Shown: piece by piece, positions 1 through 64,000 of the stretch | Layout: the number at the start of each line of letters is the position of its first letter | Position numbering within the stretch: the first letter of the stretch is position 1 | Source of the DNA: Candidatus Scalindua japonica | GTDB lineage: Bacteria; Planctomycetota; Brocadiia; Brocadiales; Scalinduaceae | Length of the DNA stretch: 64,000 nt | NCBI RefSeq assembly: GCF_002443295.1 | Contig: NZ_BAOS01000017.1 | Location: 1 to 64,000 of the forward strand | Direction: 5' to 3' | Notes under the pieces: generated by a model | Told to the model about the DNA's origin: nothing | Seen by the model: only the letters and a program-made list of their open reading frames with translations | The model's database searches: none | Translations under genes and position numbers: made by a program

Positions 1-899
1 AAATGGTTTCCCAGCCTTTGTTAACAGAGAAGGCCTTTGAACAGGCGCAGAAAAATGTTGTCTCGTTATCTTCCACAGCAGCTTCAAGCACGCCTGAAAT
101 TGCTATCAGGATGTTGTATGATAATCTATTTGTTATAAATCCTGGAATTGGATGGACGCTTGGTAACGCGGAGGTTATAAAACGGTTTAATCTTGAAGAG
201 GTAAAAGAGTTTCATGGTAAACTTTATAATCCCTCAAATCTGGTTTTGACAATTTCAGGTAATCTTCCGATTAGTGATGTTATGGATCTTGTTAAGAGCT
301 GTTTTGGCGGGCAATGGGGAGAAGCCGGATGGCAGCCACCGGCATTTAATCCGCAGCTCGGTATGTTTGACAGAACAGTACACCAGAAAATTGGCAAGTC
401 ACAATCATATGTCATCGTGGCAAACGGCTGTGAAGTCGAGGAGAAAGACCAACCGGCCCTGCACATCCTCAGTAATATTTTTTCTGACAGGCTTGCATTC
501 AATCTTCGAGAAAAACAGGGACTTGCTTATTCCATTGGTACGCACTTTCCAAAATATAAAGGCGCACACTGGTATAATATTACAATGGGAACAAGACCGA
601 AAAACATTGCAAAAGCTATTTCCGGTATTAAGGAGGAAATTCGATTAATTCGAGAGGCGTCTTTTGATGAAAAGGAAGTGCAACAGACAATCAACGCCGC
701 TTTAGGACGCCGAGGCATGCGCCGTATGGACCGTGTCAGCCAGGCATATTATATAAGCATGGAGATACTTGACGGCAAATCTCCTGAAACAGACGAACAA
801 TACGGTGAAAAGTTGAAAGCTGTTACTCCACAGGATCTGGAACTTCTTGCACCAAAGATATTTGAGAATGACGATCATTTGATCGTAATAGCAGAGTAG
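1..899 (+). CDS. M16 family zinc peptidase, C-terminal part (5' end outside window)
   Basis: Partial gene entering from the left edge; the ATG at position 3 is probably internal. About 300 residues are visible. They cover the end of the first M16 domain (conserved hpyG-like segment, then YNPSNLVLTISGN) and a complete second domain carrying the LREKQGLAYS segment, which matches the Arg/Tyr substrate-binding pair of M16 peptidases. The zinc motif HxxEH would lie upstream and is not visible, so I cannot say whether this chain is catalytic. The family degrades peptides in the periplasm or works as a two-chain complex. Two further M16 genes occur at 52.5-55.5 kb. Confidence 0.85.
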   Translation, partial: MVSQPLLTEKAFEQAQKNVVSLSSTAASSTPEIAIRMLYDNLFVINPGIGWTLGNAEVIKRFNLEEVKEFHGKLYNPSNLVLTISGNLPISDVMDLVKSCFGGQWGEAGWQPPAFNPQLGMFDRTVHQKIGKSQSYVIVANGCEVEEKDQPALHILSNIFSDRLAFNLREKQGLAYSIGTHFPKYKGAHWYNITMGTRPKNIAKAISGIKEEIRLIREASFDEKEVQQTINAALGRRGMRRMDRVSQAYYISMEILDGKSPETDEQYGEKLKAVTPQDLELLAPKIFENDDHLIVIAE

Positions 900-979
900 T
901 TCGTAAAACAATAATAATAATTTCTAAACATCAAACATTTGAATGTTTGACTACAGTTAACAATTTTAAGGAGGTTAGG

Positions 980-1396
980 ATGAAGATCCATGTAGGTAAT
1001 TTATCCAGTGAGATTACTGAAGATGACATACGGCAGGCTTTTGAAAAAACAGGTAAGGTTGATTCCGTTACTATTACAAAAAACAAGTATAATGGTAAAT
1101 TAAAAGTGTTCGCATATGTTGTAATGGACTCTAACGAGGAGGGGAAGTCGGCAATTGACAGCCTGAATAACCAGGAGATAAAAGGAAAGATCCTCAAAGT
1201 TAGTGAAGCTCTTACTACAGATACAGAAGGTCCCGGTGGTAAAGTTGAAGGCAGCACAAAAGCCGGGTTTGGCGGCGGCAAGAGAGGATCCGGTGCAAAA
1301 GGTGAATTTGGCGGCGGCAAAGGATATAACAGCAGCAAAGGTGGCTTTGGAGGCAAAAAAGACTTTAGCGGCGGCAGAGGTGGACGAGGTCGCTGA
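980..1396 (+). CDS. RNA-binding protein, single RRM plus glycine-rich tail
   Basis: One RNA-recognition motif (residues about 1-80, with RNP2-like IHVGNL and RNP1-like KVFAYVVM) is followed by a Gly/Lys-rich, repetitive tail of about 55 residues rich in GFGGGK-type units. This architecture matches the small cold- or stress-induced RRM proteins of cyanobacteria and some other bacteria, which bind single-stranded RNA. The start at 980 is chosen because AAGGAGG at 968-974 sits just before it; an in-frame ATG at 947 has no such site. The RNP1 region is less aromatic than usual (one Phe, one Tyr). A hairpin terminator follows, so it is probably monocistronic. Confidence 0.85.
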   Translation: MKIHVGNLSSEITEDDIRQAFEKTGKVDSVTITKNKYNGKLKVFAYVVMDSNEEGKSAIDSLNNQEIKGKILKVSEALTTDTEGPGGKVEGSTKAGFGGGKRGSGAKGEFGGGKGYNSSKGGFGGKKDFSGGRGGRGR

Positions 1397-1430
1397 AATC
1401 GAACACAACTTGACTAAACGCTAATAGCCA

Positions 1431-1487
1431 AAGGGGCTTCTTACTGTCGTTATGGTAATATGTAGCCCCCTAATTACCGGTTTTTTA
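1431..1487 (+). terminator. Probable Rho-independent terminator after the RRM gene
   Basis: The arms AGGGGCT (1432-1438) and AGCCCCC (1464-1470) form a hairpin and are followed after a few bases by a run of six T. Confidence 0.55.
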
Positions 1488-1500
1488 CCAATTTTAAGGA

Positions 1501-1839
1501 CTACTCACTCAAGTTAAGTTCCCCGTCTGATTTAAACATTTCCGGAGAGTCCTTATCCTCTTCTTTAAAGGCCGCTTTCAAATTATCTATTCCATAAACA
1601 CCATAAATAGCTTTTAACTCTGTTACAATTTCTTCCGTGATCTCATGGTCCTGATAATGGTCAGTAATTCCAAAGGCCAGTGCATGGGCAATACATTTGG
1701 GACATTCACACGTTCCAACTGTAGTATACGCAAATTGATTATATTCACCGGTACCGTGTGTTTCAGGAGAATAATGGCTATTAAAATATCCATCGTTAGG
1801 AACGTAAGTCAATTTCTTAACCAGGTCTTTGTATTTCAT
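1501..1839 (-). CDS. Small hypothetical protein with CxCxxC motif
   Basis: A 112-residue soluble acidic protein that I do not recognise. Its notable feature is the segment CECPKC near residue 44, which could bind a metal ion or a small iron-sulfur centre. There is no signal peptide or membrane segment. An AGGA-type ribosome site lies just upstream of the ATG. It is convergent with the RRM gene and has no obvious operon partner. Confidence 0.6.
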   Translation of the reverse strand: MKYKDLVKKLTYVPNDGYFNSHYSPETHGTGEYNQFAYTTVGTCECPKCIAHALAFGITDHYQDHEITEEIVTELKAIYGVYGIDNLKAAFKEEDKDSPEMFKSDGELNLSE

Positions 1840-2524
1840 TTTCCTGCTTTCTAAATGATAATTAAATTGTTATTGATATCTTTTTTTAAGAATAAAAAAA
1901 CCAGAAGCTGATATTTTTCAGTTATTATACACATATGTCAGCAAGTAACCATATCAAAATATTAGTAAAAGCTCATATTTTACCGCGGATACCCTGTGAA
2001 CAAATATTACATCGGAACGTTAAAAATGTTTTATCAAAAAAGAATACATTGCCTGTATTTACTTTAATCATTCAAAATTTTCCTTCTTAATCTAATATTC
2101 TCATTGACACAACGGTCAATAATTCATATAGTTATAAGAGTTTTGGAGATAACCGTTTTAAGGCAAAAGACGTTCTCATATAGGTGTCACGTGGGCAGGA
2201 AGATTGAGAGATTGTATGATATTTCTAATCCAGTAATTGTCATCATGGTCAAACCCCTCCCTTTGCTTACCCATAATAGAAAACAGAAACTCTTGGATTC
2301 GGTTTTCCAGTTTGTTTCTGTTACTGTGGATTAAACTTTCTGAATTCAGGTTTTATTGGTTAAACCTCCAGATTATTGATCTAACAATATAATATATTGA
2401 AAATATAATGAGATCTGTTAATAATGGTTAATATTTTTTCAATTGGCTATTGTGTAAAAATATTTATATCATGGAGTATTTGAATGAATCAGTTATTTAA
2501 TCTTGTTAGTTGTGGAGAAGTTTT
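1840..2524. other. Long AT-rich intergenic region before cysD
   Basis: No convincing gene. It holds a near-consensus promoter (2104-2132) and a small hairpin (arms AGGTTT 2348-2353 and AAACCT 2362-2367). A 76-codon open frame inside it shows no ribosome site or family resemblance and is treated as chance. Confidence 0.6.
2104..2132 (+). promoter_or_regulatory. Sigma-70-type promoter, TTGACA-N17-TATAGT
   Basis: TTGACA at 2104-2109 and TATAGT at 2127-2132 are separated by exactly 17 bases. Transcription would begin near 2139, about 385 bases upstream of cysD. It could give cysDNC a long leader or drive a small RNA. Confidence 0.5.
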
Positions 2525-3430
2525 TTGAAAGATATCAATATTTCCTACTTAAAACAACTCGAATCAGAGTCAATCCATATTATTCGTGAAGTGGCTGCTG
2601 AGTTTAAAAACCCCGTCATGCTCTATTCCATAGGGAAAGATTCGAGCGTAATGGTACGCCTTGCCCAAAAAGCCTTTTATCCCGGAAAAATCCCATTTCC
2701 TCTCATGCATATTGATACCGGATATAAATTTGAAGAGATGATTGAGTTTCGAGACTGGTATGTTAAGGAAATCGGGTGCCGGCTTATCGTTGAAAGAAAT
2801 GAGCAGGCGATCTCAGAAGGCACACATCCACAAAAAATAGGAGTGGATAAATGTTGTGCTAAATTAAAAACTCAAGGGTTGCTTGGCGGTATAAAAAGAC
2901 ATCAGTTTGACGCAGCCTTTGGCGGAGCGCGCCGAGATGAAGAAAAATCAAGAGCAAAAGAACGTATATTTTCTTTCAGGGATGAATTCGGGCAGTGGGA
3001 CCCCAAATACCAGAGGCCAGAACTCTGGAATCTCTATAATTGCCATATTAACGAGGAAGAATCAATAAGAGTATTTCCTTTGAGTAACTGGACCGAAATG
3101 GATGTCTGGTACTATCTGAAGAATGAAGAGATACCAATTGTTCCAATATATTATGCACAGGAAAGAGAAGTGGTTGACAGAGGTGGAATTTTAATTCCTT
3201 ACGATGACATGGTCAAACTCAGACCCGGTGAAAAGGTGGAAAAAATTATGTGCAGGTTTAGAAGTCTGGGTTGCAGTCCATGTACAGGAGCCGTCAGGTC
3301 AAACGCCAGAACAATTGATGATATAATCAAAGAAGTAGAAGAGGCAAGCAAATCTGAGAGGGAAAATCGTATTATCGATCTGACTACGGATAGTTCTATG
3401 GAAGACAAGAAAAAGGAAGGATATTTCTAA
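2525..3430 (+). CDS. cysD: Sulfate adenylyltransferase subunit 2 (CysD)
   Basis: Catalytic subunit of heterodimeric ATP sulfurylase, which makes adenylylsulfate (APS) from ATP and sulfate in the cytoplasm; the partner CysN is next downstream. The PP-loop SIGKDSS and the rest of the CysD/PAPS-reductase fold are intact and the length (301 residues) is normal for the family. The start is read as TTG at 2525, preceded by GGAG at the right distance; an earlier in-frame TTG at 2510 overlaps that ribosome site. The gene ends four bases before cysNC, so the two are co-transcribed. Role: sulfate activation for cysteine synthesis or sulfation. Confidence 0.95.
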
Positions 3431-3433
3431 ACT

Positions 3434-5395
3434 ATGGATTCACACACATCTCCAAATCATGCTAACTTGCTTAGATTCACCACTGTAGGCAGTGTGGATG
3501 ACGGTAAATCTACGCTTATAGGCAGGCTTCTTTATGACACTCAAAATATTTTTGATGATCAGCTTGAAGCAGTCAGAAAAGTAGCGGAACGCAAAGGTGA
3601 AGAGGAAATTGATTTATCTCTTTTAACTGATGGGCTGGCTGCTGAGAGGGAACAGGGTATTACCATTGATGTCGCTTACAGATACTTTCAGACATCTAAA
3701 CGAAAATTTATCATTGCCGACACTCCCGGGCATGTTCAGTATACGCGGAATATGGTTACCGGCGCCTCTACAGCCAACCTGGCCATTATCCTTATTGACG
3801 CGCGCAGAGGAGTCCTTGAACAATCAAGACGGCATGGTTTCATAGCTAGCCTTTTACAGGTTTCTCACATGATAGTTGCTGTCAACAAGATTGATCTGGT
3901 AGATTATTCCAAAGAGGTTTTTGACTCAATAGTTGAAGAGTATGATGAATATTCCAGGAAACTTGATATTAAAGATATTACTTACATTCCGGTTTCAGCA
4001 CTTAAAGGAGACAATGTAGTCAGCAAAAGTGCAAAAACCCCCTGGTATGATGGTCCTACGGTGTTACATACGTTGGAAAATGTCCATATAGGTTCTGATC
4101 TTAATGTACGCGACTTCCGATTTCCTGTCCAATATGTTATACGGCCCGATCTTAATTTCAGAGGTTATGCTGGAAAGATTGTTGCCGGTTCGGTTAACCC
4201 GGGAGAAGAGATCGCTGTATTGCCATCGGGGCTAGTATCTAAAGTTAAAACTATCACAACAATGGATGGAGACCTTGAAGATGCACACGCTCCACAATCC
4301 GTTGTTATCACACTTGAAGACGAAATAGATATCAGTCGTGGAGATATGATTGTTCGACGACACAATCTCCCTCAAGTAGAAAATAATATAGATGTCATTT
4401 TATGCTGGATGGGTAATGACCCGCTTGAAATAGGCAAAAACTATTTTATTAAGCATACGACAAGAACAGTGAATGCCTGTATCAGTAAGTTAATATACAT
4501 GTTTGACGTAAACACTCTACACCGCACTGATGCGACAGAACATAATCTTTTCTGTGAGCTGATAAAGACACCGCATCGTACAGATGTTAACACTTTACTA
4601 CTGAATGAGATTGGACGTGCAGAGATAAAACTTACTCAGCCAATAATGTTAGATCAATATAATAAGAATCGGGAAACCGGTAGTTTTATTGTAATCGATC
4701 CTGATACAAACTTTACTGTTGGAGCAGGGATGATTCGGGGCGCTGTTCGAAGCATCGAAGAGACTATCCATGCCGAAGGAAAAGCGGAAGAGGAACTGCC
4801 GGTTAAAGTTGAGATTGAAAGAGCCCCGGTATCTCTAAAAGAAAGAGAAGAACGATATAAACATAAGACCGCAGTTATATGGTTTACCGGCTTATCCGGG
4901 GCAGGAAAGTCAACAATAGCCAAAAGCCTTGAACGCCTTCTCTTCAGTACGGGAATTCATACCGCATTATTGGATTGGGACAAACTGCATCATGGCCTGT
5001 GTAAGGACCTCAGTTTTTCAGATCAGGACAGAATAGAAAACATCAGAAGGGCCGGAGAAGTCGCCAGGGTTTTTTACGAACACGGTTCAGTTGTACTTTG
5101 TACATTTGTATCTCCGTTAAGATGCCAGAGAGATCAAGTCAAAGCCTTAATACCGGAAGGAAGATTTCTTGAGGTTTTTGTCCGTTGCAGTCTCCAGACC
5201 TGTGTGCAGAGAGACCCCAGAGGGCTTTATAAGAAAGCCATGGACGGAGAAATCCCACAATTCACCGGAATAAACTCACCATATGAAGAACCTCTGAACC
5301 CTGATATTATCCTGGATGCAGAATATAAATCCATCGAGGAGAACCTTAAAGCCTTGCTGGAAATGCTGAAAAGTAAAGGGATCATAAGAAAGTAA
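3434..5395 (+). CDS. cysNC: Bifunctional sulfate adenylyltransferase subunit 1 / adenylylsulfate kinase (CysNC)
   Basis: A fusion of 653 residues. Residues 1-455 are the EF-Tu-like GTPase CysN (G1 GSVDDGKST at 19-27, DTPGH, NKID), which drives APS formation with CysD. Residues about 474-653 are APS kinase CysC (P-loop GLSGAGKST near 486-494, then ENIRR, FTGI), making PAPS. Oddly, the usual LLDGDNVRHGL segment of CysC reads LLDWDKLHHGL, changing a region that lines the nucleotide/APS site, while the rest of the domain is normal. Kinase activity or specificity may therefore differ. It follows cysD by three bases; no reductase genes are nearby. Confidence 0.93.
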   Translation: MDSHTSPNHANLLRFTTVGSVDDGKSTLIGRLLYDTQNIFDDQLEAVRKVAERKGEEEIDLSLLTDGLAAEREQGITIDVAYRYFQTSKRKFIIADTPGHVQYTRNMVTGASTANLAIILIDARRGVLEQSRRHGFIASLLQVSHMIVAVNKIDLVDYSKEVFDSIVEEYDEYSRKLDIKDITYIPVSALKGDNVVSKSAKTPWYDGPTVLHTLENVHIGSDLNVRDFRFPVQYVIRPDLNFRGYAGKIVAGSVNPGEEIAVLPSGLVSKVKTITTMDGDLEDAHAPQSVVITLEDEIDISRGDMIVRRHNLPQVENNIDVILCWMGNDPLEIGKNYFIKHTTRTVNACISKLIYMFDVNTLHRTDATEHNLFCELIKTPHRTDVNTLLLNEIGRAEIKLTQPIMLDQYNKNRETGSFIVIDPDTNFTVGAGMIRGAVRSIEETIHAEGKAEEELPVKVEIERAPVSLKEREERYKHKTAVIWFTGLSGAGKSTIAKSLERLLFSTGIHTALLDWDKLHHGLCKDLSFSDQDRIENIRRAGEVARVFYEHGSVVLCTFVSPLRCQRDQVKALIPEGRFLEVFVRCSLQTCVQRDPRGLYKKAMDGEIPQFTGINSPYEEPLNPDIILDAEYKSIEENLKALLEMLKSKGIIRK

Positions 5396-5560
5396 GAAAT
5401 TAAAGTCCAGCACAAGTAATTCTGTAGAATTTAACCTTACCTGTAAGCACATACTTTAAATTTGCCATAATAATTTGTATAAACACGTTGTTATGAAAAA
5501 GCAAACCATCCAAGAAAAGTCCGTTTGGTAAACAGACTCTACAAAATAATTTATCTATTT

Positions 5561-7306
5561 TTAATTTCCCTTGTGCTTCTTCAACCATACTATTTGATAT
5601 GGCTCCAATGTCAACTCTGTAGAGTTAACTTTTGTGTGTGTAATTATATCAATATAATGATCAGTCTGCTCACCCGGAAGAGTAATTTCTACACTATCTC
5701 CGGTAAAGTTAAATAGTGCCAGTATAGACTCGTTATCATCATCGGCATATCGTTTAATCGCGAATACTTTACTTCCCAGATCCGGAAACTCATATTTACC
5801 AAAAGGATTGAAGGCTTCTTCGTTTATCCTTATTGATAAGAGTTGTTTATACCTTTTGAAGAGAATCTTTTGTAAACTACCCTCTTCTTCAAGCAACTCT
5901 TTCAAATTATCATAATTTAATTTATCTCTGTTAATAGACCTGTTGATCCTCGTTTTTTTTACCGCTTCATGATAGTTCCTGGAGCCAACAAGCGAATGGA
6001 AATAGACGCCCGGCACGCCCGGCATTGCCAGCACAACTGCTTGTGAAAGCATCATCCGTTTTACTCTTATATTGTCATCCTCTTCCGGATGTGTCAACAA
6101 GTCAATATAACTGCAGTTTAACTCATAAGGAGATTCTTCCTCGTCTCCAATCGCCCTGTAAGAAGCAAACCCTCCATGACCTATAGAAGTACGCACTAAA
6201 AAACTCATCTCTTTGTCATCCAATATTCCGTTCACTGCCCTGACTCCAATACCATCATGGCTTGCCGTAAAATTAAAAAAGCAGACCCCATTACTTGGAA
6301 GTGTTAACTCTTTTGCCCAATTTGTGAGTTTCTCCGTATTAGATTTCAAAATAGAAAATGCAAGAAGCGGGGGAAGCGCAAAGTTATAAACCATTTGCGC
6401 CTCATCATCACCACCCCCAAAATATGAAATATTTTCACCATGAGGCACATTTGTTTCAGTAATAATTATAACTTCAGGCGCGACGGCATGCATTACTTCA
6501 CGCATAAGCTGGATCAATTCATGCGTCCTGGGAAGATGGACACAAGGTGTTCCCAACTCTTTCCAAATATACGCAATCGCGTCAAGCCTTATAAGTGAAG
6601 CACCTTTCGCGATATAAAACAGTAATACGTCTAAAACCCTTAATAATACTTTATAATTCGCGTAATTCAGATCTACCTGGTCACTACCGAATGTTGTCCA
6701 TATATTTCTGATTTTCCCCTCATCATCAATGAATTCGGTTAAAAGAGGTGAAGTTCTTGGCCTGACAACATTTGATAAATCTGTACTTGGATCAACATCG
6801 ATAAAAAACTCTTCAAATGCAGAAAAACCTGCCAGGTAATTATTAAACCATCTGCTTAATTGTGACATATGGTTGATAACACCATCAAACATTATCCTAT
6901 GGTTCTTCTTTATATTTTCTATATCTTTCCATGAGCCTTTGAGAGGACAGACGCCCTTATAGTTTACAATTGAAAAACCGTCATCTGATGAATACGGATA
7001 AAACGGTAGTATATGAACGGTATTGATAACATCCTGAACATACTCACCCAAGAATCTATATAAAGTAGCCAGAGCCGTTTCACCATGATGAAAAACCTGA
7101 TCCCCGTATGTTATGAGAATAATATCTTTTTGAGTTAAATAGTATGGAGCACTTTTTACCTTTTGTTTATACTTATTGATAAGAGCAAGTATCTTCTCAT
7201 AAGCCATGTCAGAGTCCTCTCTGGAATAAATAAAATCCAAAGACTCCTTAATCAGCTTTAATCTGTTTTCTTTGGTAAGACGAATATAGTGCTCTTTATT
7301 TGTCAT
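5561..7306 (-). CDS. GH13 subfamily 18 glycosidase (sucrose / glucosylglycerate phosphorylase-like)
   Basis: An alpha-amylase-fold enzyme of about 581 residues. The catalytic Asp lies in LIRLDAIAY and the acid/base Glu in ITETNVPH; HILPFYPYSSDDGFS near the N-terminus and the PGVPGVYFHS segment are typical of GH13_18. Enzymes of this group split sucrose, sucrose-6'-phosphate or glucosylglycerate with phosphate to give glucose-1-phosphate; the exact substrate cannot be read here. The ATG at 7306 is preferred over one at 7366 because the latter lies inside the upstream gene, whose stop is four bases before 7306. The arrangement implies translational coupling with uup. Confidence 0.88.
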   Translation of the reverse strand: MTNKEHYIRLTKENRLKLIKESLDFIYSREDSDMAYEKILALINKYKQKVKSAPYYLTQKDIILITYGDQVFHHGETALATLYRFLGEYVQDVINTVHILPFYPYSSDDGFSIVNYKGVCPLKGSWKDIENIKKNHRIMFDGVINHMSQLSRWFNNYLAGFSAFEEFFIDVDPSTDLSNVVRPRTSPLLTEFIDDEGKIRNIWTTFGSDQVDLNYANYKVLLRVLDVLLFYIAKGASLIRLDAIAYIWKELGTPCVHLPRTHELIQLMREVMHAVAPEVIIITETNVPHGENISYFGGGDDEAQMVYNFALPPLLAFSILKSNTEKLTNWAKELTLPSNGVCFFNFTASHDGIGVRAVNGILDDKEMSFLVRTSIGHGGFASYRAIGDEEESPYELNCSYIDLLTHPEEDDNIRVKRMMLSQAVVLAMPGVPGVYFHSLVGSRNYHEAVKKTRINRSINRDKLNYDNLKELLEEEGSLQKILFKRYKQLLSIRINEEAFNPFGKYEFPDLGSKVFAIKRYADDDNESILALFNFTGDSVEITLPGEQTDHYIDIITHTKVNSTELTLEPYQIVWLKKHKGN

Positions 7307-7310
7307 TACA

Positions 7311-9122
7311 TTAACCCTGAAGTGTCTCCAATGTTTCCCACCGTTGATAGGCGGTATCCAATTCATGGTTCAGTGCGGACAATCTTGTCCTTATAATCTC
7401 CGCCTCATCATTCCCCTTCTTATAAAACAGAGGATCACTCACTGCCTCATACAATTGGCGTTGCTCTTCTTCCAATTCCTCTATTCTCTGCGGTAAGGAT
7501 GTTAATTCACGTTGCTCTTTATAGCTTAGCCTGCGATGACGTTCACTATTTTTATCCGGACTGGCACTCTTTAATCGAGACTGCTTCTTTTTGTTTTCTC
7601 CAACTTGTTTTCTCTGCCTGAGCCAATCATCATAACCTCCGACATATTCATTAACCTCACCTTCCCCTTCAAACACAATAGTACTGGTTACTACATTATT
7701 GAGAAATGTACGATCGTGGCTTACCAGAAGCAGTGAACCCTTATACTGCAATAGCAATTCCTCCAATAGTTCCAGCGTCTCTATATCCAAATCATTCGTT
7801 GGTTCATCCATCACCAGGACATTCGCCGGCCTGGTAAACAGCCTCGCAAGAAGAAGGCGGTTACGTTCTCCACCCGATAGAACACTGACAGTGGTACGTG
7901 CTCGCTCTGGAGAAAACAGAAATTTTTGTAAATATCCTATCACATGCAGCCGCTTGCCGTTTAATGCAATAAAGTCATTACCGTCTCCAACATTATAAAA
8001 CACGGACTTGTCCTCCTGCAATTGTTCGCGAAGCTGATCAAAATAAGCAATCTGAAGATTTGTACCAAGTTGAATTGTTCCCTGTTGGGGGGTCAGCTCG
8101 CCAAGTAGTAGACGTATAAGTGTGGACTTACCAGCGCCATTTGATCCGATAATACCAACTTTATCACCCTTTATAATCGTTGTAGAAAAATTGTTTATTA
8201 TTGGAGTGTTATCATACCCATATCCCAGTCCATCCACATTAATCACCTTTATACCGGAGCGTTCTGCCTCTTGTGTCTGCATTCGTACTGTCCCGGTTTG
8301 TGTACGTCGTTCTCTACGGACAGCACGCATCTTTTGCAGATCCTGTACTCGTCCCTCATTTCGAGTACGACGGGCCTTAATACCCTGTCGTAACCATATC
8401 TCTTCTTTTGCCAGTTTTTTATCAAAAGTCGCCCATTGTTTTTCCTCTGCATCGAGAACTACTTGCTTACGGGAGAGAAATGTTTCATAATCACACTCCC
8501 AATCAATAAGATCCCCCCTGTCCAGCTCAATGATACGGGTGGCTATTTTTTTTAGAAACATACGGTCATGGGTAACAAAGAAGATAGTACCTTCATATCG
8601 CAATAAAAACTCTTCCAGCCAATTAATTGATGCAATATCGAGATGGTTAGTTGGTTCATCAAGCAATAATATATCAGGATTACATACCAGACCCCTTGCA
8701 AGTAACACTCTGCGTTTTAAACCTGAGGAGAGGATTTTGAATTCAGCGTTAGCATCCAATTGCATCAGCGAAATAATTTTTTCTATCTGATGACTTTCTT
8801 TCCAGTCCAGGTCAACATTCTGTTGTGTATGTTCAGAGACCACATTTTTCAGTCCATCATATACTACATCAAATACTGTACCATTAAATCCCCTTGGAAT
8901 TTCCTGAGGTAGATAAGCAGTACAAAGTCCTTTTTGTCGGGTAATATCACCTGTATCATGTTCCAACTCTCCATTAATCAACCGAAGCAAAGTTGTTTTT
9001 CCCTCACCGTTACGACCAATTAGACAAACTCTTTCACTGTTTTCTAATTGCAAACTTACTTTACCTAATAATTTCAGGCCTCCATAGCTGATACTAACTT
9101 TTTGCAGACTTAACAGTGCCAA
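7311..9122 (-). CDS. uup: ABC-F family ATPase Uup
   Basis: A soluble protein with two ABC ATPase domains (603 residues). Walker A motifs GRNGEGKTT and GSNGAGKST and Walker B/H-loop segments LLLDEPTNHLD and LVMDEPTNDLD are all present. The C-terminal tail is charged and coiled-coil-like, as in Uup. ABC-F proteins act on ribosomes or, for Uup, affect precise transposon excision and Holliday-junction processing. The first signature motif is LSSG rather than LSGG; the second is LSGGE. It is the first gene of a two-gene minus-strand unit with the GH13 enzyme. Confidence 0.92.
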   Translation of the reverse strand: MALLSLQKVSISYGGLKLLGKVSLQLENSERVCLIGRNGEGKTTLLRLINGELEHDTGDITRQKGLCTAYLPQEIPRGFNGTVFDVVYDGLKNVVSEHTQQNVDLDWKESHQIEKIISLMQLDANAEFKILSSGLKRRVLLARGLVCNPDILLLDEPTNHLDIASINWLEEFLLRYEGTIFFVTHDRMFLKKIATRIIELDRGDLIDWECDYETFLSRKQVVLDAEEKQWATFDKKLAKEEIWLRQGIKARRTRNEGRVQDLQKMRAVRRERRTQTGTVRMQTQEAERSGIKVINVDGLGYGYDNTPIINNFSTTIIKGDKVGIIGSNGAGKSTLIRLLLGELTPQQGTIQLGTNLQIAYFDQLREQLQEDKSVFYNVGDGNDFIALNGKRLHVIGYLQKFLFSPERARTTVSVLSGGERNRLLLARLFTRPANVLVMDEPTNDLDIETLELLEELLLQYKGSLLLVSHDRTFLNNVVTSTIVFEGEGEVNEYVGGYDDWLRQRKQVGENKKKQSRLKSASPDKNSERHRRLSYKEQRELTSLPQRIEELEEEQRQLYEAVSDPLFYKKGNDEAEIIRTRLSALNHELDTAYQRWETLETLQG

Positions 9123-9351
9123 GAATTTGCTCCAAAAAAAAATTTGTAGATTTTTTCAGTAGTGTCAGATTTAGTAGTTTGCGTATACTGTCTTTGTCAC
9201 AGATTCCCGCTAATGCTTCTCTCTGTATGCCTTAGGCGGCGAACATTCAGGAATGACAGTTTGTGGCAAGGAGCAATAAGTATGTAGTGCAAAAACCTGA
9301 CCGGAAACTATTGATATTGTTTGAAATTATAACAGAAACAATGTAAATTTA

Positions 9352-9392
9352 CAAAAAAGGACACATCCAGTTAATTTTCAACTGGTATGTGC
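9352..9392 (-). terminator. Rho-independent terminator of the large unknown gene
   Basis: On the minus strand CACAT-CCAGTT pairs with AACTGG-ATGTG across a seven-base loop, followed by a TTTTTT run. It lies 30 bases past the stop of the 9422-11986 gene. Confidence 0.75.
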
Positions 9393-9421
9393 CACTTTCA
9401 TCATATAACGTTACTCTTTAA

Positions 9422-11986
9422 TTATTTTTTACTCTTGTATGTCTTGACAATAGCTTTCTTTTCAATTTTTTTCATTAAACGTTCAATATCTCCTTTTTTT
9501 GGTTCATTAAAAGTTTCACCAACTTGATATTGAAAAATTGTTTTAATACTTTCGTTATACATATCTTCTGTCAAACTGGTAAAGTCCAGCAACTTTACAT
9601 CTGTATTACTCAACAAATAGGTAATTTGATCAAAAAGACTACTGGTAGCAACGCCTGAATGAACAAACGAATCTTGACCGAGGAACCCTTTAACTGTCTC
9701 AATAAACTCAAATAGCTGTGAAATTTGATATTGTGCGCCAATAATTGTTTTTTCCAGACTCTTCTTTTTAATCATAGAGTTCTTTGTGTAGTCAATAGAC
9801 TGATCAGACTCTTTAAAAACCGTATTATTATCACTCCTCCTCCTGGATTTTATACGGGCTTCAATGTCATTTGCTTGTTCAATCAATTTATCAAATTCTT
9901 TTTCAATTTTTTCAAAATCTGATTGCTTACCATAATAAGTTGTAACTTTCAATTTTTTATTAAACACTATTAACTCTTCCAGAAACCCATCAAGCTCTTT
10001 CTGACTAAATGAGAGAAATTCACGGTCATTCTTAAATGTACTGATTTTGCTGATTTCTTCACTCTTCTCAATGATATTCTGAATACCTGTTTTAATATTA
10101 AGCACCTTATTAAAAGTTTTGTCCTGATCCATCTCCTGAGCAAGAGATAAAGTTGCACCTTCTTGTTTCATGGATGAGACATCCTTACTGTTTACAAACA
10201 CTTCCAATTTATTGACATTGTCTATGAATTTGACATATTTATCCTCTTTAAATGGTTTGTCATGAAGGAGCGTCTGTAAATCAGTTAAAATGCCGCATAT
10301 TTTCTTCTCTTCCTGCTTAGTCTTGAATTTTACCAGCTTACTTAATTTATTAGAAAGAATTACAAATTTGTTCTTTCTGTTAAAGAGGTCCTGGAATTGT
10401 TCTTGCACATCTTTATTTTTATTAATGTCTTTGATTAATTTTTTTAGTTGATCTAAAGCCCCTGACAAATTCGTGAGGTAAGGAACATTCTTTCTTGCTT
10501 CAATATATGCGTCTACACCTGAATCTGTTTTTAATCTGGATGTTTTACGAAGCCCTTCTTTAACTTGTGACAAAAGAATAAGTATATCTTCTTTCTGTTC
10601 AGTGGTTAAGGCATTTTCGTTATGCGAAACCTCATGTGAAACAGATTCTGGAGATGATTCTGCTGGGGAGGACAACAGTGATTTAGCACGTTCTTTTAAG
10701 GTTGCAACGAGCCCTCTGGCCGGTTTTTCAAGTACAGGTGCTTTTTTCTGAATATCATCCTGTTTAGTAGGACCTTGCACTGACATAGAGTCAAGATACA
10801 CCAATAACTTTCTGAAAGCTCCCAGTAACTCAAGGAAATCATTTTTCAGCAATGAATGGTTTGGGATTGAACGAAATTCTTTCAATTCCTGGTAATTTGA
10901 GCTTAAATCGTCCTGTTCACTTTGACAGGCAAAATTGTGACCTGATAATTTATATTCCAGCTTTTCTATAAGTAACTCAACGGATTCCGCGCACTTCTGT
11001 AATAAGCCATATTCTTCAAGAAATTTAAAGTGAGCATCAAGCTTGTTTGTTGCAGAGTAAACATAACTATCATATGCGGGAAGGACCTTCCAGTTGTCTT
11101 TTTCTACAATATGTTCAAGCTTTAATACATCCATGAACAGTTCATTGTTAAATAATAACGGATTACCTTCATTGGTAAGATGATCAAATAGCTCTGTAAA
11201 AAGCCCAAGATTATCTATATTATCTTCTACTTCTTTAAGATCTTCTTCCTGCTCCTTAAAGATCCGGTATTGAAAATAGTGCTGTTCCAAATCCAGCATA
11301 ATAACCAATGTGATAAAATGCAGGTTTAAAAAGACCTCCTTTAAACCAGTGCTGGTAAATACTTTGTTCGACGTTACAATTTCGTTTAATCTTAATTCAC
11401 TTCCTAATGTTTTAGTTGTCAATGGTAAACCATTATGGATCAAATAACCTTCCAGCCTACCTGTGTATTTCTCCCGGGTTTCGGCAGTAGAAACCTGATT
11501 ACATCCAATATCATCCGGTTCGAAATCACCCAATAGTTTTTTCTCCTTCTCGTCAATAATCAACATATTACTTGCACCCTTGGGAAGCCCTGTTTTACAA
11601 TGCAACACTAAATGCTTTTTCATGAGAAATTGAATTAGTTCTTCCACTTCTGTTTCAGTAGCGGTGATATATGCATCTACAACACCACGTTCTTTATCAG
11701 TCTTGTAACAGTCAATCTTCCCTTTACGGAAAAGATGTTTAGTTATAATTTTAAGAGTCTTTTCAAAAGAGTTTCCAACAACTTCCCCGTTGAAACTGAC
11801 GGCAAGAGATTTCAAGGGCTCTTCAATTACCGTTTTCTTAACCCTCTCTTTAATTTCAGCTATTTGTGAACGTACAATATCAGAGCTGTGAAACTTCTTT
11901 TCCAGCAATTTATAATAATGGTTATTAGTATCTAAGATTTTTGTAACAGTTTTGGTTTTGGTTTTCGTTTTGGCTTTCGCTTTCAT
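9422..11986 (-). CDS. Large lysine-rich, mostly helical protein of unknown function
   Basis: An 854-residue protein that I do not recognise. The N-terminus is a low-complexity Lys/Ala/Thr tract (KAKAKTKTKTKT). Most of the rest looks alpha-helical and coiled-coil-like, with frequent KKLE/EEL patterns. Around residues 420-460 a Pro/Ser-rich linker separates two helical halves. There is no signal peptide, membrane segment, ATPase motif or clear catalytic motif. The start is supported by AAAGGG upstream, and a good terminator follows, so it is monocistronic. A structural or nucleic-acid-binding role is possible because of the basic head, but that is only a guess. Confidence 0.75.
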   Translation of the reverse strand: MKAKAKTKTKTKTVTKILDTNNHYYKLLEKKFHSSDIVRSQIAEIKERVKKTVIEEPLKSLAVSFNGEVVGNSFEKTLKIITKHLFRKGKIDCYKTDKERGVVDAYITATETEVEELIQFLMKKHLVLHCKTGLPKGASNMLIIDEKEKKLLGDFEPDDIGCNQVSTAETREKYTGRLEGYLIHNGLPLTTKTLGSELRLNEIVTSNKVFTSTGLKEVFLNLHFITLVIMLDLEQHYFQYRIFKEQEEDLKEVEDNIDNLGLFTELFDHLTNEGNPLLFNNELFMDVLKLEHIVEKDNWKVLPAYDSYVYSATNKLDAHFKFLEEYGLLQKCAESVELLIEKLEYKLSGHNFACQSEQDDLSSNYQELKEFRSIPNHSLLKNDFLELLGAFRKLLVYLDSMSVQGPTKQDDIQKKAPVLEKPARGLVATLKERAKSLLSSPAESSPESVSHEVSHNENALTTEQKEDILILLSQVKEGLRKTSRLKTDSGVDAYIEARKNVPYLTNLSGALDQLKKLIKDINKNKDVQEQFQDLFNRKNKFVILSNKLSKLVKFKTKQEEKKICGILTDLQTLLHDKPFKEDKYVKFIDNVNKLEVFVNSKDVSSMKQEGATLSLAQEMDQDKTFNKVLNIKTGIQNIIEKSEEISKISTFKNDREFLSFSQKELDGFLEELIVFNKKLKVTTYYGKQSDFEKIEKEFDKLIEQANDIEARIKSRRRSDNNTVFKESDQSIDYTKNSMIKKKSLEKTIIGAQYQISQLFEFIETVKGFLGQDSFVHSGVATSSLFDQITYLLSNTDVKLLDFTSLTEDMYNESIKTIFQYQVGETFNEPKKGDIERLMKKIEKKAIVKTYKSKK

Positions 11987-12233
11987 TTTTTTCCCTTTAA
12001 ATTATTTCTTTTCAACTTTTTGAAGCTGGTAACAAAACAATTATTATGTAGTATAATTTTACTTTATGGTTGCATGTAATCAATAATAATAATTAATAAT
12101 GTCTACAAATATCATAATCTCTTTGACATAACAACCGATTTTTCTTATTTTTACGATACATATTAATTAATAACGATAAAAGAGTTTTGTTCATTAAACT
12201 CAATAACTCAGTTGTATTTATGAAAGGAAATAG

Positions 12234-13019
12234 TTGGAATTAGATCTTTATCAAATTGACACTTTTACCGACCGGGTTTTCAAGGGAAACCCGGCTGCAG
12301 TCATCCCGCTTGAATCGTGGCTTCCGGAAAACACAATGCAGTCTATTGCGCAAGAAAATAATCTTTCAGAAACAACTTTTTTTGTACCGACAGACAATGG
12401 ATTCCATATTCGCTGGTTTACACCTGAAACTGAAGTTGACTTGTGCGGCCACGCAACACTGGCAGCAGCTTATGTACTATTAAATCTCTTTGATTATAAA
12501 AAAGAGAGGGTAGAATTTGAATCAAAGTCTGGTAACTTAACGGTTTTCCAAAAGGATGGCTGGCTTGTGATGGATTTTCCCGCACAATCACCTATCCCAT
12601 GTAACATACCGGATGCAATAGTAAAGGCTTTTGGCAGGACACCGATTGAGTGTTTACAGGCAGAAGACTACACGGTAGTTTTTGAAAATGAAAGTGAGGT
12701 TTTATCAATTAAGCCTGATATGGTTTACCTGAAAAAACTTGATCTGCGCGGCGTTATCATTACTTCACGATCAAAAAAGTATGATTTTGTATCCCGCTTT
12801 TTTGCTCCTAACTTTGGAATAGACGAAGACCCTGTAACGGGCTCTGCTCATACCCAGCTCACACCTTACTGGTCAGGAAAACTGGGCAAAACAAAAATGG
12901 AGGTAAAACAGATTTCGCGCCGTGGCGGTGAATTAGTGTGTGAATTACATAACGACCGAGTACTGATTTCAGGAAAGGCAGTAAAATTCCTGGAGGGAAA
13001 AATAGAACTTAAGAGTTGA
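12234..13019 (+). CDS. PhzF family isomerase/epimerase-like protein
   Basis: A 261-residue protein of the PhzF family (diaminopimelate-epimerase fold). GNPAAV near the N-terminus, the conserved acid in NLSETTFF, DLCGHATLAAAY and EDPVTGSAH near the C-terminus are all family signatures. Members isomerise or hydrolyse small metabolites; the substrate of this one cannot be deduced. The TTG start at 12234 follows an AAAGGA site; the ATG at 12220 is out of frame. It is followed closely by a flavoprotein gene on the same strand. Confidence 0.88.
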   Translation: MELDLYQIDTFTDRVFKGNPAAVIPLESWLPENTMQSIAQENNLSETTFFVPTDNGFHIRWFTPETEVDLCGHATLAAAYVLLNLFDYKKERVEFESKSGNLTVFQKDGWLVMDFPAQSPIPCNIPDAIVKAFGRTPIECLQAEDYTVVFENESEVLSIKPDMVYLKKLDLRGVIITSRSKKYDFVSRFFAPNFGIDEDPVTGSAHTQLTPYWSGKLGKTKMEVKQISRRGGELVCELHNDRVLISGKAVKFLEGKIELKS

Positions 13020-13068
13020 CAACCACATTGGATTATTTCAATTAGAGTTAACGCTTGATAGAAAAACC

Positions 13069-14244
13069 ATGAAAAATTACGATGTTGTCATCATTGGTGC
13101 AGGTGCGGCAGGGTTGATGTGCGCACTGACGGCTGGGCAGAGAGGACGTAATGTAATGATTCTGGATCACGCTGACCATGTGGGCAAAAAAATATTGATT
13201 TCAGGCGGAGGGAGTTGTAACTTTACCAATCTTTATCTTGAAGCAGAGCATTATATATCCCATAACCCACACTTCTGCAAATCAGCGTTGAACCGTTTCT
13301 GCCAGTACGATTTTATCTCGTTAGTTAAAAAGCATAATGTATCTTATCAACAGAGGCAATTGGGACAACTTTTCTGTAACGGAAACTCAGTCGAGATTTT
13401 AAACCTTTTATTGCATGAGTGTCGGCTTTCCGGTGTAAAGATCCAGAAAAGTTGCACAATAAATAACATAGAGAAGAACAACTCTTTTTCCGTTAAGACT
13501 AATTCAGAGAACTATACAACCCAATCACTCGTCATAGCAACTGGTGGTTTATCAATGCCAACAATTGGAGCTACCGGTTTCGGATATGATGTGGCAAAAA
13601 AGTTTGGACTCAATGTTCAACCCGGCCAACCTGGCTTGGTACCACTTACCTTCAACAACAATGACTTGAAAAGCTTCGGCGATCTATCCGGTATATCCCT
13701 AGATGCTGCTGTTTCCAGTAATGGACAATTATTCAGGGAGGCTATTCTGTTTACCCACAGAGGCCTGAGCGGCCCTGCGGTATTGCAGATTTCAAACTAC
13801 TGGCAACCGGGAGATGAAGTTGCCATTAATCTCCTGCCAGATATCGATCTGACAGAAACTATTAAACAATGGCAGAAAGAACGCCCAAGAATGGAGCTGA
13901 AAAATCTGATAGGAGAATTGCTAACCAGGCGTATTGCAAAACGCTGGCTGGAATTATGGTATCATAATAAGCCCGTTAACCAATACAATGAAAAAGAGAT
14001 CAACCAGATTGCCGATTTATTCCATGTATGGCGTTTCAGACCTGCAGGTACCGAAGGCTATAAGGTAGCGGAAGTTACTCGTGGCGGCGTTGACACGGAA
14101 GAGCTGTCATCCAAAACCTTTGAAGCGAGGAGAGTAAAGGGTCTTTACTTTATTGGAGAAGTTGTTGATGTTACCGGCTGGCTGGGTGGATATAATCTCC
14201 AATGGGCCTGGTCATCCGGCTACTGTGCCGGCCAATTTGTATAG
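13069..14244 (+). CDS. HI0933/YhiN-type FAD-dependent oxidoreductase
   Basis: A 391-residue flavoprotein. The Rossmann FAD motif GAGAAGLMCA lies at about residues 10-19, followed by VGKKILISGGGSCNFTN, a hallmark of the HI0933 family, and the C-terminal GGVDTEELSSKT and GGYNLQWAWSSG segments. Some family members reduce unsaturated steroid or bile-acid bonds, but most have no assigned substrate. It lies 50 bases after phzF and 36 before a nitroreductase gene, suggesting a redox operon. Confidence 0.88.
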   Translation: MKNYDVVIIGAGAAGLMCALTAGQRGRNVMILDHADHVGKKILISGGGSCNFTNLYLEAEHYISHNPHFCKSALNRFCQYDFISLVKKHNVSYQQRQLGQLFCNGNSVEILNLLLHECRLSGVKIQKSCTINNIEKNNSFSVKTNSENYTTQSLVIATGGLSMPTIGATGFGYDVAKKFGLNVQPGQPGLVPLTFNNNDLKSFGDLSGISLDAAVSSNGQLFREAILFTHRGLSGPAVLQISNYWQPGDEVAINLLPDIDLTETIKQWQKERPRMELKNLIGELLTRRIAKRWLELWYHNKPVNQYNEKEINQIADLFHVWRFRPAGTEGYKVAEVTRGGVDTEELSSKTFEARRVKGLYFIGEVVDVTGWLGGYNLQWAWSSGYCAGQFV

Positions 14245-14280
14245 AATTAGCTTATTTTAAAACATAAGGAGGATTTCCCC

Positions 14281-14826
14281 ATGTTTATGTCTATTATCCA
14301 GAAAAGACGGAGTATCAGAAAATTTCTTAATAAGCCTGTTGAGAAAGAAAAGATAGACCTGCTTATTGAGGCCGGACTTCGATCACCTTCCTCAAGAGGA
14401 TTTAATCCGTGGGAGTTTATGGTCATTACCGATCGTGATTTATTGGAAAAATTATCAGATTCCAAGATGCATGGATCTCAGTTTCTGAAAAATGCTCCTT
14501 TGGGAATTGTTGTATGCGCTGATCCCGAAAAATGTGATGTATGGGTCGAAGACTGTTCAATCGCCTCCACCTTTATCTTTCTGGCAGCAGAATCACTTGG
14601 GTTGAGAAGCTGCTGGATACAGATCAGGGAGAGGATGCATAACGAAACGATAACCTCCGAAAAATATGTTTCAAACACATTGGAAATTCCATCAAGATTG
14701 AATGTGGAATCAATTATCGCCATTGGCTACCCGGATGAAACAAAATCTTTTCATAAGAAGGAAGAACTCCAATTTGCAAAAGTATATTACAATCAATACG
14801 GAAAACCTTATTGTAAACAAACATAA
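14281..14826 (+). CDS. Nitroreductase family FMN-dependent oxidoreductase
   Basis: A 181-residue protein with the N-terminal RRSIRKF motif that binds FMN phosphate and SPSSRGFNPWEF; the C-terminal IAIGYPDE segment is also typical. A strong AAGGAGG (14266-14272) sits eight bases before the ATG. Members reduce nitro groups, quinones or flavins with NAD(P)H; the physiological substrate is unknown. It is the last gene of the plus-strand trio that starts with phzF. Confidence 0.9.
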   Translation: MFMSIIQKRRSIRKFLNKPVEKEKIDLLIEAGLRSPSSRGFNPWEFMVITDRDLLEKLSDSKMHGSQFLKNAPLGIVVCADPEKCDVWVEDCSIASTFIFLAAESLGLRSCWIQIRERMHNETITSEKYVSNTLEIPSRLNVESIIAIGYPDETKSFHKKEELQFAKVYYNQYGKPYCKQT

Positions 14827-15231
14827 CACATATGGCGATCTTTGAAGTTATCCCTGCGGCAGAGTTAATTCCAAAGCTAAGTAACGACTGTTTACTTACA
14901 AATGAATTTTCTAAAATCTTATTTTTATCAAGTTCAGGATGTCACATTTGATGCCTTTTCACTTTTTCATTCTACTACTGTCCGGACTTTCCACTGACCC
15001 CTTTTCCTGTCTGGACTCCTCACGAAAGTGAGGAAAATATTCAAACGGAAAGGCCAGGCGTCACAAACTACAGACCCAGCTCTCGCCGGGATTCCAGTCA
15101 GGGTTATTACCATTACATCAATAAGGAAACCAGGAAGGACAGGAAAAATAGTGAATACTTTATTTTTTACCTGGTAGTAACTGCTTAAATACGAGGACTG
15201 ACATTTTTTCTTTCCCTTTTTACTGCTTGAA
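14827..15231. other. Non-coding stretch at the edge of the decayed region
   Basis: I see no gene and no ribosome site here. Composition is slightly richer in GC around 15000-15120. It may be eroded mobile-element sequence, but nothing specific can be recognised. Confidence 0.4.
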
Positions 15232-15540
15232 TCAAGTAGGGTTAGATCTTGAAAGCAGATTGCGCAATGCTGCTTTATTTACTGCACTTGTACATGCTCC
15301 AAACATCTCTCCTATTTCTTTATTCTTTAACCCTGTATACATTTTCAATATTCTTATATCTTCCCTGAAAAAGATGTCCACTGCGTTTATGATTGCGATT
15401 GTAATAGACGCCAGACAGAGACCCTGTTTAAATGAAAAAACTTCGTAACGCTTCATATTTCTTATGAGTAGACAAATCTTGCCCGTTGTTTTAGATGTGA
15501 AAAGAATTTCAATCCTATTGACATGGTAATGACCGTCCAC
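15232..15540 (-). pseudogene. Remnant of REP-associated (IS200-like Y1) transposase
   Basis: The 102-codon frame begins with DGHYHV-NR, resembling the start of Y1 transposase domains (GHYHVISRG). It ends with TGLKNKEIGEMFG...SAVNKAALR, the typical C-terminal helix-turn-helix of REP-associated transposases. The HUH and catalytic-Tyr middle part is missing. This looks like an internally deleted, inactive copy. Confidence 0.55.
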
Positions 15541-15681
15541 CGATGCGCCTCTATCGAAGCCGTTCGGTTACTTACACCGCTTCTTCCTCCATCCTAAATC
15601 TAAAGTCAAATCTACTGGCAAAAGATATCACCAAAATTTTGCGGGGTAAATATATCCTGTTGAGAATGAAATATCCTTTTC

Positions 15682-15721
15682 GTCTCAGCACAAGGGGGGG
15701 GGGGTATCTCAGCGCTATCGG
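15682..15721 (+). repeat. Copy 1 of a TCTCAGC repeat (mobile-element end?)
   Basis: Contains TCTCAGCACAA, a G run, then TATCTCAGCGCTATCGG. The same arrangement recurs at 20522-20571 in the same orientation. The multiple short repeats with homopolymer tracts resemble IS21-family termini. Confidence 0.6.
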
Positions 15722-15900
15722 GTGGTCTAAAAACGCTGTTGAGTGATAGCCATCTCGATGAAGATACTTACCAAAGAATTCAAGATATTGTGACTTATTT
15801 CTCTAAACAATACAAAATAAAATATAGCGTTCGCGGAATAATCGACTTGCTTCATAGATTAGGCTATACATATAAAAAACCGAAAACCCTTTCGCAATGA
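15721..15900 (+). pseudogene. IS630-family transposase fragment (N-terminal helix-turn-helix part)
   Basis: In-frame translation from 15721 gives GGLKTLLSDSHLDEDTY and then KYSVRGIIDLLHRLGYTYKK, a clear match to the winged helix-turn-helix region of IS630-type transposases. It ends in a TGA at 15898-15900, long before any DDE catalytic domain. It begins directly at the end of the TCTCAGC repeat, suggesting an insertion or recombination junction. Confidence 0.7.
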
Positions 15901-15917
15901 GTATAACTCAATTTTCT

Positions 15918-17963
15918 TCAAAATTGCCACGTTATATTAAAATATACACTACGTTCGACTTCGGTTGCGTCAATGCTATTAACAGCTGCGAACTCAGGGT
16001 GTTGATCATCAAGTATATTTTTCATGCCAACACTCATTTCAAGAGAATCGGTTCCATGCCAGCCAAGTCGCGTATCAAGACGAAAATAACTAGGAATATT
16101 TCCGGTATCGAGATTGTCAACATAATAAAGTGATGTATCAAACTCCAGTTTAAAAGGAAGATCCAGATAAGAACGAATCTGGGCTTGGCTATTTGGTTTA
16201 ATGCCTTCATGCTCGATGTCTGCTCCAATACTGTTACTTCCTTTAACTAGTTTTAGCTTCATATGAAGATAGGTATATCCAACATATAACTTCCAACGAT
16301 CTGTTACATTCCAGTCTGTAGAAATCTCCACACCGTATGTTTCACCCTTCATTTTATTGTCAACAAAGGTTGGAAAGATGGTATTTGTTGGATTATTTGG
16401 ATTGGGAAAACGTACTCCTGTCTCAGTAGTTTCTAGTGCATCGTAAGAGTTATAAAACGTTGCAATGTCAATTGAAAGACGTTTTGCAGGTTGAATACGG
16501 TATCCAAGTTCGGAAGCAATAAGATTTTCTGAGTGAAAATCGTGGCTACCAAGAACTTGAACAGTACCAGTGGTAACGAAACCAGTCGGAAATGTTGTTA
16601 TACTGTGTACCGAATCATGCTCAAAACGATTAGGCGTCCTTACAGATCGAGAAACAGAAGCCCATACTGCTGTTCGATGTGTAGGTTTCCAGATTAATCT
16701 CAAATTGGGCTGGAATTCGAGTCCTGTATAATCATTATGTGAAATCTTTGTTCCAAGGATTAGTCTTAGTTTGTCATCAATAAGTGTAATTTCATCCTGT
16801 ACAAATGAAGTTAATAAATTGTCATATCTACTACTAGATTTACTGGTATTATCAGTGTCATAAGTAAGCCCCCTGAAGCCATCAATGTCATCAGTTACAT
16901 AACGGTATCCCAGACCCCACATAAATTCCTGTCTGTCCCCTAATTTAAATCTATGCTGCAAATCAATATCAGATATGTTTCGAACCTCTCTTGTTATAGC
17001 ATTCTTACGAAAGGTTTGATCTAAGTACATTTGGAGAATAATTTCAGAGCTATCAGATAACATATATTTCCAACGTCCCAAGACGTGACCACCGGATAGT
17101 TCGCTATTCCGTCGTGGCTTAGAACTGTTAATAAGCGATTCATTAGAATGACCATCATATATATTTCCCTGAAACATCAATTCACTAGAAGATGATAAAT
17201 CCCAATCCAGGCGGAAACCGCCTTGTAGCATGTTCCACTTATCATTACCATTTAGACTAGAATCATTAAGAAGATCACCAGAGTCATCATATTTAAAGTA
17301 CCTTGAATAGAAGCGATAATTTATATCTTTACCTATTTTTCCACCATAGCGGAAACCGCCTATAGCTCTTTCTTCGTTTCCGACTCTCCCAGTTAGGAGA
17401 CCACCTTGTGTATCTCTGGAATTTTTAGTTATTATATTTATCACCCCATTTATTGCATTGGCGCCCCAGAGGGTACCACCCGGTCCACGGATGACCTCAA
17501 TACGTTCCAAATCTTCCATTAAATAGTTTTGTACATCCCAATATACACCGGCAAGAAGGGGTGAGTAAACAGTTCTTCCATCTATTAATACCAGAAGTTT
17601 AGTTACAAATCTGGCATTAAAACCACGTGAAGTTATTGCCCATTTGTTCGCATCTATTTGTGCCACTTGCAGTCCGGGTACCATTCGAAGTAACTCAGGT
17701 ATACTTGCAGCTCCAGAACGCCGAATGTTTTCTTTCGTGATTACGTAGATGGCGGCCGGTGAATCAAAAAGTTTTTCGGTTTTTTTTGAGACAGAGCTAA
17801 CCTCCATAAGAAATGACTCTGCCTTTAACCATCTTATTTCTTCTTGTATGGACGCAGTCTCATCTATATTTTCTGGATGTCCCGCGGGTTCTTCAGAAAA
17901 AAGTTGAGTAGAATTAAAGGCAAAAAGAATAAATAAAATGAAATATTTTGCATTATTTAGCAT
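15918..17963 (-). CDS. TonB-dependent outer-membrane receptor
   Basis: A 681-residue outer-membrane protein with a signal peptide (residues 1-23). The plug domain (about 60-185) includes VYVITKENIRRSG-like and IRGPGGTLWGANAINGVINI segments. A 22-strand-type barrel follows and ends in FNITWQF with the terminal Phe typical of barrel insertion. It should import a siderophore, vitamin or metal chelate using TonB energy; the ligand is not evident and no TonB/ExbBD gene is nearby. It stands alone between decayed mobile elements and is intact. Confidence 0.92.
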   Translation of the reverse strand: MLNNAKYFILFILFAFNSTQLFSEEPAGHPENIDETASIQEEIRWLKAESFLMEVSSVSKKTEKLFDSPAAIYVITKENIRRSGAASIPELLRMVPGLQVAQIDANKWAITSRGFNARFVTKLLVLIDGRTVYSPLLAGVYWDVQNYLMEDLERIEVIRGPGGTLWGANAINGVINIITKNSRDTQGGLLTGRVGNEERAIGGFRYGGKIGKDINYRFYSRYFKYDDSGDLLNDSSLNGNDKWNMLQGGFRLDWDLSSSSELMFQGNIYDGHSNESLINSSKPRRNSELSGGHVLGRWKYMLSDSSEIILQMYLDQTFRKNAITREVRNISDIDLQHRFKLGDRQEFMWGLGYRYVTDDIDGFRGLTYDTDNTSKSSSRYDNLLTSFVQDEITLIDDKLRLILGTKISHNDYTGLEFQPNLRLIWKPTHRTAVWASVSRSVRTPNRFEHDSVHSITTFPTGFVTTGTVQVLGSHDFHSENLIASELGYRIQPAKRLSIDIATFYNSYDALETTETGVRFPNPNNPTNTIFPTFVDNKMKGETYGVEISTDWNVTDRWKLYVGYTYLHMKLKLVKGSNSIGADIEHEGIKPNSQAQIRSYLDLPFKLEFDTSLYYVDNLDTGNIPSYFRLDTRLGWHGTDSLEMSVGMKNILDDQHPEFAAVNSIDATEVERSVYFNITWQF

Positions 17964-18200
17964 TATTCTTATTTTTTCAATTTAATATGATTATCAAGAT
18001 AGAATTTGTATTTAGAAAATAGTAAAAAAAATTGATATTTATGTCGAAACTTATATAGCTTACAAAGCAAATGTAGATAACTTAAACGACCTGAAGAACT
18101 CTAAAAACAAAGTTTCCAACGCGAAACAACAATTGATTATATTGGATACATTCCAAAGCTTATTAACCGTTTTTTACCGTAGATCCGGTCTGAAGAGTAT

Positions 18201-19294
18201 TTACTTTCCAGTTGTTTTAATGTTCTCAAAACTCCTTAGTATCATGATGGTATTTTCAGGCAATGTCAATTCTACCAAGGCTTCGTTCTTTCTGTGACAG
18301 AGAACAATGCCGACTGTAGGGGCTTCATCTTCTGTTTTTTATTAATTTGTCAAAATAATTTACATACATCTGCATCTGCCCAATGTCTTGATGGGTCAGT
18401 TTATCACGCTTTAAGTCGATAAGCACATAACATCGTAGTAAGCGATTGTAGAAAACCAAATCCATATAAAAGTGATCATCATCAAAGGTAAAACGTTTTT
18501 GCCTGGCTTCAAAGAGGAACCCTTTTCCCAATTCTAAAAGAAAATGTTCCAGTTTGTCGATAATCCCTGTCTCTAACTCATGTTCGGAATATATATGTTT
18601 CTCCTGTAGATTTAGAAACTCCAGCACATACGGGTCTTTTATAATATCATCAGCCTTATCAATAATATGTCCTTTTTTAGATAGTTCTTTAATTTCCTCT
18701 TTATCCCGGCTCAATGCAAAACATTGATAAAGTGAAGATTCAATTGGTCATTTAAGCTCTCTCACGCTCCAACTATGTTGTATAGCTTCAATCTCATAAA
18801 AATTACGCTCTGCATGATTGTCGATGGTAAGAAAGATTACATAATGCGACCAGCCAAGTTTGACGCGTGAAGACAATTGCACAGAAAGCGAATGAGTAAT
18901 CTTTGTTTGTTTTAAAATTGGCCAATAGTGATTGATCAAAAAGTGTCTGTTGAATATCTATTTCGTTAGCTTCTGGGGCATTTTGAGATTCGACCGACAC
19001 TGTCGGACGAATTTGTTTATACTTCTGATAAAATGACCTATACAGTTTGAGGCGAGTCGGCGAACTCCCTTTAATCTTGATCTCAGCAAGCTTTTTTGAC
19101 AAAACTTCAAAGAAGTGACTGCCATATTCTGTCCGGTCACTATCATTCTGTTCATATTCCACAATCTACCAACCAAACAGCCAGTTACGCACCACCAGAG
19201 CGATATCTACTGACCGTGATGCCTGTTTCTGTAATTGATTATGCGTTTGCTCAAACAGCCCAATCAACTTACTGAGTTCGAGTTTATCGCTCAT
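18201..19294 (-). pseudogene. DUF1016 (YhcG-type PD-(D/E)XK nuclease) pseudogene
   Basis: Reading from the ATG at 19294, the family pattern is continuous only across several lesions. There is an in-frame TAG after residues NWLFGW, where functional relatives have a Tyr. A frameshift lies near 18935. An in-frame TGA at 18748-18750 follows SVRELK. A single-base slip in an A run near 18340 moves the frame into TVGIVLCHRKNEALVELTLPE. The C-terminal nuclease core (DLVFYNRLLRCYVLIDLKRD) is still readable in 18325-18714. The family comprises DNA nucleases found near restriction systems. It is inactive here. Confidence 0.8.
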
Positions 19295-19469
19295 ATATTT
19301 ATATCCAATATCTTCTTATCATCAATTCTTTCTGCATAGTAGCGGATTTTAATAGTATATCTGAATTGTTTCAAGTGTATTTTTTCAATCACATAGCGGT
19401 ATAGTATCTTTTATGTAAAGCTATCCTGGTGCGATAGAATTCTTAATATCAAAACCTTTTACTCTGTGA

Positions 19470-19703
19470 TTAACATTTACGGGGGGATAAGTAGTTAACA
19501 AGATATAATGTTTTTTGAGGCATATTGTACACTATGCCTCCAGATATTTTCTTTCTGAAAACAAAAAAAGTGATCTGCTTCCATTTCAAGCCTAGAATCT
19601 CTCCACGCCTCTTCGTTGTGTTCGTACTCTCACGATACCGCTTGCCATTAAGCCGGTAATCAATGTAGTACGTCTGACCTCGTTTGTATAAACTGCCATT
19701 CAT
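19470..19703 (-). pseudogene. Internally deleted tyrosine recombinase (integrase)
   Basis: The first 30 residues (GSLYKRGQTYYIDYRLNGKR) are a typical arm-binding start of a phage-type integrase. They run directly into RRGEILGLKW, which is the catalytic Arg-I segment normally about 130 residues later, and the frame then degenerates. The core-binding domain and all later catalytic residues are lost. It marks a former integrated element with the neighbouring Rep fragment. Confidence 0.7.
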
Positions 19704-19927
19704 ATTTTATTCACCACCTTCTCAACAATATCATTTTTCACGCCTTGGAAAGGTTCAGGTTTGTAGATTGCTGACCATATCTCTATGAGTCCGATTTTTA
19801 CTGCTCTGAGTGCATACTGTACCAGATCACTATCAACACCCCTCTCTTTAAAGCACTTATCAACAAATTCCTTAATGGTTCCTAACGTTTCATACTGTGC
19901 TTCCTCTTTCGGTGTAAGTTCTTCCAT
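19700..19927 (-). CDS. Small hypothetical protein upstream of integrase remnant
   Basis: A 75-residue acidic soluble protein with no recognised family. Its stop overlaps the integrase start by four bases (ATGA), which is typical of co-translated genes on integrative elements. It may have been an excisionase-like or accessory gene of that element, but there is no motif to show this. Confidence 0.45.
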   Translation of the reverse strand: MEELTPKEEAQYETLGTIKEFVDKCFKERGVDSDLVQYALRAVKIGLIEIWSAIYKPEPFQGVKNDIVEKVVNKI

Positions 19928-19974
19928 CTCTTTAAGGCCATAACAATTGCCAACCTAGACACCATCCGTTTCCC

Positions 19975-20280
19975 CTAAATATCAACAATAATTTCCTTAA
20001 GCCTGGCTTCATCAATATCAAGACCAAACTTCATAGAGTACTGTGAGATCTCTTTTCCGTATCCTTCTGTTACCGGCCTGATATCTGAAATTGTACCAAG
20101 ACCAACTCTTAAAAGAACATGTTCAAGATCTTTCTTTAGTGGGTCTAGGAAATAGCCATTGTCTGTAAGCTGCATATTCTCAACTTTACGATCAACAGCC
20201 AGATCAACCAACATATGAGAGTGGACATGCCAGCCAGTTTCTTCTTTGTACGTAACGGGTCTACTATTAATAATGTACAA
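19975..20280 (-). pseudogene. Fragment of a rolling-circle (HUH) replication protein
   Basis: The frame shows GWHVHSHMLVD, the HxH metal-binding motif of Rep proteins. Further on, SDIRPVTEGYGKEISQYSMK resembles the region carrying the catalytic Tyr. The N-terminal part and the true C-terminus are absent (101 residues against about 300 or more in relatives). It belongs with the integrase remnant next door. Confidence 0.6.
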
Positions 20281-20324
20281 GAGACCAATTCGAACCAGAA
20301 GAATTAGAGAAGGAGAAGAACAGC

Positions 20325-20426
20325 ATGTATAAAATAGTTGGCATTATTAACGATCATTATATTGTTCAGACTTATAAAGGATTAAAAAAAGCGAAGATTT
20401 CTGGTGCTGATAAAAAAATTTATTAG
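20325..20426 (+). CDS. Tiny ORF (33 aa) with strong ribosome site
   Basis: MYKIVGIINDHYIVQTYKGL begins the frame, preceded by GAAGGAGAAG at normal distance. No family is recognised; it ends in a basic segment. It may be real or the surviving start of a broken gene, since it lies between element remnants. Confidence 0.35.
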   Translation: MYKIVGIINDHYIVQTYKGLKKAKISGADKKIY

Positions 20427-20521
20427 TAAATTATTGACTTGCACAACTTGTGGCCGCTTTAGACTGAAATCATTCTGATATTGTCTCTATAATCCATTGT
20501 TGTGACTCTTGCGGGTTGAGT

Positions 20522-20571
20522 GGGGGGATTTATCTCAGCACAAAGGGGGGAATTTATCTCAGCGCTATCGG
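20522..20571 (+). repeat. Copy 2 of the TCTCAGC repeat
   Basis: Two tandem units of G6-A-TTTATCTCAGC followed by GCTATCGG. It matches 15682-15721 in the same orientation, 4.8 kb away. The multi-repeat layout resembles IS21-type ends. Confidence 0.6.
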
Positions 20572-20640
20572 TTATAGTATTAGAAGACGATGAAACTGTC
20601 CATAATGCCTTTTTTGATAGAACATTTCTGGAGTAAAATA

Positions 20641-20760
20641 ATGAAAGTTAAATATTTTTCAGATACAGACACTGCCCTCGTTGAATTTACGAACAATGAA
20701 ATTGTTGAATAAAGTAATAGCGAAACAGACATTGAATCAGGCAGTTATGAAAATTGTAAA
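20641..20760 (+). pseudogene. DUF2283 gene remnant
   Basis: ATG at 20641 gives MKVKYFSDTDTALVEFTNN, the typical start of DUF2283 proteins (MKIKYDPETDTLYIEL). A TAA follows after 23 codons, and weakly similar sequence continues behind it. The reading frame just upstream ends four bases before the ATG, as in the usual two-gene toxin-like arrangements of this family, but is also a fragment. Confidence 0.5.
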
Positions 20761-20828
20761 AATAGCTTTTTTATAATTCTGGTCCAATTTGTCCGGGTTC
20801 AAATCATGGTACTCCAGCTCTTTCTTTT

Positions 20829-21044
20829 TCAAAGACTTACGAAAACTTTTGAGGCCTCATAACCTTTTTTACCTTTTATGATTTCAAACTCTACCTTATT
20901 GCCGGCAGAAAGTGTTTTAAAACCTTCACACTGAATCGCCGAATCATGCACAAAAACATCATCTCCTTTGCTCCGGGAAATATACCCAATTCCTTTTGTA
21001 TCGTTAAACCAGCTAACAGTTCCTTTTATCACGATGCGAGTCAT
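20829..21044 (-). CDS. Cold-shock domain protein (CspA family)
   Basis: A 71-residue single cold-shock domain: [15 protein letters not shown] contains RNP1 and DVFVHDSAI contains RNP2. Cytoplasmic RNA/DNA chaperone that melts RNA structure. RNP1 reads KGIGYI instead of KGFGFI, so two aromatic RNA-stacking residues are altered; the fold should be kept. It is preceded by a hairpin terminator that separates it from the upstream AT-hook gene. Confidence 0.88.
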
Positions 21045-21091
21045 CCATTCTTATACAATAAGTATTTTGAAATTTATTATTTCTTTGTAGA

Positions 21092-21127
21092 AAGAAACGG
21101 GGAGGCATAACACCTCCTCCGTTTCTC
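21092..21127 (-). terminator. Strong hairpin between AT-hook and cold-shock genes
   Basis: GAAACGGGGAGG (from 21094) pairs with CCTCCTCCGTTTC with one bulge across a short loop. On the minus strand it is followed by TTTCTTT, so it likely ends transcription of the 21141-21260 gene. Confidence 0.6.
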
Positions 21128-21140
21128 AAAAAAAGCCCAA

Positions 21141-21260
21141 CTAGCCATTTTTACCTGTAGCCTTTTGCTTACCAGGTTTAGCCTGCACGGTCTTTCCCTC
21201 CGGGTTTTTTTTAGGCCGACCACGTTTCTTAGCCGTCTCTTTTCCAATATTTTTATCCAT
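21141..21260 (-). CDS. Tiny basic AT-hook-like protein (39 aa)
   Basis: The frame MDKNIGKETAKKRGRPKK contains the classic AT-hook core RGRPKK, followed by a Lys/Gly-rich tail. GGAGGG lies just upstream with two adjacent ATG codons; the second (21260) has the better spacing. AT-hooks bind the minor groove of A/T tracts. It may be a minor nucleoid protein. Too short for most gene finders, but the motif and ribosome site support it. Confidence 0.6.
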   Translation of the reverse strand: MDKNIGKETAKKRGRPKKNPEGKTVQAKPGKQKATGKNG

Positions 21261-21309
21261 CATATCCCTCCATATAAATTGTTGTAAATCCTATTACAAA
21301 ACAAAACCT

Positions 21310-21747
21310 TCATTCTTCCTCTAAATAAGCAAATCCGGCTTTTTCTATAGCTGCTACAATCTGATCAACATCAATCATATCAGTATCGGCTTCTATAACA
21401 GCACTCCCTTCTATGTGACTAACCCAGGCAGTTTTAACACCTGAACACTTCAATAGTGCTCCTTTCACTTTAGTCTCGCAATTAGCGCAAGTCATTCCGT
21501 TAATGGATATTTCATACTCCTCTAATCCTTCTAATTCTTCTGCCTCTAAGTCTTCCTTCTCAGTATTTTCTTCAGCTTGTTCATGCTCCTGAGTGGTAGC
21601 AAACTCATCATTTATTTTCAGCAATGTAAAGTCGCTGTTGCTTTGCAACGAGGAGTCTGCCTTAACAATTGCCGTGCTCATTGTGATTCCAAAAACGATA
21701 GAAATTACTAAAATGTAGCCAAAATTTAATAACTTATTCAAAAACAT
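21310..21747 (-). CDS. Secreted heavy-metal-associated (HMA) domain protein
   Basis: 145 residues. It has an N-terminal signal or anchor segment (1-30), a very acidic linker (about 50-75, rich in Glu) and a single HMA domain (about 80-145) with the metal-binding motif GMTCANC. HMA domains bind Cu(I), Zn or Hg and pass them on, normally inside the cell; an exported version with an acidic linker suggests periplasmic metal binding or sensing. AAAAGGAG precedes the ATG. No copper ATPase is nearby. It sits between two tiny basic genes on the same strand. Confidence 0.8.
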   Translation of the reverse strand: MFLNKLLNFGYILVISIVFGITMSTAIVKADSSLQSNSDFTLLKINDEFATTQEHEQAEENTEKEDLEAEELEGLEEYEISINGMTCANCETKVKGALLKCSGVKTAWVSHIEGSAVIEADTDMIDVDQIVAAIEKAGFAYLEEE

Positions 21748-21835
21748 ATTTTTTCTCCTTTTAATTCAAAATTTTATAGATAGTTAGCATAAAACAAAGC
21801 CGCTAAAAACATTATCTATTACACCGCAATACGAT

Positions 21836-21967
21836 TTATTTACATCCTTTTTGCACCAGCATGATACCAGAGTCGTATTTCTCTGGCTCTGTCACCCTTT
21901 CTTTTTTTGAATCCTTCTTTGCTATAGTTTTGTTTTTAGTACTCTTCTTTCTAAGGGTTTTTTCCAT
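21836..21967 (-). CDS. Tiny lysine-rich protein (43 aa)
   Basis: MEKTLRKKSTKNKTIAKK starts a very basic peptide that ends MLVQKGCK. GAGG lies upstream of the ATG. It resembles the AT-hook peptide at 21141-21260 in size and charge but has no AT-hook. Function unknown. Confidence 0.5.
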   Translation of the reverse strand: MEKTLRKKSTKNKTIAKKDSKKERVTEPEKYDSGIMLVQKGCK

Positions 21968-22003
21968 ATCTTGACCTCATAAATAAATTAAAATGTTGGT
22001 TTC

Positions 22004-22039
22004 GTGAAACTCCCCTCCCGTCCGGGCAGGAAGTTTCAC
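22004..22039. repeat. Inverted repeat / bidirectional hairpin
   Basis: GTGAAACT and AGTTTCAC are perfect arms around a GC-rich interior. It lies downstream of the UPF0316 gene and may act as its terminator, though no clear T run follows. Confidence 0.5.
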
Positions 22040-22193
22040 ATCTATTAATTATCACAGCTTGCTAATCTTCCTCGCATTCTTTTTGAGGAGATTATGGCTT
22101 CATTTGAATATCAATTATTTCATTAAAGAATTAATATTCAACAGAACCAATAGTTCTTCAGAAGGTGCAAACGGTCTCTCTTTCCACCTTGAA

Positions 22194-22817
22194 TTACCTT
22201 ACCGTTTCAGTTAAAGGATTTATGAATTGATACACATCTTTGTTTTCATTATATTTATGGTGTTTGTTGATTTTGTATAAAGGATTCAAAAAGTTAGTAA
22301 TTTTTCTGCTTACGCTTAATACAGGTTCAGTAATGTAAAATGCATCAGAATCAAGTATCCTTACTATTTGAACAGCATTTTTTAATTCTCTTTTCCTGCA
22401 TACAATATTCAGTTCGGTTATTGCACCACGCTCTCCTTCGCCGTCAAACGTTGTTACAGAAAATCCTCTTTTTCGAATTTCCTCCGCTATCTCTTTCCCA
22501 TCACCCAGAATAAATATTTTTAACACCAAATGACCTAACGCAATCTTTTTATCCAAAAGGATACCTACTGCATTGCCTGCAGAAAAACCAAGAGCAAAAA
22601 ATAATCCGAGAAGTGGCTTGTTTGATATTTCATTTAATACCTTTGCTATTATTACCAGCCACAGGCTGACTTCTATAAAACCCAGAAAAAAAGCCAGAAA
22701 CGTTCTACCCGATACAATAGCCAGCAACCTTATCGTTCCAACTGAGACATCAACAATCCTTGCCGCAAAAATAACAAGTCCTGTTAATAATGTTTCTATA
22801 TCAAAAATAACTTCCAT
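22194..22817 (-). CDS. UPF0316 / DUF2179-type membrane protein
   Basis: Three N-terminal membrane helices, with ARIVDVSVGTIR near residue 20, are the family hallmark. They are followed by a cytoplasmic DUF2179 domain (about 110-180). The basic C-terminal tail is longer than usual. Function of the family is not established. ATG at 22817 is preferred to a TTG eight codons upstream because it matches the family start; neither has a strong ribosome site. Confidence 0.8.
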   Translation of the reverse strand: MEVIFDIETLLTGLVIFAARIVDVSVGTIRLLAIVSGRTFLAFFLGFIEVSLWLVIIAKVLNEISNKPLLGLFFALGFSAGNAVGILLDKKIALGHLVLKIFILGDGKEIAEEIRKRGFSVTTFDGEGERGAITELNIVCRKRELKNAVQIVRILDSDAFYITEPVLSVSRKITNFLNPLYKINKHHKYNENKDVYQFINPLTETVR

Positions 22818-23570
22818 ATAATCAACGACCCCATTAATCAATCAAAAATTATTGTCAAATATGTAATTATTAGGTTTATCTACACAACATTCCATACAGA
22901 ATCAGTCTAAGTAACATTAACCTTTGTTTAAAATTGTAACCTTTCTGACTTTAACAGCCTCATAATCTTCTGTATACCGTTTACTCTGTTACAAAATCAC
23001 CACACTCCAAAACCGTATCAGTTACAAATATATATATTGTTTGATTACTAATCCTTAGTCTATACTCCATATTTTCAATGTTCTTTGCCTTCCTCACAAC
23101 GGTTAATATTTTATTTTTTGTCAACTATATTTTTTATATATAGAATCCCTAAACTACAATGTAATACCAAAAAGGAAAACAACACAAATTACAGCGCTAT
23201 ATATTGCATTAATTCTCGACTCTTTTAATTATATATTTTGGGTATAAAGAAAACTCAAAGAATTTATTTAAAAGAAGTTGGTTTTAATGATTACTTATAT
23301 CAAAAATCGTGCCAACTGGTATATCTTTATAAGGCATTGCTAAATAGATGCTTATGGAATTGATAATTTATTTTTATTGATTTCAAAGTATATTTTTGCC
23401 TAATTATACTATGTCATTATGGCGCAGAATATTTAGTTATATAGTAGTTGGTGGACATAATGGCACATGACTTCAGGGATTTTAAAAAAAGTATTATAAT
23501 TTCCGTATTTTGTGGAGCAAATAGAATGCAAATTACCATTCTTACGGTTTTTCAAAGAGAAAAGCTGGAA
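22818..23570. other. AT-rich intergenic region without a gene
   Basis: No credible coding frame. I see no recognisable RNA gene or repeat; it probably carries the promoter for the UPF0316 gene and eroded sequence before the HTH remnant. Confidence 0.5.
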
Positions 23571-23708
23571 TGGAAAAAGATAATCAGTTATTTGAAAAGG
23601 AAATAATAAGGTTTACACTGGAGAAAACAAAAGGCAACAAGTCAAAAGCTGCCAGATTACCTGGATTTGGCTTAAGAACACTCTAGAGGAAGATTCTTTG
23701 CGCGTAAA
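23571..23708 (+). pseudogene. Orphan Fis-type helix-turn-helix remnant of a sigma-54 activator
   Basis: The frame from 23571 reads FEKEIIRFTLEKTKGNKSKA, then AARLPGFGLRTL, a TAG, then RKI. This matches the C-terminal DNA-binding domain of NtrC-type regulators (family ending GISRRTLYRKI). An in-frame stop replaces the Tyr codon, and the AAA+ domain is absent upstream. It is the tail of a lost regulator. Confidence 0.65.
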
Positions 23709-24095
23709 ATTATTCTTAACCATAGTTAGTTCTATCACCAAGATCATGAAAAATAATTGATCTAATACTTTAAAGCATGATTCCTATTGGTGAGTTACCT
23801 GGAAACTCATGTGATGAGATCAGTAAAGTATTGTGTCCTAATCCAATTAAATATCTTGTAAACTCGGCTCTAAGATTTTTAAACAGTAAACCGTAGGAAT
23901 TATAAAGATCAGATAAGACGTATTGACTTGAATGAAATAATTGTATAGTAAATCGAAATGTAGTATGAAAAGAGTTAAAAATAGAGGCATGGTAATTTGT
24001 TTACCAATACCCCTTAAAAATTTTAGTTACAAAATGATCACAAATGCCAAGACTACACCACCTACCGCTTATCATAAGTCCCTGTATGACAATAT
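23709..24095. other. Non-coding AT-rich stretch
   Basis: No gene seen. It ends at the tRNA 3'-end remnant. Confidence 0.4.
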
Positions 24096-24128
24096 TGGCG
24101 ATACTGGACTCGAACCAGTGACCCCCTA
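24096..24128 (-). other. Orphan tRNA 3' end (T-arm and acceptor strand only)
   Basis: On the minus strand ACTGG-TTCGAGT-CCAGT forms a perfect T-arm followed by ATCGCCA, as in a real tRNA. The matching 5' acceptor strand (GGCGAT), D-arm and anticodon arm are not found upstream on that strand. Integrases often use tRNA 3' ends as attachment sites, so this may be an att footprint. Confidence 0.6.
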
Positions 24129-24138
24129 GCTTGTCCCT

Positions 24139-24166
24139 GCCCCAGTCAGGATTCATCTGGGCGGGC
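24139..24166. repeat. GC-rich REP-like hairpin
   Basis: GCCCCAG and CTGGGCGGGC pair around CAGGATTCAT. Located just past the end of the peroxidase gene; it may terminate that gene. Confidence 0.45.
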
Positions 24167-24203
24167 GACTGCATCATTCAGGCGAGGAGCAAGGGGTTAT
24201 GAT

Positions 24204-24707
24204 TTACTCGACATTATCCAGCAGTTGACCGATTTTTTTCCTTACTTTCTTACTGTCAGGTTTGGTCATTGACGAGAAACGGTCCACTATATTTCCGACA
24301 CGGTCAACAAGGAACTTTGTAAAGTTCCACTTAATAGTACCGGAGAACCCGGGATTTGTCTCCTTTGCTGTTAGAAACGCATAAAAGGGTGATATGTCAT
24401 CTCCTTTGACAGATACCTTGGAAAACATTGGGAAAGAAACGTCATATTTTAAGGAACAGAACTGTTTTATCTCACTGTCTGTTCCGGGTTCCTGACGTAA
24501 AAAGTTGTTTGCGGGAAAAGCAAGGATCAAAAATCCGTCATCCTTGAATTCCTGATATAATTCCTGAAGCCCTTTATATTGAGGCGTGAAGCCACATTTA
24601 CTTGCAACATTTACAATCAACAAAACCTTGTTTCTGAATTTTTCAAAGGTGACCGCATTACCATCAATATCATTCATCGTAAAATCATAAATCGATCTTT
24701 CACTCAT
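24204..24707 (-). CDS. Glutathione peroxidase-like thiol peroxidase
   Basis: The peroxidatic Cys lies in NVASKCGFTPQY. The tetrad partners are visible as Gln in LRQEPGT, Trp and Asn in KWNFTKFLVD. The usual FPCNQF reads FPANNF, losing that Cys, but the resolving-type Cys in QFCSLKYDVSFP is present, so a thioredoxin-dependent mechanism is likely. No selenocysteine. ATG at 24707 is chosen; a TTG six codons earlier is weaker. It reduces H2O2 or lipid peroxides in an otherwise anaerobic lifestyle. Confidence 0.9.
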   Translation of the reverse strand: MSERSIYDFTMNDIDGNAVTFEKFRNKVLLIVNVASKCGFTPQYKGLQELYQEFKDDGFLILAFPANNFLRQEPGTDSEIKQFCSLKYDVSFPMFSKVSVKGDDISPFYAFLTAKETNPGFSGTIKWNFTKFLVDRVGNIVDRFSSMTKPDSKKVRKKIGQLLDNVE

Positions 24708-24941
24708 TACAGGATATCCAGTCAATTTTCAGTAAAGACAAACCACAAACAGTATATTTTATCTATCTCCATTAATCAACATTAAAGCCTATGCTAAATT
24801 GAAGTAATCAGACTTAAACCATAAATTCCAGACCACAAATTTATGAAAGTTAAATATTTACTGTAGAAATAATAAACGGGTTACTATATATTTAAAACTA
24901 TCTTTATAGTCTGGAAACGAAAAATAGGAAATAGGCATTAA

Positions 24942-25406
24942 ATGAAATCGTCACTGATAATTCTTGTTTTAATTATAGGAACTCTTATCGTCATCGCTTC
25001 CTGCAAAAAACCTGAAGAAGTGAAAATTGAAAACGCAATAGTTTACACCCCCCTACAGGATGATCTGGCACGTTCTATGAAAAAAGCCTCTCTGGTAATG
25101 AGAAGATTATTTAAAGCCGTGAAAAATAATGACTGGGTTGAAATCGATATGTGGACTCAAGAACTTAAAGACGGTATCGGCTTTACTTGTATAACACAAT
25201 ATATGAGAGAGAAAAATGATATTTCATTAAGATTTATTATGTTAAGCAACCAATTTAACAGCGCTATAAATAAGTTAACGTTAGCCAGTAAAAAACATTA
25301 TTCTGAAAGAGCAAAGTTAGAATTCAACAATTTAGTCTATTCTTGCGACGCGTGTCATGATAGTTTCAATAAAGACGCTGAGGGCAAGTTGGATTTCAGC
25401 GAGTAA
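24942..25406 (+). CDS. Monohaem cytochrome c lipoprotein, class II-like
   Basis: 154 residues: a lipoprotein signal ending in IASC (about residue 21), then a helical domain, and the single haem motif CDACH near the C-terminus (about residue 136). A C-terminal CxxCH on a four-helix protein is the layout of class II cytochromes (c', c-556 type). The axial Met and redox partner cannot be read. A second protein of the same design is encoded at 57720-58244. It should face the space outside the cytoplasmic membrane (periplasm or paryphoplasm), or the anammoxosome if present. Confidence 0.8.
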   Translation: MKSSLIILVLIIGTLIVIASCKKPEEVKIENAIVYTPLQDDLARSMKKASLVMRRLFKAVKNNDWVEIDMWTQELKDGIGFTCITQYMREKNDISLRFIMLSNQFNSAINKLTLASKKHYSERAKLEFNNLVYSCDACHDSFNKDAEGKLDFSE

Positions 25407-25512
25407 AAATTGAGTCAAGTGCTGACAATAATACTAAATTTTGTTGCAAAAGGAGAAACAGGCCCCTTAATCCCCATTTTTAAGGAGGAAGCATATTTTT
25501 ACAGTAACAGAA

Positions 25513-25784
25513 ATGACAGTTGACAAACTTATGCAACGTTATGAAAAAGTTCCTTATGCCAGCTTGAGTTATCCTCAAACTCATTCTGATAGATTGAGAA
25601 TGCTGGGTCTGTTTATGGGTATGAATCAAAGGCCATGGATGAATCAATAGTCGAAGATGAAGCAACTACGTTTAAACATGAAAACGGGAACGTAGCCAGT
25701 GACGAAACCATATATAAACTATTAATGCAGGAACTGGAAAAAAACCTGCAATGGCTTCGAAAAGTAGCACTGTTGGAAGCCTAA
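25513..25784 (+). pseudogene. SAM-methyltransferase remnant
   Basis: The frame at 25513 reads TVDKLMQRYEKVPYASL, SYPQTHSDRLRMLGLFMGMN, then stops at 25648-25650. This is the characteristic N-terminus of methyltransferases that carry the MethyTransf_Reg domain (family: PYPQSHPDRLATLATLFGM). A second frame (to 25784) reads ETIYKLLMQELEKNLQWL and may be the eroded C-terminus. The SAM-binding core is deleted. Confidence 0.55.
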
Positions 25785-25807
25785 GCATTTATAATAAGGA
25801 TCTATTT

Positions 25808-26503
25808 ATGATAAACAAGAAGATAGTAGTTCAAATAGTTATTTTTATGCTGATTGTTGGTTTACAAAGTTTTTCATATTCTTCTCCAAAAGAAGTAGAA
25901 ATGTATACCCAGCAATGCAAAAACTTTTTAAACCGACATTCCATAGAGCTAAAGGATGAATCTTTTGAAAAACTGCTGGGATATATTGGTAACGCGCAGA
26001 TATGTAAAATAGAAAAAATATATAATAAGCTGACGGAAGAAGAGAAAAACAGATTAAAAAAGGTCTTAATAACCATTGAAGAGATAGAAAAAAGGTTGTC
26101 TCAGAAAAAACGGGAAAGGATTAATGAATCAATCGCGGCTATAATGCCGGCAATAGAAAATGAACTTTGGGAAAAGCTGACACAAGAGGAGTTAAAGGAA
26201 CTGGATATTCTGCTTAGAGAAAAATGGAAAGGCATGTTAAAAGCACTGGAACAGAATGATATTGAAAAAGCATTGAGCTATTTCCATCATACAGTAGGTG
26301 AAAAATACAGAAAAATTTTTAAAACTCTCAATCCCTATAGCAGAAAAAAGATAAGTAAAGACCTTGCAAATATTGAAGTTGTAGAAGTAATAACAGATAC
26401 TGCAATATATGAAATAATCAGTGGTTTAAAAGATGAAAAGACATCCTTTCAACTTGCATTTGTAAAGGATTTACATGGAGAATGGGTGATAAAATCATTT
26501 TAG
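25808..26503 (+). CDS. Secreted helical protein of unknown function
   Basis: 231 residues with an N-terminal signal peptide (MINKKIVVQIVIFMLIVG...). A long charged, helical middle follows, and a C-terminal segment ending KDLHGEWVIKSF is reminiscent of small lumazine-like or DUF4878-type folds that sense ligands. The start at 25808 follows AAGGA; an earlier ATG at 25751 lies within the methyltransferase remnant. It is followed after nine bases by the next gene. I do not recognise the family. Confidence 0.6.
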   Translation: MINKKIVVQIVIFMLIVGLQSFSYSSPKEVEMYTQQCKNFLNRHSIELKDESFEKLLGYIGNAQICKIEKIYNKLTEEEKNRLKKVLITIEEIEKRLSQKKRERINESIAAIMPAIENELWEKLTQEELKELDILLREKWKGMLKALEQNDIEKALSYFHHTVGEKYRKIFKTLNPYSRKKISKDLANIEVVEVITDTAIYEIISGLKDEKTSFQLAFVKDLHGEWVIKSF

Positions 26504-26512
26504 GAATGAAAC

Positions 26513-26998
26513 ATGGACAAAGAAGAAATTCTAACTGAAATAATATCTAGTCAATCTCTACCCGATCATGAAGCGGTTGGCGTTATGTGGGCTTCTCTCA
26601 CAAAGACTGTAGATATGACGAAAGGTGAAGGCGACCACAAACTAAATCGCCTGAGACCAGGATCACTTGTAGAAAAATTTTCTGATGTTGAGATGAGAAG
26701 ATTATTGAAAAATGTATCTGTAGACTCATTGGCTTTCTTTGACCCGCCACTGGAGACCATTCTTACCGATCCTGAAGGAACACCGGATGAAGATTCGACT
26801 ATGAGGGCGATTGGAAAGTTGAGATCATCAAGAGACTCTGACCCAAAGGACGCACTTATGAATTTAGTTAGAGTTTTAGAGAGAATATACACCCACGAGT
26901 TTAAAGACAGATCAATATCTTATGTCACAGAAATATTATCGTTAACACGCAAAGTACTTTATCTGTTTTGCATACTGGCGGTTTCGAAGTTACCATAA
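26513..26998 (+). CDS. Hypothetical protein, possibly 3'-truncated
   Basis: 161 residues starting MDKEEILTEIISSQSLPDHE, with AGGA before the ATG. Soluble, with no recognised motif. The last 20 residues (RKVLYLFCILAVSKLP) change abruptly to hydrophobic character, which suggests that a frameshift or deletion replaced the real C-terminus. The asnA remnant begins 30 bases later. Likely co-transcribed with the gene ending at 26503. Confidence 0.5.
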   Translation: MDKEEILTEIISSQSLPDHEAVGVMWASLTKTVDMTKGEGDHKLNRLRPGSLVEKFSDVEMRRLLKNVSVDSLAFFDPPLETILTDPEGTPDEDSTMRAIGKLRSSRDSDPKDALMNLVRVLERIYTHEFKDRSISYVTEILSLTRKVLYLFCILAVSKLP

Positions 26999-27027
26999 AT
27001 ATTGTATTTAGTGTATATGTGGATTAA

Positions 27028-27204
27028 ATGACGATTCCACTCAGTTTTGGCGGCGGTATAGGACAATCCAGAACCAATATGTATCTGTTCAAGAAAGCAC
27101 ACATTGGAGAGGTTAGTGTAACCGTATGGCCCGAGTTACTTAAGGATATTTGTAAAAAGAAGAATATACATGTCCTGGAGCGAGAAATGTCGAAAAAAAC
27201 ATAA
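27028..27204 (+). pseudogene. asnA: C-terminal remnant of asparagine synthetase A
   Basis: The frame reads [36 protein letters not shown], a clear match to the last part of AsnA (E. coli: [14 protein letters not shown]...HIGQVQAGVWP). Only about 55 of 330 residues remain, and the preceding sequence is unrelated. Confidence 0.75.
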
Positions 27205-27355
27205 CTTTGAAAAGTTTGTTTTAAAAGCCAGAATGACTGATTTGTTTATCCCTTTCAGGGATAATAGAGTTTTAATTATGAGATCAAATCTGGTAGAATT
27301 TTATTTAAGATTATATAGTCAATGAATGTAAGTACATGTTGAGGAAATTGAAAGT

Positions 27356-27402
27356 AGGCGGGGAAACCCGCCTGAATAGCGAAGTCGGGCAGGTTACCCG
27401 AC
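27356..27402 (+). promoter_or_regulatory. Two tandem GC-rich hairpins in the leader of the next gene
   Basis: Hairpin 1: AGGCGGG / CCCGCCT with a GAAA tetraloop (27356-27373). Hairpin 2: GTCGGG / CCCGAC with a seven-base loop (27384-27402). They lie 38 bases before the ATG at 27440. They may be a terminator pair for upstream transcription or a cis-regulatory RNA. Confidence 0.45.
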
Positions 27403-27439
27403 ATTTCTTGTCTAAGTTTATGTTTGAAAGGTTTTGATA

Positions 27440-28042
27440 ATGGAAAAGGTCCATGAAATGGTAGTTAAATGTATTGAAGTATTAGACCCGGAAATAAAAG
27501 TTAAATTTGAAGATGTTCCTGCCGGTCATTCGTTCCCGGATAAAAAGGAAGTCATACTCCCTCAGTATCAATATGATTTTCTGATGATATTCAAGGCCGC
27601 TTTACGCGAAACAGCACACGTTCTGTTCAGTACGAAAGTACCTGAAAGCAACCTGGAATATGAAGTTTCCATGTCTCTGGATACTATAGAACAGGCATTT
27701 GTCAATTATCAATTTTGCCAGAGATTCCCAAAATTTGAAGTAACGTTAAACAGGTTTTATAAGGAAGGTATTGAAGGCTCTGCAGTAGGAGGAGTTATAG
27801 GTGCCGATGACTTCTGGAAGGAACTTGAATATGTCCTGTTTGATGTAGATGTTGCAGAAGGATGCTATAGTGACCGTTGTAAGAAATTATTTGACTGTGG
27901 CATAATTCACGAACTCTGGAAATTAATTGAATCAGCCAAATCTACAGAAGATCTCATACCCGGCGCAGAAAGCCTGGTGCAGAGATTCAAAGACATGAAC
28001 ATTGAATTCCCCAGTATAGACAGGAGTCATACTCCACTGTGA
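27440..28042 (+). CDS. Hypothetical cytoplasmic protein
   Basis: A 200-residue acidic soluble protein that I do not recognise. Notable segments are KFEDVPAGHSFPDKKEVILP and ALRETAHVLFSTKVP, the latter vaguely like the metal-site helix of CobT-type proteins (E-T-A-H), without the full motif. Start at the ATG 27440 after AAAGG; a TTG two codons upstream is less likely. It stands alone, with hairpins on both sides. Confidence 0.65.
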   Translation: MEKVHEMVVKCIEVLDPEIKVKFEDVPAGHSFPDKKEVILPQYQYDFLMIFKAALRETAHVLFSTKVPESNLEYEVSMSLDTIEQAFVNYQFCQRFPKFEVTLNRFYKEGIEGSAVGGVIGADDFWKELEYVLFDVDVAEGCYSDRCKKLFDCGIIHELWKLIESAKSTEDLIPGAESLVQRFKDMNIEFPSIDRSHTPL

Positions 28043-28098
28043 AAACAATGTAATTGAATTACGAAGTAGCAAAACATTTTATCGTCCCACAAAAACAG

Positions 28099-28147
28099 GG
28101 TTTGATAAATCAAACCACTACCGTGTATAAAGCCGGTTTTTTTATAT
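28099..28147 (+). promoter_or_regulatory. Possible attenuator upstream of a 55-residue gene
   Basis: GGTTTGAT/ATCAAACC (28099-28116) forms one hairpin. The arm AAACC (28112-28116) can instead pair with GGTTT (28135-28139), closing over ACCG/CGGT and followed by a run of T. The two structures exclude each other. Confidence 0.35.
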
Positions 28148-28192
28148 AATAAAGAAATTTTTTACAAATTTTTTAAGGAGAGAAAACAGAAG

Positions 28193-28360
28193 ATGGATAT
28201 GTACGAATTCAGATTAACAGTTAGTTGGCAAGGCGGAGGAGATCAGCTTTTCATTATCAATGTTGAAGCTGGAAACGAAGAAGATGCAAAAGATCAGATA
28301 AACTATTTAGTAGAAAACAAATTAGAAGTTCTAGCATTAGCACAAATAAAGGTAGGATAA
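28193..28360 (+). CDS. Small hypothetical protein (55 aa)
   Basis: MDMYEFRLTVSWQGGGDQLF starts a compact beta/alpha-type peptide ending ALAQIKVG. AAGGAG is present but about 12 bases before the ATG. Codon pattern and acidic composition look coding. Unknown family; independent of the GNAT gene that follows by 32 bases on the same strand. Confidence 0.55.
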   Translation: MDMYEFRLTVSWQGGGDQLFIINVEAGNEEDAKDQINYLVENKLEVLALAQIKVG

Positions 28361-28392
28361 AGTAAACGTTTATACTGTCTTTCATAAAAAAA

Positions 28393-29001
28393 ATGAATAT
28401 TGCAGGTCCTATCGAAATACATATCGGCCTTCCTGAAGAATACATTCGGGAAGCAGCCGAAATCTTCTTTGACTCGTTTCAACAGAAATTTTTTCCGATC
28501 ATGAACACCAGGGAAAATGGGATCTCTTTTCTACAGAAGCACCTGAACCCTAAAGGTACGATGGTGGCAATTAGCGGAAGGCAGTTGCTGGGTATAGCCG
28601 GCTTGCAGTATGAAGGTTGCCATTTTTTCAGTCCCTCCTTATCTGGTTTAGCTCACGAATTCGGCTGGCTGAGAGGTATCCTGAAAATAATAAGGATGCG
28701 CCTCTTTAATTCACGCGACCGTGAGGGTGAATTATACTTGAAAGCCATTATGGTCAGCTCTTCAATACGGAGCAAAGGGGTAGGCACACACCTGCTAACC
28801 GGAGTTTCAGATTTTGCATGGGCGCATGATTTCAGCACAATAAGACTGGACGTCGTAGACACAAATCCTGATGCAAGACGTTTTTACGAACGAAATGGGT
28901 TTATTGCTACAAAAGTACGAAGATGCCCTCTACCTTTTCTCTTTTTGTGCCGTGCTATGGGTTTCTCATCAGCAATCACGATGATAAAGAAAATTTCATG
29001 A
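28393..29001 (+). CDS. GNAT family N-acetyltransferase
   Basis: 202 residues. The acetyl-CoA-binding motif A is visible as SSIRSKGVGTHLL (R-x-x-G-x-G) and motif B as NPDARRFYERNGF near residue 160. The C-terminal tail is hydrophobic and basic. GNAT enzymes acetylate amines of small molecules or proteins; the substrate is unknown. No clear ribosome site before the ATG, so expression may depend on the gene upstream. Confidence 0.85.
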   Translation: MNIAGPIEIHIGLPEEYIREAAEIFFDSFQQKFFPIMNTRENGISFLQKHLNPKGTMVAISGRQLLGIAGLQYEGCHFFSPSLSGLAHEFGWLRGILKIIRMRLFNSRDREGELYLKAIMVSSSIRSKGVGTHLLTGVSDFAWAHDFSTIRLDVVDTNPDARRFYERNGFIATKVRRCPLPFLFLCRAMGFSSAITMIKKIS

Positions 29002-29062
29002 GGGTTCATTTTTTCCATGTAAAAATGATAATTTTTGAAGGAAGAAAAAGGAGGACTTAAAT

Positions 29063-29743
29063 TTGAAAATAAAATTAATCTTATCAGTTGTTTGCTGTTT
29101 CTTCCTGGTAGTTACTTCTAGTACATACGCAGTATCAAAAGATAAATTAAATAATAGAATTGACAGGTCTAACTATTTCCTTGAAAAGATAATGGAAATC
29201 CCGGAAACATCAGTACCGTTAACTCTTATGAAGAGTTGCCATGGTATCATAATAATGCGACAGTATAAGGCAGGATTTATTTTTGGCGTCAAGGGTGGCA
29301 TGGGAGTCGCATTGAAGAGAGACGTAGAAACTCGCAAATGGAGCGCACCGTCCTTCGTTACCAGTGGAGAGGCAAGTTTTGGGTTTCAGGCTGGAGGGCA
29401 ATTAACTGACACGATAATCTTAATAATGAATAAGAGTGGAATTGAGTCATTACTACTTACAAAATTCAAATTAGGTGTCGGCGCAGCTCTTGCCGTAGGT
29501 CCTGTTGGGAGAGATACTGAAGCGAAGATTGGGCAGAATACCGCATATCTGGTCTATTCAATGGCGCAAGGTCTATATGGTGGGCTTGTTTTTGAAGGTG
29601 GGTTTATCTCACAAGATGACAATGCTAATAGAGAATTCTACGGAAGGAAAATATCTGTAAAAGAGATATTCCAAAACACGGATGATATACCAGATGAAGT
29701 AAAGGCACTGATTAGAACATTAGAAAAATATAGTAATTTTTAG
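29063..29743 (+). CDS. SYLF (Ysc84) domain lipid-binding protein, secreted
   Basis: 226 residues with a signal peptide (1-22) and a SYLF domain (about 30-215). Family features seen: GIIIMRQYKAGFIFGVKGGMG, then FGFQAGGQLTDTIILIMN and ALAVGPVGRDTEA. SYLF domains bind phosphoinositides or other lipids; bacterial exported versions are poorly characterised. TTG start at 29063 is supported by AGGAGG eight bases before it. Single gene. Confidence 0.88.
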   Translation: MKIKLILSVVCCFFLVVTSSTYAVSKDKLNNRIDRSNYFLEKIMEIPETSVPLTLMKSCHGIIIMRQYKAGFIFGVKGGMGVALKRDVETRKWSAPSFVTSGEASFGFQAGGQLTDTIILIMNKSGIESLLLTKFKLGVGAALAVGPVGRDTEAKIGQNTAYLVYSMAQGLYGGLVFEGGFISQDDNANREFYGRKISVKEIFQNTDDIPDEVKALIRTLEKYSNF

Positions 29744-30028
29744 TACATATGTGGTTCGGCTTCAGATCTTAAACCACTTTCTTTACCTACAAAAAAATGG
29801 TTTCTCCCATTCAATGTGTTATGAGTTTTCATATCATATGATCGCAGTAGCACTGCCACTATTTTGTATGTCCAACAGTAGAACTGTTGTACAGCAGCTG
29901 AGGCACCTCTTATCACAAATGGTCATCGTCACAACAACTAAAATTCCAAAACTTAAAATTGATATCTGTATAATTGAATTACTTACCTGTTCAGAAGTAA
30001 TTCAGGTAAATGAATGCGGAAACATTTT

Positions 30029-30076
30029 CCTCTCTTTCGAGAGGATTCCAGTACTGGATCCCTCTCGAAAGAGAGG
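30029..30076. repeat. Palindromic repeat, CCTCTCTTTCGAGAGG family, copy A
   Basis: A perfect 16-base inverted repeat (30029-30044 and 30061-30076) around a 16-base spacer. Related copies lie at 39688-39735 and, degenerate, at 31624-31703. Confidence 0.75.
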
Positions 30077-30124
30077 AGTGTCACCATACCAACAGGTTAG
30101 ATTCTTCATTCCTCTTCGCTGCAT

Positions 30125-30154
30125 TCAGAATGACAAGTCAGCATGTCATTCTGA
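30125..30154. repeat. Inverted repeat TCAGAATGACA / TGTCATTCTGA
   Basis: Eleven-base perfect arms with an eight-base loop. The ATTCTTCGCTGCATTCAGAATGAC context resembles a dispersed repeat common in several bacterial phyla. Confidence 0.6.
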
Positions 30155-30258
30155 GGAGAGTACTGCCACTGCACGTCCAGGAGGCGGGGAAGAATTTTAA
30201 TGTCACCAACTTTGAAATTCATATACATACATTTAATCACATGCAACCTTAAAGTTTC

Positions 30259-31533
30259 TCATTTTTCCATCACGTCAGTAGGATTAACTTTGGGAGGCAT
30301 GATTGAAGGGATAACTTCACCTTTTTTGAGTGCCTTAAGTTGAATCTGTGCCTGGGTCTTTGTCGCCAGACCGAAGATCTTAATAAAACCGGTTGCGGCA
30401 TTATGCTCGAAAGTATCTCCGGCATCATAAGTTGCCAGTGAGTGGTCGTATAACGATAGAGGTGATTTTCTTCCAACAACAGTACAGTTGCCCTTGAATA
30501 ACTTAAGGCGAACCGTACCAACAACGAATCGTTGATTGCTTAGTATATAAGCTGCCAAGTCCTGATGAAATGTTGAAAACCACAAACCATTATAAACCAT
30601 ATCTGAATACTGAGTAGAAACCATCTCCTTAAACCGGTGAGTCTCTTTAGTCATGACAATTTCTTCAAGAGCCTGATGGGCTTTATAGAGAACTATGGCT
30701 GCAGGTGATTCATAAATTTCTCTGGATTTTATTCCAACAATACGGTTCTCAAGATGGTCAATTCTCCCTATACCGTTATCACCGGCCAGCGTATTCAATT
30801 TATCAATGAGACTAACCCCATCTACCTCCTGTCCATTCAAAGCCAGAGGAAGACCATTTTCAAAACCTATTTCTATATATGTAGGATCATCAGGAGCATC
30901 CTTCGCGTTTTTTGTTATTTTATACACATCTTCCGGTGGTTCAGCCCATGGGTCTTCAAGTATTCCGCATTCAATACTTCTTCCCCATATATTTTCATCT
31001 ATGCTGTATGGATTCTTTGTACTTACATCAATGGGAATATCATTATCCCGAGCATAAACCATCGATTCATCCCTGGTCATGTTCCACTCTCGAAGCGGTG
31101 CAATTATCTGTAAAGAGGGATCCAGTGTATTTATGGCAACGTCAAACCTAACCTGATCATTTCCTTTCCCGGTACAACCGTGCGCAACTGCACAGGCGCC
31201 TTCTGCCGCAGCAGTATCAACCAGCAACTTTGCTATCAAAGGCCTGCCCAATGCGGTTGCAAGTGGATATGTTCTCTCGTAAAGAGCCCCTGCCTGGATT
31301 GCTGGAAAAAGAAAATAGTAAACAAAGACTTCCCTTGCGTCTATAACCATGGATTTGATAGCACCAGTCTTAATTGCTTTTTCCACTACCGGCTTCAAAG
31401 GTTTGTCTGTTCCCAGATCAATGGTCAGAGCAATTACATCCATGTCATATTTTTCCTGTATCCACTTTATGGCGACAGAGGTATCAAGCCCCCCTGAATA
31501 TGCCAGGACAACTTTCTTTCTATCAGTTCCCAT
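30259..31533 (-). CDS. argG: Argininosuccinate synthase
   Basis: 424 residues, a normal length or slightly long. The ATP PP-loop is AYSGGLDTSVAIKW near the N-terminus; AHGCTGKGNDQVRF and the YSIDENIWGRSIE segment bind citrulline and aspartate. It joins citrulline and aspartate with ATP in arginine synthesis. AAGGAG precedes the ATG. No other arg gene is adjacent; the leader contains the 31553-31581 repeat. Confidence 0.96.
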   Translation of the reverse strand: MGTDRKKVVLAYSGGLDTSVAIKWIQEKYDMDVIALTIDLGTDKPLKPVVEKAIKTGAIKSMVIDAREVFVYYFLFPAIQAGALYERTYPLATALGRPLIAKLLVDTAAAEGACAVAHGCTGKGNDQVRFDVAINTLDPSLQIIAPLREWNMTRDESMVYARDNDIPIDVSTKNPYSIDENIWGRSIECGILEDPWAEPPEDVYKITKNAKDAPDDPTYIEIGFENGLPLALNGQEVDGVSLIDKLNTLAGDNGIGRIDHLENRIVGIKSREIYESPAAIVLYKAHQALEEIVMTKETHRFKEMVSTQYSDMVYNGLWFSTFHQDLAAYILSNQRFVVGTVRLKLFKGNCTVVGRKSPLSLYDHSLATYDAGDTFEHNAATGFIKIFGLATKTQAQIQLKALKKGEVIPSIMPPKVNPTDVMEK

Positions 31534-31552
31534 TTTTTCTCCTTATTTAGAC

Positions 31553-31581
31553 ACTAATTTCACGAATTATCACTAATTAGC
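31553..31581. repeat. Direct repeat copy 1 (TAGACACTAATTTCACGAAT...)
   Basis: Almost identical to 32180-32209; one mismatch in about 29 bases. Located in the argG leader. Confidence 0.65.
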
Positions 31582-31623
31582 TTTGATTATAAAGTGTATA
31601 GTGTTTTTCTAAAAAACATCCGA

Positions 31624-31703
31624 TCCTCTCTCTTGCAAAATGATCCTAATTCTGGACACATCTCAAAAGGTCCCCAGCGCCTTTTGTCCTGAGAAAGAGA
31701 GGG
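31624..31703. repeat. Degenerate copy C of the CTCTCTTTC palindrome family
   Basis: Begins CCTCTCTCTTGC and ends GAGAAAGAGAGGG with the TAATTCTGGAC core found in the spacer of copy B. Confidence 0.5.
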
Positions 31704-31710
31704 TTGATTT

Positions 31711-32148
31711 CTAATTTTTCATACGCCTTAAAAAAAAATCCCTGTATCGATTGCCCCTGTCAGGCAAAGAACCTGCGGCCTTAAGAGCAGCCATAGCGGG
31801 TATCGTCCTGGCAAGTGTTCTGGCTGCCCATATACTGAACGTAAAACGAACTATTGGGCTAATTGATCTGTTTAACAGGAAGTTGTACATAAAATATGCT
31901 GCTAACAACCCAAAAAAAACAGTTGCAAAATATAAACAGGTTTTACTTCCGTAGCGGGTACCGTAACCTAACCCGATTATTACACACCCGATAACAATAC
32001 TATTTATCCCATATCCTCTTGTTGAAAGAGAAGCGATTCCTGAAATAGCAGCAATACTCAGACTTGTGTAAAGAATCCCAAGGAAAATAGTTAAATTTGC
32101 TGTCAGTCCAACCCTTTTTTCTGGAGTAAGTTTATCTCTGGACACCAT
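31711..32148 (-). CDS. Small multi-pass membrane protein, unknown
   Basis: 145 residues with three to four predicted membrane helices (around residues 15-40, 45-65, 70-95) and a basic C-terminus (RGNRYRDFFLRRMKN), so the C-terminal end is probably cytoplasmic. No family recognised. ATG at 32148; a TTG one codon earlier is also possible. The gene is bracketed by two copies of a 29-base direct repeat, so it may have arrived or moved as a unit. Confidence 0.55.
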   Translation of the reverse strand: MVSRDKLTPEKRVGLTANLTIFLGILYTSLSIAAISGIASLSTRGYGINSIVIGCVIIGLGYGTRYGSKTCLYFATVFFGLLAAYFMYNFLLNRSISPIVRFTFSIWAARTLARTIPAMAALKAAGSLPDRGNRYRDFFLRRMKN

Positions 32149-32179
32149 CAAGTTGTCTTATGGCCCTCTTATATTAGTA

Positions 32180-32209
32180 GACACTAATTTCACGAATTAT
32201 CACGAATTA
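32180..32209. repeat. Direct repeat copy 2 (TAGACACTAATTTCACGAAT...)
   Basis: Matches 31553-31581 in the same orientation, flanking the membrane-protein gene on the other side. Confidence 0.65.
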
Positions 32210-33430
32210 GTTTCAGCGACAGAGCACATTTTTCTGTAGTGTTCGTTTCCGAAACCAACCTTTATTTTTTATTTATTAAAGTCTGTTCAGGAAACAAATC
32301 ATACATTTTTGAATAGGTAGTATCTTGCCGTATCAGAAACTAATTAGCTTTAATTCAATACGACATGTTACCATCGCTATGAACATGAGTCAAAGAGAAA
32401 TATAAATGAATGGCGAGAATAGACAAACATGAGGTTATATACAAAAAGAGAAAGAAATTCCTGCCCGAATAGGTACAGGCGGGCGGGTATGACAAAAACG
32501 GTAGTAACAAAAAAAACCTGACCGGATACTTCTTGATTGTATCGGGGTGGGATTCTTCATCTTAGACAAGCATGAAATTGATCATATTTTCATCCAATAG
32601 TTAATCCTATGAAAGTACCAAGACTCGGTCTCAGGTCTCGTAAAAAATAACCAAATCCCCCCCAGAAAACCTCCTTGTGGTGAAGGAGGGAGAGGAGAAA
32701 TCAGGGGGAACCTGGTTAAAAAAGAATCTCTATTGTTGATGGACACATTACGCACCGTATCGTTCCTCTTTAATTATTTAGAACATTCCTTATGTATTAA
32801 GTTACTAATCCTCACGTAAAGATGATATGTTTAAATTTAGATTTTTCACTTTCATACTTGTCGAATTTACAACTTTTGATATACTAGATACACTAGATGT
32901 ACTAAAGGAAGTAACATGTTTTCTCTAAAGCATGAGCAGAAAAGATTTATGCTTAAATATTATATTTTTATAAGGAATTCATGCTTAACTGATAACAGGC
33001 CCAATGTGCATAACTGCTGGTTCAATTTCTATCTTCCTGTATTGATGTGTTGGCCTCCTTGCCATACTCTAAGATTGAACCAGCAGTTTGTAAACACATT
33101 AATCTACTCCTTATTCAACTGACCAGCTTGCTAAACACAAACATTTTTTACTAATTGTCCTAATCTACACATTAAGAAAAAGCCAAGTGTATATATTCTA
33201 AGACAAACCGCTTATTCAATTCCTAATAACCCTATTACAAGCACTTCCTAAATGCATCAAGACATTTGTATATATCAAAACACATGCCAAATAAACATTT
33301 TTATTTGATTTTTATATTTTCGAGCCTTATACCCAAGTTAACTCTTGAAATAAACTCAACTTATAAACAGCCTAAAGAAATTGATCATTGACCCTGGGGA
33401 TTGAAAAAACTTAAATTACTGGAGAACATA
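32210..33430. other. 1.2 kb gene-free region with hairpins
   Basis: No coding frame with support. It contains a hairpin CCTGCCCG...CGGGCGGG near 32461-32490 and another with arms CCTCCTT/AAGGAGG near 32680-32700. It also holds the long inverted repeat at 33012-33088. Confidence 0.5.
33012..33088. repeat. 15-base perfect inverted repeat with 47-base spacer
   Basis: AACTGCTGGTTCAAT (33012-33026) and ATTGAACCAGCAGTT (33074-33088). Looks like a MITE or the ends of a collapsed element, or a large stem-loop RNA. Confidence 0.65.
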
Positions 33431-33477
33431 TGTGTCATGACACAATAATGAACGGCACAATAATGTGCCATGGCACG
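33431..33477. promoter_or_regulatory. Operator-like palindromes downstream of the sigma-54 regulator
   Basis: TGTGTCATGACACA (33431-33444) and TGTGCCATGGCACG (33464-33477), with a further GGCACA-N4-TGTGCC overlap. The same motif recurs on the other side of the regulator gene. Confidence 0.55.
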
Positions 33478-33505
33478 ACATAAATACCTGATTATTATCT
33501 AACGG

Positions 33506-35197
33506 TTAAAGTTCGATATTATACTCTTTAATCTTTCTGTAAATGTTACGCCTACTAATACCCAGCAACTTGGCAGCCATAGTTTTATTCCCAGCTGCTT
33601 TTTCAAGTGCCTGTTCAATTACCAGTTTTTCATCAACTCCCATTTTTTTTAGAAAAGTTCTTTTTGTCGTAAAAAAATTTTCAAAAACAGGAGGCAGATG
33701 TTTAAGGGTAATTGTTTTCTGGTGGCACAGGATAAATGCGTGTTCCAGCGCATGTTCCATCTCTCTTATATTACCAGGCCAGGAATAATCCATAAATACT
33801 TTCTGGACGTCTGCAGATATACCCAGAATATTATTGTTTATTTTCTCATTAAATTTTTTTACAAAGTGGTCTATGAGAAAAGGAATATCTTCTTTTCTCT
33901 CTCTTAAAGGAGGCACACATATTTCTACTACATTAAGGCGATAGTAAAGATCTTCGCGAAATTCACCTTGTTCTATCTTTTCACGAAGGTCCTGATTTGT
34001 ACAGGCAACAACCCGGACATCAACCGTAATGGACGTTGACTCTCCTACACGTTCAAAGGTTTTTTCCTGTAAAACCCTCAATAATTTCACTTGTATCCTG
34101 GGTGGCATATCTCCGATTTCATCAAGAAGAATTGTTCCACCATCCGCCATCTTGAATCTACCAATCCTATCCTTTACAGCGCCGGTAAATGACCCTTTGA
34201 TGTGCCCAAAGAGTTCACTTTCGAGCAGATTATCAGACAATGCAGAGCAATTTACTTTAATCATCTGTTTATGGTTACGCCCTCCTTTGTAATGCAATGC
34301 TTCTGCTACCAACTCTTTACCTGTACCACTTTCACCAGTAATCAGGACGGTACTTTGAACATCGGCAAGATCTTCAATATAAGAGAAAATTGTCTGCATC
34401 TTTTCACTCTTACCAATAATATTATGTAAACGCTGGCGTTCTCTCATTTCTTTCTCAAGACCTGCCAGATGAGTTTCATCTCTAACAACCAAGACCGCGC
34501 CGGTAAATGTCCCTTTATTATCAATAAGCGGATATGTATTAACGGTTACAACCTGCTGAGGACACAATTCGTGCCTACATTCCAAATGGTATATTTCAAT
34601 TGGCTTTTTCCTCTTAACCGTTTCTGCAAGAGCGTCTATACATCTACCCTCACAGTGTGACATGAGAGATTCAAATGATTTACCAACAGAATCACGAGAA
34701 ATGTGACAAATGTTTTTAGCAGCTTCATTGGTCTCTATAACAATCATGTCTTTATCTACCGTTATAATTGAATCCTTAACGCTCTTGAAAATTGCCTCAA
34801 GATTTGAACGGTACTTTTCCTTTTCGTCTGCCAACGCTTTATGCTTCATTGCAGTCTTTGTTATGTGCATTAACGAGTCTAGTTGGACTGGTTTAGAAAC
34901 ATAGTCAAAGGCTCCCAATCGAAGTGCATCTGAAGCGGTATCAAAACCAGGCGCTGCAGTAATCATAACAACCGGACAATTTAGCTTTCTTATTTTAACT
35001 TCTTTCAAGATGTCGATACCGGATTTGCCCCTCAGATTAATATCTGCCAGGATTAAATCAAAGTCAGACATATCAATCATTTTCAAGGCATCATCATAAT
35101 CTCTGGCTGTAGCAACCTCGTATCCTTCGTCTATGAAGAAATCTTCAAATGTAAATCTAATATTTTCTTCATCATCTATTATGAGAATTTTCGCCAT
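33506..35197 (-). CDS. Sigma-54-dependent response regulator (REC-PAS-AAA-Fis HTH)
   Basis: 563 residues. Receiver domain 1-120 (phospho-acceptor Asp in LILADINLRG, Thr in VMITAAP, Lys in YVSKPV). A PAS domain follows (about 130-235) with a Cys-containing MSHCEGRC segment. The AAA+ domain (about 255-480) has Walker A GESGTGKE, sigma-54 contact loop GSFTGA and GGTILLDEIGDM. The Fis-type HTH is at the end (GNKTMAAKLLGISRRNIYRKI). It should activate sigma-54 promoters on phosphorylation; the PAS domain may sense redox state or a ligand. No partner histidine kinase is adjacent. AGGA precedes the ATG. Confidence 0.93.
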   Translation of the reverse strand: MAKILIIDDEENIRFTFEDFFIDEGYEVATARDYDDALKMIDMSDFDLILADINLRGKSGIDILKEVKIRKLNCPVVMITAAPGFDTASDALRLGAFDYVSKPVQLDSLMHITKTAMKHKALADEKEKYRSNLEAIFKSVKDSIITVDKDMIVIETNEAAKNICHISRDSVGKSFESLMSHCEGRCIDALAETVKRKKPIEIYHLECRHELCPQQVVTVNTYPLIDNKGTFTGAVLVVRDETHLAGLEKEMRERQRLHNIIGKSEKMQTIFSYIEDLADVQSTVLITGESGTGKELVAEALHYKGGRNHKQMIKVNCSALSDNLLESELFGHIKGSFTGAVKDRIGRFKMADGGTILLDEIGDMPPRIQVKLLRVLQEKTFERVGESTSITVDVRVVACTNQDLREKIEQGEFREDLYYRLNVVEICVPPLRERKEDIPFLIDHFVKKFNEKINNNILGISADVQKVFMDYSWPGNIREMEHALEHAFILCHQKTITLKHLPPVFENFFTTKRTFLKKMGVDEKLVIEQALEKAAGNKTMAAKLLGISRRNIYRKIKEYNIEL

Positions 35198-35984
35198 TGT
35201 TTTTTCCTATTTAAATAGCTGGTTTAAAAGATCAAAACTGGTAGAACCAGCCACTAAGAACACTCTCGTGACTAACTCAAATACATGCCGCTGTATAAAC
35301 CGAAAAGAGATAATTTTTTAGCTATATCCAGTAAGTTCAGTGAAGAGATTTGTTACAAACCTAAAAATTGATACAATTACCAATAGTTAAAATCTTTCTT
35401 TACTTCGCAAAATTTACACCAAAAAAATTTAAAATAAATTAATTTGCCAATATAATTTTTCAAAACGGTTTAAAGATATAATTTATCAATACTTACGTTT
35501 ATCATATCAATATCGCTACTGTTTATTTTTTGCTAATGATAATTTTTGTAAACCTACTAGATATGTGCCATGGCACAAAAGTGTGCGTCGCTGTATTGTA
35601 ACATGGCACACTATACAATCAACCTTATTACCAAACTGTAGCGGGAAAATACGCACCTTTATCTAATCGAGAAAATAGTCTTTCCCGTCTGGGTGATCAC
35701 AAAATAAAAGGAGGGTTATCTACATAACTACAGTGAACTTGTCAAACCCGAAGAACTAGTTTATAACTGAAAGTACCAAAAAAAAGAAGCTGGAAAGTCT
35801 GAGATAACTTTAAATTATCTAATTTAAATCACCATAATTTTTATACACAATATCACCATCGCCATAAAACCAATACCTCATTTTACCTTGACAATATTTT
35901 TATGTAAGGTTATAATTGGCCTGAGTTTATCGAAAAACATAATTCAATAAAACACAATAAAACAATTAACTTTTCAGCTAGATT
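35198..35984. other. Intergenic region between divergent regulator and protease genes
   Basis: No gene. It contains the 35564-35610 palindromes and probably both promoters. Confidence 0.5.
35564..35610. promoter_or_regulatory. Operator-like palindromes TGTGCCATGGCACA and TGTAACATGGCACA
   Basis: Perfect 14-base palindrome at 35564-35577 and a near copy at 35597-35610, 33 bases apart centre to centre (about three helical turns). Same motif as at 33431-33477. Confidence 0.6.
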
Positions 35985-36845
35985 ATGGATCAAAAACACC
36001 AATCCGGAGGGATACTTAAGGCAACTTGGCGCATTATAAAGAAATTCCTTTCTACGCCCTCTTTTTTTGAAATTCCAAGGATTAATATCCTCCTCTTTAT
36101 TGCTACATTTTTCACCACTTATATAATGAATGGCCCAGGTTACGCTATTTCTATAATGGTAATCCTGTTTGCACACGAAATGGGACATTTTATTATGTGC
36201 AGAAAGTATAGCGTTGATGCGACATGGCCATATTTTCTTCCATTTCCCTCTTTTTTCGGAACTCTCGGCGCTGTTATCAAGATGAAGGGCCATATACCCA
36301 ACAAACGTGCTTTATTTGACATAGGAGTTGCAGGCCCGCTAGGAGGCCTGATATTTGCGATCCCAATCACTCTAATTGGGTTGCATCTCTCAGAAGTTCA
36401 ACCTATCCCAAAGGATGCAGCCAGTTATTTAGGCCTGGGAGAACCGATACTATTCTCATTTTTTTCAAAAATGATGTTAGGTGAGGTGTCGGAGGGATTT
36501 GATATTATTTTAAATCCGATTGCATTTGCGGGTTGGGCGGGTTTTTTTGTTACTGCACTTAATCTAATGCCAATTGGACAGCTTGACGGTGGTCATGTCA
36601 TTTACGCGCTATTGGGAAAACATAGTAAAATTGTATACAGAGTAGGCATAGGAATTTTTTGTCTTTTTGCCGTGTTTGTCTTTAGGGGCTGGATCCTTAT
36701 TGCCGTGCTGCTATTGTTATTCGGGTTTAAACATCCTCCACCGGCGGACCCATTTACACCACTCGATTTTAAGCGTAAATGTTTAGGTGTATTAATGTTG
36801 ATTATATTTTTGCTATGTTTCACTCCAATTCCTTTTAAGATATGA
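35985..36845 (+). CDS. Site-2 protease family (M50) membrane metalloprotease
   Basis: 286 residues with about six membrane helices. Zinc ligands are HEMGH (about residue 64) and the Asp of NLMPIGQLDGGH (about 193). It should cut membrane-embedded substrates in regulated intramembrane proteolysis or protein quality control. Its stop overlaps the mnmA start by four bases (ATGA), so the two are translationally coupled. No PDZ domain. Substrate unknown. Confidence 0.9.
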   Translation: MDQKHQSGGILKATWRIIKKFLSTPSFFEIPRINILLFIATFFTTYIMNGPGYAISIMVILFAHEMGHFIMCRKYSVDATWPYFLPFPSFFGTLGAVIKMKGHIPNKRALFDIGVAGPLGGLIFAIPITLIGLHLSEVQPIPKDAASYLGLGEPILFSFFSKMMLGEVSEGFDIILNPIAFAGWAGFFVTALNLMPIGQLDGGHVIYALLGKHSKIVYRVGIGIFCLFAVFVFRGWILIAVLLLLFGFKHPPPADPFTPLDFKRKCLGVLMLIIFLLCFTPIPFKI

Positions 36846-37915
36846 CAAAAAGAGTAGTAATTGCAATGAGCGGTGGCGTTGACAGCAGCGTCGCCGCTCA
36901 TTTTTTAATTGAGCAGGGGTATAACGTAATCGGTTTGTTTATGCGTCTTGGAAACACCGCAACTGCACCGGCACCTGACAGGAAAACAGCAACGTGCTGC
37001 AGCGCGGAAGATGCCAGAGACGCCAGAAATGTTGCGTCATTTCTCGATATTCCCTTTTATGTCCTTAACTTTGAAGATGAGTTTAATGGTATTATTGAAT
37101 ACTTTTGTGATGAGTATTTAAAAGGGAGGACTCCCAATCCCTGTATAATCTGCAATCAGGATCTCAAGTTTGGTAAATTACTCAGGTTTGCAGATTACCT
37201 TAAGGCCGATTATGTCGCTACCGGACACTTTGCAAGAATAGAGAGACTCAAAGAACGATATATTTTGAAAAAAGGAGTTGATGTTAATAAAGACCAGTCT
37301 TATGTTCTTTTCTCACTCGATCAGAATCAATTGTCCCGTGCCCTGTTTCCACTCGGAAATATGACTAAAGATGAGGTCCGCAAAAAGGCTTCTGAAGTAA
37401 ACCTGAAGACTAAAGATAAACCTGAGAGCCAGGATATCTGTTTTGTTACCGGTAAGAGCTACAGTGATTTGATTGTTGAAAAGGTAGGAGCAGAAATTGG
37501 TCCCGGTGAATTTAAAGATACAAATGATAACACACTGGGTACACATGATGGCATCCATAATTTTACCATTGGCCAGAGAAAAGGATTGGGAATTGCATTT
37601 GGTGAGCCAAGGTATGTAGTTGATATCGACCCCGCGCAGAACACAGTTACCGTTGGGGTTGCGGAAAAACTTTTTAAAGACACGTTTACGGTCGATAATG
37701 TAAACTGGATTTCAATTGAAAAGCCGGAAATGGAGTTGTCTGCTTCAGTAAAGATAAGATACAAACATGATGCAGCACCGGCAACAATTTATCCACTTGA
37801 ACAGAATCGTGTCAGAGTTAAGTTCAAGCAACCTGAACGGGCCATAACACCGGGACAGGCAGCCGTATTTTACGATGGCGATATTGTGATCGGAGGCGGA
37901 TGGATTGAACGTTAA
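36842..37915 (+). CDS. mnmA: tRNA-specific 2-thiouridylase MnmA
   Basis: 357 residues. PP-loop MSGGVDSSVAAH binds ATP; catalytic Cys residues lie in NPCIICNQDLKFG and SQDICFV. It inserts sulfur at uridine 34 of tRNA Lys, Glu and Gln, taking sulfur from a cysteine desulfurase relay. Coupled to the site-2 protease gene upstream by an ATGA overlap; the next gene starts 11 bases before its stop. Confidence 0.95.
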   Translation: MTKRVVIAMSGGVDSSVAAHFLIEQGYNVIGLFMRLGNTATAPAPDRKTATCCSAEDARDARNVASFLDIPFYVLNFEDEFNGIIEYFCDEYLKGRTPNPCIICNQDLKFGKLLRFADYLKADYVATGHFARIERLKERYILKKGVDVNKDQSYVLFSLDQNQLSRALFPLGNMTKDEVRKKASEVNLKTKDKPESQDICFVTGKSYSDLIVEKVGAEIGPGEFKDTNDNTLGTHDGIHNFTIGQRKGLGIAFGEPRYVVDIDPAQNTVTVGVAEKLFKDTFTVDNVNWISIEKPEMELSASVKIRYKHDAAPATIYPLEQNRVRVKFKQPERAITPGQAAVFYDGDIVIGGGWIER

Positions 37916-39677
37916 TATACCACTTATAAATATTTCAGCACTGGATGAAGTAACCAAAGTCCTCGGGAAGATTGCGGGCTATGTCTGGAGCATGCCGCTG
38001 GTCATCCTGCTTGTTGGTTCCGGTGTCTATTTCAGTATACGGCTTGTTTTCCCACAATTCAGAAGGATTGGCCACGGTATCGCAGTTGCCAGAGGCAAGT
38101 ACGATAACCCGGACGACCCGGGAGACATTACCCATTTCCAGGCGCTTTGCGCTGCCCTTTCTGCAACCGTAGGTGTTGGTAACATCGCCGGTGTAGCAAT
38201 CGCCTTACATGCCGGCGGACCGGGAGCCATTTTCTGGATGTGGATAGCCGCACTCTTCGGCATGGTCACCAAATTTGCAGAATGTACTTTAGCGCAGAAA
38301 TACAGAGTCATTCACAGTGATGGTTCTATAAGCGGCGGACCAATGTATTACATCGAGAAGGGAATGGGAAGCAGGTTCAAGTGGCTGGCCATACTCTTTG
38401 CCAGTTGTGGTCTCATCGCTACATTTGGCGGCGGTAATATGGTTCAATCTAATTCCATGGTCATCGCCTTTACCGATCAATTTGCTACTCAAAAGTTTTA
38501 CAATGACACTCCATTGTCCAGAATGAACAATGGAGAAGAGACCAGTAAGACAGATGACACAGCACTTGTTATAAAAACACATAATGGAAAAACAATCGAG
38601 ATTGATATCTCTCAGACTAAAACAGTTGGTGGTTTTTTAAATACCATAAATTACCATCCCGACAATATGTCTCATGCCGTCAAGGCAGAAATAGCCACAG
38701 ACAGAAACAGCATTGAGTTTACAGATTTAACGGATGGTAAGCGTGAGTTTACACTGGTATCTCCGGATGGAGGTAAACTCATAAAGGACCTTGGTTTTTT
38801 AAATAACGATGGCAGTATCAATAAGCTAAGTAAAAATAAAATATCTACAGTGATACCAGAAAGAATTATTTTGAAGGCAATTCTAGGTATAATAATCTCC
38901 GTAATCGTCGGCATGGTGATTATTGGTGGTATCAAGAGGATTGGAAAGGTTGCAAGCAGGCTTGTACCCGTTATGTCTTCAATATATGTCGCGGGAGCGC
39001 TTTTTATAATTTTCTGGAACTATGACAAGATAATAGACTCATTTTATCTGATCTTTAAGCACGCATTTACCCCAACTGCCGCAACCGGAGGCTTTGCCGG
39101 GGCAACTGTATTATACGCAATTACATGGGGAGTCAGAAGAGCTGCGTTCTCTAATGAAGCGGGGCTTGGAAGCGCTCCGATAGCCCACGCTGCTGCGAAG
39201 ACAAAAGAGCCAGTACGCGAAGGTCTTGTCGCAATGATGGGCCCGTTAATTGACACCATTGTTATCTGTACCATGACTGCGCTGGTAATCATTATAACTG
39301 GAGAGTGGACTGGTAAAGCAAATTCTTCGGTTTTAACAAAAAATGCCTTCAATGCGGGAATACCGTATTTCGGAGGTGTTATAGTCTCAATAGGGTTGAT
39401 ACTATTTGCAATATCTACAGCCATAAGCTGGTCGTATTATGGAAACCGTTGTGTAGAATACTTATTTGGCAGGAGAGCAATAATGCCTTACCGTTGGATT
39501 TACGTAATCGCTCTTTTTGTGGGTGCAGTGGTACGTTTGGAATTTGTCTGGAATTTTTCTGATATCACACTGGGTTTAATGTCACTTCCAAACCTCATTG
39601 CCATTATTGCCTTAAGCGGGGTAGTGATAGGTTTGACGAAAGACTACTTTTCACGGAAACATTTACGTACCAACTAA
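37905..39677 (+). CDS. Sodium:alanine/glycine symporter (AGCS) with a large inserted domain
   Basis: 590 residues. AGCS features include ATVGVGNIAGVA, GGPMYYIEKGMG and AAFSNEAGLGSAPIAHAAAKT; about 11 membrane helices. Between residues about 194 and 318, in the loop after FGGGNMVQSN, sits an extra domain of about 120 residues. It reads like a flagellin hook-IN motif (KTIEIDISQTKTVGGFLNTI, then IEFTDLTDGKREFTL and KLIKDLGF). Ordinary family members lack it. TTG start at 37905 is supported by GGAGG eight bases before and overlaps the mnmA end. It imports amino acid with Na+. Confidence 0.88.
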   Translation: MNVNIPLINISALDEVTKVLGKIAGYVWSMPLVILLVGSGVYFSIRLVFPQFRRIGHGIAVARGKYDNPDDPGDITHFQALCAALSATVGVGNIAGVAIALHAGGPGAIFWMWIAALFGMVTKFAECTLAQKYRVIHSDGSISGGPMYYIEKGMGSRFKWLAILFASCGLIATFGGGNMVQSNSMVIAFTDQFATQKFYNDTPLSRMNNGEETSKTDDTALVIKTHNGKTIEIDISQTKTVGGFLNTINYHPDNMSHAVKAEIATDRNSIEFTDLTDGKREFTLVSPDGGKLIKDLGFLNNDGSINKLSKNKISTVIPERIILKAILGIIISVIVGMVIIGGIKRIGKVASRLVPVMSSIYVAGALFIIFWNYDKIIDSFYLIFKHAFTPTAATGGFAGATVLYAITWGVRRAAFSNEAGLGSAPIAHAAAKTKEPVREGLVAMMGPLIDTIVICTMTALVIIITGEWTGKANSSVLTKNAFNAGIPYFGGVIVSIGLILFAISTAISWSYYGNRCVEYLFGRRAIMPYRWIYVIALFVGAVVRLEFVWNFSDITLGLMSLPNLIAIIALSGVVIGLTKDYFSRKHLRTN

Positions 39678-39687
39678 ATGACTATTC

Positions 39688-39735
39688 CCTCTCTTTCGAA
39701 AGGAGTCAAATTCTGGAGTCCTCTCGAAAGAGAGA
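39688..39735. repeat. Palindromic repeat, copy B
   Basis: CTCTCTTTCGA and TCGAAAGAGAG are perfect 11-base arms around GTCAAATTCTGGAGTC-type core; related to copies A and C. Confidence 0.7.
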
Positions 39736-39797
39736 CTGATCGTTGTCCACCATTACTGTGTTGCATGTAAGCAGATATAAATAATTTTGGAGAATTA

Positions 39798-40853
39798 ATG
39801 CGAAACGAATATGACGTTGTTATAACTGGCTCAGGCCCTTCAGGTTCTGCAGCAGCAAAGGGGCTTGTAAATGAAGGACTGCACGTCCTGGTGCTGGAGA
39901 AAAAGAGACTTCCCAGGTATAAGATATGCTCAGGTATTATTTTCAAGAAATCCCAGAATATTACCGAGAAATATTTTGGAGTTATCCCAAAAAAAGCATA
40001 CGTTACTCCTGAGTATTTAAAGGGAGTCAGATTCTGGTCTGAAAATGAAAATTATAAAGATTATCCTTTCAACAAAGATGGTATTGGAGCTCCGAATGTG
40101 TGGCGGTCAGAGTATGACTACTGGCTTGTTAAAAACTCCGGTGCAGAGATTAAGGATTGCTGCGCCTTAATAGACTTTAACGAGTCAAATGATTATCTCC
40201 TTCTTAAGATACACGATATTTTAAACGATAAAATAATTGATATCAAGTGTAAGTACTTAATAAGCGCGGAAGGTGGCAAATCTTTAATCAGATCAAAGCT
40301 TGATCCGGGATTTGAAAAAGGTCTGAAATGGTTTACTGCTTACCAGAATTACTTTGAGGGAAGTTCAAACCTGAACCCGAATTATTATCACGGTTTTCTG
40401 GAACCCCAATACGGTGAGGTCTACGCGTGGTTCAGCGTTAAGGATGGTTTGCTAGTCTTTGGTACTGCGGCAGCGAAAGGAAAAAAGATCAAGCCTTATC
40501 TTTTGAAATATACAGAGTTATTGGAGAAAAAATTTGATCTAAAGTGTGGAAAGATGGTTAGAAAATCGGGCTGTATTGGAAATAACATGAGCCCGGAAGG
40601 AAGGTTTTATCTGGGCAAAAACAACATCCTGCTTGTGGGCGAAGCAGCAGGGTTTCTTAATGCATTTGGCGAGGGCATTTCATGCGCATTGACTTCCGGC
40701 CTGTTTGCTGCTGAAGCTATAAGCAAAAGTATCAAGTCAGACAGCAATACACTTGAACTATATGCAGAATTGACAAAACGGGAGAGAAAACAAACAACTG
40801 CATCATGGAAACTAGGCGCAAGACTGGCAGGCAGAGATCTGATGCCGATTTAA
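39798..40853 (+). CDS. FAD-dependent reductase, geranylgeranyl-reductase-like
   Basis: 351 residues. FAD-binding GSGPSGSAAAKGL near the N-terminus, RYKICSGIIF (the Cys-containing motif of the GGR family) and the second FAD segment LLVGEAAGFLNAFGEGI. These enzymes reduce C=C bonds in isoprenoids or other lipids. A role in unusual membrane lipids is tempting in an anammox-type organism, but cannot be shown. TTGGAG precedes the ATG. The next gene follows 16 bases later. Confidence 0.85.
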   Translation: MRNEYDVVITGSGPSGSAAAKGLVNEGLHVLVLEKKRLPRYKICSGIIFKKSQNITEKYFGVIPKKAYVTPEYLKGVRFWSENENYKDYPFNKDGIGAPNVWRSEYDYWLVKNSGAEIKDCCALIDFNESNDYLLLKIHDILNDKIIDIKCKYLISAEGGKSLIRSKLDPGFEKGLKWFTAYQNYFEGSSNLNPNYYHGFLEPQYGEVYAWFSVKDGLLVFGTAAAKGKKIKPYLLKYTELLEKKFDLKCGKMVRKSGCIGNNMSPEGRFYLGKNNILLVGEAAGFLNAFGEGISCALTSGLFAAEAISKSIKSDSNTLELYAELTKRERKQTTASWKLGARLAGRDLMPI

Positions 40854-40869
40854 AGTTCAGGGTGAAACA

Positions 40870-41358
40870 ATGGATATACTCCACATAACTATTTTAACTC
40901 TTTCATTAATGATCATGTTTGGAGGACTTGCGGGAATAGTGCTTCCTATCATTCCAAGCACACCCTTGATATGGGTCGGCGTATTGATATATGCCGTTTG
41001 CGATGGATTTAAAAGCATAAGCTGGTCCCTTGTCTTGATCTTTGGAGTTTTAACTATTCTCTCAGTTATCCTTGATTATTTTGGAGGCGTAATAGGGGCA
41101 AAAAAATATGGGGCCACAAAATGGGGATTGATTGGGTCTGTTATCGGTGGTATTGCCGGTTTTTTTATGGGTGGAATAATTGGACTGGTTTTTGGTCCTT
41201 TCTTTGGCGCTGTCCTGTTTGAACTAATCTTTGGCAAGGATTTCAGGAGTTCGCTTAAATCGGGGATTGGGACCCTGGTCGGTTTTCTTGGTGGTGCAAT
41301 AGCAAAACTGGTTATTGGCGTCATTATAATAGGCATTTTCATCTGGAAGGTGTTTTAG
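40870..41358 (+). CDS. DUF456 membrane protein
   Basis: 162 residues, almost entirely hydrophobic and Gly-rich, with four or five helices. The LPIIPSTPLIWVGVLIYA and DYFGGVIGAKKYGATKWG segments are typical of DUF456 proteins. Function unknown; glycine-zipper-like repeats (GGIAGFFMGGIIGLVFGPFFG) may allow tight helix packing. It is in a plus-strand run with the FAD reductase and bpt. Confidence 0.85.
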   Translation: MDILHITILTLSLMIMFGGLAGIVLPIIPSTPLIWVGVLIYAVCDGFKSISWSLVLIFGVLTILSVILDYFGGVIGAKKYGATKWGLIGSVIGGIAGFFMGGIIGLVFGPFFGAVLFELIFGKDFRSSLKSGIGTLVGFLGGAIAKLVIGVIIIGIFIWKVF

Positions 41359-41369
41359 AGAAACAAACT

Positions 41370-42065
41370 ATGATTCTACATAGAGAACTGGATATAGGAG
41401 AGCTTTCTCCCTGTCCATATCTGCCGGACAGGAAAAAGCAGATCAGATATTTTCTTGCAAGCGAGTTGAACGAATCTGATATTTCATTCTTACTTGAAAA
41501 AGGATGGAGAAAATTTGGTGTATATTTTTTCCAACCTTCCTGTCCCGATTGTCGCGAGTGTGTTCCTGTCCGAGTACTATCTGATGAATTTCATCCTTCT
41601 AAAAGCCAGAAGCGTAATATGAAAAAGAACAGGGACATTGATGTCGTTTTCGGTCCACTTAAATTCAGTGGAAGGGCCTTTGAGATCTACCAGAACCATT
41701 CAAAACAACGTTTCTCACAGGAATGCAATCTGGATGAATTTATTACCAGCTTCTTCTCACCCTCCACCCCAAGCCTTCAATCAGAATACTATCTTAACGG
41801 AGAGTTGATAGGTCTGGGTTTTCTGGACAAAGGTGAGGATTGCCTGAGCAGTGTCTACTTTATATACGACACAAAATTTTCTCATCTTGGATTGGGGACT
41901 TTCAGCATATTAAAAGAGATATACCACACTCAATCGCTTGGATTAAAATACTATTGCCTGGGTTATTATGTCAAAGAGTGCCAGAGAATGGCGTACAAAA
42001 ATAACTTTAAACCGAGTGAACACTATAACTGGTTAAAGGACAAGTGGGAAGTCACGCTGGTATGA
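41370..42065 (+). CDS. bpt: Aspartate/glutamate leucyltransferase (Bpt, N-end rule)
   Basis: 231 residues. SPCPYLPDRKKQIRYF at the N-terminus and PSCPDCRECVPVRV (Cys-rich) are hallmarks of bacterial arginyl/leucyl-tRNA-protein transferases. It would transfer Leu from tRNA to proteins starting with Asp or Glu, marking them for ClpAP/ClpS. It is about average length. Close to DUF456 (11 bases). Confidence 0.9.
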   Translation: MILHRELDIGELSPCPYLPDRKKQIRYFLASELNESDISFLLEKGWRKFGVYFFQPSCPDCRECVPVRVLSDEFHPSKSQKRNMKKNRDIDVVFGPLKFSGRAFEIYQNHSKQRFSQECNLDEFITSFFSPSTPSLQSEYYLNGELIGLGFLDKGEDCLSSVYFIYDTKFSHLGLGTFSILKEIYHTQSLGLKYYCLGYYVKECQRMAYKNNFKPSEHYNWLKDKWEVTLV

Positions 42066-42133
42066 ACAATTTCCCAATACCTGATACAAACACCATAATT
42101 GAGATCATAAAAACAGATAGTAAACATGTATCA

Positions 42134-42562
42134 TCAATTATAACGCCTTTGCATGTTTGATAATTTATCCCTGTGGTCTAATCTCTCTTCGCATTCATCT
42201 AACCACTTTTTAATTTCGTTAACCTTAAATGGTTTGCAGAACGTTTGACAGCCAAGTCTATTAGCGTGTGCAAGGGTTTCGTTTGTCCATCTCCCTGACA
42301 TGACTGCTACATTTTGAAACTTACACCCCATACTTCTTTGATGTTCTATGAATTCTAACCCTGTCATATTGGGCATATTAATATCAGTAATTACGATAGT
42401 AGTACAATACTCTTCCGGGCAGTCACACTCCTGATTTAAATACACGGGGCTGAAAAATGGCTCAGATGAAGCAAAGACTTCATATCCCCGATCTTTCAAT
42501 ATTTCACAGGTTAAACTTCTTATAGAATCATCATCTTCAAGAACAACAGCTTTTATTTTCAT
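42134..42562 (-). CDS. Single-domain response regulator (CheY-like)
   Basis: 142 residues: an N-terminal EDDDSIR acidic pocket, phospho-acceptor Asp in IVITDINMPNMTG, Lys near the C-terminus (FCKPF). An insertion with several Cys residues (ECDCPEEYC) between beta-2 and beta-3 is unusual and could bind metal or form disulfides. No output domain. AAAGGGGG precedes the ATG. Partner kinase not nearby. Confidence 0.85.
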   Translation of the reverse strand: MKIKAVVLEDDDSIRSLTCEILKDRGYEVFASSEPFFSPVYLNQECDCPEEYCTTIVITDINMPNMTGLEFIEHQRSMGCKFQNVAVMSGRWTNETLAHANRLGCQTFCKPFKVNEIKKWLDECEERLDHRDKLSNMQRRYN

Positions 42563-42943
42563 TTTCTATATTCCCCCTTTCCTTTCAGGCTTCGTAGCCT
42601 CCTCACAAGGTTAAAGTGAATAAAACATATCAACTAATTCTTTCCTTGTTATTTTATGGTTCATTTCTCAACAAGTTCTATCAGCTTAGATTGATTTCTT
42701 CATAAATCACGGTAATCTCATACTAATTACATATTATGGTTTTTAGCACAATTTTATGCGCTTTCATTGAACAATTTGAAATGAAAGGTTATGTGGGTAG
42801 TACTATCAGAGTAAGATGGTACTACATGTAGTGCAACATGTCAAGTATATTATTTTATTCCAATTGATTTAAAACGATCTAAAATAACATGGTATTTATA
42901 CACCTCATACTGTAAAATCCTTCTTTAGAAAGGAAGCATAACA
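42563..42943. other. Intergenic region with operator-like dyads
   Basis: No gene. GTAGTAC (42797-42803) and GTACTAC (42819-42825) form a dyad overlapping the palindrome ACTACATGTAGT (42821-42832). Confidence 0.45.
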
Positions 42944-43453
42944 GTGGTTATCAATGTAGAACAAATTAAAAAACTGATTTTACCGTTGCTCTTAGCAGTA
43001 TTTGCCGGCTGCGCCAGCACAATTAAACTTTCAGAACCCCCGTATATAACCCTGTCAAATATTAATATGCTTAATGTGGGTGTTTTTGAACAACGCTATC
43101 GTATTTTGATACGCATTCAGAATCCGAATGATGTTGTAATTCCTATTAAGGGTATGAGCTACCGGATATTTATTAACGAAAAAAGTTTCGCACGTGGCGT
43201 AAGTAACAAGCCAGTGAACATTCCGGAATTCGGAGAGGAAGTTATTGAGATAGTTGCGGCCAGTGATCTTACCAATATACTCAGACAGTTTCAGGAATTG
43301 ATGACTGGCGGTACAAAAAAAGTGAGTTATCGTCTGACCGGCAAGGCCAAATTGGCAAATCGGATGCGCAAGCTCCCATTCGAATACAAAGGAGAACTTG
43401 ATCTGAATCTGGACAAAAAGGATGGAAGCAACTTTTTTTTAAGCAACCCATGA
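42944..43453 (+). CDS. LEA type 2 (LEA14-like) lipoprotein
   Basis: 169 residues with a lipoprotein signal (lipobox FAGC near residue 23) and a LEA14/WHy-type beta-sandwich domain (about 45-165: RYRILIRIQNPNDVVIPIKG is characteristic). Such proteins are linked to desiccation or osmotic stress and envelope assembly. GTG start at 42944 follows AGGA. Single gene. Confidence 0.82.
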   Translation: MVINVEQIKKLILPLLLAVFAGCASTIKLSEPPYITLSNINMLNVGVFEQRYRILIRIQNPNDVVIPIKGMSYRIFINEKSFARGVSNKPVNIPEFGEEVIEIVAASDLTNILRQFQELMTGGTKKVSYRLTGKAKLANRMRKLPFEYKGELDLNLDKKDGSNFFLSNP

Positions 43454-43549
43454 TCTCTTAGAAAGTTTTCTCAACTATGAAAAATAAAGCAGCTGGAATA
43501 TATACCCATTACGAACAAAAGTTAATTGCTTAACCGTTAAATTGGAGCT

Positions 43550-45169
43550 TCAAGAGCTGCATGAAAGCATCGAACCGCCTGCTCGATGACGCGCCCAGTC
43601 AGGACGCTTTTCAGCATAATCTTCTTTGTCTGGTTGTTCATCATAAGGGTGGCGCAGTAACTCCAGCAATTCATTGACCATCGAATTGTCACCCTGCTCT
43701 GCCTTGTCGATTGCAAGCTGGGCCAGGTAGTTTCGCAACACATATTTTGGATTGATGGCGTTCATCCTTCTACGTCGTTTATCGTTTAATGTACCGTCTT
43801 TACGCACACGCTCTCCGTAACGCCGTATCCAATTACCGATACGCACTACATGATCATCAGTTAACTGATCAGGCACGTAGAAAGCATTCATTAGAGTTTC
43901 CGGCAATGTAACATCGCGTACATCACCCATTGGTTTAAGTTCAAAATCGATCTTTGCAAGCTGTCGAAAAAAAATTGTAATGTCTGTTTCAGCTAACTGC
44001 AATATCGCCTGTAGCTCCGTTACTAATTCGTCGTCAGTTTCAGAGTCGAAAGCATTCAGCCCCAGTTTTTTGGCCATCATGGATTGCCAACCATATTCGT
44101 ACTCTTTTATATAACTCTTCAGTACTCCTTTTAATAGTTCTGCCCGCTCGACCAATGGAGAGATGGCATGGGAGAGTTGAGCAAGGTTCCAGTAAGCAAT
44201 TTGTGGCTGTTTGCCAAAGCAATATCGATGAAGTCCAGCGTCGGTTGTGTTAGGGGTCCAGTCGGGGTCATAGCCTTCCAGCCAGCCATAGGGGCCGTAG
44301 TCAATCGTGAGGCCGAGAATCGACATGTTATCAGTGTTCATAACACCATGGACGAACCCCACACGCATCCAGTGTACAACCATCTCTGCTGTTCTGCGGC
44401 AGACCTCCTCAAACCACGCCAGATAAATATCAGGAGACGGTTCACCCAAATGGGGAAAATCAGTACGTATGGTGTAATCTAACAGCTGTTGCAATACATC
44501 GGTTTCTCGACGCGCTGCAAAAATCTGAAAACTGCCGAAGCGTGTAAATGATTGGGCGACACGGCAGACAACGGCTCCCGGTTCAGGCCTGGAATTGCCA
44601 TCATAAAACATATCCCTGACAATCTGCTCTCCCGTAGTTACCAGACTTAACGCTCGTGTCGTGGGTATTCCCAAATGATGCATCGCTTCGCTACACAGAA
44701 ACTCACGTACTGATGAGCGTAAAACAGCAAAACCGTCTGCCATTCGTGCATATGGTGTTGGGCCGGCTCCTTTTAGTTGTAATGTCCACCTCTCTCCATT
44801 ATGATTAACTATCTCACCAAGATTTATAGCACGACCATCTCCGAGTTGTCCTGCCCAGCTGCCGAACTGATGGCCACCGTAACAGGTGGCATAACAATCC
44901 ATAGCAGGCAGCAACCGGTTGCCTGAAAATACCTGTACAAAATCATCAGTTTCGCAAATGCCACTTGCAAAACCCAGTTTCTCAGCCACTTCCCTGGCAT
45001 AGGCAACCATCTGCGGCTGAACAACTTTTGTTGGTTGTACACGAGAGTAACAAGCCCGTTTTACCTGACGGCGATAGTTTTCCGTTTCGGGGTCGGCGGG
45101 TAGTTCACGCATAAAGCTATTATCAAACGTTAAGGTATCCAGAGTCTGCGCTTCCAATTGAGTATTCAT
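43550..45169 (-). CDS. selO: Protein adenylyltransferase SelO (YdiU)
   Basis: 539 residues, pseudokinase fold that AMPylates proteins. Seen: GRAINLGEI, LQLKGAGPTPYAR, VLRSSVREFLCSEAMHHLGIPTTRAL, GFVHGVMNTDNMSILG and IDYGPYGWLE. The motif usually reading GDGR/KAVLRSS is ADGFAVLRSS here, replacing a basic residue with Phe, so activity may be altered. The C-terminus ends SCSS as in E. coli. Base composition is somewhat richer in GC than its surroundings, consistent with transfer, though not proof. Confidence 0.92.
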   Translation of the reverse strand: MNTQLEAQTLDTLTFDNSFMRELPADPETENYRRQVKRACYSRVQPTKVVQPQMVAYAREVAEKLGFASGICETDDFVQVFSGNRLLPAMDCYATCYGGHQFGSWAGQLGDGRAINLGEIVNHNGERWTLQLKGAGPTPYARMADGFAVLRSSVREFLCSEAMHHLGIPTTRALSLVTTGEQIVRDMFYDGNSRPEPGAVVCRVAQSFTRFGSFQIFAARRETDVLQQLLDYTIRTDFPHLGEPSPDIYLAWFEEVCRRTAEMVVHWMRVGFVHGVMNTDNMSILGLTIDYGPYGWLEGYDPDWTPNTTDAGLHRYCFGKQPQIAYWNLAQLSHAISPLVERAELLKGVLKSYIKEYEYGWQSMMAKKLGLNAFDSETDDELVTELQAILQLAETDITIFFRQLAKIDFELKPMGDVRDVTLPETLMNAFYVPDQLTDDHVVRIGNWIRRYGERVRKDGTLNDKRRRRMNAINPKYVLRNYLAQLAIDKAEQGDNSMVNELLELLRHPYDEQPDKEDYAEKRPDWARHRAGGSMLSCSS

Positions 45170-45298
45170 CTTGAATAATTAAATGGTAAAAATTAATCTA
45201 CTATTTTCATTATACATTTAACCGTTTTGATTACAAGAATCTGCTAGTATTGAATAATGAGAATTAAAAAAATTTTGGTAGATGTGTATTAGTGTTCG

Positions 45299-46279
45299 TT
45301 ATCTCTGACATAGTCTTTGCGCATAGCAGGCTGCACCAAATAACCCGATATCTTCCCGGCAATTTAAATTAACCGGGATCATTTGAAGCAATTTTTCTTG
45401 TGTAGGAGAATTACAGAATTCTTGTATAAAATAATTATTGTTAACAACTTCCGGGTTTTTTGCAGCTATACCTCCTGAAATTATAATACCACCTGTTGCA
45501 TATACGGATAATGCATAACTCCGACACGCTCTGGCATAAAAACGTGTAAACAGTTTAAGAGCAGAGCTGTTTCTTGAATTGTCTCTCATTACGTTTTCCG
45601 GAGTTAATCTCTGCCCAGATAAAAACTCGTGAAGTAAGGATATTCCAATTCCACTTACAACCAGATCACCAGACAAATATGGTATATTCAGCTTTTTAGT
45701 AGCAAAGTTTTCAAATTCCAACTCTTCTTCCCCAATAAACGGAAATGCTATATGTGCACCTTCCGATGCCACCGGGATATAATCATGTTCTTCTTTCTTT
45801 GAACATTTATTATAAACCAGTGCGCAATGTCCAAGACCTGTTCCGGCACCAATAACCGCTTTTGTACCTTCATAATCACTTTCACCACTTTTTATTGGAA
45901 TCGTTTTTGAATATATCTTTTTCGTTAAGCATGCATACGCTTGAGCGACGAAATCATTTATAATAATACATTTTTTCTCTTTGATAGAGTTCAAATCTAT
46001 CTCCCACTTAATATTGGGAGGAGTACATTTATTATTTCGGACAGGCCCAGCCACAGCAAAAACCACAATGTTATAGTTACATAATTCACAGAACGAATTC
46101 GACTTTAAATCCAGAAAATTCTGGACTAAATCATTAAAAGAAGAAATATTGTGACTTGCAGTATTAAATGATAAGATATCTACCATTTCCAGTGTCTTCC
46201 CAAGGCCTGCCTCAAAATGAGCAAACCGACTGGTTGTTCCACCTATATCTGCAGCAAGAATACTGATTGTTGTGTTCAT
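45299..46279 (-). CDS. glk: Glucokinase
   Basis: 326 residues of the bacterial Glk (hexokinase) type. The phosphate motif is ADIGGTTSRFA; the catalytic Asp lies in IINDFVAQAYA; GAGTGLGHCAL and IISGGIAAKNPE are also seen. It phosphorylates glucose with ATP in the cytoplasm. Together with the GH13_18 enzyme it indicates some sugar metabolism, perhaps glycogen or osmolyte turnover. Single gene. Confidence 0.9.
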   Translation of the reverse strand: MNTTISILAADIGGTTSRFAHFEAGLGKTLEMVDILSFNTASHNISSFNDLVQNFLDLKSNSFCELCNYNIVVFAVAGPVRNNKCTPPNIKWEIDLNSIKEKKCIIINDFVAQAYACLTKKIYSKTIPIKSGESDYEGTKAVIGAGTGLGHCALVYNKCSKKEEHDYIPVASEGAHIAFPFIGEEELEFENFATKKLNIPYLSGDLVVSGIGISLLHEFLSGQRLTPENVMRDNSRNSSALKLFTRFYARACRSYALSVYATGGIIISGGIAAKNPEVVNNNYFIQEFCNSPTQEKLLQMIPVNLNCREDIGLFGAACYAQRLCQR

Positions 46280-46351
46280 GATTAATTGCTTGTATTAGTT
46301 CATAAGTTAATGATTATCAAATATAACTCAAGTACAAATTGATAATAGTTT

Positions 46352-46663
46352 TTATTTCTTTTCTATTGCACCGGCAAATGTCCAGAACGTGGACGTACCT
46401 CCTCTTCGTCTCAGGACAACAATGCTTCCAGTTTCATCCTCTAAATACACCTCTTCACCCTCATCCATAATAAAGATTGTTCCATTATCCAGCATCTCCT
46501 GAACAGCAACAACATCGTCAATTCGTTCTGCCAGCAATTCAAAAGATTCTTTGTTGATAGCCCCAAACCACCCTCCTTTAGTAATATACAAATCGGATGC
46601 GCAGATTTCTGTTGTAAAAAACAGGGTGATTAAGAATATAATAGAAATAATTGCTCTCTTCAT
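46352..46663 (-). CDS. Small secreted protein, unknown
   Basis: 103 residues with a clear signal peptide ending TEICA-S (about residue 22). The mature part is small and acidic, ending TSTFWTFAGAIEKK. No family recognised. AGGGGAATG lies upstream of the ATG. Confidence 0.6.
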   Translation of the reverse strand: MKRAIISIIFLITLFFTTEICASDLYITKGGWFGAINKESFELLAERIDDVVAVQEMLDNGTIFIMDEGEEVYLEDETGSIVVLRRRGGTSTFWTFAGAIEKK

Positions 46664-47123
46664 GAGGTCATTCCCCTTTCTATAGTTAATGTTTTAAGAG
46701 TGACAGCGGTTAAATACTGTGGTTCTCGTCTCAATAATTTAACCTGTTTGTACAAGTAAGGTAGCTATTCTTCGACTATCCTCGGTATGAAATCACACTA
46801 TTTTAGTTCTTCGGAATGAAAGAGTCTCAAGAGATCCAATAAGCTTCTCCCCGTGAAAACAAGGAAGCATTCGGGTATGACGTAAGTTCAACATATTCCA
46901 CATTCCGTTTCAGAAAATTCGTATACGTTGCATGCTTGTATACAGTACATATCAATTTTTTTTTAGTTTAATTTCTGGATCTTATAGCCTAGTAAAAAAT
47001 CATTGATTTATAACCACCCCTTGCCCCTCCTTCTCAAGGAGGGTGTCAAAAGACTCGATACTTGAGATCCGAGAAATAGGAAATATTTCTCAACATATAA
47101 AGCAATTACAAAAATATTTATAA
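46664..47123. other. Intergenic region with a palindromic repeat
   Basis: No gene. CCCTCCTT/AAGGAGGG at about 47032-47048 forms a hairpin; a degenerate relative (CCGTCCTTCTCAAGGTGGG) lies near 48613-48631. Confidence 0.45.
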
Positions 47124-47843
47124 TCATAGTCCAAGAAACCGAATTGTTATTCCACAGAGACAAATGGTTGCACCTGCCAGGGCATGAGTGTATCGCTCCA
47201 GCCTTCCCAGAGGCAGTAGATTTGCCCCCAGAGAGAGAAGTATAACAATACTCAGCATTGTTGCAATCGTCACAACACCGAAAACACCGGTTACCAGCAC
47301 CATACCAATAGTACTGCTCTTTGCCGCAGGATATATCAGTAACGGAATCAGGGGCTCACAGGGACCAAATACAAAGATGGTAAATAGTATCCATGGAGTA
47401 AGGTTCTTTGCTTTTTCTCCCTTATGAACATGTAATTGCTCTTTACTATCATGCTGATGTTTATGTTTATGAATTGGCATACTTGCGTCTCCGTGCGCAT
47501 GCCAGTGTACGTGCGGACGGTTCCTTCGTGCCGTGAATACTCCCCAGATAAAATACCCCAGCCCGAAAGCTATGAGAAACCATGCCGCAATTCCACCGCG
47601 AAAGGACTCAATTGCACCTAACTTATTTAAAGATATTCCCAGAGCGACGCCTATTATACCTAAAACTACAGAACTCAATACATGGCCTATCCCACATAAA
47701 ACGGTTATGAAGGTTGTTCTGGTCAACGACCATTTCTTTGCCCGCGCCATTACAATAAAAGGCAGATAGTGGTCAGGCCCGAGCATTGTATGAATCAGGC
47801 CTATTGATGCCGCCGTAATTGTGATAACAGTTATTTCGTGCAA
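47124..47843 (-). CDS. Nickel/cobalt-type permease with His-rich loop
   Basis: 239 residues, six or so helices. The first helix has HTMLGPDHYLPF, close to the HxxxxDH metal motif of NiCoT/RcnA-type transporters; the cytoplasmic loop is very His-rich (HVHWHAHGD, HKHKHQHD). It may import or export nickel. The nikR gene lies 217 bases upstream on the same strand, supporting a nickel role. TTG start at 47843 follows AAAGGA. Confidence 0.82.
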   Translation of the reverse strand: MHEITVITITAASIGLIHTMLGPDHYLPFIVMARAKKWSLTRTTFITVLCGIGHVLSSVVLGIIGVALGISLNKLGAIESFRGGIAAWFLIAFGLGYFIWGVFTARRNRPHVHWHAHGDASMPIHKHKHQHDSKEQLHVHKGEKAKNLTPWILFTIFVFGPCEPLIPLLIYPAAKSSTIGMVLVTGVFGVVTIATMLSIVILLSLGANLLPLGRLERYTHALAGATICLCGITIRFLGL

Positions 47844-48060
47844 CTTTTATATTCCTTTCAATATCAGGGTTAGATTCCCTGTCTGTTGCCCAAGTATGTT
47901 TTTCCTCGGGAATGACAGCTAAATCGCTTGTTGTTATTTTACCGTCCAGCCCATCTTCCATTCCTGACCCTGATCAGAAATCTATTTTTGTACATATTTC
48001 AGTACAGGAATAGCAGGTAGCATAATTTAAATATTTGTAGCACAGATACACAAAAAAACA

Positions 48061-48480
48061 TCAACGAAAGTCTTTACCCAGAGTAGTCGTTGTCAGCTTT
48101 CCATGCATTACCCCTTTTGTTCCGATAAGCCTGTCAGCAACTATCTTTATTTCCCTGGCCTTGCCTTTCACCACTAAAACCTCCAGGCAGTTATGGGAGT
48201 CAAGATGCACGTGCATGGTGGAAATCATAGAAGCGTGGTATTTGTGCTGAATGTTTGTCAAAGTATCTGTTAATTCACGCTTGTGATGGTTGTAGATAAT
48301 GGTAATAGTCCCAACAGTCTCTCCTTCACCTGCCTTCCACTCCTCTTCCACCAGGTTGCCTCTTATCAGGTCTCTGATAGCTTCTGATCTGTTTGCATAA
48401 CCTTTCTGGCTTATATACTTATCAAATTGTTTGAGAAGTCTGGCGTCCATTGAAACCCCAAACCTGACTAAATCATCCAT
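48061..48480 (-). CDS. nikR: Nickel-responsive regulator NikR
   Basis: 139 residues: N-terminal ribbon-helix-helix ([20 protein letters not shown]...) and C-terminal ACT-like domain with nickel ligands in [13 protein letters not shown] (two His and the Cys) plus an earlier His. With nickel bound it represses nickel uptake genes. A matching operator lies just upstream (48499-48525), so it is probably autoregulated. AAGG precedes the ATG. Confidence 0.94.
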
Positions 48481-48498
48481 AATGCAAACCTTATCATC

Positions 48499-48525
48499 GT
48501 GTTACCATTTTATATTTTGTACCAC
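48499..48525. promoter_or_regulatory. Candidate NikR operator, GTGTTAC-N13-GTACCAC
   Basis: An interrupted palindrome 19 bases upstream of the nikR start. It matches, with one mismatch, the GTGTTAC-N13/14-GTAACAC signal described for NikR in deltaproteobacteria (from memory). Confidence 0.6.
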
Positions 48526-48819
48526 TAATAAGCACAAAAGTCAATGTGTAGTTTCAACATCATAACCCAATACGTTGAAAAAAACCTGTAGATTAATGAC
48601 CTCCCTCTTCCCCGTCCTTCTCAAGGTGGGATCCAAAAAAAAGCGCTTCTCAACGTATTAGATAATTAGATCTCAACCCTATCTCCTTCTTGACGAAATA
48701 CCATGTTTCATGTATTATGCAGCGGCAAGTATTCAAATAACCTTTGTAAAGTCCACTTGCTGGAGAAAACGAGCTGGATTCCCGCTTTCCCGTCCGAACG
48801 GAATTATCCGGGTTGGTGC

Positions 48820-48849
48820 GGGAATGACAATGTAGAATTTGTCATTCCC
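48820..48849. repeat. Inverted repeat GGGAATGACAA / TTGTCATTCCC
   Basis: Perfect 11-base arms, eight-base loop, in a longer repeat-like context (GATTCCCGC... upstream). Lies 90 bases before yajQ. Confidence 0.6.
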
Positions 48850-48938
48850 AACTTGATTGGGAGTCTAATAAATATTGAGATTCCTAAACATCAAGTTATT
48901 TACATAAAATCGCTTTAAATGATACAGGAGACATTAAT

Positions 48939-49433
48939 ATGGCAGATACACATTCACTTGACATTGTATGTAAGGTAGAGATACACGAGGTTAAGAACGC
49001 GGTAGATCAGGCCAAAAAGCAATTGGCGGTAAGATACGATTTTAAAGGAAGCAAATCGTCAATCACCTTGAATAAAGATGACTCCATAACGTTGATCGCC
49101 GATGATGACTATAAACTTAAAAGTTTAACAGATATTTTGACTGAAAAACTTGCAAAGAGAGCAATCCCATCAAAAGCCCTTGTTTTTGGAAAAACAGAAA
49201 AAGCCCTGGGAAATACTATAAGGCAGGTTATTACGTTTCAGTCAGGCATTCCTATGGATAAAGCAAAAGAGATTGTAAAACTTATAAAAGGCATGAAGCT
49301 GAAAGTACAATCACAAATTCAGGAAGATAAAATCAGGTTATCAGGAAAAAAGATAGATGATCTGCAAACCGTTATGCAGACAATCAAAGACCAGGATTAT
49401 GATTTTGCAGTGCAATTCGAAAATTATAAATAG
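48939..49433 (+). CDS. yajQ: YajQ family nucleotide-binding protein
   Basis: 164 residues, the standard family length. SLDIVCKVEIHEVKNAVDQA at the N-terminus, AVRYDFKGSKSS and the C-terminal KVQSQIQEDKIRLSGKKIDDLQ are hallmarks. Homologues bind cyclic di-GMP or RNA and tune expression. It has a normal ribosome site and is single. Confidence 0.93.
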   Translation: MADTHSLDIVCKVEIHEVKNAVDQAKKQLAVRYDFKGSKSSITLNKDDSITLIADDDYKLKSLTDILTEKLAKRAIPSKALVFGKTEKALGNTIRQVITFQSGIPMDKAKEIVKLIKGMKLKVQSQIQEDKIRLSGKKIDDLQTVMQTIKDQDYDFAVQFENYK

Positions 49434-49549
49434 AGAATCGAATTATACAAATTAACACAAAAAACAACAGGTGTGGTTTTCGTTCAATTCTGGCAAACTT
49501 GAACCGTCACTGAATAACCCGGTGGATTAATGAATATTTTGCACTCTTT

Positions 49550-50011
49550 CTAGATCCTTACTCCTACCTTCTTGAATTCCTTTTCACTGTATAACATTAC
49601 GTAATCGTCAAGACCGGTTTTCTCTTTTATGCTGTTTATAACGTTTTCACACTCTTCATCAGTATAACCATGAATCATGGTAAATACGTTATACTCCCAA
49701 CCTGGAAATGTCGGACGTTCATAACAATGTGTAACCTCTTCAAAAGCCGCCATTATTTTTCCGCACTCATCCACCTTCTCCTGAGGAACCTTCCATACTG
49801 TCATGGCATTAGAGTTTATCCCTATCTTCCTGTGAGCTATAGAAGCCGCAAGCCTCCTTATCTTTCCACATTCCAACAGGGACTTTAATCTGTCTATAAC
49901 TTCTTCCTCAGACATACCTAATGCATCTGCTATATCTTTGTATGGGGTCTTTGTCAGGGGTAAACCCTCCTGAGTATGTTTAATCAGTTTAATATCTAAA
50001 TCTTCTGTCAT
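49550..50011 (-). CDS. ahbB: Siroheme decarboxylase subunit B (AhbB / NirH-like)
   Basis: 153 residues: N-terminal winged HTH of AsnC/Lrp type, then a ligand domain with CYERPTFPGWEYNVFTMIHG, the signature of AhbB and NirG/H proteins. With AhbA it decarboxylates siroheme to 12,18-didecarboxysiroheme, the first committed step of alternative haem b (or haem d1) synthesis. Its ATG is four bases after the ahbA stop. The order in the operon is SiR-like, ahbA, ahbB. Confidence 0.88.
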   Translation of the reverse strand: MTEDLDIKLIKHTQEGLPLTKTPYKDIADALGMSEEEVIDRLKSLLECGKIRRLAASIAHRKIGINSNAMTVWKVPQEKVDECGKIMAAFEEVTHCYERPTFPGWEYNVFTMIHGYTDEECENVINSIKEKTGLDDYVMLYSEKEFKKVGVRI

Positions 50012-50014
50012 AAA

Positions 50015-50491
50015 TTATCCTTTTTTGTATATTTTAAATTTCACACCTATCTTATATTTCTTAGTCGTTGGCAGCATGCGGACATCAAAACCGGTACGAG
50101 TCTCTATCTCTTTAATATTTTCTTCAAGCTTTTCCTGTGATGGTGCCGACATCGTAAACCAGATATTAAGAGGAAGCTCTTTGTTTTTCCCTTTTCTTAA
50201 ATAATTATGAGAAACACCGCTATACCCGTTTATCACCTCAGCTACATCATCAATTCTGTCATCAGGTACCTGCATCGCCGCAAGTGTCGCAGAGTTTCCA
50301 ACAGCCTGGGTATTTATAATAGGGGCAAGACGTCTGACGTATTTACCCTCAACCATAGCTTTTATTTTTTCAATGACCAAGTCTTCATCAAGATCCAGTT
50401 CATTGGCAATATCCAGGAATGGTCTATGTGTCAATGGAAGATTTGATTGAAGCCTTTGTAGTATTTTTTTTTCAGTATCGTTTAATGCCAT
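50015..50491 (-). CDS. ahbA: Siroheme decarboxylase subunit A (AhbA / NirD-like)
   Basis: 158 residues, paralogous to the next gene. N-terminal HTH (LTHRPFLDIANEL), then SHNYLRKGKNKELPLNIWFTMSA, the AhbA/NirD-L signature. Forms a heterodimer with AhbB. It starts 60 bases after the SiR-like gene. No ahbC or ahbD radical SAM gene is seen in the window. Confidence 0.88.
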   Translation of the reverse strand: MALNDTEKKILQRLQSNLPLTHRPFLDIANELDLDEDLVIEKIKAMVEGKYVRRLAPIINTQAVGNSATLAAMQVPDDRIDDVAEVINGYSGVSHNYLRKGKNKELPLNIWFTMSAPSQEKLEENIKEIETRTGFDVRMLPTTKKYKIGVKFKIYKKG

Positions 50492-50550
50492 TTTATTAAA
50501 TTTCCCACCTTAAAAAATGTACGGAACCTACGCAACGATTTTTGTTACGC

Positions 50551-51585
50551 CTAATTATGCATTCCCGAATGTACTATCTCTTTATCACTCACCTGTTCAC
50601 GTGAAAGATCTTTATTTTCATTTAACCTTCTTTTAAACTCTTCAATGCCAATTTTTCTTACTAATTCTCCAAAACGTTTTTCTTTCTTTTCATTCAGTAA
50701 CGCGTCTACACACACATCCAGAGCCTTGAGTACTTCGGATTCATCTGCAAAGCCTGTAAGGTCGTCCGCAAACCGAGGATGTCTTCCCAGCTTACCTCCA
50801 ATCATTACGCGAAAGCATTTTTTCTCTGTCTTTATCGTACCGGTAGGACAAACCTCGGCACATAAGCCACAATGTACACAACGATCATAGTTAATGGCAA
50901 CAACCCTTTTCCGGTTTTCAGGCTGCCCGGTTTGCCCATCTCCTGTTACTTCCGCCTGTTCATTTGACATTCCCGTAATCCTGATAGCACCTTCTTTACA
51001 GGCCCTCAAACAATTTCCACAACCGTTACATTCAAAAGCGTCATCCACAATTACTTTAGCCCTGACGTGTACACCAAAATCCCTGATTTGAGGCATGGAA
51101 CAGCAGTTCGGACAACTGGAAATCGCGATCTTCAGCCTCTGATGAGGAAGGATTTTACCATCTATTCTGTTGATCAGTTTTTTACTGAATTCGATCTCTC
51201 TCAGCCGGTTTTTCATTTTCTGACGAAGCCCTTTGACTCCTTCTATCAAAAACGGACATTCAACATCTTCTCCACGGCATATTTCAATAGTGTACATTGC
51301 CGGAAGCCCGTCTTCCTCACTATATTCATCTGACCTTTTCAGGATTTCAAATTTATCTTCCCCCATTTTTGAGTCCAGAGAGAAAGGATTTGCGTTCATA
51401 ACCCCTTTATCGCTTTTAACACTTCCGGTACCCATAAAACCTGCCTTTGCGTCTTCAACATCTTCCAGGGTTACAATGCTCTTCCCCTTTTCACTGGCAC
51501 GTTTTTCGATCTTTGATCGAGCCATCCTTCTTACAAATATGGGTATTTTTTCAAGCCTTAAACTTGCCTCTTTATCCCATTCCAT
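50551..51585 (-). CDS. Sulfite/nitrite-reductase-like iron-sulfur protein with PCP_red domain
   Basis: 344 residues. Residues 1-50 (EKIPIFVRRMARSKIEK) resemble the PCP_red domain of protochlorophyllide-reductase B chains. Residues about 80-280 form a nitrite/sulfite-reductase-type domain: C103 and C110 (spacing six, not the usual five) and SSCPNCC (C158, C162) would bind a 4Fe-4S-siroheme centre. It is interrupted by two ferredoxin clusters, CNGCGNCLRAC (186-196) and CVHCGLCAEVC (236-246). It heads the ahbA-ahbB operon, so a role in siroheme/haem chemistry or sulfur metabolism is likely. GGAG is about 10 bases before the ATG. Confidence 0.82.
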   Translation of the reverse strand: MEWDKEASLRLEKIPIFVRRMARSKIEKRASEKGKSIVTLEDVEDAKAGFMGTGSVKSDKGVMNANPFSLDSKMGEDKFEILKRSDEYSEEDGLPAMYTIEICRGEDVECPFLIEGVKGLRQKMKNRLREIEFSKKLINRIDGKILPHQRLKIAISSCPNCCSMPQIRDFGVHVRAKVIVDDAFECNGCGNCLRACKEGAIRITGMSNEQAEVTGDGQTGQPENRKRVVAINYDRCVHCGLCAEVCPTGTIKTEKKCFRVMIGGKLGRHPRFADDLTGFADESEVLKALDVCVDALLNEKKEKRFGELVRKIGIEEFKRRLNENKDLSREQVSDKEIVHSGMHN

Positions 51586-51715
51586 TAAACTTAACTCCCT
51601 TAAAAGCAGAAAACTTTCTAAAACAAAGCCTTAACGGTCATATATATTGAAAATTATAAAAGACTTCATTATATTTTATACTGACTTTTAGTCAAACAAA
51701 AACTAGTAGCAGATT

Positions 51716-52396
51716 TTAATTGAGGATATTCTCAAGGTAGGAAATTATATTTTCTGCAATATCCGATTTGGTTTTTAATGGCCTCGATATTTTACTGTCT
51801 TCTGTAACCATGTACGCAATATGGCGGTTGCAGGAGATGTTTTTGTTATCATTTGCTACGATTATGTCAGCCCTGTTCTTTTTTAGAAATCTTCTGGCTG
51901 TTTTTATCAGATCGTCTTTTGTTCTGTTTACCTCTAATTTAAAACCAACAAGCTGTGCATCCGGCCATATATCCCTGATAATTGCTATGACCTTTGGTGT
52001 TTTTACCAGCTTCAGTAACCATTCTTTCTTTTTTGACGGTGTTTTGTCAGGTTTAACCCTGGCCGGCACATAATCAGCTACCGCCATTGCGTGAACAATA
52101 GCATCAAATTTCTTTCTCTTCAATTTTTCCTTAATAACCTTAACCAGATCATCATTCGTTTCAATTTCAATCAACTTAAGCTGTGAAGGATTTATGTCCT
52201 TGAGATCTTGAACTAAAGGAAACAGGCTATCTGCACCGTAGACATAGGTAACTATCGCACCTCGGCTCATGGCAACATGTGCTATTTCCCTGCCAAGCTT
52301 CCCTGTTGAAGTGTTGGTTATGTATCGAATGGCGTCCAGATAGCCACGAGTTGAACCAGAGGTAATAAGAATATTTTTCTTTTTGAGGAGGGGCAT
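51716..52396 (-). CDS. coaB: Phosphopantothenate-cysteine ligase (CoaB), stand-alone
   Basis: 226 residues matching only the C-terminal half of the usual CoaBC fusion: ITSGSTRGYLDAIRYITNTSTGKLG at the N-terminus (nucleotide-binding loop) and HAMAVADYVP. It joins 4'-phosphopantothenate to cysteine in CoA synthesis; CoaC must be elsewhere. The proline/lysine-rich KPDKTPSKKKEW loop is typical. Single gene. Confidence 0.88.
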   Translation of the reverse strand: MPLLKKKNILITSGSTRGYLDAIRYITNTSTGKLGREIAHVAMSRGAIVTYVYGADSLFPLVQDLKDINPSQLKLIEIETNDDLVKVIKEKLKRKKFDAIVHAMAVADYVPARVKPDKTPSKKKEWLLKLVKTPKVIAIIRDIWPDAQLVGFKLEVNRTKDDLIKTARRFLKKNRADIIVANDNKNISCNRHIAYMVTEDSKISRPLKTKSDIAENIISYLENILN

Positions 52397-52445
52397 TTAA
52401 CGTCTTTAATCCTGTAAATGCTTGACATTAAAGAGGGTTTTTAAA

Positions 52446-52488
52446 GTTGATACCGGGACAACCCTGGTTGCGAGTACCCGGTATCAAC
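52446..52488 (-). terminator. Long hairpin after the M16 operon
   Basis: GTTGATACCGGG and CCCGGTATCAAC are perfect 12-base arms with a 19-base loop. It lies past the stop at 52502 and may end the M16 transcript; only a weak T-rich tail follows. Confidence 0.5.
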
Positions 52489-52501
52489 AAGTATCTATCA
52501 G

Positions 52502-54019
52502 CTATTCCTTTTTATTTTCCAACTCAATAGTATTTACTTCACCAAATCCAGTTAACGGTTTATCAAATTGCTCCACATCTCCAATAACGAGCAATTTAAT
52601 ATCGTCGGGGCGTAAATACTCTTTTGCCACACGAGCTATATCTTCTTTAGTAATTGCCTTTATATTATCCACATAGGTATCAAGATAATCTAATGGCAAA
52701 CCTTCGTATTCTATCCCTACCATTTGACCAACGATACTTGCACTCGATGTAAATTTAAAGATAAACTGGTTTATGTAGGTATCTTTTGCCAGTTCTAATT
52801 CATCATCACCAACGTGTTCTTCCCTGATCTTCCTTACTTCATCCAGGGCGAAATTTATGGCTTTTACCGTCGATTCACTTTTAGTCTGGCACGATGCGAA
52901 GAAGAAACCAAGATCTCTTGGAGTATGAAACCCACTGTACGCCGAATATGCCAACCCTTCATCTGAACGAACTTTACTCGGAATTCTGGAGGTAAAGCTT
53001 CCTCCTCCAAGGATAAAGTTCATTATCTTAATTGGGAAATAGTCTTTGTTTAACCTGTTTATGCCTAAATGGCCAAAAACCACGCTGGCCTGGTTCACAT
53101 CTTTGTAAATATAATTTATTGACCTTTTGAATTTTTTCTCAACTGCTGGCACTTCCGAAAAATGTATTTCTCTCTTTTTCCAATCTGCAAAAACAACCTT
53201 TAGCTTTTCTAATATTTCCTGTGTATCAAAATCACCGGAAATACCCATAATAACATTGTTCGGGCAAAAGTACTTTTTATGGAAAGCAATCATGTCATCT
53301 CTGGTTATACTTTCTACGGTCTCTTTATACCCTATTATTTTCCTACTATACGGATGGTCCGCCTTATAAAGGATCTTCCTGAACTCCCTGAAAATAATCT
53401 TGCTGGGGGTATCATTTTCCCTTCTTATGTTTTCCAGTATCTCATCTTTCTCCTTCCTGATCATATCTTCAGGAAAAGCAGGGTTCATCAACACATCCGC
53501 AAAAACATCCAGACCTTTGTCAATATCCTTCTTCATTGTAGAAAGAGATGCGCTACCTGATTCTCTGCTAATGCCGGTCTCAACAGATGCGGCAATAAAC
53601 TCCAGTTCTTCATTCATCTGTTCCGGCGTTCTTGTCTTTGTACCACCTCTTCTCATTACACTGCCAACCAGATTTGCAAGCCCTGCTTTCTCTTCAGGCT
53701 CATAAACGGCTCCTGTCCTGAATTTAGCTGTAATTTTAAAAAGAGGCAATTCGTGGTCTTCAAGAAGGTAAATGACCATGCCATTGTCCAGAACCACTCG
53801 TTCAGGCCTTGGCGGAGTAAACTCAATTGGTTCGTATTCAAACTTAGATACTATCTTTGCCCCCTCAGATTGGGGTGCGGTCATAACCGGTTCAATCGCC
53901 TGTCCGCTATGTTCATCATACGCATAAAGTGTTTTTGCCTGCCCAATAGAAAAACCTGACAGCATGATAATGAAAATAAAAAAATGTCTTAGTGAAAAAT
54001 TAACTTCCTTTGTTTTCAT
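52502..54019 (-). CDS. M16 peptidase-like protein, non-catalytic partner
   Basis: 505 residues with a signal peptide. The two M16 domains are complete, but the HxxEH site is replaced by AGLANLVGSVMRRGG, so it lacks the zinc centre. The substrate-contact Arg/Tyr segment VRSDEGLAYSAYS is kept. Paired with the active chain upstream it resembles heterodimeric bacterial M16 peptidases. The ATG at 54019 is used; a GTG at 54028 with AAAGGA is an alternative. It overlaps the previous gene. Confidence 0.88.
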   Translation of the reverse strand: MKTKEVNFSLRHFFIFIIMLSGFSIGQAKTLYAYDEHSGQAIEPVMTAPQSEGAKIVSKFEYEPIEFTPPRPERVVLDNGMVIYLLEDHELPLFKITAKFRTGAVYEPEEKAGLANLVGSVMRRGGTKTRTPEQMNEELEFIAASVETGISRESGSASLSTMKKDIDKGLDVFADVLMNPAFPEDMIRKEKDEILENIRRENDTPSKIIFREFRKILYKADHPYSRKIIGYKETVESITRDDMIAFHKKYFCPNNVIMGISGDFDTQEILEKLKVVFADWKKREIHFSEVPAVEKKFKRSINYIYKDVNQASVVFGHLGINRLNKDYFPIKIMNFILGGGSFTSRIPSKVRSDEGLAYSAYSGFHTPRDLGFFFASCQTKSESTVKAINFALDEVRKIREEHVGDDELELAKDTYINQFIFKFTSSASIVGQMVGIEYEGLPLDYLDTYVDNIKAITKEDIARVAKEYLRPDDIKLLVIGDVEQFDKPLTGFGEVNTIELENKKE

Positions 54020-55514
54020 GAGCTGCACCGTTTCCTTTCTTTTTATTCACTAAGATTGCTACCGTTCTGTTGGTCTTTGTAAAATATTTGTTTGCAACAC
54101 GTATAATATCTTCCGGCGTCACAGCCACTGTCTTCTCAACAAGCGTATTAATATATCTCCAATCTGAAATCGCTTCGTATGAAGAGATTTCACTTGCCAA
54201 CCCTGATGCGGATTCCAGGCTCCTTACAAAACCGGCTTCCAATTGGTTTTTAATTTTTTGTAATTCATGGTCAGTCACAGGAGTCGTCTTCAGCTTTTCC
54301 AACTCTTCGTATATTGCTTCTTCAACCTCTTCAGCGGTATGAGGATGTCGAGGCGAAGAGAAGAAGATAAATGTATCTGGATACTTGGATGCTCCACCAT
54401 ACGCGTGGGCCATTACGGCAATACGCTTCTCTTCTATCAAACTTTTATACAGTCTCGAAGTTCTTCCATTTGACAAAATTGCCTCGATAACATCAAATAC
54501 GTATTGGTCCGGGTGACCGACAGCAGGCTTATGATAGGCAATAGACAGTACCGGATTGGCGTCGTATTCCACATAAACCCTACGTTCTCCTCTTTGCTGC
54601 GGCTCTACGGTTGTAACAGAGGGCGGTGCAGGTTGACGCTCAATATCACCAAAGTGCTTCTCAATAAGATCAACAACTATATCAGGATTAATATCCCCTA
54701 CAACGACGATTACCGCATTGTTAGGCGAATAGTATTGCTCAAAATATTCTGAAACATCCGCCTTTTTCATATTCCGAATATCCGACATCCAACCTATAAC
54801 AGGCCAGCCATAAGGATGGGCAGTAAAAGTGGCGGCATTCAGCTGCTCTATTAACAGGCCGAACGGACTGTTTTCCGTGCGCATACGTCTCTCTTCCATC
54901 ACAACGTCCCTTTCAGAGTAGAACTCCCTCAAGACGAGATTTTTCATACGGTCAGACTCCATAAATGCCCACAATTCAAGCCTGTTTGCCGGCAGGTTGC
55001 AGTAATAATACGTTGCATCGTTCCCGGTTGAAGCATTAAGCCCTGTAGCACCATTCTTAAGATAAATAGACCACATTTCATCCTTCACGATCAAGTCTTT
55101 CTGCTTTTTCCATACATCTTCCAATTCCTCCTGCAGTCGTTTGAGCTTTTCGATGTCTTTATCATTTCCTTTAGACTTTTCAAATACAATATCAGACATG
55201 AGCTCATCCTCTTTTGCCAGCAGAGGTTTTTCGCTGTTATAATCTTTAGTCCCGAAAATCTCTGTACCTTTAAACATCATATGTTCAAACAGGTGAGATG
55301 CGCCTGTTATTCCCGGACGCTCATTTACTGAACCAACTTTGTAAACGATTCTGAGTGAGACTATTGGAACATCGTGTTTCTCCAACATTAACAATTTAAT
55401 ACCGTTATCCAGTTTGTGCTCTTTTACATCAAGTTTCAGCTTTTGGCCAAAGGCGTTTGCACAAAAAAAGAGTATTACTGAGATAACAATAATTTTTGTT
55501 CTGAACTTCTTCAT
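54000..55514 (-). CDS. M16 zinc peptidase, catalytic chain
   Basis: 504 residues with a signal peptide ending CANAFG (about residue 23). HLFEHMMF contains the inverted zinc motif HxxEH; the distal Glu is probably in the acidic segment about 75-80 residues later. Acts in the periplasm on peptides or misfolded proteins together with the overlapping downstream chain. The ATG at 55514 follows GGAG; a TTG one codon earlier is also possible. Confidence 0.9.
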   Translation of the reverse strand: MKKFRTKIIVISVILFFCANAFGQKLKLDVKEHKLDNGIKLLMLEKHDVPIVSLRIVYKVGSVNERPGITGASHLFEHMMFKGTEIFGTKDYNSEKPLLAKEDELMSDIVFEKSKGNDKDIEKLKRLQEELEDVWKKQKDLIVKDEMWSIYLKNGATGLNASTGNDATYYYCNLPANRLELWAFMESDRMKNLVLREFYSERDVVMEERRMRTENSPFGLLIEQLNAATFTAHPYGWPVIGWMSDIRNMKKADVSEYFEQYYSPNNAVIVVVGDINPDIVVDLIEKHFGDIERQPAPPSVTTVEPQQRGERRVYVEYDANPVLSIAYHKPAVGHPDQYVFDVIEAILSNGRTSRLYKSLIEEKRIAVMAHAYGGASKYPDTFIFFSSPRHPHTAEEVEEAIYEELEKLKTTPVTDHELQKIKNQLEAGFVRSLESASGLASEISSYEAISDWRYINTLVEKTVAVTPEDIIRVANKYFTKTNRTVAILVNKKKGNGAAHENKGS

Positions 55515-55715
55515 CAAAAAGATCTCCTCTCTTATAATTTATATCCGGCAGTGAATAGGAGTATACATGAATTTACACTTCTTTTATTCTTATCAAGCTG
55601 CTAAATACTGCTACAATAGTTTCACAAAGAAAGTTCCAATCAAGTTATGAAAACTACCTGTAATCCTTCATATTGATAAAAAGTAAAGCTGAAAAATACT
55701 TGATAACCGGACAAA

Positions 55716-56015
55716 TTAATCATCATACCAGAACCCGCATTTATCCTTAAGATGTGAAAAGTGATCTCTCACGCTGAATGGATATAACTTACACATATGA
55801 GGCCTGCGATCATGTTCTTTACATATTGCATAGCCACTTTCGTCAAACAAGAGGCTGGGGCATCGTATTGAAGTATGGCAGCAACCGCCACATCGTTTAC
55901 ACTCTCCTTTTCTTGTCTCTACTGAATGAGCTACTTCTTTTTTGTTAAAGAAGTAATAAAACCTTCGCCATATCTGATGTTTTAAAGACAGAAAAAAGAT
56001 ATCAATTTTTTGCAA
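55716..56015 (-). CDS. YkgJ family cysteine-cluster protein
   Basis: 99 residues with CKRCGGCC and later CPSLLF, CKEHDRRPHMCKLYPF, the metal-chelating pattern of the YkgJ/UPF0153 family (zinc or iron-sulfur). Function of the family is not settled. TTG start at 56015, with AGGAGG upstream at good spacing. Adjacent to, but divergent from, rplM. Confidence 0.8.
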   Translation of the reverse strand: MQKIDIFFLSLKHQIWRRFYYFFNKKEVAHSVETRKGECKRCGGCCHTSIRCPSLLFDESGYAICKEHDRRPHMCKLYPFSVRDHFSHLKDKCGFWYDD

Positions 56016-56080
56016 AATACACTCCCTCCTTTTTTAAAGTGTTATTTTAATAACTTTATTGATTAAATCAAATAAAAACA

Positions 56081-56109
56081 TTGACAGACACCTGCTCGTG
56101 TGATATATC
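56081..56109 (+). promoter_or_regulatory. Promoter of rplM-rpsI, TTGACA-N17-TATATC
   Basis: TTGACA at 56081-56086 and TATATC at 56104-56109 with a 17-base spacer, 79 bases before the rplM ATG. Confidence 0.6.
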
Positions 56110-56187
56110 ATAATGTTTAAATTCTTTAGATAAAAGAAACAGTATTAATACTTTCATAATCAATTTTTTGACATTTAACTTATAACC

Positions 56188-56619
56188 ATGACTAAAACTT
56201 TTCTAGCAAAGAAAGAAGACCTACAAAGAGATTGGCATGTTATTGATGCCACAGATAAAGTCCTGGGAAGAATGGCAAGTCGAATTGCCATGATACTTCA
56301 GGGAAAAACAAAGCCTATATACACACCGCATGTTGACACCGGTGATTTTGTTATTGTAACCAATGCGAAGAAAATAAAATTAACAGGTAACAAAATGAAT
56401 GATAAGGTTTATTACACTCATTCAGGTTACCCCGGAGGGTTCAAGGAGCATCCTATAAAAAAATGGATGGAAAAACATCCTGATAGAATAGTAAATTTAG
56501 CAGTAAAAAGAATGTTACCAAAAACAAAGCTCGGAAGTGCCATGTTAAAAAAATTAAAGGTTTATGCCGGCCCTGACCATTCTCACGAGGCCCAGCAGCC
56601 AAAAATTCTGGAAATTTAA
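56188..56619 (+). CDS. rplM: 50S ribosomal protein L13
   Basis: 143 residues, family length. [20 protein letters not shown] and [24 protein letters not shown] are L13 hallmarks. First gene of the conserved rplM-rpsI operon; 19 bases separate it from rpsI. A promoter lies at 56081-56109. Confidence 0.97.
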
Positions 56620-56638
56620 ATTACTATAAGGAAACAAA

Positions 56639-57037
56639 ATGACTGACGAAACAAAATTCATTTGGGGCACTGGCAGACGCAAAACTTCTGTGGCAAGGGC
56701 CAGAATAAGAAAAGGTACCGGAAAATTTATTGTAAACCGTAGAGAACTGAGTGATTACTTTGGCAGGGATCGTGATCAATTTGTAGCCCAACAACCATTA
56801 AAAACCACAAAAACAGACGGGCAATATGATGTTTTCATAAATGTCCAGGGCGGAGGCTTAACAGGTCAGGCCGGAGCAATTTCGCTGGGCATATCAAGAG
56901 CTCTTTTTAAAGCAGATCAGGAACTTGCAGAGAGCCTGAGGGGTGCCAGTCTCTTGACGCGAGACAGCAGGATGAAAGAGCGGAAAAAATACGGCAAGAA
57001 AGGTGCAAGAGCAAGCTTCCAGTGGACAAAAAGATAA
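56639..57037 (+). CDS. rpsI: 30S ribosomal protein S9
   Basis: 132 residues. GTGRRKTSVARARI at the N-terminus and the basic tail ending KYGKKGARASFQWTKR, which reaches the P-site tRNA with its final Lys-Arg. Follows rplM in the standard order. Stop at 57035-57037. Confidence 0.97.
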   Translation: MTDETKFIWGTGRRKTSVARARIRKGTGKFIVNRRELSDYFGRDRDQFVAQQPLKTTKTDGQYDVFINVQGGGLTGQAGAISLGISRALFKADQELAESLRGASLLTRDSRMKERKKYGKKGARASFQWTKR

Positions 57038-57719
57038 CAGCTTATTTATTTTTATTTAAAGATAGTAGCCAATTTGTTTTCTAATAGAACTTAGTTGTCA
57101 GCTTTAAATATTCATTTAGTTCCACGTTATAGAGCATCCAACCATTTTATTGCTGACACGGCGGGCCCCCTCTAATTAACGCTCCTCACAGTATACGGGC
57201 TTTATGCAATAGCCGAAAGCACCAACTAACAGCCTCAATGGATTCTACATCTACTACTCTACTTCTTTGCCCCCAACCGAGATTACAAAATTTCCCACTC
57301 AAATCTGCTTGTAAAAAATCGCCTCCATATATTTACACCTATTATATTGGCAGCCACAAAGCGGCGGCCAATGTCCAGGATGAGGAATTCACCATTGCCA
57401 GGTTTTTCGTTAACTCGAAAGTTGGCAACAGATTGAGCAGATGCAAGAAGAAACACTCCAGATCCTGGACAATGTCATCAGAATAGACATAGCCCCTTGT
57501 TTTCGTCAATCACCGAATATAGTTTGAAGCTTGCCATCAAACACCTACTCTGTAAAACCGGCTCCGCCCATGAAGAAATTGTCTGGGGCAGTAAAACATT
57601 CGGATACCGCAAAATAATATAAGACATGTCATAGGCTTGCCTGAAAAATTACATTGTCAAGAAGAATTGACACAATAAATCCCATACCAACCACAACCAG
57701 TATTTTTACAACTTTTCCT
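57038..57719. other. Region with degenerate coding-like sequence
   Basis: No intact gene. Short stretches read like frameshifted protein (QQIEQMQEETLQILDN near 57430-57480; LKLAIKHLLCKTGSAHEEI near 57520-57580, ending in TAA) but no family could be named. Possibly one eroded gene. Confidence 0.4.
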
Positions 57720-58244
57720 TCAATTGCCACCAGTATTTTTGTCTTTATATATCTTGTCCACTGCCACATCATAATCGGTCGCCACATTCATCCTGTCAAA
57801 TTCTTTACGGAGAACACGGTGGCAATGACTGCAGGATTGTTTTAACGCTCTTAATCGCGGAACAGTTCCATCAAAATCTTTCTCCTTACACGTTTTAGTA
57901 ATCCTTGCCAGCTGATCTTTAAACATCTCTTGAAGCTCAAAAAAGTCTTCCGGGATTTCATCACTGGATAGATCCAGCGCACCAAAAGATTTCTCTATAT
58001 TAGCACACAAAGCCTCAGCATCAGCCCAATCACCTTCACCCATTTTACGTGTAAGTAGAGTTGTATCGCTCTTTATCTGTTTCATATGTTCTTTAAATCC
58101 AAGTTTAGTGTACCATTGAGCATTTTCATCACTATCATTCCCGACTATCTGCTCCTCTACCTTTCCACAAGACAGGACAAAGATTAAACCAATTATTGAA
58201 AACTTCAAAATATTTCTCGTAAATTTATTGCTATGTATTTCCAT
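57720..58244 (-). CDS. Monohaem cytochrome c lipoprotein, class II-like
   Basis: 174 residues. Lipoprotein signal ending FVLSC (about residue 27), helical domain, and CSHCH haem motif near residue 137, followed by RVLRKEFD, as in class II cytochromes (CxxCHxxxR). It parallels the protein at 24942-25406 in length, lipobox and haem position, though sequence identity is low. AAGGA lies about 12 bases before the ATG. Likely an extracytoplasmic electron carrier or NO/ligand-binding cytochrome. Confidence 0.8.
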   Translation of the reverse strand: MEIHSNKFTRNILKFSIIGLIFVLSCGKVEEQIVGNDSDENAQWYTKLGFKEHMKQIKSDTTLLTRKMGEGDWADAEALCANIEKSFGALDLSSDEIPEDFFELQEMFKDQLARITKTCKEKDFDGTVPRLRALKQSCSHCHRVLRKEFDRMNVATDYDVAVDKIYKDKNTGGN

Positions 58245-58459
58245 GATGTAAATAAATCCTTCCTACTAAAATAATATGTTTGTTAATTATGCGTTGCGAA
58301 CACACGAAGAACAGGAGAGTTTATCATTATCTCCTGTAACAAAGATATGCCGGAACATTGGATACTGCCATGGTAAATACATTTATCATATAGTTACCAG
58401 AAATATATCCATTGTTAATAATACTTTACAAATACCCTTATAACCCATTTTACAAGAAA

Positions 58460-58490
58460 GGCTACATTTTGTCATAGACAAAATGTAGCC
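58460..58490 (-). terminator. Strong terminator of fhs
   Basis: Perfect 14-base stem GGCTACATTTTGTC / GACAAAATGTAGCC with a three-base loop; on the minus strand it is followed by TTTCTTG. It lies 58 bases past the fhs stop. Confidence 0.75.
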
Positions 58491-58547
58491 CCTTGCTATT
58501 AACAGCTAACTTAATACCGCTTATTAATCAAATACAAACTGTTCAAT

Positions 58548-60314
58548 CTAGAAAAGTCCCTTAACCCTGCCGGTTTCCACATCAACATCCACACGTCTGT
58601 AAGCAGGGTCTGAGCAGGTACCCGGCATGAGTTTCACTGTACCGGCAAATGGTACCACAAACCCGGCCCCTTTGAACGTTAGCACCTCCTGGATATTCAA
58701 TCTCCAACCCTTCGGAGCACCCTTGAGCATTGGGTTATCCGTGAGGGAAAGATGTGTCTTAGCCATACATATTCCAAGCTTGGAAACTTCCGGATCAACG
58801 TCCATCGCCTTGATCTTTGCCTGAGCAGTCGGAGAGTAGTCCACTCCATCAGCACCGTAAACCTCTGTGGCAATCATATTTATACGCTCGCTCAATGGGG
58901 TTTCCAGCTCATAGAGAAACTTGAAGTTGTTCTCATCGTTACATGCATCTACCACGGCATCAGCCAGTTCCAGTGCCCCTTCTCCTCCTTTTTCCCAATG
59001 CTTGGAGAGAGCAACACGTGCTCCGGCATCTTCTACCACCTTTCGTACCGCATTTACCTCATTATCCGTATCGGTATAGAAGTGATTTATACAGACCACA
59101 GGGTTTATACCAGCCTTCTTTACCACATTAATAAGGTGGAGTAGATTCGTTTCCGCCCCTTTCACAGCAAATTCAACGTTCTCTTCCTTGTAAACTGGGT
59201 CCAGAGGATGTCCAGGAACAGGAATCGGAGCACCACCATGGCTTTTAAGCGCCCTGATAGTGGCAACAAGAACCGCTGCATGAGGCTTGTTTCCTGAGAA
59301 ACGGCATTTCAGGTTCCAGAATTTTTCAAATCCTATATCTGCTCCAAAACCGGATTCAGTTACATTATAATCACCCAACTTCAGCCCAAGCCTGTCTGCT
59401 ACAATCGAGGATTGGCCAATGGCAATATTGGCAAATGGCCCTGCATGGACTAATACCGGCTGGCCTTCAATGGTCTGCATCAGGTTTGGATTAAGCGCTT
59501 CAACCATCCACGCAGTCATAGCACCATCAACTTCTATATCGGCAGTTGTAACAGGTTTGCCTGATTTATCGTAAGCCAGCACTATTTTACTCATCCTCTC
59601 ACGCATATCCTTCAGATCTTTTGCAACTGAGAGTATAGCCATAATCTCGGAAGATACAGCAATGGCAAACCCTGACTGCATCATAAACCCATCCATCTTT
59701 CCGCCTATACCGATAGTGATATCCCTGAGCGCCTGTGCACAAAAATCTATAATCCACTTGAAATTAATATTATATGGATCAATATTAAGACGTTTCAGAT
59801 TCCGTTTTGCAAGCTGTTCGTCGTTATAGTTAAACTCATGCTGTATCCTGGATGTAAGCGCCACCATGCCCAGGTTATGCGCGTTCATTATCGCGTTAAT
59901 ATCCCCTGTCAGTCCCAGAGAAAAAGGAGTTAGCGGGATACATTGAGAAAGCCCGCCACCAGCGGCAGAACCCTTAATATTCATAGTAGGTCCGCCTGAA
60001 GGTTGACGAATAGCGCCTATAACATTTTTGCCTCTTTTTCCCAAACCCTGTACCAGACCCATAGTGGTAGTAGACTTTCCTTCACCCAGAGGAGTCGGGG
60101 TGATTGCAGTCACATCTACATATTTCCCATCCGGTTTACTTTCCAGCCGCTTAATTGCCTTGTTAAAATCAATTTTTGCCACATAGTGCCCGTGAGGAAG
60201 CAGTTCATCCTTCTCAATACCCAGCTGCTCAGCTAACTGATAAACAGTCTTCATCCCGGCTTCAGAATCTTCCGCTATTTCCCAATCCGCATGTTTGGTC
60301 GGATCCAATGCCAT
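58548..60314 (-). CDS. fhs: Formate-tetrahydrofolate ligase
   Basis: 588 residues. ATP loop [40 protein letters not shown]-type segment and [11 protein letters not shown] are diagnostic. It makes 10-formyl-THF from formate in the methyl branch of the Wood-Ljungdahl pathway, or for purine synthesis. AAGGAGG precedes the ATG and a strong terminator follows. Single gene. Confidence 0.97.
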
Positions 60315-61052
60315 AATAATTTACCCTCCTTTTAGATTATAAACTAATAAACTAATACATTCTGCAAATTATACAACAAACTAACATTTATTAACTAAAC
60401 GCAATAAATTATTGTTATCATTTTTCAAAATACGACGAAAATGTCAACATTTGCAACTGCAAAGACAATAAACCTTTCAATTATATTGATAAAATTTCCA
60501 GGGTCAAGAAATATATATATTACACGACATTTACGAGGTATTGAAAATTGCATAAAACTTACCGCAGACTAATGATAACTATCTACAAGGCAATAATACT
60601 TCCAACATAACCCATGGTGATATTACGAACCAGAGGATGAAAACGAATCGAGTCGATTCTAACATTAGCTTATGGCACACTTTAATATAATTAAAAAGTG
60701 ATTAATTATTTTTCCTGAAAGCCCACTATTCACAGTAGAATTATTGTACAATTATTAGACATTAAACTCTTTGGATAAATTTCTTGTAATATAACAATCC
60801 ATTTACATCTTTATGTTTGTTATCTAACTACATAGACTTACAGAAACGTAATAAATATCATTAAAAAAAAATTCAATTTGGACCATTTTTTGCTCTTACT
60901 CAATTGTACAATTTTCTTATGGAAGTTCATTGTTTTTATAATTTTATCCAAAAGACAATAATATAAACAGGTTTGATGAATCTAAAAGAAGACGAAAAAA
61001 CGTTAAGACATGCACACATATTTCTAATTCTAATTGATATCCACAATTCACA
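60315..61052. other. AT-rich intergenic region
   Basis: No gene, no RNA gene recognised. It should carry divergent promoters for fhs and the antiporter. Confidence 0.5.
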
Positions 61053-62768
61053 TTGAAAAAAACCAGACCACAGACGATACGAGTTGCAATTTTTCTGCTA
61101 TTTACAATTACCTTACTTTTACCTGGTGTTTCAATAGCTTCGGAAGTTAGCAAAAATGATCGTAGAATTGTAACTGATTTCTCCATAAAACTTGAAAATT
61201 ATCATGATGACCACTTGACGGCACTTAGTAATATTTTAAAGTATAGAATTATCACCAATCCCCTTGATCGCATCACAATAGCATCAGCAGTCGGGGATAA
61301 TATACATAGCCCTCATGCTATTAAAACATCTTTTCCTATGAAACTCGAAAGCTATCATGATGGACATTTGACTAAACTTGGAGATATTTTAAAACACAGG
61401 ATCAAGGTCAATCCACTAAACCTGGTTGTTTCTGTTTTATTCTTCCTGGGAGTTTTACATACATTTTTTGCAGGTAAGTTTACGAAACTTGCCAAAAAAA
61501 TTGAGAAGAGACACAGGGAAGAGATAATAAAACAAAAGAATGGTGATAAATACACAGGCGAAGTTGTTGAAGAAGTAAGTTTTATTTCTGAACTTCTTCA
61601 TTTTCTTGGTGAAGTAGAAGTCATATTTGGGATCTGGGTCATTCCTGTTTTCTGGATAATTGCAATTAATTATGGAATGGAAAATTCTATCCACTATTTT
61701 ACAAATGCAAATTATACCGAACCTATTTTTGTAGTAGTGATTATGACACTTGCATCCACCAGACCTATTGTCAGGCTTGCAGAAAAGACAATTATCATGA
61801 TTGCCGGCTTAGGCGGAGGAACGACTGCCGCTGTATGGTTCACCGTTTTAACTGTTGGCCCTATCCTTGGGTCTTTCATTACAGAACCAGGAGCAATGAC
61901 AGTATCAGCACTTATCCTTGCCAAACAGTTTTACTCAAAAAAGCCTGGCAACAAGCTTGCTTATGCAACTATTGGCTTGCTATTTGTTAATATATCAGTA
62001 GGTGGTACCATTACTCATTTTGCCGCACCACCGGTTTTAATGGTTGCAGAAAAATGGCACTGGGACCTTGCCTTCATGTTTACAAATTTTGGATATAAGG
62101 CCTTAATCGGAATCGCTTGTGCCAATCTACTTTATTACATAATATTCAAATCTGATCTTAAAAAGATGGGAAAATGGAAAAATGCTGAAGAATCCAATCA
62201 AAAGGTGGAAATTGATTGGGACATAAGAGACGATGGTGTTCCTGTTGGAGTAACAATAGCCCATATTTTTTTTATGACTTGGACCGTCTTTTTTGCTCAC
62301 TATCCGCCGCTATTTCTTGCCGGCTTCCTCTGCTACCTCGGGTTTGCCAAGGCTACTAAACATCATCAAAACCGTACTGATTTAAAACCGGCATTACTGG
62401 TAGGATTTTTCCTGGCAGGGCTGGTAATTCACGGAGGATTACAGCAATGGTGGATTGCCCCTGTTCTGGGAAGTTTAAGTGAAGTCCCCCTCATGCTGGG
62501 TGCAACCGTATTAACCGCCATAAATGACAATGCAGCAATTACATACTTAAGCTCGCTGGTCCCTGACTTTAATGACAGTATGAAGTATGCAGTAGTCGCC
62601 GGCGCCGTTAGCGGTGGAGGATTAACTGTTATCGCCAATGCACCGAACCCGGCAGGGCAGTCTATTCTCCAGAAATTCTTTCCCGATGGCGTTTCTCCAA
62701 TATGGCTTCTGGCAGGTGCTTTTGTACCAACTATAATTATGGGACTAGTCTTTATGTTGATAGGATAA
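61053..62768 (+). CDS. Putative Na+/H+ antiporter (PF07399-like) with N-terminal repeats
   Basis: 571 residues. Signal-like first helix (1-30), then two 31-residue tandem repeats (FSIKLENYHDDHLTALSNIL and FPMKLESYHDGHLTKLGDIL, about 53 residues apart). The membrane domain (about 130-571) has about ten helices, with PGAMTVSALILA and TAINDNAAITYL motifs like those of ion-transporter-superfamily antiporters. TTG start at 61053 has no clear ribosome site. The repeats are unusual and may form a periplasmic sensor or oligomerisation region. Confidence 0.8.
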   Translation: MKKTRPQTIRVAIFLLFTITLLLPGVSIASEVSKNDRRIVTDFSIKLENYHDDHLTALSNILKYRIITNPLDRITIASAVGDNIHSPHAIKTSFPMKLESYHDGHLTKLGDILKHRIKVNPLNLVVSVLFFLGVLHTFFAGKFTKLAKKIEKRHREEIIKQKNGDKYTGEVVEEVSFISELLHFLGEVEVIFGIWVIPVFWIIAINYGMENSIHYFTNANYTEPIFVVVIMTLASTRPIVRLAEKTIIMIAGLGGGTTAAVWFTVLTVGPILGSFITEPGAMTVSALILAKQFYSKKPGNKLAYATIGLLFVNISVGGTITHFAAPPVLMVAEKWHWDLAFMFTNFGYKALIGIACANLLYYIIFKSDLKKMGKWKNAEESNQKVEIDWDIRDDGVPVGVTIAHIFFMTWTVFFAHYPPLFLAGFLCYLGFAKATKHHQNRTDLKPALLVGFFLAGLVIHGGLQQWWIAPVLGSLSEVPLMLGATVLTAINDNAAITYLSSLVPDFNDSMKYAVVAGAVSGGGLTVIANAPNPAGQSILQKFFPDGVSPIWLLAGAFVPTIIMGLVFMLIG

Positions 62769-62840
62769 AAAACTCAGACCAGTAACATTTATCTGTTTCA
62801 TTAGGATCAACCTTGACATTTCATATGTGACAGCATTTGA

Positions 62841-62860
62841 GGTGTCCCGCACATGTAACC
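62841..62860 (+). mobile_element. Candidate left end of an ISKra4-type element
   Basis: GGTGTCCCGCACATGTAACC lies about 100 bases before the methylase gene and could be a terminal inverted repeat of the element containing the downstream transposase. Not verifiable because the right end is outside the window. Confidence 0.25.
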
Positions 62861-62926
62861 AGTTAATTTTGTAAGTCTACACCGTTGGGAGTATTCCCAT
62901 TATTTTGTAAAATATAAAAAAACATC

Positions 62927-62955
62927 TTGACATCCTCTTTCTTTTCAGCGATACT
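62927..62955 (+). promoter_or_regulatory. Promoter of the D12 methylase (leaderless)
   Basis: TTGACA (62927-62932), 17-base spacer, GATACT (62950-62955). The predicted start of transcription coincides with the ATG at 62962, and no ribosome site precedes it. Confidence 0.55.
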
Positions 62956-62961
62956 GCTTTT

Positions 62962-63627
62962 ATGAATTATCCAGGAGGCAAAGGAGGAGTATTCCAAAAG
63001 TTAATCAATCTTATGCCACCCCATGATGTCTACATAGAGACACATTTGGGCGGTGGCGCAGTTATGCGGAACAAACGTCCTGCCAGAAGTAATATTGGGA
63101 TAGAATTAGACCAGGATGTTGTTGAAATGTGGACGAATGTTAAACCACCAGGTTTTGAATTGGTCCATGATGACGCAATTAATTATCTGAATGATTATCC
63201 TTTCACTGGCAACGAGCTGATATATTGCGACCCACCGTACCTTCGCGAGACAAGAAGGAAGAGTGGTCGGCTCTATAAATATGAATATAGCCATAAAGAC
63301 CACACGGTACTTTTGGAATTATTGAAATCACTTCCCTGCATGGTGATGATATCCGGTTATGAGTCGCTTTTATACAGAGAGTCTTTGAAGGGATGGCATA
63401 CACATAGTTATCAGGCGGCCTGTCACCATGGTGTGGCGACAGAGTGGCTATGGATGAACTATAATATTCCGGTGGAACTACATGAATATCGTTATCTTGG
63501 CAATAACTTTCGTGAACGAGAACGGATAAAGAGAAAAACACAAAGGTGGACGGCGAGACTTCAATCAATGCCAATATTAGAGCGCCAGGCGTTACTCTCT
63601 GCGATGGATATAGTCAGGGAACAATAG
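62962..63627 (+). CDS. D12-class DNA adenine methyltransferase
   Basis: 221 residues, a short Dam-like enzyme. Motif I-like NYPGGKGG at the very N-terminus and catalytic motif IV IYCDPPY; ISGYESLLY is also typical of phage-type members. It would methylate adenine at N6 in a short DNA site. There is no restriction endonuclease gene beside it. The next gene is a transposase 23 bases downstream. Confidence 0.88.
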   Translation: MNYPGGKGGVFQKLINLMPPHDVYIETHLGGGAVMRNKRPARSNIGIELDQDVVEMWTNVKPPGFELVHDDAINYLNDYPFTGNELIYCDPPYLRETRRKSGRLYKYEYSHKDHTVLLELLKSLPCMVMISGYESLLYRESLKGWHTHSYQAACHHGVATEWLWMNYNIPVELHEYRYLGNNFRERERIKRKTQRWTARLQSMPILERQALLSAMDIVREQ

Positions 63628-63650
63628 AAATATTTTAAGAGGAGATATTT

Positions 63651-64000
63651 TTGGGTTTTGCGGCGAGAAAAGCAGAGTCATCAGAGAACTGGAGAACTTT
63701 ATTTTATGACTTTTTGGACAAGCGACTTGACAAGATTGAGCGAGAGTACCCAATGGAAGATTTAGGAGAAATCTCAAAAGCTGTTTTTCAGGAAAGATCC
63801 GAAATATTGGGTCAGATGATCCTTGGATTGATAAAGAGGAAGTTCGGTCATTTATTGAATCAGCAAAATTGTGACTGCCCCGATTGCGGCAAAAGCATGC
63901 AAAGGCACGACAAATTATCCAGGACAATCCAGACCCTTGCGGGTCAATTTGAATTGGAGAGACCTTATTTTTATTGCAGAGCGTGCAGTTTTGGAAATTA
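63651..64000 (+). CDS. ISKra4-family transposase, N-terminal part (3' end outside window)
   Basis: TTG start at 63651 with GAGGAG seven bases before it. CDCPDCGKSMQRHDKLSRT and LERPYFYCRACSFGN are the N-terminal zinc-ribbon-type segments of ISKra4 transposases. The DDE catalytic domain lies beyond the right edge. It is closely linked to the methylase gene, which may be a passenger. Confidence 0.8.
   Translation, partial: MGFAARKAESSENWRTLFYDFLDKRLDKIEREYPMEDLGEISKAVFQERSEILGQMILGLIKRKFGHLLNQQNCDCPDCGKSMQRHDKLSRTIQTLAGQFELERPYFYCRACSFGN

Follow-up and report, generated by a model that had tools for sequence, protein, structure and literature searches.

A flagellar-type outer domain inserted in a putative sodium:alanine symporter of Scalindua-type anammox bacteria

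The window analyzed here is a 64,000-nucleotide stretch from an anammox genome of the Candidatus Scalindua type (G000; 4.8 Mb). It encodes a symporter of the AGCS family whose two halves are separated by about 121 additional residues, and profile comparisons show these residues to be homologous to an outer-domain repeat, ~100 residues long, in the planctomycete flagellar proteins FlgL and FliD. The features concerned are as follows.

36842..37915, forward strand: mnmA (tRNA 2-thiouridylase), from the list of open reading frames and named from sequence motifs
37905..39677, forward strand: AGCS-family sodium:alanine/glycine symporter gene with the insert (590 aa; matches to PF01235, TIGR00835 and 6cse)
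37905..38495, forward strand: N-terminal part of the transporter body, comprising an extra helix and LeuT-core helices 1-3 (PF01235 profile positions 8-134; alignment with the empty-site orthologue L085)
38496..38858, forward strand: inserted FlgL/FliD-type outer domain, residues 198-318 (hhalign, reciprocal profile match and alignment)
38859..39674, forward strand: C-terminal part of the transporter body, from LeuT-core helix 4 onward (PF01235 profile positions 113-385)

By profile matches and homology to a solved structure, the frame at 37905-39677 is an AGCS sodium:alanine/glycine symporter of the LeuT fold. It scores 470.7 bits against PF01235 (cut-off 24 bits) and 503.8 bits against TIGR00835 (cut-off 272.65 bits), with both halves of each profile covered, and it matches the solved AgcS structure (6cse) over the LeuT core in two stretches (E = 1.2e-108). 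All three alignments are split in two by the insert. Going by its family, the symporter body should move alanine or glycine together with Na+. The start codon, as read from the sequence, is a TTG about 8 bases downstream of a GGAGG near 37891, and the beginning of the gene overlaps the end of mnmA by 11 bases. This mnmA-agcS neighborhood is conserved across the order, the insert-free orthologue included (tblastn of neighbors, 14 loci). No glycine riboswitch and no other RNA was found upstream of the transporter gene.

The edges of the insert are set by that insert-free orthologue (L085, genome G335), which adjoins the same mnmA gene, is 67% identical over both halves and reads through the site as ...MTIAIVDHFAVQ-DRFLWRAVIGLFISF... 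in one open frame (junction IVDHFAVQ/DRFLWRAVIG). Because the site is empty there, the insert can be delimited to ~121 residues, 198-318, at about 38496-38858. The alignment with 6cse breaks at query residue 195 (chain residue 184) and restarts at query residue 326 (chain residue 188), giving ~120-130 extra residues. A preliminary description of this DNA, made from the letters alone, had already proposed an insert in a sodium:alanine symporter at 38490-38858, and both the split of the PF01235/TIGR00835 match by ~121 residues and the empty site bear this out, the coordinates being right to within two residues. It had also placed the insert after the third helix, which holds in LeuT-core counting and becomes the fourth if the extra N-terminal AGCS helix is included, and had taken the normal AGCS loop to be short, in agreement with the ~3 residues that AgcS has there. 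The flagellar-type domain takes up the first ~105 residues of the insert, and the remaining ~15 (303-318) form a linker specific to AGCS.

The insert interrupts the second extracellular loop, which joins LeuT-core helices 3 and 4 and is predicted from LeuT-fold topology and the positive-inside rule to face outside, as the preliminary description had supposed. Loops rich in lysine and arginine (FRRIGHGIAVARGK, KYRVIHSDG, GGIKRIGKVASR, GNRCVEYLFGRR and RKHLRTN) lie on the opposite side from the insert. In five other planctomycete AGCS proteins (L042, L044, L045, L046 and L048), the same outward loop is lengthened by 30-40 residues, probably helical (e.g., QLKTAAAAKDLEQIPVLQAQRTTLQNRVDGFERQF), and this loop seems to be a recurrent target of additions in Planctomycetota; the same five proteins have N-terminal extensions of ~220-260 residues. 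Elsewhere in the fold, AGCS protein L049 has ~115 extra residues (about 341-455) after the position of window residue 468, and many two-piece AGCS matches ending near query residue 470 suggest L049-like extra residues in families f6 and f19.

The kinship with flagellar proteins emerges from searches in both directions. Apart from AGCS genes, a single-sequence search of 294 planctomycete genomes with the window insert retrieved long proteins at E values of 1e-12 to 1e-4. Among 28 such host proteins (L052-L079), 25 carry FliD_N, FliD_C, Flagellin_N or Flagellin_C, and the other three (L053, L075 and L079) are pieces cut from longer frames; three FlgL-type hosts score above the FlgL cut-off of TIGR02550. 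In most flagellar hosts the insert profile finds several repeats, up to six in one protein and up to 125 bits summed. Alignment of the insert profile with a flagellar profile (hhalign) gave a probability of 99.8% and an E value of 8.4e-29 over 115 columns, figures that are somewhat favorable because the flagellar set had been selected by similarity to the insert. The reverse search provides a partly independent check, as the flagellar profile contained no insert: across 62 Brocadiales genomes the AGCS inserts rank best of all its matches, the window being hit at 38502-38804 (76 bits, E = 1.3e-20), and FliD-like frames in those genomes score below them (E = 1.5e-5 at best). Four FlgL-type proteins were read whole (L054, L058, L061 and L062), and in each the strongest match is to the final repeat ahead of the C-terminal helical region. 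The flagellar-type outer domain also has matches in very long open frames of 12316, 12094 and 6793 aa in G221, G236 and G247, and one fragment read from such very long planctomycete frames (L075) showed no flagellar Pfam domain.

The likeness to hook-IN motifs suggested in the preliminary description survives in a wider form. PF07196 is the central, 55-position part of the larger outer-domain repeat, and its core falls inside the insert-profile match in L056 (530-573 in 501-606), L068 (305-351 in 278-376) and L062 (499-539 in 466-578). PF07196 itself, with a gathering cut-off of 22.7 bits, failed to match any insert in a set of 11 when E values up to 10 were allowed, and in the window genome it matched only FliD. 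The resemblance thus reflects real homology, to the broader FlgL/FliD outer domain, while literal membership in the Pfam family fails. When the whole window protein was searched at E values up to 10, PF01235 was the sole match, and no D0/D1 coiled coil (Flagellin_N/C or FliD_N/C) was found. Matches of the insert to ribosomal S4e (2.8e-4) and pPIWI_RE_REase (3.3e-3), each seen in one of 11 inserts, were taken as chance.

Structure prediction adds little. AlphaFold returned a mean pLDDT of 32 for the full protein and 42 for the insert alone, the low confidence arising because the shallow alignments held only six or seven close relatives; a beta-beta-alpha order appears at the start of the insert model only, and Foldseek on this low-confidence model gave no match at E ≤ 0.001, only noise. 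Sequence searches of the PDB yielded weak ubiquitin-like matches for the insert profile (E of 0.05 or worse) and weak FliD and ubiquitin-like matches for the flagellar profile. A possible beta-grasp core is thus a hint and not evidence.

The insert-bearing gene occurs in 17 Brocadiales genomes from three families (Ca. Scalindua and relatives). Within the family of the window, 12 of 17 genomes have the gene and all 12 copies have the insert, one copy being cut by a contig end beyond it; outside this family, f94 contributes two insert-bearing genomes and one genus of family f3 a further three. The insertion point is identical across the three families. It is missing from the remaining 32 planctomycete AGCS proteins in the alignment, which come from this order and phylum, and from G335, and is thus rare among the AGCS proteins compared. 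A phylogeny of the transporter body unites L085 and the 16 insert-bearing rows in a single supported group (99/91), within which L085 sits beside the f3 genus, a placement that is not firm (91/78). Two is the smallest number of changes in insert presence on this tree, although one may have been enough. A gain followed by a loss would fit, as would a lone gain with L085 falling outside; separate gains at an identical residue are less probable. No donor was found within the window genome, where the insert had no other match even at E = 10; searches of viral contigs returned no relative and those of plasmids one insignificant match only.

Selection on the insert differs in degree from that on the remainder of the protein. 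Pairwise dN/dS is 0.09-0.30 for the insert versus 0.04-0.07 for the body, and the insert is under purifying selection. Compared with the near relative L010, identity is 73% in the insert and 90-98% in the body; in the farthest comparisons, with the other families, it falls to 31-40% for the insert versus 66-69% for the body. Within the flagellar-like part, 14 of 18 near-invariant positions (T202, L204, G228, V241, L245, I248, N249, N254, A261, D274, T276, G278, L296 and G297) share their commonest residue with the flagellar set, so that conservation concerns the fold and not some new active site. The tail at 303-318 (G303, N306, I313, T315 and P318) is conserved in the transporters only. We read this pattern as selection on the fold and on a fixed exit into helix 4, leaving the surface free to drift.

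Several carriers of the insert appear to have no flagellum. FlhA and FliD were both undetectable in G012, G013, G244 and G314 (90-95% complete) and in G315 (82%), and the inserts of these five genomes are intact. Although drafts might lack individual genes, it is unlikely that both markers were missed together in five genomes, and published work describes the loss of flagellar genes in oxygen-deficient-zone Scalindua (PMC11104535). It follows that the insert does not need a flagellum, and that a module kept in species without detectable flagella would have been put to some other use. In a separate one-contig Brocadiales genome, many stop codons and shifts of frame interrupt the FlhA match (G104:C1:618126-620040), apparently a flagellar export gene in decay, unlike the FliD match, which is still open.

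What might such a domain do on a transporter? We propose an otherwise ordinary Na+-coupled alanine/glycine symporter whose second extracellular loop would hold a complete domain descended from the hook-IN-bearing outer repeats of flagellar hook-associated proteins, serving as an accessory surface module on the outer face of the pump while the transport core stays unchanged. The domain may contact another copy of the symporter, another envelope protein or a surface layer, through contacts that would mimic those between flagellar outer domains and serve to position or stabilize the transporter. We regard an accessory surface-contact module as the best explanation, with about an even chance of being right. 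The contact role is modeled on the behavior of flagellar outer domains, since flagellin outer domains in general dimerize and take part in adhesion (PMC10256154), and it would be the most economical reading of the homology, position, lineage, selection and survival without detectable flagellar genes described above. Against it, the identity of the insert drops much faster than that of the body, unlike what would be seen for a fixed, specific interface, and one orthologue in the group (L085) lacks the insert, so that transport presumably does not need it. The fuller scenario, in which anammox bacteria recruited a flagellar outer domain as a working extracellular part that tethers or clusters an amino-acid pump at the cell envelope (or the anammoxosome membrane) and kept it after loss of the flagellum, is put forward tentatively and falls somewhat short of even odds.

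Alternatively, the domain may be a tolerated passenger that entered a permissive loop in the ancestral transporter a single time and, functionless itself, is kept only insofar as its folding spares the pump. The rapid evolution of the insert relative to the body, the coincidence of most of its conserved residues with those of the shared fold, its clean absence from L085 and the different additions that other planctomycetes carry in this loop would all suit a passenger. Yet the insert-bearing gene is free of frame breaks in 17 of 17 genomes across three families, small genomes included, and dN/dS lies well below 1, although fold constraint alone could explain part of both the retention and the low dN/dS. 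On balance we consider a passenger rather unlikely. A gating or regulatory lid over the outer vestibule, modulating access of alanine or Na+, for example in response to salt, appears more doubtful still. The insert lies between LeuT-core helices 3 and 4, close to the outer gate in the LeuT fold, and marine anammox bacteria are among the carriers, but the sequence drifts fast and has no conserved polar cluster beyond the fold positions. Docking of the symporter to hook or filament parts, which homology to FlgL/FliD and the presence of FliD, FlhA and a flagellin-like open reading frame in the window genome might invite, is very improbable given the five genomes with intact inserts and the reported loss of flagellar genes cited above.

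If the surface-contact module is the right reading, it would show flagellar outer domains to be portable contact modules and would give marine anammox bacteria a distinctive part that is probably exposed at the surface. The protein in any case offers a clear instance of a motility-appendage module lodged amid a polytopic transporter without breaking it, for which the insert-free orthologue at the same locus is a natural control. A literature search, conducted largely outside subscription journals, found no published account of this protein, its fusion or its inserted domain. Genes reported to distinguish Scalindua profunda from Kuenenia include those for oligopeptide transport and amino-acid metabolism, and the AGCS protein does not appear in the passages found (PMC3655542). 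New here are the purifying selection on the insert, the invariant residues that are largely those of the flagellar fold and the survival of the domain in five genomes lacking detectable FlhA and FliD.

Compared with known systems, the window protein matches the AGCS family, represented by AgcS of Methanococcus maripaludis (PDB 6cse/6csf), over its full length in two halves and retains the conserved segments GVGNIAG, GGPGAIFWMWIAALFG and FSNEAGLGSAPIA; where AgcS has ~3 residues from LeuT-core helix 3 to helix 4, the window protein has ~121 added. Large accessory masses in the second extracellular loop (EL2) are known in LeuT-fold transporters, such as the glycosylated EL2 of SLC6, and the insert resembles these as added mass in the equivalent outward loop, but the SLC6-type loops are not flagellar domains. 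With the FlgL/FliD outer-domain repeat it shares a common pattern over ~105 residues (T..LS..N.G, ...DG...., TV..lL..IN..P.N, A.i..D...i...D.T.G...f and.ELGF/I) at 25-40% identity in matches to the window sequence. It differs from that repeat in being a single copy within a membrane transporter, without the D0/D1 coiled coil or a PF07196 match, and in its additional AGCS-specific C-terminal linker.
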